Assembly: GCA_015056395.1 (NCBI GenBank)
Contig: SVGK01000001.1
Span: 1 to 37,915 of the forward strand
Length of the DNA stretch: 37,915 bases
Direction of reading: 5' to 3'
DNA from: Clostridiales bacterium
GTDB taxonomy: Bacteria; Bacillota; Clostridia; Christensenellales; Aristaeellaceae
In this document: piece after piece, positions 1-37,915 of the stretch
How positions within the stretch are numbered: position 1 is the first letter of the stretch
How the letters are laid out: each line of letters begins with the position of its first letter
Notes under the pieces: model-generated
Database searches by the model: none
The model's input: only the letters and a program-made list of their open reading frames with translations
Told to the model about the DNA's origin: nothing
Position numbers and translations under genes: made by a program

Positions 1-233
1 CGATCCTTCGACAGCAGACCGTAGGAGGTTCGTCAAGGATGGCGGTCAGTCGAGGTACTATATTGGCCATACTATTATCAGTTCCTCACCAATCTTTCGA
101 TACAATACTGAAATGTAAACCATGTCTCTGCAATATTTGTAAAGGATGTCATTACACTATACACCGTGGGGCGTCCGCTCAGTCGACGCACATGGCTTTG
201 CAGCCCTCCAAGACTCCTTCCGACCGTCAGACC

Positions 234-313
234 GATTTTGCCGGACGGCAAAATCGCCTTGCGGCCACCTTTCCCATCGGGGAAGGCAAGGGACATGGCG
301 GCTGATAGCCGCC
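234..313. repeat. cluster of three intergenic hairpins
   Basis: Three hairpins follow one another. GATTTTGCCG and CGGCAAAATC pair around a GA loop. CCTTTCCC pairs with GGGGAAGG and is followed by AAGGCAAGG. GGCGGCTGATAGCCGCC pairs with itself. The last two have close relatives at 12106-12122 and 12196-12210, so these are copies of interspersed families rather than regulatory sites of plsY. Confidence 0.7.
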
Positions 314-420
314 GCTGCGGATCGTACCGCAAATGCAGCCCCACAAACAACACGCGATCTTCCCGATCCGACCGCGCCGCCCCAACGGGAAGGCAAGGTA
401 TATGGCACGACATATGTCCG

Positions 421-491
421 GTTTCAGCACATAGGTAATTTCAACCGACTTATCCATGTACTGACACAATCGTCTTACCTATGTGCTGACA
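421..491. repeat. short inverted-repeat element, IS-end-like
   Basis: CAGCACATAGGTAA (425-438) is perfectly inverted at 475-488, and the match extends to about 18 bp with one mismatch. On the minus strand the right half also contains two imperfect direct copies of a roughly 25-bp unit beginning TTGTGTCAG. Multiple terminal repeats of this layout resemble ends of IS21-like elements, but no transposase is present and no target duplication is visible. It could be a solo remnant or a small non-autonomous element. Confidence 0.45.
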
Positions 492-565
492 CAACCCACA
501 AGGCCTTCCGGCCATCAACTCCTAACTCCAAACTCCAAACTCCTAACTAAAAAGGTGGTGTTCCC

Positions 566-1231
566 ATGCGTATCGCACTGACCATACTGGCCGCCGTGCT
601 CGGCTATCTGCTGGGCTGCATACCAAGCGGCGTGCTGATCTCCAAATACTATGGCGAAATGGATATCCGCAAGACCGGCAGCGGCAACTCCGGCACGACC
701 AACGTGCTGCGCACGCTGGGATGGCTGCCAAGCCTCGTGACGCTGCTGGGCGACGCGCTGAAGGGCGTGTGCGGCGCGCTGCTGGGCAAATGGCTGGGCG
801 GCGAGATCGGCATGCTGGTCGCGGCGTTCTGCACGGTGCTGGGCCACGACTTCCCGGTGTTCTCAAAGTTCAAGGGCGGCAAGGGCATCGCCACGTCGCT
901 GGGCGTCACGTTCGTGATCTGCTGGCCCGTTGCGCCGTGCCTCGTGGGCATCGTGGTGGTGATCGTGGCGATCACGAAGATCATGTCCGTGGGCACGCTC
1001 ACGGCCTCGCTCAGCTACCCCGTGCTGTTCTGGGCGCTCGCGCCTGAGAGCGCGGACAGGCGCGCATACATGATATTCGCCATAGGCCTCATGCTCCTGA
1101 GCTTCCTCTGCCACAGGTCGAACATCAAACGACTGTTCCGCGGCGAGGAGAACAAGCTGAACTTCGGCCGCATAGGCAAGCTCTCGGGCCACCACTTCAG
1201 GCTGTTCAAACAGAGGAAATTCAAGAAATAA
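566..1231 (+). CDS. plsY: PlsY, acyl-phosphate:glycerol-3-phosphate acyltransferase
   Basis: This integral membrane enzyme transfers an acyl group from acyl-phosphate to glycerol-3-phosphate, the first step of phospholipid synthesis in most bacteria. The 221-residue length and hydrophobic profile fit the family. The three conserved cytoplasmic motifs are visible: the serine/arginine loop GSGNSGTTNVLR near residue 40, a GDALKG segment near residue 65, and the glycine-rich GHDFPVFSKFKGGKG near residue 95. The ATG at 566 follows AAGGTGG at a normal distance. xylB begins 21 nt downstream on the same strand, so the two are probably cotranscribed although their functions are unrelated. No clear promoter was found in the repeat-rich upstream region. 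Confidence 0.95.
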   Translation: MRIALTILAAVLGYLLGCIPSGVLISKYYGEMDIRKTGSGNSGTTNVLRTLGWLPSLVTLLGDALKGVCGALLGKWLGGEIGMLVAAFCTVLGHDFPVFSKFKGGKGIATSLGVTFVICWPVAPCLVGIVVVIVAITKIMSVGTLTASLSYPVLFWALAPESADRRAYMIFAIGLMLLSFLCHRSNIKRLFRGEENKLNFGRIGKLSGHHFRLFKQRKFKK

Positions 1232-1252
1232 ACCATATAAGGAGTGATCACC

Positions 1253-2782
1253 ATGAGCAACAGGATACTGATAGGCCTCGACGTGGGCACGTCCGGCGCG
1301 AAGTGCATCGCCGTGGACGAGACGGGCAAGGTGCTGGCCTCCTCCACGCAGGAGTACCCGCTGTACACGCCCCGCCCGGGCTGGGCGGAGCAGCAGCCCA
1401 CGGACTGGTACGACGGCGTGGTGCGCGGTCTGAACGCGATACTGCCGAAGGTCGACAAGTCGCTGCTGGCGGGCATCAGCTTCTCCGGACAGATGCACGG
1501 CCTTGTGGCGCTGGACGAAGCATGCAATGTCATACGTCCCGCGATACTCTGGAACGACCAGCGCACGCAGGCGCAGTGCGACTGGATCACCGAGAAGGCC
1601 GGCGGCCTGAAGGGCCTGCTGAGCTATACGAACAACCGCATGCTGACCGGCTACACCGGCGGCAAGATACTCTGGCTGCGCGACGAGGAGCCCGACAACT
1701 TCGCGAAGATGAAGGTGTTCTTCTGCCCCAAGGACTACATACGCTTCCGCCTGACGGACACCATAGGCATCGACGTGTCCGACGCGTCCGGCACGGGCTT
1801 CTTCGACACGGCAAAGCGCACGTGGAACGAGGCGCTGATCGCGCTGGCGGGACTGCCCCGGTCCATATTCCCCGAGGCGCACGAGTCCACCGAGCAGGCG
1901 GGCGTCGTCACGCGCAGGGCCGCAGAGGCGACCGGCCTGCCCGAGGGCCTGCCGGTCTACTTCGGCGGCGGCGACGCGGTCATACAGACCACGGGCGCGG
2001 GCCTGGTCACGCCCGGCGTGCTGGGCGTCGTGATCGGCACGTCCGGCAACGTCTCCATGGCGCTTGACAAGTACTACCCCAATCCCAACGGCGATCTGCA
2101 GATGTTCTGCAACAACGCCCCCGGCCTGTGGCACAGCTTCGGCTGCCCGCTGACCTCCGGCGGCGCGTACCGCTGGTACCGCGACGAGCTCTGCCAGCAC
2201 GCCTCCATCGAGGCGAAACGCACCGGCCGCAACGTCTACGACATCATGGGCGACGAGGCGGCGTCCTCCGTGCCCGGCGCCAACGGCGTGGTGTTCACGC
2301 CCTATCTGACGGGCGAACGCTGCCCGTACCCCGATCCCAACGCGCGCGGCGCGTTCTACGGCATCACGCTGGCCACCAAGCGCGCGGACATCACGCGCGC
2401 CGTGATGGAGGGCGTGACCTATTCGCTCAAGCAGGTCATCGACCTGATGGCGGCGTTCATGAAGTGCTCGAAGGTCTACACCTCCGGCGGCGGCAGCGTT
2501 TCCCCGCTGTGGCGGCAGATGCAGGCCGACATATTCGACCTGCCGGTCTACACGATGTCCGCGGCCAGCGAGGGCGGCGCATACGGCGCGATCATGGTCG
2601 CAGGCGTGGGCGCGGGCGTATGGAAGGACCTGACCGAGGCCGCGTCCATCGTCAAGGTAGAGACCGAGACACTGCCCATACGCGAGAACCAGAAGCGCTA
2701 TCAGGATTCGTTCGAGATCTACGAAAAGATCTATCCGGCGCTCAAGGGCGTGTATGATCTGAGCGCGGGGAAAGGGTATTGA
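1253..2782 (+). CDS. xylB: xylulokinase (FGGY family)
   Basis: Predicted to phosphorylate D-xylulose to xylulose-5-phosphate, feeding the pentose phosphate pathway. FGGY kinase landmarks are present in order: the N-terminal phosphate loop LDVGTSGAKC, the substrate segment SFSGQMHGLV, ILWNDQRT, DASGTGFFD, GGGDAVIQTTG, the ATP-site segment VIGTSGNVS, LTGERCPYPDPNARG, and a C-terminal TSGGGSVSPLWRQMQAD. The protein is 509 residues, typical for XylB. The ATG at 1253 was preferred over an in-frame GTG at 1244 because the AAGGAG box (1239-1244) would overlap the earlier start. No xylA or xylose transporter lies nearby. A GH31 alpha-xylosidase 26 kb away could supply xylose. Another pentulose as substrate cannot be excluded. 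Confidence 0.92.
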   Translation: MSNRILIGLDVGTSGAKCIAVDETGKVLASSTQEYPLYTPRPGWAEQQPTDWYDGVVRGLNAILPKVDKSLLAGISFSGQMHGLVALDEACNVIRPAILWNDQRTQAQCDWITEKAGGLKGLLSYTNNRMLTGYTGGKILWLRDEEPDNFAKMKVFFCPKDYIRFRLTDTIGIDVSDASGTGFFDTAKRTWNEALIALAGLPRSIFPEAHESTEQAGVVTRRAAEATGLPEGLPVYFGGGDAVIQTTGAGLVTPGVLGVVIGTSGNVSMALDKYYPNPNGDLQMFCNNAPGLWHSFGCPLTSGGAYRWYRDELCQHASIEAKRTGRNVYDIMGDEAASSVPGANGVVFTPYLTGERCPYPDPNARGAFYGITLATKRADITRAVMEGVTYSLKQVIDLMAAFMKCSKVYTSGGGSVSPLWRQMQADIFDLPVYTMSAASEGGAYGAIMVAGVGAGVWKDLTEAASIVKVETETLPIRENQKRYQDSFEIYEKIYPALKGVYDLSAGKGY

Positions 2783-2930
2783 GGTAATTCGAAATTAGGA
2801 ATTAGGAATTCGGAATCATGTGCCGGCGAGGGCAGGCAATTCAGAATTCAGAATTAAGAATTAAGAATTAAGAATTCAGAATCATGTGCCGGCGGAGTTT
2901 TGATCCGGGATCGGGCCACGCCGGGCGCTG

Positions 2931-2968
2931 CATACCGCAGGGACGAGGAATATCGTCCCTGCGGTATG
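2931..2968. repeat. perfect 16-bp hairpin
   Basis: CATACCGCAGGGACGA (2931-2946) is perfectly complementary to 2953-2968 with the 6-nt loop GGAATA. It lies 150 nt after xylB and has no following T-run. It shares the RGGGACG core with the interspersed hairpin family and is probably a repeat copy, although it could terminate or protect the xylB transcript. Confidence 0.65.
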
Positions 2969-2993
2969 TTCCGCACACCACATACCGGTTCCG

Positions 2994-3215
2994 CCGTAGG
3001 GACGCCATTCATGGCGTCCGCCCGGTCCACGCTCAGACCGGCTTCCTGTCGTCTGTCAAAGAACATCACACCCGCGACGCACACGCGCATCGTCATCCGT
3101 CACCCCGTAGGGACGCCATTCATGGCGTCCGCCCGGTCCGCGCTCAGACCGGCTTCCTGTCGTCTGTCAAAGAACATCACATCCCCAGCGCACGCGCGCA
3201 TCGTCATCCGTCACC
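2994..3215. repeat. 111-bp tandem direct repeat, two copies
   Basis: Copy 1 is 2994-3104 and copy 2 is 3105-3215. A partial third copy starts at 3216 (CCGTAG). Each copy begins CCGTAGGGACGCC and contains the perfect palindrome GGACGCCATTCATGGCGTCC (3000-3019 and 3111-3130), then a CCGGTC/GACCGG hairpin and a TCTGTCAAAGAACATCAC segment. The copies differ at only a few positions, indicating a recent duplication. Confidence 0.85.
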
Positions 3216-3370
3216 CCGTAGCAACGCCCCTTGACTCGCGGGTCGCCCAAGTCCCCCTCCGACCGGTCGGGGCGGTCCCGAGGTCTCCGCTGTGTACCGC
3301 CCCGGCCTCCGATTCCGAATTCCGCATTCCGAATTCCGAATTACCATCGTCCCCGGCCATTCATTCTAAA

Positions 3371-3406
3371 TTCTGAAACACCTGTAAGGTGTCTAGCGAA
3401 GCGTTC
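3371..3406. repeat. GAAACACC/CTAGCGAAGCG interspersed element, copy 1
   Basis: A small stem (ACACCT-gta-AGGTGT) is followed by CTAGCGAAGCGT. An inverted copy lies at 11355-11388 with stem ACACCC-aaa-GGGTGT, so both arms changed together. Both copies sit beside GAATTC-type short repeats. Confidence 0.6.
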
Positions 3407-3439
3407 ATTCTCAATTCTGAATTTCCCTGGAGGTTTCCC

Positions 3440-4255
3440 ATGCGCAGTTCCCTCTCCATTCTCCTGATCATCGCCCTGCTGCTCGGTCTTTCTGCCCTGG
3501 CCGAAGACCCCGTCGCCTCGCAGGGCGTCTTTTCCTATGACGATCTCACGTGGGTCATGCGCGTGGACGGCATACGCACGGACGACACACAGCTTCTGCG
3601 CATGCCGCTGTCGTCCTCCTATGACCCCGCGGTCGACACCTGGCTGACCGCGTCCGGCGTCGTTTCGGACATGCGCGCGGACCTGGACGGCGACGGCCGC
3701 GACGACAGGTTCTACGTCTACGTCGTGTCGGAGCCCGTGATCGAGCAGGGCGGCCTCTACTGGACGAACGAATGGCACATGGCGGCTGTCTCGCGCGTGG
3801 ACAACGCCTATCGGCTGACCGCGGATGTCGTGATACAGCTCGGCGCCGTCGGCGAACGCGGCGTCAGGCTGCTCACGGACGCCGTGGGGCGCATACACAT
3901 ACTGGCCTACGCGGCGCTGGACAGGCCGTCCGGCGCGCCGACCATCTGGGCGACGCTCTATGACTACCAGGGCGATGCGTTCGTGCAGACGTACACGGCG
4001 CGCGTCGATGTAGACGCGGCGGACGCGGACGGCCTCGCGGCGCTCGAAGAGGCGGGATGCACGGTCGCCGTCGAGGAAGGCGGCCTTCGCGTGGAGGGCG
4101 GCGATACGGTGCTGTCGGTCAAAGAGACTGTCTCGAATGGCCTCAGGTCCGTGCAGCTCATGGCGAAGACCACGCTCGAACACGGCCTGCCGAAGAAGGA
4201 AGAACCTGCCACCACGCCGACCGAAAATCCTACCGAGAGTGTGGAAGAACCGTAA
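3440..4255 (+). CDS. secreted protein of unknown function
   Basis: No family was recognised. The 271-residue product begins with a clear Sec signal peptide (basic MRSS, hydrophobic LSILLIIALLLGLSALA, likely cleavage before EDP). The mature part is acidic with alternating beta-like segments. It contains DLDGDGRDDRFYVYV near residue 85, which resembles an FG-GAP or calcium-binding loop, and ends in a Thr/Pro/Glu-rich tail (TPTENPTES). There is no second membrane segment or sorting motif, so it is probably released or loosely attached outside the cell. The ATG at 3440 follows a TGGAGG site; an upstream in-frame ATG at 3389 lies inside repeat DNA and would bury the signal peptide. A hairpin that overlaps the stop codon ends the unit. 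Confidence 0.75.
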   Translation: MRSSLSILLIIALLLGLSALAEDPVASQGVFSYDDLTWVMRVDGIRTDDTQLLRMPLSSSYDPAVDTWLTASGVVSDMRADLDGDGRDDRFYVYVVSEPVIEQGGLYWTNEWHMAAVSRVDNAYRLTADVVIQLGAVGERGVRLLTDAVGRIHILAYAALDRPSGAPTIWATLYDYQGDAFVQTYTARVDVDAADADGLAALEEAGCTVAVEEGGLRVEGGDTVLSVKETVSNGLRSVQLMAKTTLEHGLPKKEEPATTPTENPTESVEEP

Positions 4256-4282
4256 AATCTTCTCCGGGAACGAAGATTTTAC
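4252..4282 (+). terminator. hairpin overlapping the stop codon
   Basis: GTAAAATCTTC (4252-4262) pairs perfectly with 4272-4282 around a 9-nt loop. The TAA stop of the preceding gene (4253-4255) is inside the left arm. The right arm ends in a short T-run within the stem. It separates the secreted protein gene from the murG promoter. Confidence 0.6.
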
Positions 4283-4311
4283 AGATAACTAAAAAAGTCG
4301 TACATATCGCG

Positions 4312-4320
4312 TGCTATAAT
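4312..4320 (+). promoter_or_regulatory. extended -10 promoter for murG
   Basis: TGCTATAAT is a perfect extended -10 element 56 nt before the murG start. The -35 region (AAAAAG around 4292) is poor, as is common for extended -10 promoters. Confidence 0.55.
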
Positions 4321-4375
4321 TTGGGCGTATCAACAAATTATCGTGAAAGCGTATGCACAAGAAGGAACGACTTGC

Positions 4376-5446
4376 ATGAAGAGGATCGTATTGACCGGCG
4401 GCGGCACTGCAGGACATGTCACCCCGAACCTTGCATTGATACCGCGCCTCCAGGCGGACGGGTGGGAGGTGCACTACATAGGCGCTGCGAACAGCGCCGA
4501 GCAGGAGCTGATCGCGCGCGTGCCGAACGTCACATTCCACACGGTGTCCGTGGGGAAGCTCCGCCGTTACTTTGACATCAAAAATTTCTCCGACCCGTTC
4601 CGCGTGATCAAGGGCGTGGCGCAGGCGCGGCGCATCATACGCAAGCTGAAGCCCGCCGTCGTGTTCTCAAAGGGCGGCTTCGTGTCCGTGCCGGTGGTGT
4701 TCGGCGCGAAGATGAACGGCGTGCCCATCGTGATACACGAGTCCGACATGACGCCGGGCCTGGCCAACAAGCTGAGCAAGCCCTTTGCCGAAGTCGAATG
4801 CTGCACGTTCCCCGAGGCCGTGCAGTACACCGGCGGCAAGGGCATCTATACCGGCACCCCCATGCGCCCTGAGATCTTCCAGGGCGACCGCGCGCGCGGC
4901 CGAAAGATATTCGGCCTGACCGGCAACGCGCCGGTGCTGATGGTGGTGGGCGGCTCCACGGGGGCGCGCGCCATCAACGAGGCGGTGCGCGGCGCGCTGC
5001 CGCAGCTGACCAACGCCTTCCAGGTACTGCACCTGTGCGGCAAGGGCAACAAGATCAACACGCTGGAAGGCACGCCGAACTACGTACAGTGCGAATACCT
5101 GAACGAAGAGATGGCGGACGCCTACGCCTGCGCGGACATCATGATCTCCCGCGCCGGCGCGAACGCGCTGTGCGAGATACTCGAGCTGCGCAAGCCGGCC
5201 CTGCTGATCCCCTACCCCATGGAGGCCAGCCGCGGCGACCAGCTGCTCAACGCCGAGTCGTTCCGCAAGCGCGGCTTCTCGCTGGTGATGCAGCAGAAGG
5301 ACATGACGCCCGAATCCCTCTACAGGGAGACGATACGCCTCTACAAGGAACGCGGCGCGCTCTATCAGGCGATGCTTTCGGACGAGTCCGGCGGCAATGG
5401 CCTTGAGGCGGTGCTCGAACAAATCTATAAGTATGCAAAGGTTTGA
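4376..5446 (+). CDS. murG: MurG, UDP-GlcNAc:undecaprenyl-PP-MurNAc-pentapeptide GlcNAc transferase
   Basis: Catalyses the last cytoplasmic step of peptidoglycan precursor synthesis, adding GlcNAc to lipid I to form lipid II at the inner membrane face. The 356-residue product has the GT-B layout: the N-terminal glycine loop TGGGTAGHVTPN (residues 7-18), FSKGGFVSVPV and HESDMTPGLANK in the acceptor domain, VVGGSTGARAINE starting the C-terminal domain, and the UDP-GlcNAc signature SRAGANALCEI near residue 260. The ATG at 4376 follows GAAGGA. The gene stands alone rather than in a division/cell-wall cluster, so it could be a second copy or a relocated single copy. Rubredoxin follows after 36 nt. 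Confidence 0.92.
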   Translation: MKRIVLTGGGTAGHVTPNLALIPRLQADGWEVHYIGAANSAEQELIARVPNVTFHTVSVGKLRRYFDIKNFSDPFRVIKGVAQARRIIRKLKPAVVFSKGGFVSVPVVFGAKMNGVPIVIHESDMTPGLANKLSKPFAEVECCTFPEAVQYTGGKGIYTGTPMRPEIFQGDRARGRKIFGLTGNAPVLMVVGGSTGARAINEAVRGALPQLTNAFQVLHLCGKGNKINTLEGTPNYVQCEYLNEEMADAYACADIMISRAGANALCEILELRKPALLIPYPMEASRGDQLLNAESFRKRGFSLVMQQKDMTPESLYRETIRLYKERGALYQAMLSDESGGNGLEAVLEQIYKYAKV

Positions 5447-5482
5447 AAGACCTGCGCATGCGATTATAAGGAGGATGAGACC

Positions 5483-5638
5483 ATGAAGTACGTATGCAAT
5501 GTCTGCGGCTACATCTACGACGAGGCACAGGGCGATCCGGACAACGGCATCGCGCCCGGCACCAAGTGGGAGGACCTTCCCGAGGATTTCGTCTGCCCGC
5601 TCTGTGGCGTCGGCAAGGACGACTTCTCCCAGGAATAA
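5483..5638 (+). CDS. rubredoxin
   Basis: A 51-residue electron carrier binding one iron through four cysteines. The two CxxC knuckles are clear: CNVCGY (Cys5, Cys8) and CPLCG (Cys38, Cys41). The conserved [20 protein letters not shown] and the LPEDFVCP segment are also present. Length and spacing match anaerobe rubredoxins, which pass electrons to oxygen- or superoxide-reducing enzymes in the cytoplasm. The ATG at 5483 follows AAGGAGG at 5469-5475. It lies between murG and a cyclase-family gene; neither is an obvious redox partner. A terminator hairpin follows directly. Confidence 0.96.
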
Positions 5639-5649
5639 GCCCCGAGACC

Positions 5650-5684
5650 AAGGCGTATCCCCGCTTCGAGGGATGCGCCTTTTC
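5650..5684 (+). terminator. rho-independent terminator after rubredoxin
   Basis: AAGGCGTATCCC pairs with GGGATGCGCCTT (one mismatch) around a short CGCTTCGA-type loop, followed by TTTT. It lies 12 nt after the rubredoxin stop. Confidence 0.8.
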
Positions 5685-5715
5685 CTGTATACGGACCATA
5701 TGGGAGGTATCCAGC

Positions 5716-6360
5716 ATGGATGTCATCGACCTGACGCACGTCATCACGGAGGACATGCCCGTATACCCGGGCTCCGAGCCGCCGTCGCTCAGACCCGTCG
5801 CGCTGCACGGCGCAGACGGCTACCGCGAGACGCGGCTGAGCCTGCATTCCCACACCGGCACGCACATCGACCCGCCGGCGCACATACTTGCGGACGGCGC
5901 CACGCTGGACCGGTTCCCCGCGGACCGCTTCATAGGGCGCGCGCTCGTGATAGACTGCCGCGGCGCGCGGGAAGGCGGAGAGATCACGCGCGCGCACATC
6001 GAGGCGTACGGCGACAGAGCGCACAGCGCCGACTTCCTGCTGTTTTGGACGGGCTGGGACGCCCTATGGGGCACGCCGGGCTACTATGCGGGCTATCCCT
6101 GCCTCAGCGCGGACGCCGTGGACTGCATACTCGAAGGAAAGCACAAGGGGCTGGGCTTCGACGTGATGAGCCCGGACCCCGTGGGCAGCACGGAACTCCC
6201 CCGGCATAAGCGTCTGCTGGGCGCGGGGCTCATACTGATAGAGAACCTCTGCGGACTTGCGCTGTGCGGAAGGGAGCCCTTCCTGTTCGCCGGCCTGCCG
6301 CTCAGGGTCCTCGCCAGCGACGGCGCGCCGGCGAGGTGCGTGGCGATGGTGGGTACATAA
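5716..6360 (+). CDS. cyclase family protein (kynurenine formamidase-like metal hydrolase)
   Basis: Belongs to the Cyclase family (PF04199), metal-dependent hydrolases that include bacterial kynurenine formamidase. The hallmark metal-binding motif is present as H44-S-H46-TGTH50-I-D52-PPAH56. The N terminus (IDLTHVITEDMPVYPGSEPP) and the C-terminal GFDVMSPDPVGS and IENLC segments also fit. The product has 214 residues, the usual length, and no signal peptide, so it should be cytoplasmic. The ATG at 5716 follows GGGAGGT. No tryptophan catabolism gene lies nearby, so the substrate is unknown; hydrolysis of an amide, ester or lactone is all the family allows me to say. Confidence 0.85.
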   Translation: MDVIDLTHVITEDMPVYPGSEPPSLRPVALHGADGYRETRLSLHSHTGTHIDPPAHILADGATLDRFPADRFIGRALVIDCRGAREGGEITRAHIEAYGDRAHSADFLLFWTGWDALWGTPGYYAGYPCLSADAVDCILEGKHKGLGFDVMSPDPVGSTELPRHKRLLGAGLILIENLCGLALCGREPFLFAGLPLRVLASDGAPARCVAMVGT

Positions 6361-6425
6361 AGGGAGGAAGCGCCTTGCCGTGGCCCATGGGGACGTTACG
6401 GGTGTCAGCACAGGCAAGCGGACAC

Positions 6426-7169
6426 TCAACTCCTTACATCGCCCCTCATCTCCCTCTCCCATTCCCCGATCTCGCTTTCGAATCCCTTCCACGCCCCCGC
6501 CGCCTTTGGCGTGTCGACGAAGCGCAGCACCTGGTCCTTCGTCGGATGCTTGACGATAAGCGCCGCCGCCCACAGCGCGATCTGCTGGCCGGGCCTGCCG
6601 CGGCCGTAGCGGTTGTCGCCCCACAGCGGGAAGCCCGCCGCCGCGTGCTGCACGCGTATCTGGTGCGCGCGCCCCGTATGGAGCCGCGCCTCGGCAAGCG
6701 TCAGGCCGTCCCTGCACGCCAGGGGGCGCGTGTCCAGGCGCGCGTACTTCGCGCCGGGCGCGTCCGCGTCCACGACGCGCACCATGCCCGTCGCGGGGTC
6801 CTTTCGCAGGTGATCCTCCAGCGTGCGCGGCCCGTCCAGCGCGCCCTCCAGCACGCAAAGGTAGCGGCGCTCCTGCGCGTGCTGCGCGAACGTCTTTGAA
6901 AGCCGCGCCGCCGCCTTGGACGTGCGCGCGAACACCATCACGCCGCCCACGGGCCGGTCGAGCCTGTGCACCAGGCCCAGATACACGCTGCCGGGCTTTT
7001 CGTATTTTTCTTTGATATATCCCTTGAGCAGCGTGAGCATGTCGGCGTCGCCGGAGCTGTCGGCCTGCGCGGGCAGGTTGGGCGGCTTCACGGCCACCAG
7101 TAGGTGGTTGTCCTCGTAGAGTATGGGTATGGACCAGCACATGGAGGTGTATACTGTCGGTTCAGACAT
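6426..7169 (-). CDS. RluA-family pseudouridine synthase
   Basis: Predicted to convert specific uridines in rRNA or tRNA to pseudouridine. The catalytic motif HRLDRPVGGVMVF is present with Asp71 as the likely nucleophile, preceded by VKPPNLPAQ and followed by the C-terminal RAHQIRVQHAAAGFPLWGDNRYG signature. The 247-residue protein lacks an S4 domain, unlike RluD and RluC but like the short RluA branch. The ATG at 7169 was chosen because AAAGGTG lies 6 nt upstream; an extended frame to 7235 has no ribosome site. The gene diverges from the GNAT gene, with overlapping -35 boxes between them. The exact target base cannot be read from sequence. Confidence 0.88.
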   Translation of the reverse strand: MSEPTVYTSMCWSIPILYEDNHLLVAVKPPNLPAQADSSGDADMLTLLKGYIKEKYEKPGSVYLGLVHRLDRPVGGVMVFARTSKAAARLSKTFAQHAQERRYLCVLEGALDGPRTLEDHLRKDPATGMVRVVDADAPGAKYARLDTRPLACRDGLTLAEARLHTGRAHQIRVQHAAAGFPLWGDNRYGRGRPGQQIALWAAALIVKHPTKDQVLRFVDTPKAAGAWKGFESEIGEWEREMRGDVRS

Positions 7170-7237
7170 GGCGTTCACCTTTTGAGATATGTATGATCGG
7201 CGCGTACGGCGGAGAGAGGCATACGCCCACACCATAG

Positions 7238-7266
7238 ATTATCCTTCCTCCCGCGCATCTTGTCAA
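7238..7266 (-). promoter_or_regulatory. promoter of the pseudouridine synthase gene
   Basis: On the minus strand TTGACA (7266-7261) is followed by a 17-bp spacer and GATAAT (7243-7238). The -35 box is almost fully shared, on the opposite strand, with that of the divergent GNAT promoter. Confidence 0.7.
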
Positions 7267-7288
7267 GCATGGTTTTTTGCGATATAAT
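7260..7288 (+). promoter_or_regulatory. promoter of the GNAT-addA unit
   Basis: TTGTCA (7260-7265), a 17-bp spacer and a perfect TATAAT (7283-7288) lie 37 nt before the GNAT start. The CTTGTCAAG nonamer makes the two opposed -35 boxes overlap, so the two directions may compete for polymerase. Confidence 0.8.
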
Positions 7289-7324
7289 GACCTTAACTAA
7301 GCGCAAACCGAGAGGAGATGTCAT

Positions 7325-7834
7325 ATGAATGATCTGACCATTCGCCCGCTGCGCCTTGACGACTGCGCCCGGATCGCCGAGGCGGAGCGCGCGCAGGGCT
7401 GGAACGCATCGCCGGAAAAGTACGCGCGGCGACTGTCGGACGCCGAGGCCGGACTGTGCGTGAGCCTCGTGGCGGAGCTGGACGGCGCGCCCGTGGGCTA
7501 CGTCAACCTCTATCACGCCGCGCGGCACGGCCCGTTCGCCGGCATGGGACTGCCCGAGATCGTCGATTTCGGCGTGCTGGAACGCTGCCGGAGGCACGGC
7601 ATAGGCGGCATGCTCATGGACGCCGCGGAGGCGCTCGCGTTCCTTGAGAGCGACATTGTGACGCTGGGCGTGGGGCTCCACGCGGGCTACGGCGCGGCGC
7701 AGCGCATGTATGTCAGGCGGGGCTATGTCCCCGACGGCTCCGGCGTCTGGTATATGGACGAACCGCTCGCGCCGTATTCCGACGCCTGCGCCAACGACGA
7801 CGATCTCGTTCTATACCTGTCAAAACATAAATAA
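7325..7834 (+). CDS. GNAT family N-acetyltransferase
   Basis: A 169-residue single-domain acetyltransferase of the GNAT fold. The N terminus (LTIRPLRLDDCARIAEAE) is the usual first strand and helix. The acetyl-CoA loop appears as ERCRRHGIGGMLMDAAE near residues 87-103, a recognisable R/Q-x-x-G-x-G/A variant. The late GYGAAQRMYVRRGYVP motif is typical of strand 5 and helix 4. The acceptor molecule is unknown. The ATG at 7325 follows AGAGGAGA. addA starts 12 nt downstream and its ribosome site overlaps this stop codon, so the two are cotranscribed and possibly translationally coupled. Confidence 0.85.
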   Translation: MNDLTIRPLRLDDCARIAEAERAQGWNASPEKYARRLSDAEAGLCVSLVAELDGAPVGYVNLYHAARHGPFAGMGLPEIVDFGVLERCRRHGIGGMLMDAAEALAFLESDIVTLGVGLHAGYGAAQRMYVRRGYVPDGSGVWYMDEPLAPYSDACANDDDLVLYLSKHK

Positions 7835-7846
7835 GGGGAATACAAA

Positions 7847-10800
7847 GTGCCGAACTTCACATCCGAACAGCAGCGGGCCATAGACGCCCGCGGCACGAAC
7901 CTGCTGCTGAGCGCCGCCGCGGGTTCCGGCAAGACCACCGTGCTGGTCGAGCGCGTGCTCGACCTGATACGCCGCGACGGCGCGCAGCTGGACAGGCTGC
8001 TCGTGGTCACGTTCACGCGCGCCGCGGCCGCGGACATGCGCGCGAAGCTCAGCGAGAAGCTGAGCGCGCGCGCCGGCGGCCCGGACGGAAGGGTGTATCT
8101 GGAGCAGCTGAACAAGCTGGAGCGCGCCTCGATCTCCACGCTGCACGCCTTCTGCGCGGACTTCCTGCGCACGTACTTCGAGGCCGCGCAGGTGGACCCG
8201 TCCTTCAGGATATTGGACGACGTGACGGCGGAGCGCCTGATGGACGAGGCGCTGGACGAGGTGCTGGAGGAGGCCTACGCGGCCGGCGGCGACGCGCTGA
8301 TGACGCTGGACTACGGGCGCGGCCCCAGGCAGGTGCGCGAGCTCGCGCGCTCGCTCTGCCGGGCCATGGAGGCGCGACCGGACGCGCAGGCCTGGCTCGG
8401 CCGCATAGGCAGCCGCGAGATCGTGCGGGCCTGGATGGACGAGATCGAGCGCGACGCGCGGCGCGCGATAAAGGCCGCGCAGACCTATCTCGGCGCGGCG
8501 CTCGGCCTCGACGGCCTGCCCGCCTCCTACGCGGCCGCCGCGGAAAGGGACATGGGCATGCTGCAAGCGATGCTCGGCCTGGACGACTACGAGGCGCTTC
8601 GCGAGGCGGTCATATCGCCCATGTGGAACAGGTGGAACAACGGGAAGGGCAGCGAGACGGCCAAGGACACGGCCAAGGTCCTGCACAAGAAGGCCAAGGA
8701 CGAACTGAAGGCCGCCAAGATCAAGGACATCGAGCTTAAGCCGGCGCTCGAGGACGCCGAGGCGCTCGTGCCGGAGATCGAGCTGCTGGGAAAGCTTGCG
8801 GCGGATGTCGCCAAACGGTACGACGAGAAGAAGGCGGAGCTTTCCGGCCTCACGTACAACGACCTTGAGCACAAGACGCTGCGGGCGCTCAGGGACGACG
8901 ACGTCGCCTTGGGCGTGCGCGCGCGCTACGACTATATATTCATCGACGAATACCAGGACACCTCCGACATACAGGAGGCGATCGTCGGGCGCATATGCCG
9001 CCAGGACAACGTGTTCATGGTGGGCGACGTCAAGCAGTCCATATACCGCTTCCGCCAGGCGGAGCCCGCGCTGTTCATGGAGAAGTACGCCGCCTATGGA
9101 AACGGCGAGGGCGGCACGCTGCTGCCGCTGACGCGCAACTTCCGCTCGAAGAGGAGCGTGCTGGACTTCGTGAACATGGTGTTCGGCCGCCTGATGAAGG
9201 GCGGGGACAGCGAGATCATGTACGACGACTTGGCGCGGCTGAATCCGGGTCTGCCGGACGAGGACCCGGGCGCGCCGGTCGAGATACACCTGCTGGACAT
9301 GAGCGGCGTGGACCCGGCGGGACAGGACGCCGCGCCGGACGCGGAGCTTGAGGAGATGGCCGACGCCGAGCGCGAGGCGCTGTTCATCGCGCAACGCATA
9401 CGCGAGATGATGGCCGAAGACCCCTCCCTCAGGTACCGCGACTTTGCCGTGCTCACGCGCGTGGCGGGCGGCGTGGCCTCCGCGATGCTGCCCCGCCTGC
9501 TGGAGGCGGGCATACCCGCCTATTCCGACAGCGCAGGCGGTTACTTCGATACCATGGAGGTGCGCGCCGCGCTGACGCTTTTGCGCCTCGTGTCCTCGCG
9601 CCGCAGCGACGTCGACCTGATCGGCGCGCTCAGGCTGCCCATGGTGGGGCTGCGGGCGGAGGCGCTCGCGCAGATACGCATAGCCCACCGCGAGGGCACG
9701 TTCGCCGACGCCGCCTGGCGCGAGGCCTACGGCACGGACATGGGTGTGATGCCCGGGGAAGGCGCGCCGCTCCCGGAGGGCGCGCAGGCGGAGGCGCTGC
9801 GCGCGTTCTGGGCGCAGCTCGAGCGCTGGCGCACACTCTCCGGCGCGGTCAGCACGGGCCGGCTGCTCAGGCAGATGCTCGAGGAGAGCGGCCTTTACAC
9901 CTATGTCGGCGCGCTGCCGGGCGGTGCGCAGCGGCAGGCGAACCTGAGCAGGCTGACGGCGCTGGCGGCGCGCTTCGACGCGGAGACCTCCGGCTCGGTG
10001 GTGCGCTTCCTGCGGTACGCGGCCGACCTCGAGAGCCGCGGCGACGGCGAGGCGGCGCATCTGCTGGGCGAGAACGACGACGTCGTGCGCCTGATGACGG
10101 TGCACAAGAGCAAGGGGCTCGAGTTCCGCGTTGTGTTCGGCGCGCAGCTGGCGCGCAGGTACCGCACGCCGCGCGCGGACAGCATCGACGTGCACCGCAC
10201 GCTGGGCGTCGGGATGTACTACTACGACCGGCGGCTCAGGTCCCGCAGGAAGACGATCGGCCAGACGGCCATCACGCTGGTGAAAAAGCGCGAGGAATTC
10301 GCCGAGGAGCTGCGCATACTCTACGTGATGCTGACGCGCGCGCAGGAGCGGCTGATACTGACGGGCGTCGTGGACAAGTTAGAGACCAGCCGCGCGAACT
10401 GGATGGCGCTCAAATACATGCCGGGCGCCGCGACGAGCCACCTGGACGCGATCATGGCGGCGCGCGCCGCGGCCGAGAATGAGGGCGAAGAGACGTGGTC
10501 GACCGTGCGGGTGCACGCCGCGGGCGCGCTCAGGTCCGCCGCCGAGGAGCAGCGCGACGAGGCCTCGGCCTTCCGACGGCTGCGCGCGGAGGGGCATGTG
10601 GAGCCCGACATGCGGCTGCTGGACGAGATGCGCTGGCACTACCCGGACGACGCCGCGGCGGGGCAGCCGCTCAAGCTCACGGTATCGGGCCTGGTGCGCA
10701 CGCTGGAGGGGCCAAAGCAGCTTCCGGAGATCATGAAGCGCCCTGCCTTCATGGAGGAGGCGCCCCGAGACGGCCTGACCGCCGCGGAGCGCGGCACGGC

Positions 10801-11311
10801 GTTCCACCGCGCGATGCAGCTGATCGATTTTTCGCCGCTTGCGTCCCTCGACGCCGAGGGCATGTCCCGGGAGATCGCGCGGCAGCTTGCCGACCTTGCG
10901 GCGCGGAAGCGCATGTCGCAGGCGCAGCTCGAGGCCGTGCGCCCTGAAAAGCTCGCGGCGTTCTGGGCGGGCGGCACGGGAAGGCGGCTCATGGCCTCCG
11001 AACGCGTGGAGCGCGAGTGGCCCTTCAACATGCGCGTCGACGCGGAGCGGGTGCTCACGCCCGAGGAGGCGGGCGGCTACGCTGGCACGAAGATCATCGT
11101 GCAGGGCACGATCGACTGCTGCTTCATCGAGGACGGGCAGTGGGTGCTGCTGGACTACAAGACCGACGGCACGGACGACCTCGAAGCCATCAGACGCCAC
11201 TACGAAAGACAGCTGAAGACCTATGCGCTCGCGCTGGAGACCATCACGGGGATCAGTGTGAAGGAGCGCGTGCTCTGCCTGATCGGACAGGGGAAGGAGA
11301 TCAGGGTGTAG
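7847..11311 (+). CDS. addA: AddA, ATP-dependent helicase-nuclease subunit A
   Basis: The large subunit of the AddAB (RexAB) complex, which unwinds and trims double-strand breaks to start homologous recombination. UvrD-type SF1 helicase motifs occur in order over 1154 residues: Walker A AAAGSGKTTVL near residue 24, FTRAAAADMR, DYIFIDEYQDTSDIQ near 365, VGDVKQSIYRFRQAEP near 392, LTRNFRS, TVHKSKGLEFRVV near 752 and LRILYVMLTRAQERL near 825. The C-terminal PD-(D/E)XK nuclease is intact, with GTIDCCFIEDGQW and LDYKTD. Translation starts at a GTG (7847) behind AAGGGG. In most Firmicutes addB precedes addA, but here the neighbour is a GNAT gene and no addB is in the window. Confidence 0.93.
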   Translation: MPNFTSEQQRAIDARGTNLLLSAAAGSGKTTVLVERVLDLIRRDGAQLDRLLVVTFTRAAAADMRAKLSEKLSARAGGPDGRVYLEQLNKLERASISTLHAFCADFLRTYFEAAQVDPSFRILDDVTAERLMDEALDEVLEEAYAAGGDALMTLDYGRGPRQVRELARSLCRAMEARPDAQAWLGRIGSREIVRAWMDEIERDARRAIKAAQTYLGAALGLDGLPASYAAAAERDMGMLQAMLGLDDYEALREAVISPMWNRWNNGKGSETAKDTAKVLHKKAKDELKAAKIKDIELKPALEDAEALVPEIELLGKLAADVAKRYDEKKAELSGLTYNDLEHKTLRALRDDDVALGVRARYDYIFIDEYQDTSDIQEAIVGRICRQDNVFMVGDVKQSIYRFRQAEPALFMEKYAAYGNGEGGTLLPLTRNFRSKRSVLDFVNMVFGRLMKGGDSEIMYDDLARLNPGLPDEDPGAPVEIHLLDMSGVDPAGQDAAPDAELEEMADAEREALFIAQRIREMMAEDPSLRYRDFAVLTRVAGGVASAMLPRLLEAGIPAYSDSAGGYFDTMEVRAALTLLRLVSSRRSDVDLIGALRLPMVGLRAEALAQIRIAHREGTFADAAWREAYGTDMGVMPGEGAPLPEGAQAEALRAFWAQLERWRTLSGAVSTGRLLRQMLEESGLYTYVGALPGGAQRQANLSRLTALAARFDAETSGSVVRFLRYAADLESRGDGEAAHLLGENDDVVRLMTVHKSKGLEFRVVFGAQLARRYRTPRADSIDVHRTLGVGMYYYDRRLRSRRKTIGQTAITLVKKREEFAEELRILYVMLTRAQERLILTGVVDKLETSRANWMALKYMPGAATSHLDAIMAARAAAENEGEETWSTVRVHAAGALRSAAEEQRDEASAFRRLRAEGHVEPDMRLLDEMRWHYPDDAAAGQPLKLTVSGLVRTLEGPKQLPEIMKRPAFMEEAPRDGLTAAERGTAFHRAMQLIDFSPLASLDAEGMSREIARQLADLAARKRMSQAQLEAVRPEKLAAFWAGGTGRRLMASERVEREWPFNMRVDAERVLTPEEAGGYAGTKIIVQGTIDCCFIEDGQWVLLDYKTDGTDDLEAIRRHYERQLKTYALALETITGISVKERVLCLIGQGKEIRV

Positions 11312-11321
11312 AGGACAAAGG

Positions 11322-11388
11322 AAATTCGGAGTTCGGAATTCGGAATTCGGAATTGACGCTTCGCTAGACACCCTTTGGGTGTTTCGGA
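11322..11388. repeat. GAATTC-type short repeats plus CTAGCGAAGCG element, copy 2
   Basis: Direct copies of GGAATTC-like units (about 11328-11354) are followed by the inverted copy of the 3371-3406 element (11355-11388). The hairpin ACACCC-TTT-GGGTGT could serve as a weak terminator for addA. Confidence 0.6.
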
Positions 11389-11409
11389 ATCAATGGCCGG
11401 CGGCCGTAG

Positions 11410-11426
11410 CGGCGGCGATCAGCCGC
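11410..11426. repeat. GGCGGC...GCCGCC hairpin
   Basis: GGCGGCGATCAGCCGCC is a variant of the GGCGGCTGATAGCCGCC hairpin at 297-313 and 12106-12122. The flanking CGTAGC and GATCCGTACCGC are shared with those copies. Confidence 0.65.
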
Positions 11427-11523
11427 CACGATCCGTACCGCCCTGCAGCCATTTATGTCCGCCCGGTCATCGCGGCGCGAAGCGTATCCCGGTATAACGT
11501 GCGACATAACAGCGCCGCCGTAG

Positions 11524-11690
11524 GGACGCCATTCATGATTCAAGTGTCAAAAGGGGGTTTGTGGTTTCGTTGATGACGGATCGCACAAATCGCCCTCTAT
11601 TATCAGCACTATGTACAACGATAATTGTGCATATCGTATATCGTTCATCTTCTCAAATGACTTTTGACACCCTAATCATTCATGGCGTCC
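11524..11690. repeat. GGACGCC palindrome interrupted by an insertion
   Basis: The left half GGACGCCATTCAT (11524-11536) and right half ATTCATGGCGTCC (11678-11690) reconstitute the palindrome found intact at 3000, 3111, 11945 and 17552. The 141 bp between them is a MITE-like element. Confidence 0.8.
11537..11677. mobile_element. 141-bp MITE-like element with 17-bp terminal inverted repeats
   Basis: The left end GATTCAAGTGTCAAAAG (11537-11553) matches the reverse complement of the right end (11661-11677) at 14 of 17 positions; the innermost GTGTCAAAAG is identical. It is flanked by ATTCAT on both sides (11531-11536 and 11678-11683), a 6-bp target duplication centred exactly on the dyad axis of the host palindrome. 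The interior is A+T-rich with no coding capacity. It must have been moved by a transposase encoded elsewhere. Confidence 0.8.
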
Positions 11691-11727
11691 GCCGCGCGTG
11701 AGCGCACATCCCTTCCGTCGCCCGTAG

Positions 11728-11747
11728 GGACGCGGCATGCCGCGTCC
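11728..11747. repeat. GGACGCGG palindrome variant
   Basis: GGACGCGGCATGCCGCGTCC is a perfect 20-bp palindrome preceded by CCGTA, like the GGACGCC copies, but with different stem bases changed on both arms. Confidence 0.75.
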
Positions 11748-11777
11748 TTGCCGCCTTTCGCAAGCGCGGGGAAACGT

Positions 11778-11795
11778 GGCGGCCTGGAGGCCGCC
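11778..11795. repeat. GGCGGCC hairpin variant
   Basis: GGCGGCCTGGAGGCCGCC is an almost perfect palindrome followed by TCTACGGG. A near copy (GGCGGCATGGAGGCCGCC) is at 17500-17517. Confidence 0.7.
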
Positions 11796-11803
11796 TCTAC
11801 GGG

Positions 11804-11925
11804 TGCAGGGACGCCCCATGCGCGTCCGCTATTCCCGTTCGGGAAATGGGGCGCGGCAAGCGGCGCCCCTACGGTGTGACCGTTCATACATCCACACCGC
11901 GCAGGCATGTACGATGTGCAAGGCG
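11804..11925. repeat. composite hairpin repeat, copy A
   Basis: An imperfect GGACGCCCC hairpin, a TTCCCG/CGGGAA hairpin and a GGGGCGC/GCGCCCC hairpin (11848-11869) are followed by CTACGGTGTGACCGTTC and ACATCCAC segments. Copy B lies at 12231-12345 in the same orientation. Confidence 0.75.
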
Positions 11926-11944
11926 ATGCACGACGTCCCCGTAG

Positions 11945-11964
11945 GGACGCCATTCATGGCGTCC
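11945..11964. repeat. GGACGCC palindrome, intact copy
   Basis: GGACGCCATTCATGGCGTCC, preceded by CCGTA and followed by GCCCGGTC, is identical to the copies at 3000-3019, 3111-3130 and 17552-17571. Confidence 0.8.
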
Positions 11965-12040
11965 GCCCGGTCGATGCCGCTTGTGTATGCGCACCGATCA
12001 GGACCTCATCCGACCGCCTCCGGCGGCTACCTTCTGCAAA

Positions 12041-12195
12041 GGGCAACGCTGTCAACTTTGAACAAGGGCATAACAAATTATAGGTATACGTCGTCCAGCG
12101 GGAATGGCGGCTGATAGCCGCCGCTACGGATCACATGATCTGCAAATGTAACCGCATAAACGGCACGGGATCGTCTTAAGTTGACAGCGTTGCCC
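12041..12195. mobile_element. 155-bp MITE-like element with perfect 18-bp terminal inverted repeats
   Basis: GGGCAACGCTGTCAACTT (12041-12058) is perfectly inverted at 12178-12195. CAAA flanks both ends (12037-12040 and 12196-12199) as a 4-bp target duplication. Joining the flanks gives CCTTCTGCAAAGGGGAAGG, the loop of a CCTT...AAGG hairpin like that at 268-286. The interior carries a GGCGGCTGATAGCCGCC hairpin (12106-12122) and no gene. Confidence 0.78.
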
Positions 12196-12230
12196 CAAAG
12201 GGGAAGGCAAGGGACGATGCGGGCGGATGT

Positions 12231-12345
12231 CGTAGGGACGCCCCATGGGGCGTCCGCATCCCCGTTCGGGGAACGGGGGCGCAGCAAGCGGCGCCCCTAC
12301 GGTGTGACCGTTCGTACATCCACATCACGCAGGCATGTACGATAT
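12231..12345. repeat. composite hairpin repeat, copy B
   Basis: It begins with the perfect palindrome GGACGCCCCATGGGGCGTCC (12236-12255), then a GTTCGGGGAAC hairpin and GGGGCGC/GCGCCCC (12276-12297), then the CTACGGTGTGACCGTTC tail shared with copy A (11804-11925). Confidence 0.75.
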
Positions 12346-12522
12346 GCGATGCTGTGCCCTGTCGATGTGATGCGGAACACGCATCTGTCGGAAGCGCAGG
12401 CATACGACATGCCGCGGGGCATGCTTCCCGCCGCGGACGCATTTTGACGTGCGACTACAGTTAGTTAATCTAAACTATAAGCGAGATATATATTTGTTTG
12501 CGCATTTATCATATTGTCTGCC

Positions 12523-12552
12523 TTGCGTACCGCCGCTTATGTATGTTATAAT
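12523..12552 (+). promoter_or_regulatory. promoter of the adhesin gene
   Basis: TTGCGT (12523-12528), an 18-bp spacer and an extended -10 TGTTATAAT (TATAAT at 12547-12552). A second TATAAT at 12560-12565 could be an alternative -10. Confidence 0.6.
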
Positions 12553-12574
12553 CGTACATTATAATAGGGGTATG

Positions 12575-12592
12575 AGGTACCATATGGTACCT
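12575..12592. promoter_or_regulatory. 18-bp perfect palindrome, candidate operator
   Basis: AGGTACCATATGGTACCT is a perfect palindrome 23 nt downstream of the -10 and 31 nt before the adhesin start. Its position fits a repressor site or a 5' hairpin in the leader. The binding protein is unknown. Confidence 0.5.
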
Positions 12593-12623
12593 GAATCGAT
12601 ATATGAGCGAGGTGATCTGTGAT

Positions 12624-15600
12624 ATGACCCGGAATGCAATGTTCAAGCGGTTCGCCACGATGCTGTTGACGCTCTTATTGATCCTGCAGATCGGCACCGC
12701 TCTTTCGGAGGATCATACCGTCGAAACGCGCACGATCGTCTCCACACCCATCCTGAGAGCCGATGGCGAGCTGTGCGAGGTCACCGTATCCTACGGCGAC
12801 GACGCGCGGATCCCCGAGGGCGCGAGCCTGAGAGTCACCGACCTCGCCGCGGACAGCGAGGCGTATGGAAGCGCGCGGGACGCCGTGCTGGCGGATATGC
12901 GCGCGCGCGGCGAAGCGGTGGACGAAGGCACGCTCGGGCTGGCCGCCGTGGACATCGCCATACTCGACGCGGACGGCAACGAGATCGAGCCCGCGGCGCC
13001 CGTGCGGGTGGACATGAGGATCATGGCGCTGCCCGGCGTGGAGGACCTCGGCGATGTCGCGGGCACGCTGGCGGTACAGCATCACGCGGAAGCGGAGGAG
13101 GGCGTGGTCGTGGAGACCGTGTACGACGGGGACGGGAAAGCTTCAGGGAATGTGACCGGCTTGGATATAGGGTTTGAGACCGCGTCCTTCTCGATGTTCA
13201 CGATCAGTTGGAGGAATAACAGTAATACATATAATAGATCTGCCCGTGTCCATTATGTGGATGAGAGTGGAAGGGAACTGACGATCTCTAATCCCAGTAA
13301 TCTCTATCCGACTTTGAATGCGGATTCAACGTCTCCGGCGTACCTGATCTATGATATCGCCGGATACGAGTACTCCTATACTTATAGCAACTATTATGGA
13401 ATCCGAATCGATCCATTATTACGAAAAAGAGATAATCGCTGGCAATATAGGTACAATAATTACTGGTATGAAATAGCTGATAACGATGATATCTACGTCG
13501 TCTACAAGAAAAAGAATGCCATAGCCCAGGGCGGCACCCCGACCGTGAGGCAGTCAGATGATGTCGCGCCGCCGGTCGACCCCAGAATTAACAAGACATC
13601 CACGCGCAACGGGGACGACACGAATACCATCGCACTCAGCCTCATCAGCGACACCGCGGCCCTTGAGGTCGAAAAGCTGGCGGACGTCATTGTGGTGTTC
13701 GACGTATCGGGCAGCATGACTACAAACGATATGGGAGGAACCCGCCTCCAGGCTGCGCAGAATGCTGTCAACAGCCTGGCCGACCAGCTGGCCAAGAAGA
13801 AAAACTCCAACGGCGATCCGCTGGTACGCATGTCGTTGATCCAATTTTCCACCACGGCAAGCTTTGTGATTGAGCATATGACTGATTTGACGGACTCCGG
13901 TTTGAGAGCATTCAAGTCTAAAGTCAACGGGCTTTCCGCCGACGGCGGAACAAACTGGGATCACGCGCTCCAGCTTGCAAACGAAGAAAGCGATTTGGAC
14001 CCCGGACGCGCCACATTCGTCATATTCGTTACAGACGGTGACCCTACGTTCCGCAACACGCGCATGAATGTCGCAAACAATGTCCTTGCGACAGAAGTGT
14101 TCTCTAATAATCAATACTATTTGAGCGATCATGTCTACGGCCCCGGAAGTGATGACAATGCTACCGGTCAGTGTTATGCCGCCGCCGTCTTACAGGGCAA
14201 AGCGATCCGATCGGCGGGAAAGAACCTGTTCACCATAGGCATCTCCAACAGCGTGACGAAGATCTCGGCGTTCAACAGCGACGTCGGCGGCAACGGCGCC
14301 TACCTCGTCGAAAACCAAACCGCATTGGAACAGGCCTTTTCGGACATCGAAGCCTCCATAACTGGTGCGCTGGGCTGGGGCAACATACAGATGACGGACG
14401 GCATCACGAACCTGTCGAACACCGTGCAGAAGACGGGGCTCACACAAGTGGGCGGCGACTTCACCTACTGGATCGCGCCGGCGCCGGGCAACTGGTCCGA
14501 GCTGACCGCGGAACAGAAGAACAGCTACACGCCTGTCGCGTCTGATTTCGTCTCATGGGATCCCGTGGCCGCAGGCGCGGGGCTCGCGGAATACGATGCG
14601 GAAACGGGCGCGGTCAAGTGGAACATGGGCAGCACGTTCATGCCGGAGGCCGGCGTGACATATCAGGTGCGCTTCAAGGTCTGGCCCTCTCAGGAGGCCT
14701 ACGATACGATCGCAAAGCTGAACAACGGTACGCTGAATTATGATACACTGCCACAGGATGTCAAGGCCCAGATCATCAAGAACGGCAGTACCTACACGCT
14801 GAAGACCAACGAGCCGAACGCCCAGACGACTTACCAGTCCGCGACGCGTTCGGGCGACACCGTAACGGCTTCGGGAGACATCCAGACGCTGACATTCCCA
14901 ACGGTAGAGGATCTGAACCTCCACGTCGACAAAATGACGGTCACGAAGAACTGGGTAAACAGTCTGGACCCCGACGCGCGATGGAAATCCGACGTGGAGC
15001 TGCTCCTCACGGATGGCAATGGAAACCTGTACAAAAACATCGAACTGAATGACGCAAACGATTATACGGCCAATGACAACTTCATCTCCTGCGGGCTGGC
15101 GAAGATCGAAAACGGCCAACTGATCATCTATGAAACGGGCCATGATTTCAAGATGACGGAGCCTGCGGAGTATGCATACTATTGGGATCTGGATTCCGAG
15201 GTCTACAGGCCGATGGTCATCGACTCGGTGCTGACCATGCTGATGAAGACGGACGCGCCGGCCGGCATGGGAAGCCGCACATACTATGTATCCGGAGGAA
15301 AGACGTACTACAGGATAGACGGCGGGGTCTATGAGGCGATCGCCACGGGAGACGCCGCGGCCTCGATCACCGCGACCAACATCCGCCGCAGCAACCTGAA
15401 CCTGACGAAGAGGGTACAGGATGAAAACGGAGCTGACGCCGTTTCCTCCGAACCGTTCGAGTTCACCATCCAGATCAACGACACGCAGGATGCCGACGTC
15501 TGGTTCGCCGCGCAGAGGGACGCCAACGATACGAGCACGATCGTGAAGGACCTTGTGACCAACGCGACCGCGGAGGTCGAGGACGGCGAGCCGACCGGAT

Positions 15601-16631
15601 ACTATCACGCGCCCAGCGGCAGCGCGATCACGGTGAAAATCGAGCCCGGATGGAACCTGCGCTTCACGAACCTGCCCAACGGCACGACGTATACGATCAC
15701 GGAAGGCGCAAAAGACGACTATACCTTCGTGAGCGCCGTGATCGACAACGACGGCACATTCTCGGTGACGAACGGCACGACAGGGGCCGGAACGATCAAC
15801 GAGTCCAATACGCAGTACACCGTCACGTACACGAACAGGACCGCCGCGAAGAAGGTGCAGGTCCTGAAGGTCCGCCCGAACGGCACGCCCCTGGCGAACG
15901 CCGAGTTCGCGCTGTATACGCCGAGCGGCTACGAGGCCGATCCGCAGTACGCGGTCAAGACCCGCCTGATATCGGGCGCGGACGGCATGATCGACCTGGG
16001 CAACCTGGCGCACGGCACATACTATCTGGCGGAGACCGCCGCCCCGACCGGCTATGTGCTGCTGCCCGACCCCGTGAAGATCGAAGTGTCGTCGACAGGC
16101 GTCATCTGCACGCAGGGCGACGACGACCTTCCGGTGAGCGGCAATATCACGACCGGCTTCACCGTCACGGTGACCGATACCCCCGCGGCGACCACTCTGC
16201 CCATACCGGTCAAGAAGACGCTGAAGGGCCGCGACATGGAGGCCGACGAGTTCAACTTCGTGCTCCAGCCCATCGACATCAACGGCAACTTAGGCGACGC
16301 TTCCGCAAAGCAGACCACCACCAATCCGGCGGGCGCCGAAAACGAGGAAGTGACATTCAACTTCGCGCTGGACTATACCTACGAAGACATAGCCGCCGCC
16401 CCGTACCACGACACTGCCGGCAACGGCGTGTACTACTACATCGTGTACGAGGAAGAGGGGAATGCGGACGACATCTACTACTCCGAGCTGAAGTACATCG
16501 TCAAGGTCACGCTGAGCTACGATGAAGAAAGCAAGGCGCTCACCGCCACGCCGAAGAACTATCTGTACGACGGGACGGGACAGCTCCCCGCTGACGCGAG
16601 ACAGGGCCTCCGAGAGGATCAGACGGTTTAG
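12624..16631 (+). CDS. large secreted VWA/Cna-type surface adhesin lacking a sorting signal
   Basis: A 1335-residue extracellular protein. A signal peptide (MFKRFATMLLTLLLILQIGTALS) is followed by a globular N region. A von Willebrand A domain has an intact metal site: D360-V-S362-G-S364, T443 and D471 in FVTDGDPT. Prealbumin-like pilin repeats follow: a segment at VTKNWVNSLD near residue 774, one at NLTKRVQDENG near 925, a SpaA-like domain (KVQVLKVRPNGTPLANAEF to ETAAPTGYV) near 1075-1155, and an FctA/Spy0128-like domain (PVKKTLKGRDMEADEFNFVL) from about 1193. The last 20 residues (YDGTGQLPADARQGLREDQ) are odd, and there is no LPxTG motif, membrane anchor or charged tail. The part at about 13190-14200 is more A+T-rich and uses ATT codons. 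The ATG at 12624 is preferred because GAGGTGAT precedes it. Confidence 0.85.
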   Translation: MTRNAMFKRFATMLLTLLLILQIGTALSEDHTVETRTIVSTPILRADGELCEVTVSYGDDARIPEGASLRVTDLAADSEAYGSARDAVLADMRARGEAVDEGTLGLAAVDIAILDADGNEIEPAAPVRVDMRIMALPGVEDLGDVAGTLAVQHHAEAEEGVVVETVYDGDGKASGNVTGLDIGFETASFSMFTISWRNNSNTYNRSARVHYVDESGRELTISNPSNLYPTLNADSTSPAYLIYDIAGYEYSYTYSNYYGIRIDPLLRKRDNRWQYRYNNYWYEIADNDDIYVVYKKKNAIAQGGTPTVRQSDDVAPPVDPRINKTSTRNGDDTNTIALSLISDTAALEVEKLADVIVVFDVSGSMTTNDMGGTRLQAAQNAVNSLADQLAKKKNSNGDPLVRMSLIQFSTTASFVIEHMTDLTDSGLRAFKSKVNGLSADGGTNWDHALQLANEESDLDPGRATFVIFVTDGDPTFRNTRMNVANNVLATEVFSNNQYYLSDHVYGPGSDDNATGQCYAAAVLQGKAIRSAGKNLFTIGISNSVTKISAFNSDVGGNGAYLVENQTALEQAFSDIEASITGALGWGNIQMTDGITNLSNTVQKTGLTQVGGDFTYWIAPAPGNWSELTAEQKNSYTPVASDFVSWDPVAAGAGLAEYDAETGAVKWNMGSTFMPEAGVTYQVRFKVWPSQEAYDTIAKLNNGTLNYDTLPQDVKAQIIKNGSTYTLKTNEPNAQTTYQSATRSGDTVTASGDIQTLTFPTVEDLNLHVDKMTVTKNWVNSLDPDARWKSDVELLLTDGNGNLYKNIELNDANDYTANDNFISCGLAKIENGQLIIYETGHDFKMTEPAEYAYYWDLDSEVYRPMVIDSVLTMLMKTDAPAGMGSRTYYVSGGKTYYRIDGGVYEAIATGDAAASITATNIRRSNLNLTKRVQDENGADAVSSEPFEFTIQINDTQDADVWFAAQRDANDTSTIVKDLVTNATAEVEDGEPTGYYHAPSGSAITVKIEPGWNLRFTNLPNGTTYTITEGAKDDYTFVSAVIDNDGTFSVTNGTTGAGTINESNTQYTVTYTNRTAAKKVQVLKVRPNGTPLANAEFALYTPSGYEADPQYAVKTRLISGADGMIDLGNLAHGTYYLAETAAPTGYVLLPDPVKIEVSSTGVICTQGDDDLPVSGNITTGFTVTVTDTPAATTLPIPVKKTLKGRDMEADEFNFVLQPIDINGNLGDASAKQTTTNPAGAENEEVTFNFALDYTYEDIAAAPYHDTAGNGVYYYIVYEEEGNADDIYYSELKYIVKVTLSYDEESKALTATPKNYLYDGTGQLPADARQGLREDQTV

Positions 16632-16668
16632 CGGGAAAAGCGCTCCTGACGATCGGCCCGGACCCCGA

Positions 16669-16728
16669 ACTCCCTTGTGCCTGTAGGCCGCACGCGCGGC
16701 ACACGGGCGCAGGGGAGTCTTTTTATCC
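16669..16728 (+). terminator. terminator after the adhesin gene
   Basis: A long stem pairs ACTCCCTTGTGCC-type sequence (from 16669) with ACACGGGCGCAGGGGAGT, with some G-T pairs and an internal GCCGC/GCGGC stem, followed by CTTTTTAT. Confidence 0.8.
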
Positions 16729-16753
16729 GGTGGGAATGCGGGAGGGCGTTCGC

Positions 16754-16782
16754 TTGACAGCGTCGTCACAGCGTGGTATGAT
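16754..16782 (+). promoter_or_regulatory. promoter of toxin-antitoxin operon 1
   Basis: A perfect TTGACA (16754-16759), a 17-bp spacer and TATGAT (16777-16782) with an upstream TG. It lies 33 nt before the antitoxin start. Confidence 0.82.
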
Positions 16783-16815
16783 CTGACTACCGACATACAG
16801 AAGGAGGTGTGGGAG

Positions 16816-17112
16816 TTGACACAGAGGCTTTCGATAAGGCCGTCCAAGGAGCTTCGAACGCATTACGCGCAGATCTCTGCGGAGGCCAAGCAGAATCCGG
16901 TCGCGATCACCGTCAACGGACGGGAGGATATCGTCATACTCGAGCACAGTCAATACATGGAACAACAGCAGCGGATCGAAGAACTGGAAAGCCGTCTTGC
17001 CGTGTATTCACACCTTGCCCAGGCGGCCGATGATGTCAGATTGGGCCGGGTGCAGCCTGCGCAGGATGCCTTTTCCGATATCCTGGATGAACTGAAGGAC
17101 GACGACATATGA
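16816..17112 (+). CDS. Phd/YefM-type antitoxin
   Basis: The 98-residue product has the Phd/YefM layout: an N-terminal DNA-binding fold (RLSIRPSKELRTHYAQISAEAKQNPVAITVNGREDIVILEHSQY) and a charged helical C-terminal tail for toxin binding (ILDELKDDD). Antitoxins of this type neutralise a RelE/ParE-like partner and repress their own operon. The start is TTG at 16816, 8 nt after a perfect AAGGAGG. An in-frame GTG at 16807 overlaps that ribosome site and is rejected. The stop overlaps the toxin ATG by 4 nt (ATGA), indicating translational coupling. Confidence 0.88.
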   Translation: MTQRLSIRPSKELRTHYAQISAEAKQNPVAITVNGREDIVILEHSQYMEQQQRIEELESRLAVYSHLAQAADDVRLGRVQPAQDAFSDILDELKDDDI

Positions 17113-17435
17113 AGGAATGGCAGGTGATCATGACCGATACCGCCAAGAGCGATCTTCGGGAGATCGCCTTCGGTATCGTCGAAGCATCAGGAGATCCGGA
17201 TATCGCTTTGGGCATTGTCATGGAGTTGGAAAAGCGATGCACCATGCTGAACACGCATCCTGAAGCGGGGGCGATCCCAAAGGATCATATGCTGAAGGCC
17301 CTGGGCTATCGATATCTCGCGCACAAACATTATCTGGTCTTCTATCTCATCAGCGCTGCGGAGCACAAGGTGTATATCCATGCCTTCTTCAACGAAAGAA
17401 GGGACTACTTCAGGTTTATGCGCAGGCGCATCTGA
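17109..17435 (+). CDS. RelE/ParE-superfamily toxin
   Basis: The 108-residue product fits the ParE/RelE fold: an N-terminal strand and helix (WQVIMTDTAKSDLREIAFGIVEASGDPDIALGIV), a middle HPEAGAIPKDHMLKALGYRYLAHKHYLVFYLI hairpin and a terminal VYIHAFFNERRDY segment. The arginine and tyrosine-rich C terminus is typical. Members either poison gyrase (ParE) or cut mRNA on the ribosome (RelE). The R-D-Y ending near a final arginine is more common in ParE-like members, but I cannot decide. It overlaps the antitoxin by 4 nt. Confidence 0.87.
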   Translation: MKEWQVIMTDTAKSDLREIAFGIVEASGDPDIALGIVMELEKRCTMLNTHPEAGAIPKDHMLKALGYRYLAHKHYLVFYLISAAEHKVYIHAFFNERRDYFRFMRRRI

Positions 17436-17690
17436 TCTATGGAGAAGAGTATGTATTCGCACATGCCCGTATGGACGCCATTTCTGCCCGTCGTTGCATG
17501 GCGGCATGGAGGCCGCCGCTGCGGGTGGTGTCGATGAACGACCTTCCGTAGGGACGCCATTCATGGCGTCCGCCGCGCGCGAGCGCACTATTTTCATCAC
17601 ACCCCAATAAAAGATACGGCCATTCGCACATATCCATGTCATGCCAAACCGACTATATCGGAACGGATCAAGTAAAGGAGATGGTCATCC
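17436..17690. other. intergenic hairpin-repeat stretch
   Basis: It holds a GGCGGCATGGAGGCCGCC hairpin (17500-17517) and an intact GGACGCC palindrome (17552-17571) followed by GTCCGCCGCGCGCGAGCGCAC-type sequence also found after 11684. The last 60 nt lead to the ribosome site of the next gene (AAAGGAG). No gene is seen. Confidence 0.7.
17500..17571. repeat. two interspersed hairpin repeats
   Basis: GGCGGCATGGAGGCCGCC (17500-17517) matches the variant at 11778-11795. GGACGCCATTCATGGCGTCC (17552-17571) is identical to the copies at 3000, 3111 and 11945. Confidence 0.8.
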
Positions 17691-19010
17691 ATGAAAAGGT
17701 CTCTCACGTTCCTCCTGGTCCTGACGCTCGCCCTGACGCTTCCCGCAGCCGCCGAAGAGGGGCAGGGGAACGGCTTCTTCGGCGGGCTCGGCAGCTGGCT
17801 TGACGATACCCTACAGGCCGCGGGCGACGCCATCGGCGATGCGGCGGACGCCGTGGGCAGCGCCGCAGGCTCGGTAAGCGAAGCGATAGGCAGCGCCGCA
17901 GGCTCGGTAAGCGAAGCGATAGGCAGCGCGGCGGGCTCGGTAGGCGACGCGGTGGGCAGCGCCGCGGGCTCCGTGGGCAATGCGGTTGGCAACGCGATCG
18001 ACAGCGTGAGCACGTTCGCCGTCGACACGTGGAACGCCGCTGACAAGGCCGTGAACGGCATGTGGACCTCCGTGACGGGCACACAGCTGTTCGACGCGGA
18101 CGACCAGGTCTACATGCTCACGGTCGACGAGGACGAGCCCATCACGTTCATGGGCGCGCCGGTCAACGCGGGCAAGGATACGGGCTACAGCAAGGCCGGC
18201 GCGATCGAACAGGGCGACCCGCACTACGGCTGGACGCTTGGGCAGTTTTACATCGAAGGCGCGACAAAGATGATCGTGGACCAGCCGAACGGCAGCGTGA
18301 TATTCCTGAAGACCGTGGGCGACCAGCTCGAGCTGCACTTCGGCCTCACACAGAACATCAACAGGCTCAACGACAGGGACGATCTCGCCGTATGCAGCGA
18401 CAGGGACGGTTTCGACAAATACTTCCAGGTCGAGAAGACCGATATGGGGCGCGGCGCGCTGATCACGCGCTTCACGAACCACCAGCGGCTGGCGGGCGAG
18501 CCGGTCCTCTACACGGACTACCTGTCCGCCGTGGCCGCGGGCAGCGCCGACACCGTGATCCAGTTGAACGAGGAGGGCGATTACGAGGTCGCGCTGGACT
18601 ACGAGCTGCAGGATGCGGGCAAATTCTCCATACCGCAGTACCACGATTACCACATATTCTTCACCTTCTCCGTGCGCAATGGCAACTGCATGGTCTATCT
18701 GTTCGACGCGTCCACAAAGGCGGAGCTGCGCAACGAGACGATCATAGAAAACGGCTTCTCGATAGACTTTGCGCGCTCGCGCTATCTCGAGATCCATGTC
18801 AAGCGCGAGACGCTGGCCGAGGATGGGAAGACGCTGGACGTGCGCTACAACAAGGTCGCGCAGGACGGCGACGAATATACGGACGAGGGCGTATACACGA
18901 TCACGGCAAAGAACATCTACACGAACGAGGAGACGTCCAAGAGGCTGTTCGTGGGCGACGAAGAGGCCTATGCGCGCTATATCGACGGCGGCATCACCGT
19001 GGAGGGATGA
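17691..19010 (+). CDS. secreted protein with alanine-rich 11-residue repeats
   Basis: No known family was recognised. The 439-residue product has a signal peptide (MKRSLTFLLVLTLALTLPAAA), then about four tandem 11-residue units of the form GSAAGSVSEAI (about residues 54-100), encoded by near-identical 33-bp DNA repeats at about 17865-17985. Eleven-residue amphipathic repeats of small residues resemble those of LEA proteins and lipid-binding helices, so surface or membrane association is possible. The remaining 300 residues look like beta-rich globular domains (EDGKTLDVRYNKVAQDGDEY, YTITAKNIYTNEET). There is no anchor or second membrane segment. The next secreted gene starts 3 nt after the stop, so the two are cotranscribed and probably act together. 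Confidence 0.75.
   Translation: MKRSLTFLLVLTLALTLPAAAEEGQGNGFFGGLGSWLDDTLQAAGDAIGDAADAVGSAAGSVSEAIGSAAGSVSEAIGSAAGSVGDAVGSAAGSVGNAVGNAIDSVSTFAVDTWNAADKAVNGMWTSVTGTQLFDADDQVYMLTVDEDEPITFMGAPVNAGKDTGYSKAGAIEQGDPHYGWTLGQFYIEGATKMIVDQPNGSVIFLKTVGDQLELHFGLTQNINRLNDRDDLAVCSDRDGFDKYFQVEKTDMGRGALITRFTNHQRLAGEPVLYTDYLSAVAAGSADTVIQLNEEGDYEVALDYELQDAGKFSIPQYHDYHIFFTFSVRNGNCMVYLFDASTKAELRNETIIENGFSIDFARSRYLEIHVKRETLAEDGKTLDVRYNKVAQDGDEYTDEGVYTITAKNIYTNEETSKRLFVGDEEAYARYIDGGITVEG
17865..17985 (+). repeat. 33-bp coding tandem repeat
   Basis: About four copies of a 33-bp unit beginning GGCAGCGCCGCAGGCTC encode GSAAGSV(S/G)(E/D/N)A(I/V). The first two are nearly identical, suggesting recent slippage; copy number may vary between strains. 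Confidence 0.75.
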
Positions 19011-19013
19011 GGC

Positions 19014-19712
19014 ATGTGCAGAAACATATTGGCAAAGCTGCTCGCCGTTGTGCTGCTCTTCACCGCGACCGCACCGTATGCGTGCGCGGAGGAGGGCCTC
19101 GTCATACAAAACGTGAGCGACCCTGAAACGCTGCAGCTCATACAGGACACGCTCTACGGCGAGATGGAGAGCGCGTTCGCCAGCGACGACTACGCGATCG
19201 AGGACATACGCGCGGTCTACATATCCCGGGAATACCTCGAAGAGGTCGCGTTCAACAGCCGCGCGAACATCTACTTCGGCTATACGCTTGCGGAGGTGGA
19301 AGAGGCCTTCGGCGAGGAAAAGTTCGTGTTCACGGTGGGAGAAGACGGGCAGACGACAGTCAAGGCATTCGAGGCGTATGACGATACTTTCGACAGGATC
19401 GTGCGAAATCTTGCGGAAGGTGGAGGTGTGATACTGACTTTTGTCAGGATCGCAGTCAAGATCCCCGGCATAGGCTCAAGGTATTTGAAAGTCATGTTTG
19501 CGTTGGGCGCTGCCGGAGGAACGCTCCAGGGATTCCAAACTGCGATCAAGGTGGGTTTGTTCACTGCGGCTGTCAAGGGGATTGAGACAGGTGATTTCGA
19601 CCAGACCATGAAGGTTTCCGCACTGGCGGCGAGTGAAGGCTTCAAGTGGGGCGCCGTCGCTGGTTCGGTCGAAGGCGCCGCGATAGGCGGACTGACAATG
19701 GTCGGACTGTGA
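19014..19712 (+). CDS. secreted protein with glycine-zipper C terminus
   Basis: No family was recognised. The 232-residue product has a signal peptide (MCRNILAKLLAVVLLFTATAPYACA), with cysteines that might instead be read as a lipobox-like end. An acidic alpha/beta region follows to about residue 135. The C-terminal 95 residues are hydrophobic and rich in small residues with GxxxG-like spacing (ALGAAGGTLQGF, FKWGAVAGSVEGAAIGG), resembling membrane-inserting or pre-toxin linker segments of secreted polymorphic toxins. It ends just where such proteins carry a toxin domain. Codon use becomes less GC-rich from about 19430. The ATG follows GGAGGGATGAGGC, overlapping the end of the preceding gene. 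Confidence 0.7.
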   Translation: MCRNILAKLLAVVLLFTATAPYACAEEGLVIQNVSDPETLQLIQDTLYGEMESAFASDDYAIEDIRAVYISREYLEEVAFNSRANIYFGYTLAEVEEAFGEEKFVFTVGEDGQTTVKAFEAYDDTFDRIVRNLAEGGGVILTFVRIAVKIPGIGSRYLKVMFALGAAGGTLQGFQTAIKVGLFTAAVKGIETGDFDQTMKVSALAASEGFKWGAVAGSVEGAAIGGLTMVGL

Positions 19713-19751
19713 CCTCCTTGTGCAAAAGCCCCTCCTTTGTGCAACAATAAA

Positions 19752-19796
19752 CGGACAGAGGCCCGATCAGCACGACCGGGTCTCTGTCCGCTTTTG
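19752..19796. terminator. bidirectional terminator
   Basis: CGGACAGAGGCCCG pairs with CGGGTCTCTGTCCG (one G-T pair) and is followed by CTTTTG. It lies between convergent genes (the secreted protein and pgsA) and can serve both, although the minus-strand side has only a short T-run. Confidence 0.8.
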
Positions 19797-19803
19797 TCCA
19801 TTC

Positions 19804-20361
19804 TCACATATCCCTTATGCAATCGAAATTCCTTATGATATACTCCGCGCCGCTCAGCACCGTCATCGCCGCGGCGATGTAGGTCACCGTCTGCGCCAGT
19901 ATCACGCCGGGCTGCCCCAGCAGCGGTTCCTCCGCGGCGACGGGCGTCAGCAGGAAAAGCAGTATCACGGAGGCCATCTGCGTCACGGTCTTGATCTTGC
20001 CCAGCCATCCGGCCGCGATCACATTGCCCGTGCCGGCCGCGACCAGGCGGAAGCCGCTCACGGCGAACTCGCGCGCCAGCATCAGTACGCATATCCACGA
20101 GGGCATGCGTCCCTGCCCCACCAGCGCCACCTGCGCCGCCATGACCAGCAGCTTGTCCGCTATGGGGTCGATGAACTTGCCGAAATCCGTGATGAGGTTG
20201 CGCCGCCGTGCGATCTGCCCGTCCAGCATGTCCGTGAGCGACGCCAGCGCGAACACGCCCACCGCGGCATACTGCGCCCACGGCTCGGGCCTGAGCGCGA
20301 ATGCCATGAATACGGGGATCATGCAGACGCGCAGCATGGATAGTTTGTTTGGAAGGTTCAT
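19804..20361 (-). CDS. pgsA: CDP-diacylglycerol--glycerol-3-phosphate 3-phosphatidyltransferase
   Basis: Makes phosphatidylglycerol phosphate from CDP-diacylglycerol and glycerol-3-phosphate, the committed step to phosphatidylglycerol and cardiolipin. The CDP-alcohol phosphotransferase signature is perfect: D44-x2-D47-G-x2-A-R-x8-G61-x3-D65-x3-D69. The 185 residues contain about five hydrophobic membrane segments, matching PgsA. The N-terminal MNLPNKLSMLRVCMIPVF is characteristic of the family. The ATG at 20361 follows GGAGGAC. It lies on the minus strand, convergent with the secreted-protein pair and sharing their terminator. A short, apparently frameshifted open frame lies directly upstream. 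Confidence 0.93.
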   Translation of the reverse strand: MNLPNKLSMLRVCMIPVFMAFALRPEPWAQYAAVGVFALASLTDMLDGQIARRRNLITDFGKFIDPIADKLLVMAAQVALVGQGRMPSWICVLMLAREFAVSGFRLVAAGTGNVIAAGWLGKIKTVTQMASVILLFLLTPVAAEEPLLGQPGVILAQTVTYIAAAMTVLSGAEYIIRNFDCIRDM

Positions 20362-20393
20362 GGTTCTGTCCTCCGGTGGTGGTTTTCGGACCT

Positions 20394-20542
20394 TTAATGC
20401 TTTGAGGCCGGGCTAAGCCTCCTCCGCCAGTTCCTGTCGTGGATGTCCAGGCCGTTTCGTGGATGTACTCCTGTATCGTGTCCGCAAGGTACAGAAGTAT
20501 CCGCACCGTCATGTTGGCCGACCGTTCCGACTGCGCCTCCAT
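20394..20542 (-). pseudogene. possible frameshifted small ORF upstream of pgsA
   Basis: The ATG at 20542 has an AAGGAG site 11 nt upstream and starts a plausible peptide (MEAQSERSANMTVRILLYLA, then DTIQEYIHE). The same frame would then run out of frame through all of pgsA. A single missing base near the GAAACGG stretch at about 20455 would instead give NGLDIHDRNWRRRLSPASKH and a stop at 20394, before the pgsA ribosome site. This could be a decayed small gene, a sequencing indel or chance. Confidence 0.35.
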
Positions 20543-20725
20543 TTTACCCCATTCTCCTTATAATATCAAGTGCTTTGTGCAGAGGCGGCCGCATTTGGTC
20601 ACTTCGGACCAAAAGCCCAAAAACCGAACACCGCGTCGCGGTTGAACATTCCATTCCCGGGCGCACGGGGCTATAATGCGAGACCGGTGGATGACGGATC
20701 ATCCGATCAAAGGAGGTTCAGGGCT
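20543..20725. other. intergenic region between pgsA side and the MMPL operon
   Basis: It contains a short TTGGTC/GACCAA hairpin near 20596-20613 and a TATAAT at 20672-20677 with a weak TTCCAT -35 (20649-20654), 17-bp spacing, pointing to the MMPL operon. AAGGAGG at 20710-20716 is the ribosome site of the next gene. Nothing else is seen. Confidence 0.5.
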
Positions 20726-21295
20726 ATGCGAAAAGGCACAGGTACGGTACGCGCCGCCAAGTACGGCTATATCGTCATGTCGCTGCTGTCGTGCCTGCTG
20801 GGCGTCGTGATGCTCGCGCGCGCGGACTTCACGCCCCCGTACGCGGGCGTCGCGGTGGCCGCGCTGCTGGCCGCGTTCGGCGTGATCAAGCTGATCGGCT
20901 ATTTTTCGGGCGACATATACAGCCTGGCGTTCCAGTTCGACCTGGGCGCGGGCATACTGATGCTGGCGCTGGCGGCCGTGCTGTTGGCGGCGCCCGGCGT
21001 GCGCTCGGGCTTCTTGTGCGCGCTGGTAGGCGTGGCGCTGCTGGCGGAGAGCCTGGGCAAGATACAGACGGCGCTGGACGCAAGGCGCTTCGGGCTGGAC
21101 ACGTGGTGGCTGATACTGGCGCTTGCGGTGCTGTCCGGCGCGGCCGCGTTCCTGCCCGTGCTCAACCTCAGCCGCGCGCCGGAAGCGCTGCGCGGCTTTC
21201 TGGGCGCCGCGCTGATACTGGGCGGCGCCATGGACCTTGCGGTGTCCTTATGCGCCGTCAGGGTCGTCCGACATCATGATAACAAGGAAGTGTAG
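20726..21295 (+). CDS. DUF308/HdeD-like membrane protein
   Basis: A 189-residue protein with six predicted membrane helices in three pairs, each pair holding small-residue-rich segments (YIVMSLLSCLLGVVMLA, GVAVAALLAAFGVIKLIGYF, GAGILMLALAAVLLAA, GFLCALVGVALLAESLGKI, WWLILALAVLSGAAAFLPVL, LRGFLGAALILGGAMDLAV). The repeated pairs and the conserved G-x-x-x-L-x-E/K-type motifs fit the DUF308/HdeD family, whose role is poorly known (acid stress in E. coli). The ATG at 20726 follows a strong AAAGGAGG. It is the first gene of a tight operon; the MMPL gene starts 5 nt after its stop. Confidence 0.75.
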   Translation: MRKGTGTVRAAKYGYIVMSLLSCLLGVVMLARADFTPPYAGVAVAALLAAFGVIKLIGYFSGDIYSLAFQFDLGAGILMLALAAVLLAAPGVRSGFLCALVGVALLAESLGKIQTALDARRFGLDTWWLILALAVLSGAAAFLPVLNLSRAPEALRGFLGAALILGGAMDLAVSLCAVRVVRHHDNKEV

Positions 21296-21300
21296 ATCAC

Positions 21301-23388
21301 ATGCATCTGGGAAAAGCCGTCGTCAAGGGGCGTTATGTCATCGTGATCGTGTCGCTGGCGCTGGCCGTGCTGAGCGTGTTCGGCATGATGGCCACGCGCA
21401 TCAATTACGACATGCTGGCCTATCTGCCGGATGACATCGACACGATGGTCGGGCAGGACATACTGCTGGACGAATTCGGCAAAGGCGCGTTTTCGTTCCT
21501 CATCGTGAAGGGCATGCCGCAGCAGGACGTCGCAAAGCTGCGTCAGAGCGTGAGCGAGGTCGAGCACGTGGACAGCGTGCTCTGGTACGACACGTTCGCG
21601 GACCTTTCGATCCCCATGGAGATGCTGCCCACGAAGGTCTATGATGCGTTCAATTCGGGCGACAGCACCATTATGGCCATATTCTTCGACGGCACGACGT
21701 CGGAGGAGAACACCATGGACGCCATACGCCGCATACGCGCCATCACCAACGAGCAGTGCTTCATATCCGGCATGTCCGCCACGGTGGTCGACATACAGGC
21801 GCTGTGCGAGCGCGAGGAGCCCATATACGTGGGCATCGCCGTGGCGCTGGCCGCGCTTGCCATGGTGGTGTTCCTGGACGGATGGCTGGTGCCGTTCGTG
21901 TTCCTGGCGAGCATAGGCATATCGATACTGATCAACATGGGCACCAACGTGTTCTTCGGCGAGATCTCCTACATCACGAAGGCGCTGGCCGCGGTGCTGC
22001 AGCTGGCGGTCACGATGGACTATTCGATATTCCTCTGGCACAGCTACAACGAGCACCGCGCCGCGATGCAGGACAACAGGGAGGCGATGGCGGCGGCCAT
22101 AGCAAGCACGCTCACCAGTGTGGTCGGTTCGTCCGTCACGACGGTCGCGGGCTTCGTGGCGCTGTGCTTCATGTCGTTCGGGCTGGGGCTCGATCTGGGC
22201 CTGGTCATGGCCAAGGGCGTCGTGCTGGGCGTGATCGGCTGCGTGACGCTGCTGCCCTCCATGATACTGCTCATGGACAAGCCGCTGCAGCGCACGAAGC
22301 ACAGGTCGATACTGCCTGACATGGGCCGGTTCGCCGACAGGGTGCTCAGGGTGTTTCCGGTGTTCATCGTCGCGTTCGCGCTGATCGCTGTCCCCGCCTA
22401 TAGGGCCAATCAGGCCGCCAACGAGGAGGTCTACTATGACATGCTGGGCACGCTGCCAAAGGACATGCCCTGCGTCGTTGCCAACGACCAGCTGCGCGAC
22501 GGGTTCGACATCGCCTCGACGCACATGGCGCTGATCGGCACGGACCTGCCGGCCAGGGACGTGAGCGACATGTGCGAGGAGATCGAGGATGTCGACGGCG
22601 TCAAGTACGCGCTGAGCCTTGAAAGCGCGCTCGGACCGCAGGTGCCGGAGGACTTCGTGCCCGAAAAGCTCAGGCAGACGCTCGAGAGCGGCGACTGGGA
22701 GCTCGTGCTGATAAGCTCCGGCTATGCCACCGGCTCGGACGAGTCGAACGCGCAGGTAGCGCGCATCAACGAGATCATCAAATCCTACGATGCGGACGGC
22801 CTGCTGATCGGCGAGGCGCCCTGCACGAAGGACCTGATCGAGATCACCGACGAGGACTTCAGGCGCGTGAACATGGTGTCCATAGGGCTGATATTCGCCA
22901 TCATACTGCTGGTCGAAAAGAGCCTGACGCTGCCTGTCATACTGATCGCCATCATCGAAGTCGCCATATTCATAAACCTGGGCGTGTCGCACGTCACGGG
23001 CGTGTCGGTGCCCTTCATCGCGCCGATATGCATATCCACGATACAGCTGGGCGCGACGGTCGACTACGCCATACTGATGACCACGCGCTACAAGGTGGAG
23101 CGCAACGCGGGGCGCAGCTGCCGCGAGGCTGTAGGCACGGCGCTTGCGACATCCATACCGTCCATCATCGTATCCGGCATGGGCCTGTTCGCCGCGACGT
23201 TCGGCGTCGCGCTGTATTCGGACATCGACCTGATCAGCTCCATATGCATGCTGCTCGCGCGCGGCGCGCTGATCTCGATGGTCTGCGTGATACTGGTGCT
23301 GCCGACCATGCTTCGTCTGTTCGACCCCGTGATCCGTGTGACCACGCTGGGCATGAGGGCCAATGGAAAGGAAGGTTCTTTGAAATGA
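21301..23388 (+). CDS. MMPL/RND-superfamily transporter
   Basis: A 695-residue export-type membrane protein of the MMPL branch of the RND superfamily. It has two homologous halves, each with one helix, a large extracellular loop (about residues 35-165 and 375-520), then five helices. The repeated signature is seen as AVLQLAVTMDYSIFLWHSY near residue 235 and ISTIQLGATVDYAILMTTRY near 580; the TMDYS and TVDYA aspartates match the proton-relay position of MMPL proteins. Relatives move lipids or hydrophobic compounds outward using the proton gradient. The start at 21301 is behind AAGGAAG in the end of the previous gene. The stop overlaps the next start (ATGA), so it is coupled to the repeat protein. 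Confidence 0.88.
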   Translation: MHLGKAVVKGRYVIVIVSLALAVLSVFGMMATRINYDMLAYLPDDIDTMVGQDILLDEFGKGAFSFLIVKGMPQQDVAKLRQSVSEVEHVDSVLWYDTFADLSIPMEMLPTKVYDAFNSGDSTIMAIFFDGTTSEENTMDAIRRIRAITNEQCFISGMSATVVDIQALCEREEPIYVGIAVALAALAMVVFLDGWLVPFVFLASIGISILINMGTNVFFGEISYITKALAAVLQLAVTMDYSIFLWHSYNEHRAAMQDNREAMAAAIASTLTSVVGSSVTTVAGFVALCFMSFGLGLDLGLVMAKGVVLGVIGCVTLLPSMILLMDKPLQRTKHRSILPDMGRFADRVLRVFPVFIVAFALIAVPAYRANQAANEEVYYDMLGTLPKDMPCVVANDQLRDGFDIASTHMALIGTDLPARDVSDMCEEIEDVDGVKYALSLESALGPQVPEDFVPEKLRQTLESGDWELVLISSGYATGSDESNAQVARINEIIKSYDADGLLIGEAPCTKDLIEITDEDFRRVNMVSIGLIFAIILLVEKSLTLPVILIAIIEVAIFINLGVSHVTGVSVPFIAPICISTIQLGATVDYAILMTTRYKVERNAGRSCREAVGTALATSIPSIIVSGMGLFAATFGVALYSDIDLISSICMLLARGALISMVCVILVLPTMLRLFDPVIRVTTLGMRANGKEGSLK

Positions 23389-26300
23389 AAAACGGAACGA
23401 TCAAGAGGATCATTAGCGGCGCGACCGCACTGACCATGCTTCTTTTGCCCATGGCCGCGCTTGCGGAGGACGAGGATCAGAAGGAGACCGTATATGTGCT
23501 CACGCAGGGCGACGGGAGCGTCGACAGGGTCGTGGTATCGGACCACCTGTACAACCGCGAGGGCGAGAACGTGCTTTCGGACGTGAGCACGCTGGACGAT
23601 ATCGAGAACCTCTCCGGCGACGAGGCGTTCACGCGCGAGGGCGACGCGCTCAGGTGGGCCGCCAACGGCGCGGACATACGCTATGAGGGCACGTCGGATG
23701 CGCCGCTGCCCGTGGATCTGCACATAAGCTACACGCTGGACGGCGAGGAGGTCCCCTACGAGGCATTGGACGGGGCCACCGGCCATCTGGAGATCACCGT
23801 GGACTACGCCGCGAACGAGACGCGCACCGTGGCGGTGGACGGAAACGACACCGAGATGCCGCTGCCGTTCCTGATGGCGACGATATTCATGGCGGAGCCC
23901 GGCACGTGCAGCAACATATCGGTGGACTCCGGGCGCGTGATCGACCTGGGCAACCGCTCCGTGATACTGTGCTACGGCATGCCGGGGCTTTCCGAGGCGC
24001 TGGATCTGGACAGCTATGAGGACATCGACGTGGAGATACCCAGCCGCGCGGTGGTCAGCATGGATGTCAGGGACTACACGAAGCCCGGCAGCTACACCAT
24101 CGCCACGAACGCGCCCTTCCAGGGCCTGCGCGACAGGTTCGACATCGACAAGATCGACACGGACGTCATGACCGACGCGCTCACGGACGCCATGACGCAG
24201 CTCATGGACGGCGCCGGCAAGCTGCTCGACGGCGCGACGGACCTGGACGACGGCGTGAGCGACCTGGTGGACGGCGTGGACAAGCTGGACACCGGCGCGG
24301 GCGACCTTTCCGACGGCGCCAAGACGCTGCACGACGGCACGGGCGAGCTGGCCGACGGCGCGCACAGCCTCGCGGACGGCGTGGTCACGCTGCGCGACGG
24401 CGTGGACGACCTTTCGGACGGCGCGGACAAGCTGGACACCGGCGCGGGCGACCTTTCCGACGGCGCGGTCACGCTGGCCGACGGCCTGGACAAGATCGAC
24501 GAGAACAGCGCCGAGCTGGTCGATGCGGCGGGACAGGTGCTGGACACCGTGCTGGTCACCGCGAACGACGGGCTCGCGGAGAAGAAGGCGGATTTCGACA
24601 AGCTCGGCATAAGCCTGGAGACGCTGACGCGCGACAATTACGCGGCAGAGATAGACAGGCTCGAGACCGAGCTGCTCGACAAGGTCGAAGACTACGTGAT
24701 CGAGCAGGCGGACGCGCAGCTGAGGGACAGGGTCGTGGACGCCGTGTACGCCGAGGTGGAGAAGCAGGTCTACGCCGCCGCGAGGCAGGAGGTCCGCGAC
24801 AAGGTGACCGAGGCCGTGCGCGCCGAGGTCGAAAAGAAGGTCGAGGCCGGCGCTCAGGAACTGGTCAACAGCCGCGTGGTCGACGCCGTGCGCGAGAACG
24901 TCGCGGCGCAGGTGGCGCAGGCGGTCGAGGCGGAGGTGCGCGCCAATGTGACCGAAGCCGTGCGCGCTCGCGTGGAAGCCGCCGTGCGTGACCCCGACGA
25001 AGCGACGGTGCAGGCCGAGGTCGAAGCGCAGATGGCGTCCGAGGACGTTCAGGCAAAGATCGAGGCCAACATCGAAGCACAGATGGCTTCTGATGAAGTC
25101 CAGGCGATGATCGACGGGCAGCTCGAGGCCGCCGCGCGCGAACAGGTGACCGAGGCCTGCCGCGCCAGGGTGCGCGAACAGGTGACCGAGGCCGTGCGCG
25201 CCGAGGTGCTCGGCCGTGTGCGCAGCGCCGCGGAGCAGGAGATACGCGCGCGGATACAGAGCCAGCTGTCGCAGACGCCCGAACCGACGGAGACCCCTGA
25301 ACCTACGGAGACCCCTGAACCGACCGAGACCCCTGAACCTACGGCAGCGCCCGAGGCGACGGATGGACCCGCGGAAACGGAAGAGCCCGCTGAAACAGAG
25401 GGACCGGCTGAGACGGAAGCGCCTGTCGAAACGGAAGCGCCTGTCGAAACGGAAGCGCCTGTAGAGACGGAAGCGCCTGTAGAGACGGAAGAACCTGTAG
25501 AGACGGAAGAACCTGTAGAGAGGGAAGAGCCCACAGCGACGGCAGCGCCCGCCGAAACGGAAGCGGAGGAGCCCGCCGAGAGCGCTTCGGACGATGAGGA
25601 TGCAGAGTCGGACGAGGACAGGGGCGCCGTGGCAGAGGCGCTGGTGCCCGGCGCAGAGGCCGAGGAGAACGACATCGCGGCGATGGTGGAGTCCATCGTG
25701 GCGCAACAGATGGCTTCCGGCGAGGTGCAGGTCATGATCTCCGAACGCGTGACCGAGGAGATGGCCTCCGCCGAGGTGCAGGCGAAGATCGACAGCCTGA
25801 CCGACGAGCAGATGGCTTCTGCCGATGTGCAGTCCCGCATAGACGAAGAAGTGGCAAAGCAGGTCGCCGACTCCGACAACCGCGCCCGCGCGGAGGCCGC
25901 GGCGCGCGAACAGGTGCGCAGCCGCGTAGAGGAGGCCGCGCGGGAGCAGGTGCGCGAGGCCATCGCTTCGCTGAGCGACGAGGACGTCGCCAAAGTGGTC
26001 GAACAGAAGATGGCCTCCGAAGAGATAGCGGCGGCCATAGACGAGAACACCGCCGCGCAGATGGCGGGCGATCAGGTACAGGCGATCATCGCGCAGAAGA
26101 CCGACGAACAGATGCAGACCGATCAGGTGCAGGCGATCATCGAAGAGCAGCGCGCCGCGCAGATGGATTCCGACACCGTGGCGCAGACGGTCGCGGACGA
26201 GATCGAGAAGCAGATGTCCTCCGAGGAAGTGCAGGCCATCATCGACCAGAACGTCGCGGAGCAGTGGCAGAGCCCTGAGGTGAAGGCAAAGGTCTCCGCC

Positions 26301-26990
26301 GCGCTTACCGAGAACAAGGCCTCCGCCAAGGTGCAGGGCATCATCGAAGAGAAGATCGCAGAGAACCGCCACAGCAAAGAGTACATGGACGCCGTGGCCC
26401 AGGCGCTCGAGGAAAACGGCGAGAACGGCGAGGCGTACCAATCGCTGGTATCGCTGCACGACACGCTCGACGACATGGTGCGCTTCTATGAGGGCGTGTG
26501 CGACTACACCGGCGCCGTGGGCGAGGCGCGCGAGGGCGCGCACACGCTGTCTGACGGCGCGGCGGACCTGAAGGACGGCACGGCGAAACTCAAGGACGGC
26601 GTGGACGACCTGAAGGACGGTGTGGACACGCTCAAGGACGGCGCGGACACGCTGGCCAGCGGCGCGGACGACCTGGACGAGGGCGCGGGCACGCTCAAGG
26701 ACGGTGCGGCGGACCTGAAGGACGGCGTGGACACGCTGGCTGACGGGGCCAACGACCTGAAGGACGGCACGGCGCAGCTGAAGGACGGCATGCAGGACCT
26801 CTCCGACGGCCTGACGACGTTCGACGAGGAGGCGGTGGAAAAGATCGTGCGCCTGTTCGGCGAGGATCTGACCGAGCTGGGCGACCGCATGGACGGCCTG
26901 GCCGACATCGTGGACGGCTACACGAACTACGCCGGCATCGCCGAAGGCGCGACGGGCACCGTGCAGTTCCTGTTCCACACGGGCGCGTGA
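23385..26990 (+). CDS. giant secreted heptad and 17-residue-repeat protein
   Basis: A 1201-residue extracellular protein with an unusual mirror layout: signal peptide (about 1-27), beta-rich N domain (to about 255), array of LxDG heptads (268-385, the xxxLxxG repeat known from YhgE/Pip and MMPL-linked proteins), helical segment 1 (about 400-625), Pro/Thr/Glu linker of TPEPTE and ETEAPV units (625-745), helical segment 2 (760-1025), second LKDG heptad array (1048-1145) and a short C terminus without a membrane anchor. The helical parts contain about 13 copies of a 17-residue unit near MASxEVQAxIDExxAEQ. The ATG at 23385 overlaps the MMPL stop by 4 nt. Likely an extracellular partner of that transporter; the mirror arrays suggest a folded-back rod. 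Confidence 0.82.
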   Translation: MKNGTIKRIISGATALTMLLLPMAALAEDEDQKETVYVLTQGDGSVDRVVVSDHLYNREGENVLSDVSTLDDIENLSGDEAFTREGDALRWAANGADIRYEGTSDAPLPVDLHISYTLDGEEVPYEALDGATGHLEITVDYAANETRTVAVDGNDTEMPLPFLMATIFMAEPGTCSNISVDSGRVIDLGNRSVILCYGMPGLSEALDLDSYEDIDVEIPSRAVVSMDVRDYTKPGSYTIATNAPFQGLRDRFDIDKIDTDVMTDALTDAMTQLMDGAGKLLDGATDLDDGVSDLVDGVDKLDTGAGDLSDGAKTLHDGTGELADGAHSLADGVVTLRDGVDDLSDGADKLDTGAGDLSDGAVTLADGLDKIDENSAELVDAAGQVLDTVLVTANDGLAEKKADFDKLGISLETLTRDNYAAEIDRLETELLDKVEDYVIEQADAQLRDRVVDAVYAEVEKQVYAAARQEVRDKVTEAVRAEVEKKVEAGAQELVNSRVVDAVRENVAAQVAQAVEAEVRANVTEAVRARVEAAVRDPDEATVQAEVEAQMASEDVQAKIEANIEAQMASDEVQAMIDGQLEAAAREQVTEACRARVREQVTEAVRAEVLGRVRSAAEQEIRARIQSQLSQTPEPTETPEPTETPEPTETPEPTAAPEATDGPAETEEPAETEGPAETEAPVETEAPVETEAPVETEAPVETEEPVETEEPVEREEPTATAAPAETEAEEPAESASDDEDAESDEDRGAVAEALVPGAEAEENDIAAMVESIVAQQMASGEVQVMISERVTEEMASAEVQAKIDSLTDEQMASADVQSRIDEEVAKQVADSDNRARAEAAAREQVRSRVEEAAREQVREAIASLSDEDVAKVVEQKMASEEIAAAIDENTAAQMAGDQVQAIIAQKTDEQMQTDQVQAIIEEQRAAQMDSDTVAQTVADEIEKQMSSEEVQAIIDQNVAEQWQSPEVKAKVSAALTENKASAKVQGIIEEKIAENRHSKEYMDAVAQALEENGENGEAYQSLVSLHDTLDDMVRFYEGVCDYTGAVGEAREGAHTLSDGAADLKDGTAKLKDGVDDLKDGVDTLKDGADTLASGADDLDEGAGTLKDGAADLKDGVDTLADGANDLKDGTAQLKDGMQDLSDGLTTFDEEAVEKIVRLFGEDLTELGDRMDGLADIVDGYTNYAGIAEGATGTVQFLFHTGA
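24180..24530 (+). repeat. LxDG heptad array 1 (coding)
   Basis: The 21-bp coding repeats give units such as DLDDGVS, DLVDGVD, DLSDGAK and TLADGLD. The DNA unit around GACCTTTCCGACGGC recurs. A matching array lies at 26528-26820. Confidence 0.8.
25268..25560 (+). repeat. Pro/Thr/Glu linker repeats (coding)
   Basis: 18-bp units CCTGAACCGACGGAGACC (TPEPTE) are followed by 18-bp units GAAACGGAAGCGCCTGTC (ETEAPV). This low-complexity acidic linker separates the two helical halves and is likely to vary in length between strains. Confidence 0.8.
25685..26430 (+). repeat. 51-bp (17-residue) repeats, segment 2 (coding)
   Basis: Successive 17-residue units include MASGEVQVMISERVTEE, MASAEVQAKIDSLTDEQ, MASADVQSRIDEEVAKQ, MAGDQVQAIIAQKTDEQ, MQTDQVQAIIEEQRAAQ and MSSEEVQAIIDQNVAEQ. 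Two further units occur in segment 1 near 25025-25130. The spacing is exactly 17 residues wherever units abut. Confidence 0.8.
26528..26820 (+). repeat. LKDG heptad array 2 (coding)
   Basis: Heptads DLKDGTA, KLKDGVD, DLKDGVD, TLKDGAD, TLASGAD, DLDEGAG and others, with 21-bp DNA periodicity (CTGAAGGACGGC). It mirrors array 1 at 24180-24530. Confidence 0.82.
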
Positions 26991-27010
26991 GCGGCAGAAG
27001 GGAAGATGAA

Positions 27011-27050
27011 TGCAGCCATATCCGACATGACCACGTCGGATATGGCTGCA
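27011..27050. terminator. perfect 16-bp hairpin between convergent genes
   Basis: TGCAGCCATATCCGAC (27011-27026) pairs perfectly with 27035-27050 around an 8-nt loop. It sits 20 nt after the repeat-protein gene and about 60 nt beyond the tetR stop on the other strand. No T-run follows, so it may act as a bidirectional stabilising hairpin. Confidence 0.6.
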
Positions 27051-27110
27051 CTTGCAAATAGACCGCGCAGTGTTGACTCCCTGACCGACATTGATGCCGA
27101 TTTGGAATGC

Positions 27111-27680
27111 TCAGGACCGCCCCTGCTGTCCCAGGCTTCGCGAAATCATCTCCTCTGCCACGCCGTACTTGAGCTCGCACAGGCGCAGGAAGTCGTCCGT
27201 CGCCTCGTCCTTCATGCCCTGCGACATCCAATCGGCGATCGTGCCGTAGAACTCGTTGCGATAGGAAGCGATGATGATGCGCCTGTCGCGCGGGGAGATG
27301 GGACGGCCTTCGATCAGGCTGTCGATATACGTCTCCACGACGTGCCCGCACACGCTCATCAGGCTCTTCTCGTACAGCTCGCGATGGGGCGAATCGAACA
27401 CGTGCATCGCCGCGCGCCGGTTCTTCAGCGCGAAGTCGGCTGCGATCTTCAGGCAGTGCGTCAGCGAATCGACCGTGTCGTATTCCGCGATGATCTTGTC
27501 GGCCTCGTCGCGTATGATCTCCTCGATCAGCGCGGGCATGTCCTCGAAATGGTAATAGAAGGTGTTGCGGTTTATGCCGCAATCCTCGACGATGTCCTTG
27601 ACGTAGATCCTGTTCACGGGCTTCTCCGCAAGCAGCTTCATGCAGGACTCCATGATGGCCCTTTTCGTAAACGACGGCAT
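27111..27680 (-). CDS. TetR-family transcriptional regulator
   Basis: A 189-residue one-component regulator. The N-terminal helix-turn-helix is clear: FTKRAIMESCMKLLAEKPVN, then VKDIVEDCGINRNTFYYHFE, the usual TetR recognition helix (NRNTFYYHF). The C-terminal ligand-binding part is alpha-helical with no close subgroup recognised, though the N-terminal wording resembles TetR proteins paired with YhgE/MMPL genes. The ATG at 27680 follows AAGGGGGAG; a frame start at 27701 is upstream of that site and rejected. It is convergent with the MMPL operon and is the natural candidate regulator, probably a repressor relieved by a hydrophobic ligand. This link is inferred from position. Confidence 0.88.
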   Translation of the reverse strand: MPSFTKRAIMESCMKLLAEKPVNRIYVKDIVEDCGINRNTFYYHFEDMPALIEEIIRDEADKIIAEYDTVDSLTHCLKIAADFALKNRRAAMHVFDSPHRELYEKSLMSVCGHVVETYIDSLIEGRPISPRDRRIIIASYRNEFYGTIADWMSQGMKDEATDDFLRLCELKYGVAEEMISRSLGQQGRS

Positions 27681-27797
27681 ACGCAACTCCCCCTTCCGCA
27701 TCGTACAGACAAACTATCCCACAAAACAGCATACCAGAATGTGCGGCGCGCTTCCATCACGCGGAAAAGAAATTTCGATTTGCGGTTCATTAAAATC

Positions 27798-27826
27798 TTG
27801 TCTTTTAGTTTACAATGTTGTATAAT
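27798..27826 (+). promoter_or_regulatory. promoter of the 89-residue protein gene
   Basis: TTGTCT (27798-27803), a 17-bp spacer and a perfect TATAAT (27821-27826), 48 nt before the start, within an A+T-rich stretch. Confidence 0.8.
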
Positions 27827-27874
27827 GATACGGAAACGCGGACGGCGCGCCGCCCGTCGAAAGGAGAGAATGTC

Positions 27875-28144
27875 ATGGATATCCAGAAGATTATCGAAGA
27901 TGTCATCGCAAAGATCAAGGCTGACCCCGAGATACTCAAGCTCTTCACCACCGACCCGATCGCCGCGGTCAAGAAGCTGGTCAACATCGACCTGGACATG
28001 TCGCAGCTGAACGAGATCGTGGACGGCGTCAAGGGCAAGATCGACCTGAGCAGCCTTGGAGATGTGGGCGACGTGGTCGAAGCCGCGAAGAACGTGGATG
28101 CCGGCGGCATCGTGGACAAGATCAAGGGCCTGTTCGGCAAGTGA
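27875..28144 (+). CDS. small conserved-looking helical protein
   Basis: No function is known to me. The 89-residue product is charged and mostly helical (MDIQKIIEDVIAKIKADPEI, then LKLFTTDPIAAVKKLVNIDL), with a Gly/Val-rich second half and a KIKGLFGK ending. It has no signal peptide, cysteine or membrane segment. The DPxxxxxFxxDPxxAxxxLxxI pattern recalls leader regions of nitrile-hydratase-like RiPP precursors, but there is no core peptide and no modification enzyme nearby, so that reading is weak. It has its own strong promoter, a strong AAAGGAG site and its own terminator, which implies high independent expression. Confidence 0.8.
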   Translation: MDIQKIIEDVIAKIKADPEILKLFTTDPIAAVKKLVNIDLDMSQLNEIVDGVKGKIDLSSLGDVGDVVEAAKNVDAGGIVDKIKGLFGK

Positions 28145-28157
28145 TCGTGCAACGGAA

Positions 28158-28196
28158 CGCGCCTCCTCCCGGGAGAGGGAAGAGGCGCGCTTTTTG
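28158..28196 (+). terminator. rho-independent terminator
   Basis: CGCGCCTCCTCCC pairs with GGGAAGAGGCGCG (one mismatch) around GGGAGA, followed by CTTTTT. It lies 14 nt after the small protein gene. Confidence 0.9.
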
Positions 28197-28257
28197 TGGG
28201 CTGATATGCCTGCCGGTGAAGCCTTGCGATCGTACTGCATCATGGGGGGAACGTAAC

Positions 28258-28606
28258 GAAAATATCCTATCAGAACACACGCGCCGACTCGGACTTCCTC
28301 CCGGACGACGACGCCCAGCGCCCCGTGGCCGCGCCGGACGACGCAAGTGTGATCCGCGTCTCCCGCGGACGCCATACCGCAGGACGTTTGGACGGTGTAT
28401 GACGGAGACAGGTGGGCTTGGCGGCGATCGTGCCCGTGGGCATGTGCCAGGTCTCATCGGTCGGCTTCGAAGCGGACGTCGTGCCCGGCGCGCAGGTCAA
28501 AAAGGGCGACCCACTGGGGTACTCTCTGTTCGGCGGCAGCAACGTCGTGATGGTGTTCAGCGAGGATCTTTACCTTTGTGCAACCAAGGTGGAGCACAGT
28601 GGATAG
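28258..28606 (+). pseudogene. decayed phosphatidylserine decarboxylase-like fragment
   Basis: One frame reads ISYQNTRADSDFLPDDDAQR, then PVAAPDDASVIRV. After a shift by one base near 28367 it reads DAIPQDVWTVYDGDRW, and from 28415 the first frame resumes with GLAAIVPVGMCQVSSVGFEA, VKKGDPLGYSLFGGSNVVMV and a stop at 28606. The VPVG...VGS, VKKGDxLGxF and (F/L)GGSxVVxxF pattern is that of the C-terminal half of phosphatidylserine decarboxylase, where GS marks the self-cleavage site. Two compensating indels, a truncated N terminus and no start make it a remnant. The family assignment rests on motif memory, not a search. Confidence 0.6.
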
Positions 28607-28719
28607 CAATACTGATGCCCATGAAGACCTGAGCCGGTTGGCCTCAGCTATCATGCCATCGGACAGAAAACAGCCCTCATATAACCGCCGGTTTATGATC
28701 CCGGATCCTGGATCACTCC
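28607..28719. other. intergenic stretch after the pseudogene
   Basis: It contains short inverted repeats (a CTGAG/CTCAG stem near 28630-28648, AACCGCCGGTT near 28683, TGATCC/GGATCA near 28697-28716) that may act as a weak terminator for the minus-strand GH31 gene. No gene is seen. Confidence 0.5.
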
Positions 28720-30945
28720 TTACCTATGTACCACGACCGACCACTTCTTCTTCGAGTCCGTCTCGACCTTCGCTTCTCCGTCCTTCATCGTGACGGTATA
28801 TGTCGCCGCGACGCGGCCCTTCAGATCGTACAGCGTCACCGTGCGGCTCTCGTCCTCCGGCAGCGCGAACACGTGCAGCTCCACGTCGTCCTCGTAGTCA
28901 TAGTCCGGCCTGTCGTCGCGCGCGCCCAGCGGCAGCACGGTGCCCGGGCGCACCATCAGGGGGAGCGTCATGAAGCCGTGCGTCTCGCGCTGCCAGCGGC
29001 CGCCCTGCGCCTTCGCGCCGGTCAGCAGGTTCGTCCATTCGCCCTCCGGCAGGTAGTAGTCCACGCGGCCGTCCGCCCTGAAGATCGGCGCGGCCAACAG
29101 GCTCTCGCCGAACATGTACTGCCTGTCGAGTGTGTCGCACGCGGGATCCTGCGGGAATTCGAGCATCATGGGGCGCATCATGGGCGTGCCGTGCTCGTGC
29201 GCCTCGACCATCGCGGCGTAGAGATAGGGCATGAGCCTGCACTTGAGCCGCGCGAACGCGCGCACCACGTCCACGCTCTCTTCGTCGAACAGCCACGGCA
29301 CGCGGTAGCTGTTCGAGCCGTGCAGGCGGCTGTGCGAGGACAGCATGCCGAACTGCACCCACCGCTTGTACACGTCCGCGGGCGCCGTCGATTCGAAGCC
29401 CGATATGTCGTGCGACCAGAAGCCGAAGCCCGAGTGGCTCATCGAGAGGCCCGCGCGCAGCGTCTCGGCCATGGAGACATAGCTTGCGGAGTTGTCGCCG
29501 CCCCAGTGCACGGGGAACTGCTGGGAGCCTGCCGTGGCGCTGCGCGCGAACAGTATCGCCTCGCCCTCGCCGCGCGCCTCCTTGATGGTCTCGAACACCA
29601 TCTGATTGTAGAGGAACGTGTAGTAGTTGTGCATGTGCAGCGGGCTCGAGCCGTCGTGATAGGCGATGTCCTTCACGGGGATCCTTTCGCCGAAATCCGT
29701 CTTCAGGCAGTCCACGCCCATGTCCAGCAGCTTTTTGAGATAGCCGCAGTACCACTTGCGCGCGTCCGGGTTCGTCACGTCGATTATGCCCATGCCTGCC
29801 TGCCACAGGTCGGTCTGCCACACGTCGCCGTTCGTCTTTTTGAGCAGGTAGCCATGCTCCATGCCCTCCCTGAACAGCGGCGACTGCTGCGCGATGTAGG
29901 GGTTGATCCAGCAGCACAGCTTCAGGCCCTTCTCGTGATAGCGCCTGAGCATGCCCTCCGGGTCCGGGAAGGTGTCCGGGTCCCAGGCGAAGTCGCACCA
30001 GTTGTAGCCCTTCATCCAGAAGCAGTCGAAGTGGAACACGGACAACGGTATGCCGCGCTCCGCCATGCCGTCTATGAACGAGGAGGCGGTGCCCTCGTCG
30101 TAGTTCGTCGTGAAGGAGGTCGAGAGCCACAGACCGAAGCTCCAGGCGGGCAGCAGCGGCGGGCGGCCCGTCATGGCCGTGTAGAGGTCCAGCGTGCCCT
30201 TGGGCGTGCCGCCGTAGATCACGTCGTAGGTGAGCGTCTCGCCCTCGGTGGAGAACTGCACGCGCTCGACCTTCTCGCTGGCGACCTCGAAGCTCACGTC
30301 GGAGGTGTCCTCGACGAACACGCCGTAGCCGCGGTTCGTCATGTAGAAGGGTATGTTCTTGTACGCCAGCTCGGAAGCCGTGCCGCCGTCCGCGTTCCAC
30401 ATGTCCACGGACTGCCCGTTCTTGACGTAGGGTGTGAAGCGCTCGCCCAGGCCGTATATGTTCTCGCCCACGTCCAGCATGAGGCTGTCGGACATGTAGC
30501 ATTTGCCGGTGTCGCGGTCGTATGCGTGCGCCATGCCGTGGTAGCCGGAGGAGGTGATGATCTCGCCTTTCTCGTTCAGGAAGTCGAGATGCCAGCCGGC
30601 CTCGCCCCTGGAGACGCGCGCGGTCAGGTCGCCGGACGTGAACGACGCGGAGGCGTCGTCCTCGCGGACGACGCATGCGGCGGGCCGTTCGTTCACGGCG
30701 AACGAGGGCGTCTTCAGCGCCCTGCCCGCGAAGTGCGTGACGCGCACGCGTATCACGTTCGGCATGGGCGACGTGAACGTGACGTCCAATGTCGCGCCGT
30801 TCAATATGTCGCCGCGCTGCCTGACGGGGCGGCAGGCCGCCAGCACGTGCAGGCTCTCGTCCGTACCTTCGACGCGCACGCACTGCGTGGCGTAGTCCAT
30901 CTGGAAGTTCTCGCGTATCAGCCAGTAGCCGCGGGTGAATTTCAT
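28720..30945 (-). CDS. yicI: GH31 alpha-xylosidase (YicI-like)
   Basis: Glycoside hydrolase family 31; predicted to remove alpha-linked xylose from xyloglucan or isoprimeverose-type oligosaccharides. The 741-residue protein closely follows the YicI layout. The catalytic nucleophile lies in LKTDFGERIP (Asp near residue 417) and the acid/base in HWGGDN (Asp near 484), close to the positions in E. coli YicI. LSTSFTTNYDEG, HFDCFWMKGYNWCDFAWD and FGFWSHDISGFE are also typical. There is no signal peptide, so it acts in the cytoplasm on imported sugars. The ATG at 30945 follows AAGAAGTGG; an earlier in-frame ATG at 30984 has no ribosome site. It is 25 nt downstream of a nucleoside hydrolase gene. 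Alpha-glucosidase activity is the main alternative. Confidence 0.9.
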   Translation of the reverse strand: MKFTRGYWLIRENFQMDYATQCVRVEGTDESLHVLAACRPVRQRGDILNGATLDVTFTSPMPNVIRVRVTHFAGRALKTPSFAVNERPAACVVREDDASASFTSGDLTARVSRGEAGWHLDFLNEKGEIITSSGYHGMAHAYDRDTGKCYMSDSLMLDVGENIYGLGERFTPYVKNGQSVDMWNADGGTASELAYKNIPFYMTNRGYGVFVEDTSDVSFEVASEKVERVQFSTEGETLTYDVIYGGTPKGTLDLYTAMTGRPPLLPAWSFGLWLSTSFTTNYDEGTASSFIDGMAERGIPLSVFHFDCFWMKGYNWCDFAWDPDTFPDPEGMLRRYHEKGLKLCCWINPYIAQQSPLFREGMEHGYLLKKTNGDVWQTDLWQAGMGIIDVTNPDARKWYCGYLKKLLDMGVDCLKTDFGERIPVKDIAYHDGSSPLHMHNYYTFLYNQMVFETIKEARGEGEAILFARSATAGSQQFPVHWGGDNSASYVSMAETLRAGLSMSHSGFGFWSHDISGFESTAPADVYKRWVQFGMLSSHSRLHGSNSYRVPWLFDEESVDVVRAFARLKCRLMPYLYAAMVEAHEHGTPMMRPMMLEFPQDPACDTLDRQYMFGESLLAAPIFRADGRVDYYLPEGEWTNLLTGAKAQGGRWQRETHGFMTLPLMVRPGTVLPLGARDDRPDYDYEDDVELHVFALPEDESRTVTLYDLKGRVAATYTVTMKDGEAKVETDSKKKWSVVVHR

Positions 30946-30970
30946 GTGGTCCACTTCTTTCTTATGATGT

Positions 30971-31873
30971 TCAATGGTTTGCAAGCTTTGTGTACAGGTC
31001 CCGGAATATCGCGTTGCGGTCGCAGAAGTACGCCACGCGCATCAGGTGGCGGCGGCTGTCGAACGCCCAGTGGCCGTCGTCGGTGAGCATCGGCGCGTGC
31101 TCCAGCGTGCTGGGGAGCCAGTCCGCGTGGTTGAGCCATGCGATGGTCGATACGTCCCAGATCTCCTTGTTCCACGCGAACGGGTCGTCCGCGTAGGCGG
31201 AGAACAGCTCAAGCAGCGCGTCCGACACGGCGTTTTTGCCGCCGATCGCCTCGCGCATCTCGGGTATGCTCGTCAGCAGGTGCGACGCCACGCCCAGGCA
31301 CGGGATCTGCACGAGGGGCACGCCGGAGTCGAACAGCACGCGCGTGGCGAAGATGTCCTGTGAAAGGTTGAATTCCCTCGCGTACGGGAAATGGTGCGGC
31401 TGCCCTCCAAGCCACACGACCACGATGCTGTCTGCGATGTCCGGCGCCATCAGTATCGCCGAGGCGATGTTGACGGGGCAGGCGATGGAGACGGCGTAGA
31501 GGCATTCGCCCTTCGGCATGGCGCGTGCGCGTTCGATCAGGTCGCGCGCCGCCGGGCTGTCCACCGGCGCGTCCGCCGCCGCCATGTAGCAGCGCGCCCC
31601 CTCGTACACGGGAGGCTTTTCGGGAATGTCCAGCTTGTTTAGCAGGCGCAGTATCTCGTCGCGGCTCTTGAGCATGCCGTCCTCCGGGCCTGTCGAGCGT
31701 GCGTTCGTGAACGGCGCGGCGTACACCGCCTGCACGTGCATGCGTTCGGGCGAGAGCAGCGCGTAGCAGAGGGCGAACTGATCGTCCACTTCGTTGTAGG
31801 TGTCCGTGTCGAGCACCATCTCGACAGGACCGGCCGGCGGGGACAGGCGGGCGAGGCGTGTGAGGTCGTCCAT
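30971..31873 (-). CDS. inosine-uridine nucleoside hydrolase family protein
   Basis: Belongs to the calcium-dependent IU-nucleoside hydrolases, which cleave the N-glycosidic bond of nucleosides to ribose and base. The metal-binding signature is near the N terminus: LDTDTYNEVDDQFAL (Asp22 to Asp31). In the classical family the motif is DxDxxxDDxxA; here TYNEVDD keeps the paired aspartates. VWLGGQPHHFPYAREFN and QIPCLGVASHLL match later family segments. It has 300 residues and is cytoplasmic. The ATG at 31873 follows AAAGGAG; a frame extended to 31957 has no ribosome site. It lies between an AlbA-type regulator and alpha-xylosidase on the same strand, so its natural substrate may be a sugar conjugate rather than a common nucleoside. 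Confidence 0.82.
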   Translation of the reverse strand: MDDLTRLARLSPPAGPVEMVLDTDTYNEVDDQFALCYALLSPERMHVQAVYAAPFTNARSTGPEDGMLKSRDEILRLLNKLDIPEKPPVYEGARCYMAAADAPVDSPAARDLIERARAMPKGECLYAVSIACPVNIASAILMAPDIADSIVVVWLGGQPHHFPYAREFNLSQDIFATRVLFDSGVPLVQIPCLGVASHLLTSIPEMREAIGGKNAVSDALLELFSAYADDPFAWNKEIWDVSTIAWLNHADWLPSTLEHAPMLTDDGHWAFDSRRHLMRVAYFCDRNAIFRDLYTKLANH

Positions 31874-31913
31874 GGAGGGGCTCCTTTCCGGTCGCGCCTT
31901 GGCGCGGCCTGCG

Positions 31914-33353
31914 TCAGCGCGCAGCGATATACTTCTGGCTGGGGCTCTTGGGCACATCCGGCATCGTCAAAAGTATCAGGCCCTCTTCGACGAGGGGCTG
32001 GACGATGTGCGACATCGTGTAATACCTTGACTTCCCGGTGAAGGAGGTGAGCTCTGCCCTGGTCCGCGGTACCGAACAGTAGCGTATCACCGCTTTATGG
32101 ATGTCGCTTTTGTCGATCTCGTCCTGCGGGATGTCGGCGCTGTTGTAAAAGGTTATCCTGAACGTTCCCCTTGAGATGTCGAAGACTGGTTCGGGAAGGT
32201 TCGCCTTTTGCAGTTCCTTTCGGATCGTCGGGATGCCCGAATATCTGTTTTCAAAGATCCTGAGCAGCTCCATGATGTTTGCCAGTACGGGATTCCTCGT
32301 CTCAGGCCGGCCCGTTCCCAGCAGTTCGACGGAGCCGCCGCCAAACAGACCGCCCTTGCTGATGATCGTCAAACGATCCCGATACATTTCGATGCTCACG
32401 GGCGTGCTTTCGGTCAGCATGCTGTAATCCCGGTGGATCAGCGCGTTCAGTATGGCTTCACGCACGGCGATGACGGGGTATTCATCCTTGTCCATGCGCT
32501 TTCCGTCGGCTGACACGATCGTCTTCGTCCGCATGTTCCTCCGGACAAAATCCATGGCGTCGTCCAGCATTTCCGGGATCGCGCCGGTGATCCTCATGTT
32601 GTCCAGGAAACGGGCGCCGTCCATGTCCGTATCGCCCATCTCTGTTCCGGGGAGGGACACGGCCGTGATGCACAGTTGGGGAAAGCATGCCTGCGGATAG
32701 CGGGAAAAGGAGAGCACGGCGGCCAATGTCGGGACGCCGTTTACGGTGACGCCCATGAGCTCAAGTATCTCCGAATCTGACAGCGCGGCCAGGTTCTTTC
32801 GTTCTCTCTTTACGGAGCGCAGGTATTCTGCCAGTCGCTCCTGATCGAACAGGTCCATTCGCGCTTCCGGCACGAGACGCAGCTCATCGTGTACTCTCCT
32901 TCGGAAGGCTTCAAAGGTGTATATCTCGTATTCGCTCATCGGCTCGTCCGCATCGCCGACGCGGACATATGAACCTTTCAGCCTTCCCGCACCTTTGTAA
33001 AAGACCGGCCGATCGTAGTATTCGACCGGCGGGATCTCGGCGGAAAGCACGGGGCGTCCGTCGATGACCGCGCTTGTGAATACGACCCGTACCTTAGGCT
33101 CCATTTGATCGCATGCTTCCATGGCCTTCTTCTGCGCGTCTTCCAGATCGTATACGCCGTTGACGGCGCAGCCGTCTTTTTCCGAAACGCCGAATATGAT
33201 CGTTCCGCCCTCGTTCTGATTGGAGAAGGAGGAGAGCGTATCATAGATCCGCCTGGGGAAGCCCTTCTCGGCGGCCTTCAGCTCTACGGTCTGCGATTCG
33301 GCCTGATGCTTTTGTATCCTCCGGACGAGGCGCGTCAGCTCTTCTTCACGCAT
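31914..33353 (-). CDS. AlbA/Schlafen-type ATP-binding regulator
   Basis: A 479-residue protein of the group annotated as putative transcriptional regulators with a Schlafen AlbA_2 domain. The N-terminal AlbA_2 fold is seen at ESQTVELKAAEKGFPRRIYD, with SSFSNQNEGGTIIFGV and GSYVRVGDADEPMS. A GHKL-type ATPase-like region follows (AVREAILNALIHRDYS, DRLTIISKGGLFGG), and the C terminus is a winged-helix-like segment (VPRTRAELTSFTGKSRYYT). Such proteins often regulate adjacent genes. The ATG at 33353 follows AGGAGG. A strong promoter and two direct repeats lie upstream. The nucleoside hydrolase gene follows 40 nt downstream on the same strand. Confidence 0.85.
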   Translation of the reverse strand: MREEELTRLVRRIQKHQAESQTVELKAAEKGFPRRIYDTLSSFSNQNEGGTIIFGVSEKDGCAVNGVYDLEDAQKKAMEACDQMEPKVRVVFTSAVIDGRPVLSAEIPPVEYYDRPVFYKGAGRLKGSYVRVGDADEPMSEYEIYTFEAFRRRVHDELRLVPEARMDLFDQERLAEYLRSVKRERKNLAALSDSEILELMGVTVNGVPTLAAVLSFSRYPQACFPQLCITAVSLPGTEMGDTDMDGARFLDNMRITGAIPEMLDDAMDFVRRNMRTKTIVSADGKRMDKDEYPVIAVREAILNALIHRDYSMLTESTPVSIEMYRDRLTIISKGGLFGGGSVELLGTGRPETRNPVLANIMELLRIFENRYSGIPTIRKELQKANLPEPVFDISRGTFRITFYNSADIPQDEIDKSDIHKAVIRYCSVPRTRAELTSFTGKSRYYTMSHIVQPLVEEGLILLTMPDVPKSPSQKYIAAR

Positions 33354-33385
33354 GGGTCGGCATCCTCCTGCTGATTTCTGACATG

Positions 33386-33414
33386 ATTTTAAACAAAAAC
33401 GGGAATGATGTCAA
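33386..33414 (-). promoter_or_regulatory. promoter of the AlbA-type regulator gene
   Basis: On the minus strand TTGACA (33414-33409), a 17-bp spacer and TAAAAT (33391-33386), 32 nt before the start codon. Confidence 0.82.
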
Positions 33415-33424
33415 GAGAAACATG

Positions 33425-33456
33425 GACTTGCCAACAAAAATAAGTGACTTGCCAAC
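33425..33456. promoter_or_regulatory. paired direct repeats, candidate regulator site
   Basis: GACTTGCCAAC occurs at 33425-33435 and 33446-33456, spaced 21 bp apart (two helical turns) and just upstream of the -35 box of the divergently read regulator gene. This is the geometry of a dimeric activator or autoregulator site. Confidence 0.55.
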
Positions 33457-33481
33457 TTATTCTGCCAGGATGCAAACCTTC

Positions 33482-34642
33482 TCAGCTCTCCGTCCCGTCA
33501 TCCTCCGCCGCGACCCTTTCCTCGATCCACCGGCACACGGCCTGCGTGGCGCGTCCGGTCTCGCATATGCCGTAGAAGCGGCCGACCTGGGCGCTCACGT
33601 CCGGAAGGTCGGGCAGGCGCCTGAGCATGTCCATTAGCTGTTCCTCGCTGAGCGCGGCCATGTGCGGGCACTCGTCCATGTCGAAGTACATCTGCCTGTC
33701 ATTGGCGGCGAACTGCGCGCGGTCGGGCTGGTAGAGTATCACGGGACGCCTGAGCAGTATGAAATCGCCCGCGCAGGAGCTGTAGTCGGTGATGAGCAGG
33801 TCGCTTGCGAGCATGAGATCCGTCATCTCGGGCCAGCGCGACACGTCGCGGCAGCGCGCCGTGCCGAAGTCCGCGCCGGCGTTCAGGTCGTGCGCGCGCC
33901 CCAGCGCGATCCACGGGTGGCCCGTGCCTTCCTCGAGCGCGTTGAGCGCGCGGTCGAGCGAAAAGCCGGAGGACTGTATGCCGCCCACGGTCTCGTTGCG
34001 GAACGTCGGCGCATAGAGCAGCACGCCCGCGCCTTCGGGCAGGCCCAGCGCGCGCCGTGCGCTTTCGGTATCGGCCTCGGTCGCGTTCACCAGCGCGTCG
34101 TTGCGCGGTATGCCCTGCGCCATGACCTCGCCCGCATAGCCGAAGGCGCTGCGGTAGAGCGAAACGCCGAAGCGGCTGCCGGCCACGGCCAGGTCCATCT
34201 GCTTCCCGTCCGGGTAGCCGGGGGAGGGGTCCAGGTCGTTGAGCATCTTCTTGAAGCCGCGGTCGCCGTGCCAGGTCTGCACGTAGAGCTGGTCCGGGAA
34301 TTTGAGCATGTAGACGGGGCGGTTGTAGTTGTCCACGATCGCCCGGGCCGTCGAGATCTCCCACAGCGCGCGGGGCGTGTGCGGCCGCACGGTCCGCACG
34401 CCCTCAGGCACGGACGCGCCGCGCGGGACCTGCCAGACGAAGTCCCAGTCGGGATGTCGCTTCAGGAGCAGCTCGCATATGGCGCGCGGGCTGTCGGAAT
34501 ACTGCCGGCCGCGGAAGCTCGAAAAGAAGATCTTCGTGCGCCTGACGCCCGCTGCGTGCGCAAGGCGCATGAAACACCGCCCAAGCCACTTTCGGGGCAT
34601 GAGCAGCGCGCGGTAGAGCCGGGGCAGGCGGTGTATGTTCAT
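33482..34642 (-). CDS. CDP-glycerol glycerophosphotransferase family protein
   Basis: A 386-residue TagB/TagF-type glycosyl-carrier transferase (PF04464) that adds glycerol phosphate, or a similar unit, from a CDP-activated donor to wall teichoic acid or a related polymer at the cytoplasmic membrane face. Family motifs are present: FSSFRGRQYSDSPRAI, VQTWHGDRGFKKM, MAQGIPRNDALV, LLYAPTFRNE, and the catalytic region SDLLITDYSSCAGDFILLRRP. It lacks an N-terminal glycosyltransferase domain. It lies 8 nt downstream of a LicD-like gene, forming a wall-polymer pair. The ATG at 34642 is the first in frame. The transferred polyol cannot be told from sequence. Confidence 0.9.
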   Translation of the reverse strand: MNIHRLPRLYRALLMPRKWLGRCFMRLAHAAGVRRTKIFFSSFRGRQYSDSPRAICELLLKRHPDWDFVWQVPRGASVPEGVRTVRPHTPRALWEISTARAIVDNYNRPVYMLKFPDQLYVQTWHGDRGFKKMLNDLDPSPGYPDGKQMDLAVAGSRFGVSLYRSAFGYAGEVMAQGIPRNDALVNATEADTESARRALGLPEGAGVLLYAPTFRNETVGGIQSSGFSLDRALNALEEGTGHPWIALGRAHDLNAGADFGTARCRDVSRWPEMTDLMLASDLLITDYSSCAGDFILLRRPVILYQPDRAQFAANDRQMYFDMDECPHMAALSEEQLMDMLRRLPDLPDVSAQVGRFYGICETGRATQAVCRWIEERVAAEDDGTES

Positions 34643-34650
34643 GGCGGTAT

Positions 34651-35553
34651 TCAGGGCTTCGACTCAAGCGCCGGGAACTGCGCCTTGAGCTTCGCGTGAT
34701 CTTCCTTCTTCATCGTGACGTAGTTCAGGTGGGGCCAGCGCTCGTCCTCGGGCGGCAGCTGCATGTAATCGCCGAATATGCCCGTCAGGTATTCGTGCCA
34801 GCAGGACATGGCCGGCAGCTGCCTGCCCTCGAACGAGAGCGTCACGGGCTTCTCATAGGCGTCCAGCGGCATGGCCTCGCCGGGGCCGTAGCGTCCGCCG
34901 GTCACGCAGCCCACCTTGCCCGTGGAGCCGTAGGGCACCGCCTTGCCCAGCCTGTCTATGCGGCCGGACCAGAACTTCGGGCCCAGCAGCGCGCCGGGTA
35001 TCCACGCGCACAGGTGGCGTATCTTGTAGAGCCTGCGCGGCCCGTGCCAGAACTTCCAGTAGGCGCCGAAGTTGTAGCGGTTCAGCTTGTAGCGGCGCTT
35101 ATAGATCCTTTCGATCGCCCGGGGGTCGTCCGGCAGACCGTCCACGGGCAGTATGTCGATCCAGGCGTAGGGGCCCGAGGCGGGCACCAGGTTCTTGCGC
35201 TGCACGGGCGCGCTCAGGTCGTATATGCGCGCGAACGGGCGGCAGAAGCGGCCGTTCTCCGTGCAGGCGAACATGGTGCCCGGCGCGATCTCGCCGCGCT
35301 GCATGAGCTGAAGCAGTCTTTGGTAGTCGGGACGCGCCATGAAGAGGTCCAGATCGTCGTCCCACGGTATGAAGCCGCCGTGCCGCACCGCGCCCAGCAG
35401 CGTGCCGCCGCACAGGTAGTATTTGAGCCCGTGCGCATCGCAGTATGCGGTGAAGAGGTCCAGCAGCCGCAGGCACAGCGCGTGTATGTCGTTTATGTCC
35501 AGCACGACCTCGCCGGGCCCCGCGGGCCGCTCGGGAAACTTCTGTCTGGTCAA
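34651..35553 (-). CDS. LicD family phosphotransferase
   Basis: LicD proteins transfer phosphocholine or related phospho-substituents from a CDP donor to teichoic acids or other glycans. The hallmark nucleotidyltransferase-like motif is intact: YYLCGGTLLGAVRHGGFIPW followed by DDDLDL (Asp65-Asp69). It has 300 residues, cytoplasmic. The start is TTG at 35553 behind GGGGTG; no ATG lies near the conserved N terminus and a far-upstream ATG (35751) is beyond the promoter. It is the first gene of a two-gene unit with the CDP-glycerol transferase. No choline uptake or CDP-choline gene is in the window, so the decorating group is uncertain. Confidence 0.88.
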   Translation of the reverse strand: MTRQKFPERPAGPGEVVLDINDIHALCLRLLDLFTAYCDAHGLKYYLCGGTLLGAVRHGGFIPWDDDLDLFMARPDYQRLLQLMQRGEIAPGTMFACTENGRFCRPFARIYDLSAPVQRKNLVPASGPYAWIDILPVDGLPDDPRAIERIYKRRYKLNRYNFGAYWKFWHGPRRLYKIRHLCAWIPGALLGPKFWSGRIDRLGKAVPYGSTGKVGCVTGGRYGPGEAMPLDAYEKPVTLSFEGRQLPAMSCWHEYLTGIFGDYMQLPPEDERWPHLNYVTMKKEDHAKLKAQFPALESKP

Positions 35554-35595
35554 GTGGCGTTCACCCCGTTCAAAGGATATATAAGGATGCAAGGA

Positions 35596-35625
35596 ATTAT
35601 AGCACAGCCCGTGCGCGCCTGTCAA
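35596..35625 (-). promoter_or_regulatory. promoter of the licD-like unit
   Basis: On the minus strand a perfect TTGACA (35625-35620), an 18-bp spacer and an extended -10 TGCTATAAT with TATAAT at 35601-35596, 42 nt before the TTG start. Confidence 0.85.
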
Positions 35626-35700
35626 ACGGCGCGGGCGGCCGTGACGGGGACTGTCACAGTTTTGTCCGCAAGTTGCCCATCTCTTTTTACCGCCGCGGCA

Positions 35701-35729
35701 TTGACCTTTTCCTTGCAGGGCGATATGAT
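35701..35729 (+). promoter_or_regulatory. promoter of the L,D-transpeptidase gene
   Basis: TTGACC (35701-35706), a 17-bp spacer and TATGAT (35724-35729), about 120 nt before the start. It is divergent from the licD-like promoter. Confidence 0.75.
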
Positions 35730-35850
35730 TTATCCATGAGGGTATGCGCAACGCGTCCTGTCGTCGGGAACATTCCCAGGGCGCGGCGCGTCAAATGTAC
35801 CTGTTGGCATCATGCATGCATGACATGCGGAGAGGCGGTATAAAAGGGCG

Positions 35851-37101
35851 ATGTCCAAAAGAATATTCCTGATACTGGCTGTGGCCGCGCTGCTTGCGCT
35901 GGCGCTGGGCGCGGCGCACGCGGAGACCATGATCTTCTTCGAAGGCGAGTCGGGCTCCGGCATCACGTTTTTGCAGCAGGAGCTGATCAAGCTGGGCTAT
36001 CTGCAGGGCGAGGCTGACGGCGTGTACGGCGACGGCACGGCGCAGGCGGTGATGAACTACTCGCGCGAGCGCGACGTCTACGCGCAGGGCGGCGTGAGCC
36101 TTTCCATGATACGCTGCCTGTATGACGAGCTGCACGAGGGCACCATGAACGTGGGCTCCCGCGGCACGGGCGTGTACGCGGTGCAGTCGCTTTTGAACGT
36201 GTACGGCTTCCTGGACGAGCAGCCGGACGGCGTGTTCGGCGAGAACACCAAGAAGGCCGTGCGCGCCTACATGGAGTACATGGCGGAGCCCGCCGTGGAG
36301 TACTTCGAGAAGGAAGTCGAGGCGCGCGTGGCCGAGGTGACCAGCCAGCCCACGCAAGAGGACGAGATCCCCGATGAGGTGGACATACCGCTGATCACGA
36401 TGGAGAACGTGATCACGGACGGCAAGCTGACCGAGCGCTGGATCAACTTCATGTTCAGCGGCACGGCCATCGCGGGCCGCACGGTGCAGTCCGGCGACAG
36501 CGGCGAGGATGTGCAGCGCCTGCAGCGCAGGCTCAAGAACTTAGGCTACATCTATTCCGGCACGGACGGCAACTTCGGCGACAACACCGTGCGCGCGCTC
36601 AAGTACTTCCAGCGCCTGAACGGGCTGGCCGAGACGGGCGTGTGCGACACGGAGACGCAGTGGATGATCTATTCGCGCAACGCCGTGGCCTCAGACAAGT
36701 ACGTGATGCCCTATATGGCGAAGGTCAGCTGCTCGAAGAACAAGGTCTACATATACGGCTGGACGGGCGCGGGCTACGACACGCTGGTCAAGGAATTCAC
36801 CTGCACCACGGGCGCGGCGGGCACGCCGACCATCAAGGGCACGTTCCAGGCGATCGGCCCGATCTCCGAGTGGTACTACATGGCGAACTCGTCCGTGTGG
36901 GTGCGCTACGCGTTCCAGATACAGGGCAACTACTTCTTCCATTCGCTGCTGTACGGCTACAAGGGCCAGGAGCGCCCCTCCTCCGCGTCGGTGCACAACC
37001 TGGGCCGCAACGCCTCGCACGGCTGCATACGCCTGGCGCTTGAGGACGTGAAGTGGATCTACATGAACTGCACGCCCGGCATGACGGTGGAGATCACCTG
37101 A
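35851..37101 (+). CDS. secreted L,D-transpeptidase with peptidoglycan-binding repeats
   Basis: A 416-residue extracytoplasmic enzyme predicted to make 3-3 or related cross-links in peptidoglycan. A signal peptide (MSKRIFLILAVAALLALALG) is followed by three peptidoglycan-binding type 1 modules: FLQQELIKLGYLQGEADGVY, VQSLLNVYGFLDEQPDGVFG and LQRRLKNLGYIYSGTDGNFG. The C-terminal YkuD domain carries the catalytic motif HNLGRNASHGCIRL with Cys392. A variable spacer (TSQPTQEDEIPDEVD) separates modules two and three. The ATG at 35851 has only a weak, close AAAAGGG ribosome site. The gene is divergent from wall-polymer genes, so the locus concerns the cell envelope. Some YkuD proteins attach polymers or proteins instead of cross-linking. 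Confidence 0.92.
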   Translation: MSKRIFLILAVAALLALALGAAHAETMIFFEGESGSGITFLQQELIKLGYLQGEADGVYGDGTAQAVMNYSRERDVYAQGGVSLSMIRCLYDELHEGTMNVGSRGTGVYAVQSLLNVYGFLDEQPDGVFGENTKKAVRAYMEYMAEPAVEYFEKEVEARVAEVTSQPTQEDEIPDEVDIPLITMENVITDGKLTERWINFMFSGTAIAGRTVQSGDSGEDVQRLQRRLKNLGYIYSGTDGNFGDNTVRALKYFQRLNGLAETGVCDTETQWMIYSRNAVASDKYVMPYMAKVSCSKNKVYIYGWTGAGYDTLVKEFTCTTGAAGTPTIKGTFQAIGPISEWYYMANSSVWVRYAFQIQGNYFFHSLLYGYKGQERPSSASVHNLGRNASHGCIRLALEDVKWIYMNCTPGMTVEIT

Positions 37102-37102
37102 A

Positions 37103-37134
37103 GAATGAGTAAAGAGTAATGAGGAATGAGTAAA
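37103..37134. repeat. short GAATGAGTAA direct repeats
   Basis: GAATGAGTAA occurs twice with a related GAGTAATGAG between, directly after the transpeptidase stop. It resembles the other A+T-rich short repeat runs at 517-549, 2787-2882, 3309-3345 and 11328-11354. Confidence 0.55.
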
Positions 37135-37137
37135 CGG

Positions 37138-37174
37138 AGACCCGCTTCCCGGTATCGGGAGGCGGGTCTGTTTG
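37138..37174. terminator. terminator after the L,D-transpeptidase gene
   Basis: AGACCCGCTTCCCG pairs with CGGGAGGCGGGTCT (one mismatch) around GTAT, followed by GTTT. It lies between convergent genes. Confidence 0.85.
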
Positions 37175-37207
37175 GATGGACCGGATGGGCGTTGAGCACG
37201 GTTGCCA

Positions 37208-37525
37208 TCAACTTATGACGTTCCCCAGGTCCTCATCGAAATGGCCAACGGCGACGATGACCGCTTCCGATGCTTCAACGTAAAAGACCATGAAGTAGTC
37301 GTGCCGCACAAAGTTGATACGACGCAGGCCGCGTTCTTTCATCAATGGATGACTCCCGATCCGCAGCGCTCCTGCCGATTTGGAAAGGAGTTCCCGCGTT
37401 TCGTCATAGTCGACCAGATATGCTTCGGCGGCGTCGGGGTTCATCAGCACGTTCCTGATGTACAGATAGTGGCGCAATGTATCCGCATCTGCGTCCCGGG
37501 TCGATGAGACGTGGTATTTTTGCAT
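37208..37525 (-). CDS. RelE/ParE-superfamily toxin
   Basis: The 105-residue product has the RelE/ParE pattern: an N-terminal strand and helix pair (YHVSSTRDADADTLRHYLYI), a middle GALRIGSHPLMKERGLRRINFVRHDYFMVFYV hairpin (the common R-x-x-x-F/L-x-x-Y-x-I/V-F-Y core), and a terminal VIVAVGHFDEDLGNVIS. Members inhibit translation or gyrase. The ATG at 37525 follows CAGGAG. It starts 16 nt after the stop of a small upstream gene, the usual antitoxin-toxin order. It differs clearly from the toxin at 17109-17435. Confidence 0.82.
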   Translation of the reverse strand: MQKYHVSSTRDADADTLRHYLYIRNVLMNPDAAEAYLVDYDETRELLSKSAGALRIGSHPLMKERGLRRINFVRHDYFMVFYVEASEAVIVAVGHFDEDLGNVIS

Positions 37526-37541
37526 AGATCTGCTCCTGCCA

Positions 37542-37772
37542 TCAGCCGTATATGGATCGTATCCGTGCAGTCAGCGTGCCGGCCTCGGACTTCTGGCCCT
37601 GCTTTGCCTGCGTAATGGAGTGGTCCAGCTTTTCGGCCCACTGTTCTTCGCTGAGCGGGAGCGTACCGTACTGGCTGCGCATGCGCAGGAAAACGGCGTC
37701 GACGAGCTGGGTGAATTCAGCCTCGTCTAGAGCCGGGATGACAGAAAGCAGATCATGTAATGCGGCTGTCAT
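37542..37772 (-). CDS. putative antitoxin of toxin-antitoxin pair 2
   Basis: A 76-residue acidic helical protein with no family I can name. It starts MTAALHDLLSVIPALDEAEF and ends TARIRSIYG. It precedes a RelE/ParE-like toxin by 16 nt, has a strong GGAGGTGATC ribosome site and its own promoter, which supports an antitoxin role by position. It does not look like Phd/YefM, and a ribbon-helix-helix motif is not obvious. Confidence 0.72.
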   Translation of the reverse strand: MTAALHDLLSVIPALDEAEFTQLVDAVFLRMRSQYGTLPLSEEQWAEKLDHSITQAKQGQKSEAGTLTARIRSIYG

Positions 37773-37795
37773 GGGATCACCTCCGATACGTTCAG

Positions 37796-37825
37796 ATTAT
37801 ACCATACGGAGCGGATGCGGCGCAA
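37796..37825 (-). promoter_or_regulatory. promoter of toxin-antitoxin operon 2
   Basis: On the minus strand TTGCGC (37825-37820), an 18-bp spacer and a perfect TATAAT (37801-37796), 23 nt before the antitoxin start. Confidence 0.7.
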
Positions 37826-37872
37826 GAGGGGGAACGACCAAATGTGATCCCCCTGATCCGCCTCCGTTTTCG

Positions 37873-37901
37873 TTGACAATCCGGGCATATCGTGTTATAA
37901 T
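37873..37901 (+). promoter_or_regulatory. consensus promoter reading out of the window
   Basis: TTGACA (37873-37878), a 17-bp spacer and TATAAT (37896-37901) with an upstream TG. Both boxes match the consensus exactly. The transcribed gene lies beyond the right edge. Confidence 0.88.
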
Positions 37902-37915
37902 CTTACCACTCTATA

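Follow-up and report, generated by a model that had tools for sequence, protein, structure and literature searches.

A 141-bp MITE at the axis of a GTAG-tagged REP palindrome and its likely mobilisation by an IS1182-like transposase

The split palindrome and its insert

The window analysed here is a whole stretch of DNA of 37,915 nucleotides. A gene at 7847-11308 in it passes the Gram-positive AddA model, and a 141-bp element is inserted in a short palindrome. The features of the locus are collected in Table 1. When the sequence from 11520 to 11690 was read, the order GTAG, GGACGCC, ATTCAT, 141-bp insert, ATTCAT and GGCGTCC was found. The element splits GGACGCC-ATTCAT-GGCGTCC, and ATTCAT is left on either side. 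Its termini, GATTCAAGTGTCAAAAG and GATTAGGGTGTCAAAAG (the latter reverse-complemented), are 17 bp long and identical at 14 positions; bases 5-7 differ, and the ends have the pattern GATT-NNN-GTGTCAAAAG. With its 17-bp inverted ends, a duplication, no transposase gene and eight copies, full or partial, across the genome, the element is a MITE. A preliminary description had reported that a 141-bp element with 17-bp terminal repeats splits a palindrome intact at four other sites of the window, and our re-reading agrees: the uninterrupted palindrome GGACGCCATTCATGGCGTCC starts at 3000, 3111, 11945 and 17552, with 0.01 matches expected in shuffled sequence.

Table 1. Coordinates of the MITE, its insertion site and the intact palindromes in the window
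Feature	Position	Strand	Remark
GTAG tag and left half of the split REP palindrome, GGACGCCATTCAT	11520..11536	+	final 6 bases are the left duplication copy
GTAG	11520-11523		sequence read
GGACGCC	11524-11530		sequence read
Left target-site duplication, ATTCAT	11531..11536	+	6 bp; 7 or 8 bp fit equally
MITE, 141 bp, no gene	11537..11677	+	sequence read
Left terminal inverted repeat, GATTCAAGTGTCAAAAG	11537..11553	+	sequence read, end-pattern search
Right terminal inverted repeat, GATTAGGGTGTCAAAAG	11661..11677	-	sequence read, end-pattern search
Right target-site duplication, ATTCAT	11678..11683	+	sequence read
Right half of the split REP palindrome, ATTCATGGCGTCC	11678..11690	+	sequence read
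GGCGTCC	11684-11690		sequence read
Empty target, intact GTAG-tagged palindrome	2996..3019	+	
Empty target, intact GTAG-tagged palindrome	3107..3130	+	
Empty target, intact GTAG-tagged palindrome	11941..11964	+	
Empty target, intact GTAG-tagged palindrome	17548..17571	+	

The duplication is ATTCAT when the ends of the element are set at GATT...AATC. Since the flanking C and G of the palindrome are the same as the last C and the first G of the element, lengths of 6, 7 and 8 bp fit equally, and the duplication can also be read as CATTCAT or ATTCATG (7 bp) or as CATTCATG (8 bp). The axis runs through the middle of the 6- and 8-bp readings, and those of 7 bp lie half a base off it. It had been claimed that a 6-bp duplication sits precisely on the symmetry axis and that the site thereby records the length of the target. 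The centring holds, but the length is not uniquely 6 bp; it cannot be fixed at this site, where 6 bp is the minimum, and relatives elsewhere mostly have 7 bp. Among 36 elements with the same ends from other sequences, the longest duplication was 7 bp in 25, 8 bp in six, 6 bp in three, and 5 and 9 bp in one each.

The target repeat and the insertions in the genome

The genome of the window is a 2.82-Mb draft of 346 contigs (80% complete), in which the window is contig 70, and the genome-wide counts rest on pattern searches. The 2.82 Mb contain 128 exact copies of the palindrome with any two central bases, and 171 copies when one mismatch is allowed. GTAG stands immediately 5' of 24 of 25 intact palindromes, and the sequence farther out is variable. 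A strand of the palindrome forms a hairpin with an 8-bp stem and a loop of 4 bases (-9.6 kcal/mol). Because the central TC is not self-complementary, the palindrome consists of arms of 9 around 2 bases or, folded, of 8 around 4. The target is a GTAG-tagged REP-like repeat, with a tag, a short stem-loop and many copies. It is similar to the GTAG REPs (PMC3733652, PMC2817692) in the tag, the stem of 8 and loop of 4, the high copy number and the presence of variant families in one genome. The 2013 survey of GTAG REPs covers Proteobacteria, Cyanobacteria, Chloroflexi and PVC (PMC3733652), whereas the host here, judging from the gene that passes the Gram-positive AddA model, probably belongs to the Bacillota, outside the groups listed in the survey. 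This suggests that GTAG REPs occur in Bacillota.

No RAYT gene with the repeat at its flanks was detected in the draft genome; such flanking is not universal. Three Y1_Tnp matches were obtained in the genome (an IS200-type gene, a 247-aa gene and a short match), and none of them has a REP palindrome nearby in this 80% complete draft. The intergenic stretch around the MITE is a REP cluster, and two GTAG-tagged palindromes whose stems differ and whose centres are GC-rich (GGACGCGGCATGCCGCGTCC, GGACGCCCCATGGGGCGTCC) are located near the MITE, at 11724-11747 and 12232-12255. The palindrome arms were also observed in a genome from another family of the order (G064), in 58 exact copies with a centre that is mostly ATAT among the matches listed. 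No exact copies were detected in four genomes of the same genus (G001-G004). The copies in the former, against their absence in the latter, could reflect horizontal spread or mis-binned contigs.

Eight full or partial copies of the MITE, 82-89% identical to that of the window, were detected in the genome by a DNA search. Two further elements with similar ends and other interiors were detected on contigs 162 and 166 by an end-pattern search. The copies on contigs 70, 276, 82 and 308 are complete, and in all four (4/4) the duplication is present as an identical hexamer on each side, ATTCAT or ATGAAT. For the copies on contigs 322, 63 (two copies) and 294, the contig breaks off within the element, which leaves a single junction in each case; the elements on contigs 162 and 166 likewise have one readable junction apiece. 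The copy on contig 294 is possibly the other half of that on contig 322 or of one on contig 63, whose second junction (ATCCAT) cannot be its partner. Since it may thus belong to another partial copy, there are at least seven insertions of the MITE and, with the two other elements, at least nine separate insertions. They occurred in both orientations, and the outer flanks differ between copies.

All readable junctions lie at GGACGCCAT-NN-AT. A search for the ends that was independent of the target and allowed one mismatch gave fourteen ends, 14 of 14 at the palindrome. When up to three mismatches were allowed, a junction search returned 196 matches; the approximately 100 listed consist of the fourteen junctions together with intact palindromes and matches that are degenerate or unrelated. 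Given 171 intact palindromes, a random insertion would meet an axis with a probability of about 6e-5 (approximately 1 in 16,000 positions). As far as the junctions are readable, all of the at least nine insertions occupy the same point of one REP family, as expected of a REP-specific mobile element. The preliminary description proposed that other copies be searched for across the genome and their targets tabulated, and it named copies at non-palindromic sites with another duplication length as evidence against its claim. In our tabulation, each readable junction of all detected copies was at the axis of the same palindrome, and no junction off the palindrome was among them; its main claim is thus strongly backed. 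A different element with the variant end GATTAGAGTGTCAAAAC and an unrelated interior (L024:5389-5529, where the contig ends inside the element) is also located at the palindrome axis.

Because the MITE and the palindrome always occur together in this genome, the two might be one composite repeat that spreads jointly, the target preference being only apparent. However, the GTAG side is to the left of the MITE in some copies and to the right in others, the outer flanks are not the same, and the central hexamer varies (ATTCAT, ATGAAT, ATCCAT). Moreover, 128-171 palindromes are empty. A composite repeat was therefore rejected on the basis of flanks, orientation and empty palindromes, and it is almost certainly not the explanation.

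We also compared the insertions with the supply of other sites in approximately 82 kb. REPs with GC-rich centres and strong stems number 8, against 12 of the targeted kind, and received none of the nine insertions. Under equal use the chance of this would be about 0.6^9 = 0.01; thus, the centre of the repeat matters too. A plain preference for AT-rich sites of 6-7 bp would hit the palindrome for its abundance and its AT-rich centre in a GC-rich genome. The AT-rich duplications of the relatives fit such a preference, as does the REP loop, where the otherwise GC-rich repeat is AT-rich. Yet 30 of the 42 ATTCAT occurrences in the same ~82 kb lie outside intact palindromes (some of them at filled sites), and none of the nine insertions is outside the palindrome. 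We regard a plain AT preference as improbable.

Elements with the same ends and the candidate transposase

MITEs ending with GATTAGGGTGTCAAAAG occur widely among Lachnospiraceae and related Clostridia (L045-L163, among the matches listed). They share with the MITE of the window the 17-bp ends, similar sizes (many of 110-300 bp) and short duplications. In contrast to it, their duplications are mostly of 7 bp at AT-rich sites, their interiors are unrelated as far as seen, and they are not restricted to palindrome axes. The sample of 36 elements was drawn from Lachnospiraceae and other Clostridia (among the scan matches listed) and from one viral contig; a duplication of at least 5 bp was required, so elements without one are not represented. 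Most of the 36 targets have an AT-rich sequence and no dyad. In eight cases, the insertion overlaps an inverted repeat whose arms measure at least 8 (2.5 expected; binomial P 0.003, which is optimistic because some copies share one genome). Most of the eight are near the foot of the hairpin. In seven of them, 9-12.5 bases separate the axis from the centre of the duplication, and several of these seven share a recurrent TATAGGAAAT...ATTTCCTATA-like hairpin. Three of the 36 duplications have their centre on a dyad with 6 or more of 7 pairs (0.12 expected; P 0.0002, optimistic for the same reason); these sites are few, and they are AT-rich. The group as a whole thus shows some attraction to hairpins, but strict use of the palindrome centre is seen only in this genome. 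The preference for hairpin centres that had been suggested is therefore strict in this genome only; the Lachnospiraceae relatives are mostly found in AT-rich sequence that has no dyad.

A hairpin of the form TTATAGGAAAT...ATTTCCTATAA recurs across genomes, with several insertions near its foot (L052, L073, L092, L110, L123, L124, L144). On the viral contig IMGVR_UViG_2563367179_000002, a 120-bp MITE with the same ends (L042:1570-1689) consists mostly of an internal palindrome and has the duplication CATATAA. The MITE of the window had no match in plasmid or phage collections, and no relative of P0002 was confirmed in viral contigs. Among 100 relative genomes, the end pattern was found only in the genome of the window and in G062, there once and with no paired end in the stretch read. 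A further 396 genomes of the order were searched with an over-restrictive end pattern, which was little informative.

IS1182-like genes lie between the same ends at L177, L178 and L144, all in other genomes of the class. At L177, GATTTAGGTGTCAAAA...TTTTGACACTCTAATC surround a 533-aa IS1182-like protein, and L178 resembles it. At L144, both 17-mers are exact, the 7-bp duplication is CTATAAA and a transposase fragment is present. In addition, one end stands beside a 472-aa IS1182-like frame at L109. The best NCBIfam family was IS1182 (NF033551), with E values of 1.2e-39 for L177 and 2.8e-26 for L109; as the scores of 136.6 and 92.5 bits are under the curated cut-off of 270, we use the label IS1182-like. 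Pfam DUF772 passes its own cut-off, and so does DDE_Tnp_1_6 for L177.

In the genome of the window, the 17-bp end on contig 162 is joined directly to an open frame. This frame aligns to residues 246-271 of the L177 transposase with 54% identity (E 1e-5 in a single comparison, over only 26 residues), and when it was compared with all collected loci, the top two matches were two transposases with these ends. The peptide matched only IS1182-like transposases, with no match in Pfam, NCBIfam or plasmids. The element on contig 162 is most likely an internally deleted relative of a missing autonomous element. A complete transposase with these ends was not detected in the draft genome (80% complete) or in close relatives. 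In the genome of the window, no autonomous element was detected with the L109 protein, PF13751 or the contig 162 end, and an IS1182-like gene in G002, of the same genus, has no such ends in the stretch examined. Since IS1182-like genes of other Clostridia lie between these same ends and a fragment of such a gene is present on contig 162, an IS1182-like enzyme most likely mobilised the MITE; as no complete copy was found in the genome of the window, this assignment is one that we infer.

Proposed insertion process and comparison with known elements

Very probably, the element is a non-autonomous MITE moved in trans by an IS1182-like DDE transposase, with staggered joining at the centre of the GTAG-tagged REP. 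As the shared ends suggest, the enzyme would bind GATT-NNN-GTGTCAAAAG, and the ends would be joined through a cut, staggered by 6-8 bp, that spans the AT-rich centre of the palindrome. At the junctions, the loop of 6-8 bp is duplicated, both stem arms are retained and the position is exact to the axis. The target site is two-fold symmetric, and insertion is found in both orientations, always at the axis. In the simplest and most likely reading, the transposase would need the AT-rich core and the dyad of this REP together. Because the REPs are abundant, such targeting may provide a low-cost refuge for the element.

How the dyad would be recognised can be seen in two ways, and since all target sites share one sequence, duplex sequence and hairpin structure are not separable here. 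The transposase may read the 20-bp duplex as a two-fold symmetric binding site, with the ability to form a hairpin being irrelevant. The readable junctions all share GGACGCCAT-NN-ATGGCGTCC exactly, GC-centred REPs are unused, and the target choice of REP-specific IS elements is thought to be due to the transposase (PMC1525189). On the other hand, the same-end relatives use many unrelated AT-rich sequences; thus, a strict 20-bp requirement would be particular to this lineage. We give recognition of the duplex close to an even chance. Alternatively, the transposase may recognise an extruded hairpin or cruciform and join at the loop, irrespective of the duplex sequence. The targets of IS1272, a member of the IS1182 family, are inverted repeats unrelated in sequence (PMC5678879, PMC4923244), and the same-end relatives meet hairpins (8/36 against 2.5) and dyad axes (3/36 against 0.12) beyond expectation. 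However, GC-centred REPs with equal or longer stems have 0/9 insertions (chance ~0.01 under equal use), and the majority of the relatives' targets lack a hairpin. Recognition of the structure is a serious possibility, though on the less probable side.

IS elements that insert into REPs include IS1397, ISKpn1, ISPsy8, ISPa11, ISPpu9, ISPpu10, ISRm22 and ISRm19, from the IS3, IS110, IS4, IS256 and IS5 families (PMC1525189). Like these, the MITE is found strictly in one REP family of its host at a fixed point. They belong to the five families above, whereas the relatives of this MITE are IS1182-like and the host is probably of the Bacillota; IS1182-like elements are thereby added to the transposase families known to exploit REPs. 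According to Siguier et al., as cited in PMC5678879 and PMC4923244, some IS1182 members target palindromes; a likeness to palindrome-targeting IS families had been drawn at the outset. Both palindrome-targeting IS1182 members and REP-targeting IS elements are already known; the outcome in which the loop is duplicated and the stem kept, together with the strict use of one REP, sets this MITE apart. It is a clean new case of a known habit, not a new kind of element. For the IS1182 family, palindrome use has been reported with little data on how it takes place, and the many empty and at least nine filled copies of one target make a natural experiment on target choice by IS1182-like enzymes.

IS1272 of staphylococci targets inverted repeats, replacing or deleting the stem-loop without a duplication (PMC5678879, PMC4923244). 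It is similar to this MITE in that the transposases with the same ends are closest to IS1182, and palindromes or hairpins are among the targets of both. However, IS1272 removes the stem-loop without duplication, whereas the MITE keeps both arms and duplicates the loop (4/4 complete copies); replacement of the stem-loop as by IS1272 was not seen with this MITE. The authors of the IS1272 work also drew an alternative branch, not observed for IS1272, in which joining at the loop duplicates the loop only (PMC5678879, PMC4923244). The junctions of this MITE have that form. Should cutting take place at the loop of a hairpin, this outcome, which keeps the stem, would complement the removal of the stem by IS1272. 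That an IS1182-like lineage of Bacillota became an obligate inserter at REP axes, joining at the extruded hairpin loop and duplicating the loop alone, is a tentative and rather unlikely extension of the proposal.

What the first reader, a model, noticed from the sequence alone, without database searches (positions are those of the whole stretch)
17691..19712. Two-gene secreted cassette with membrane-active looking segments
Two unrecognised proteins with signal peptides lie 3 nt apart. The first carries alanine/glycine 11-residue amphipathic repeats, the second a small-residue, GxxxG-like hydrophobic C terminus. Together they could form a surface or target-membrane complex. They sit beside a toxin-antitoxin pair and an adhesin, a typical accessory setting.
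Basis: inference. Interest (0 to 1): 0.6.

Follow-up and report, generated by a model that had tools for sequence, protein, structure and literature searches.

The report
Disarmed two-gene surface toxin carrier
Two secreted bacterial proteins of unknown role turn out to be the carrier half of a widespread toxin-delivery system of gut bacteria; in this copy the toxin tip and its antidote gene are missing, while a complete copy sits elsewhere in the same genome.

Summary
The two ORFs (A 17691-19010, B 19014-19712) are real, 3 nt apart, with signal peptides, amphipathic 11-residue repeats in A and a GxxxG-rich hydrophobic C terminus in B. No Pfam, NCBIfam or PDB-sequence family was credibly matched. 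Relatives explain them. The same genome holds a second A-B pair whose B continues into a Pfam LHH nuclease, followed by a SUKH-type immunity gene. Across 87 distinct loci, mostly gut and rumen anaerobes, A lies directly upstream of B in 82 and is fused to it in one. The B tail is an LHH nuclease (65), a Tox-REase-10-like nuclease (17; Imm70 next door where found) or HNH-like (1). Tail type switches at least 8 times on the A tree: tip swapping, the hallmark of polymorphic toxins. In most loci A carries a C-terminal membrane anchor and B a lipobox. B's hydrophobic segment resembles the pre-toxin segment of Rhs toxins. In the window, B stops where the toxin should begin, no toxin or immunity remnant follows, and B's membrane motif has drifted, while A is nearly intact. 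I read it as a disarmed copy of an apparently undescribed two-component polymorphic toxin carrier, not a stand-alone membrane complex.

The parts
17691..19010 (+). Gene A: secreted partner protein, 439 aa
   Evidence: ORF; homologues directly upstream of B in 82 of 87 loci
17691..17753 (+). A: signal peptide, about residues 1-21
   Evidence: by inspection of the sequence
17856..17971 (+). A: 33-nt tandem repeats = Ala/Gly 11-residue amphipathic helix repeats
18147..18992 (+). A: conserved core, residues 153-434, all-beta, probably two Ig/FnIII-like sandwiches
   Evidence: own HMM; AlphaFold2 pLDDT mostly over 90; PDB matches only at common-fold level
19014..19712 (+). Gene B: toxin-carrier protein without toxin tip, 232 aa
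   Evidence: ORF; relatives 38-48% identical continue into a nuclease
19014..19088 (+). B: signal peptide, about residues 1-25 (most relatives have a lipobox here)
   Evidence: by inspection
19113..19403 (+). B: conserved N-terminal domain
   Evidence: 1 of 21 family-conserved positions changed
19404..19703 (+). B: hydrophobic, GxxxG-rich pre-toxin module, drifted in this copy (R and K inside the most conserved motif)
   Evidence: 6 of 27 conserved positions changed; similar module seen after Rhs-like cores
19777..19790 (+). possible terminator hairpin after B
   Evidence: weak: 4 found, 2.1 expected in shuffles

Best explanation
The pair is the carrier part of a Sec-exported, two-component polymorphic toxin system, here without its toxin. 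In the armed family, A (Ig-like core) and B are made as one operon and exported by Sec; in most members A is held by a C-terminal membrane helix and B by a lipid anchor, and in the window's branch both look simply secreted. B's N-terminal domain is conserved and I infer that it docks on A. Its hydrophobic Gly-zipper-like module would carry or help the C-terminal nuclease across a neighbour's membrane. A SUKH or Imm70 gene behind B protects siblings. In the window the tip and the immunity gene are gone and B ends at the tip junction, so this copy is disarmed: a relic, or a carrier kept for another use; the armed copy lies on contig C107 of the same genome. Shown by sequence: homology, gene order, tip swapping, immunity pairing, absence of tip and immunity here. 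Inferred: A-B binding, membrane passage, antibacterial target, fate of the disarmed copy.
For: Paralogous pair in the same genome, A 42% and B 48% identical; that B has an LHH nuclease, E 6.1e-24, and a SUKH gene next; these are the only LHH and SUKH_5 matches in the genome. A and B were found in the same 7 of 100 genomes. 87 distinct loci: A directly upstream of B in 82, fused in 1 (L105), not in 4, of which L041 and L095 are cut by the contig end, L043 keeps only a frame resembling A's end, and L074 has the order B-Imm70-A. LHH in 64 of 85 B proteins; of 68 downstream ORFs scanned, SUKH_5 matches 48 and Imm70 5. The Tox-REase-10 motif and its Imm70 partner match the published table (PMC3482391, passages). 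REase-10 tails need 12 changes on the A tree, at least 8 forced by starred branches, shuffled mean 14.0; three pairs of close loci keep B cores 62-69% alike while tails fall to 19-28% (five pairs compared). The B module matches stretches in Rhs-like proteins. No LHH, SUKH or REase-10 remnant in the window (best E 0.19; 0.03 in 19501-20000). Window A changes 1 of 64 conserved positions, B 7 of 51.
Against: No experiment shows toxicity, A-B binding or delivery for any member. The Gly-zipper module is modelled poorly (pLDDT about 36-74). A core has no confident structural relative, so its role is a guess. The window copy itself fails two defining tests (no toxin, no immunity gene). The lost tip is inferred from relatives; a never-acquired tip would look the same. 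The contig is from a draft genome and reads were not available. An immunity gene could not be identified behind every B.
Confidence: 0.8

Rival explanations
1. The tail-less B is itself the toxin: its Gly-zipper segment inserts into a target membrane and depolarises it, as reported for the T7SS effector TelE.
For: 7 GxxxG in 107 residues; Gly-zipper effectors TelE and Tde1 permeabilise membranes (PMC10434224, PMC10240207; abstracts).
Against: The module's most conserved hydrophobic motif is degraded exactly in this copy (R, K); no immunity-like gene follows; no LXG domain or other T7SS match in the B proteins.
Confidence: 0.08
2. One reading: a structural or adhesive surface complex with no toxin link, acquired with the neighbouring adhesin.
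For: A has Ig-like all-beta domains and amphipathic helices; A is the better conserved partner here; an adhesin lies upstream.
Against: 83 of 87 B relatives (window included in the 87) carry a nuclease-type tail, with immunity genes behind many of them.
Confidence: 0.06
3. The tip-less pair is kept on purpose: a decoy or surface competitor of incoming carriers, or a landing site into which new tips recombine.
For: Window A keeps 63 of 64 conserved positions and B's N domain 20 of 21; L019 is another tidy tip-less pair grouped with the window, support 83 and long branches; tips swap often.
Against: Single copies only; B module drift argues for relaxed selection; L014 and L029 show ordinary decay of tips in progress.
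Confidence: 0.12
4. Assembly artefact: the tip was lost in assembly or binning of this draft contig.
For: Draft genome, 346 contigs, 80% complete.
Against: The contig runs on through a possible terminator hairpin and into a CDP-alcohol phosphatidyltransferase gene within 100 bp; B's module has diverged, which an artefact would not cause.
Confidence: 0.04

Closest known systems
Polymorphic toxin systems (Zhang et al. 2012, PMC3482391), Tox-LHH/Imm-SUKH and Tox-REase-10/Imm70
   Same: Same tips and same immunity partners in relatives; constant N-terminal part, swapped C-terminal nuclease
   Different: Carrier domains A and B match no Pfam or NCBIfam model in the window proteins; a dedicated upstream surface partner; the window copy has no tip and no immunity gene
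SitA lipoprotein toxins of myxobacteria (PMC8546572)
   Same: Most armed B proteins look like lipoproteins with constant N-terminal and variable C-terminal nuclease parts, like SitA escort domains and tips
   Different: SitA moves by outer-membrane exchange in myxobacteria; here mostly Clostridia and other gut anaerobes with a partner A; no sequence link was tested; window B has no clear lipobox
Gly-zipper effectors: Tde1 (T6SS, PMC10240207) and TelE (T7SS, PMC10434224)
   Same: GxxxG-rich hydrophobic segment next to or within a toxin
   Different: No T6SS or T7SS signal; the segment lies between carrier domain and nuclease tip
Rhs/YD-repeat-like proteins of Clostridia (L112, L114, L115)
   Same: Similar pre-toxin hydrophobic module just before the variable tail
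   Different: Rhs-like core in place of the A-B carrier; only about 100 residues are shared

Membership tests
Polymorphic toxin system (A-B family as a whole) | Constant N-terminal part joined to interchangeable C-terminal toxin domains | tested here: met
   LHH 65, REase-10-like 17, HNH-like 1, none or broken 4 of 87 loci; at least 8 forced switches on the A tree
Polymorphic toxin system (A-B family as a whole) | Cognate immunity gene directly downstream | tested here: met
   SUKH_5 48 and Imm70 5 of 68 downstream ORFs scanned
Polymorphic toxin system (A-B family as a whole) | Toxicity and neutralisation by the immunity protein | not testable with these tools
   needs bench work
Polymorphic toxin (the window copy itself) | C-terminal toxin domain present | tested here: not met
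   B ends at residue 232; no LHH or REase-10 remnant
Polymorphic toxin (the window copy itself) | Immunity gene adjacent | tested here: not met
   No SUKH remnant; the next recognised gene is a CDP-alcohol phosphatidyltransferase on the other strand
Polymorphic toxin (the window copy itself) | Homologous carrier domains A and B in operon order | tested here: met
T7SS LXG effector | N-terminal LXG/WXG domain | tested here: not met
   Pfam finds only LHH and one DUF6491 match among 85 B proteins; window B has a signal peptide instead
SitA lipoprotein toxin | Lipobox and escort domain | tested here: inconclusive
   Lipobox in most relatives, not clear in window B; escort domains not compared
CDI two-partner secretion (CdiB/CdiA) | Outer-membrane CdiB porin and long filamentous CdiA | tested here: not met
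   A core is modelled as a soluble beta-sandwich pair and no Pfam porin matches; unfused B proteins are 211-481 aa
Gly-zipper pore-forming toxin | GxxxG array that permeabilises membranes | tested here: inconclusive
   GxxxG array present; activity not testable

The most novel reading that the evidence does not exclude
An undescribed, Sec-dependent, surface-tethered two-protein toxin delivery system, widespread in gut Clostridia and also seen in Coriobacteria and Chloroflexota: A is a dedicated delivery or recognition partner for lipoprotein-anchored polymorphic nucleases, and tip-less pairs such as the window's persist as decoys or as landing sites for new tips.
Probability: 0.4. Interest if true: 0.75.

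Novelty: new variant of a known kind. Interest (0 to 1): 0.55.

Why it matters
How Gram-positive gut bacteria deliver nuclease toxins other than by T7SS or Rhs proteins is poorly known (my own knowledge of the field). A two-gene carrier with a conserved partner without a clear structural relative, found in culturable genera such as Ruminococcus (for example on the R. albus 7 plasmid pRUMAL01), would make that testable, and tip-less copies let one ask what the carrier does without a toxin. Public annotation there names B as a nuclease and A as hypothetical, so the link between the two is hidden.

Tried and rejected
Phage tape-measure origin of A: matches cover only the Ala/Gly helix; rejected as compositional. 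A known fold for A: Foldseek best E 6.2e-3 with TM about 0.13-0.17, VIA-align best Z 6.3 at 4.9 A over 171 residues; only common Ig/FnIII arrangements, and an unlisted family is not excluded. B model against PDB: nothing, best E 0.3; its hydrophobic part is of low confidence. Folding the natural A-B fusion L105 for an interface: alignments A5, A7 and A9 misplaced the A rows, and A6 and A8 looked sound but shallow, so the second folding job went to B. Phage records: no match of the B carrier. Plasmids: one, R. albus 7. Viral contigs gave 4 contigs, not examined for phage genes.

Weak points. The lipobox test was a hand-made pattern. A first version gave anchored A with lipobox 48, anchored without 8, free with 8, free without 13, other classes 10. 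A looser version on 74 pairs complete at both ends, with L062, L069, L073 and L074 dropped, gave 54, 2, 8 and 10, Fisher p 3e-6, not corrected for relatedness, and some calls are visibly doubtful both ways: L014, L020 and L042 called lipobox; L032 and L097 missed. Anchoring changes at least 7 times on the A tree. Tail labels for the tree were typed by hand; L029, whose frame is broken, was counted as LHH there. The motif pattern labelled 12 tails REase-10; five more (L071, L072, L073, L100, L106) were added by eye because their motif reads KAIEVKNY. Boundary errors in L097 make its row unusable. Phylum-wide the system is rare: 2 of 398 genomes matched, one of them only in the module. Five text searches aimed at an earlier description of this pair listed none that I recognised by title or abstract; two more on the parts gave papers cited here. 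The library holds open-licence PMC papers only. Of PMC3482391 I saw passages; of PMC10240207, PMC8546572, PMC10434224 and PMC7073777 abstracts and outlines; all others only as search listings.

Full report
What is there. A (17691-19010, 439 aa) and B (19014-19712, 232 aa) are open, same-strand ORFs 3 nt apart. Both have signal-peptide-like starts. A has a 33-nt tandem repeat coding for Ala/Gly 11-residue units whose helical moment exceeds all 1000 shuffles; B's last 107 residues hold 7 GxxxG against 3.1 expected (30 of 2000 shuffles as high). Neither protein reaches a curated family cut-off in Pfam, neither matches NCBIfam, and neither has a credible PDB sequence match.

The key came from the same genome. 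A second A-B pair lies on contig C107 (A 42%, B 48% identical). There B is 385 aa and ends in a Pfam LHH nuclease, E 6.1e-24, followed by a SUKH-family gene. These are the only LHH and SUKH_5 matches found in this 2.8-Mb, 80%-complete genome. So window B corresponds to the part of B in front of the nuclease.

Spread and linkage. Of 100 relatives (own genome included), A and B each match in 7, the same 7. In 396 genomes of the order, A matches in 7 (6 well, 1 weak and partial) and B in 10 (7 well, 3 only over the hydrophobic module); the 6 good A genomes all have B, and the seventh B (G531) starts 313 bases from its contig end, so that A would lie off the contig. A scan of 84,980 species genomes with the B core found 122 relatives and returned the best 80, by record title from Ruminococcus, Lachnospiraceae, Oscillospiraceae, Christensenella, Coriobacteria, Erysipelotrichaceae, Anaerococcus and Flexilinea, among others; viral contigs gave 4. 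With the 8 loci and after removing 5 duplicates (L027, L040, L058, L064, L108), 87 loci remain: A directly upstream of B in 82, fused in L105, and 4 exceptions, two of which are cut by the contig end (L041, L095), one (L043) keeps only a frame resembling A's end, one (L074) reads B-Imm70-A. Of 74 measured A-B gaps, 64 lie between -4 and +27 nt.

Swappable tips with matching antidotes. Tails fall into LHH (65 of 87), a type with the motif E, Q, D, ExKNY, R, DxRG that the literature calls Tox-REase-10 (17; 12 by pattern, 5 by eye), an HNH-like one (L089), and none or broken (window, L014, L019, L029). Pfam confirms LHH in 64 of 85 B proteins scanned. Of 68 downstream ORFs scanned, SUKH_5 matches 48 and Imm70 5; the Imm70 genes tested by name (L070, L074, L105) follow REase-10 tails, as in the published table (PMC3482391, passages). 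On a tree of 79 A cores the REase-10 label needs 12 changes, at least 8 forced by starred branches, close to random labels (mean 14.0). Pairs of close loci with different tips keep A and B cores while the tail identity collapses, for example L045/L053: A core 85%, B core 69%, tail 28%.

Where the proteins sit. In most loci A ends in a hydrophobic helix with a basic tail and B begins with a lipobox (54 of 74 pairs by a rough pattern; 48 by a stricter one). In the window's branch both look simply secreted, and A instead has amphipathic repeats, or DUF6273 and TPR-like front parts in others. I infer two ways of staying at the cell surface; this is not shown.

What the parts look like. AlphaFold2 gives A a confident all-beta core (about residues 151-430, mostly over 90 pLDDT), best compared with pairs of Ig/FnIII-like domains, but at scores that mean no more than a common arrangement. 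In B the nuclease part is confident, the N domain fair, the hydrophobic module poor, and no PDB match was found. The module alone recurs in other proteins: weak matches in G108, G664, G660 and G723 include Rhs/YD-repeat-like proteins in which it follows the repeat core (L112, L114, L115; the Rhs reading is mine from the sequence). This supports a pre-toxin, membrane-passage role, in line with Gly-zipper effectors (PMC10240207, abstract).

State of the window copy. No LHH, SUKH or REase-10 remnant lies behind B (best E 0.03 in 19501-20000; 0.19 for the whole window). A possible hairpin terminator and a CDP-alcohol phosphatidyltransferase gene on the other strand follow at once. Window A changes 1 of 64 strongly conserved positions; B changes 7 of 51, third worst of 65 rows, 6 of 27 in the module and 1 of 21 in the N domain, including a charged residue in the otherwise hydrophobic motif. 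L014 and L029 show tips broken in place; L019 is another clean tip-less pair that groups with the window at support 83, with long branches. So loss of tips happens repeatedly, and this copy is best called disarmed. Whether it still has a use is open.

Verdict. New carrier class of a known kind of system (polymorphic toxins), seen in the window in a tip-less form. Works like: a surface-tethered polymorphic toxin, closest in idea to SitA lipoprotein toxins (PMC8546572, abstract). Membership of the window copy as an armed toxin: tested, not met.

Noticed in passing
window 17497-17605: Intergenic stretch upstream of A belongs to a dispersed repeat family: 71 matches (self included) in the same genome.
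   Followed up: partly
window 16807-17435: Phd/YefM antitoxin and ParE toxin pair; not seen beside A-B in the seven relative loci.
   Followed up: partly
window 12603-16631: 1342-aa VWA/SpaA/FctA surface protein that ends soon after the FctA domain; I saw no LPXTG-like sorting signal at its end.
   Followed up: partly
L105 4786-7041: Natural A-B fusion of 751 aa with a REase-10-like tail and an Imm70 gene behind it.
   Followed up: partly
L083 and L103, ORF behind B: UPF0167-like proteins appear to stand where SUKH is expected behind LHH tails (two members matched, assigned to these loci by me from their sequence): a possible alternative immunity family.
   Followed up: no
L071 and L073, ORF behind B: Probable EcsC-family proteins behind REase-10-like tails, in place of Imm70 (two members matched, assigned to these loci by me).
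   Followed up: no
L020 3473-5845 (A paralogue on C107): A carries zinc-ribbon-like segments and a DUF6273 domain in front of the core; L015, L117 and L074 look similar by eye.
   Followed up: no
L079 2895-5756: 953-aa A protein with the front part and core apparently duplicated.
   Followed up: no
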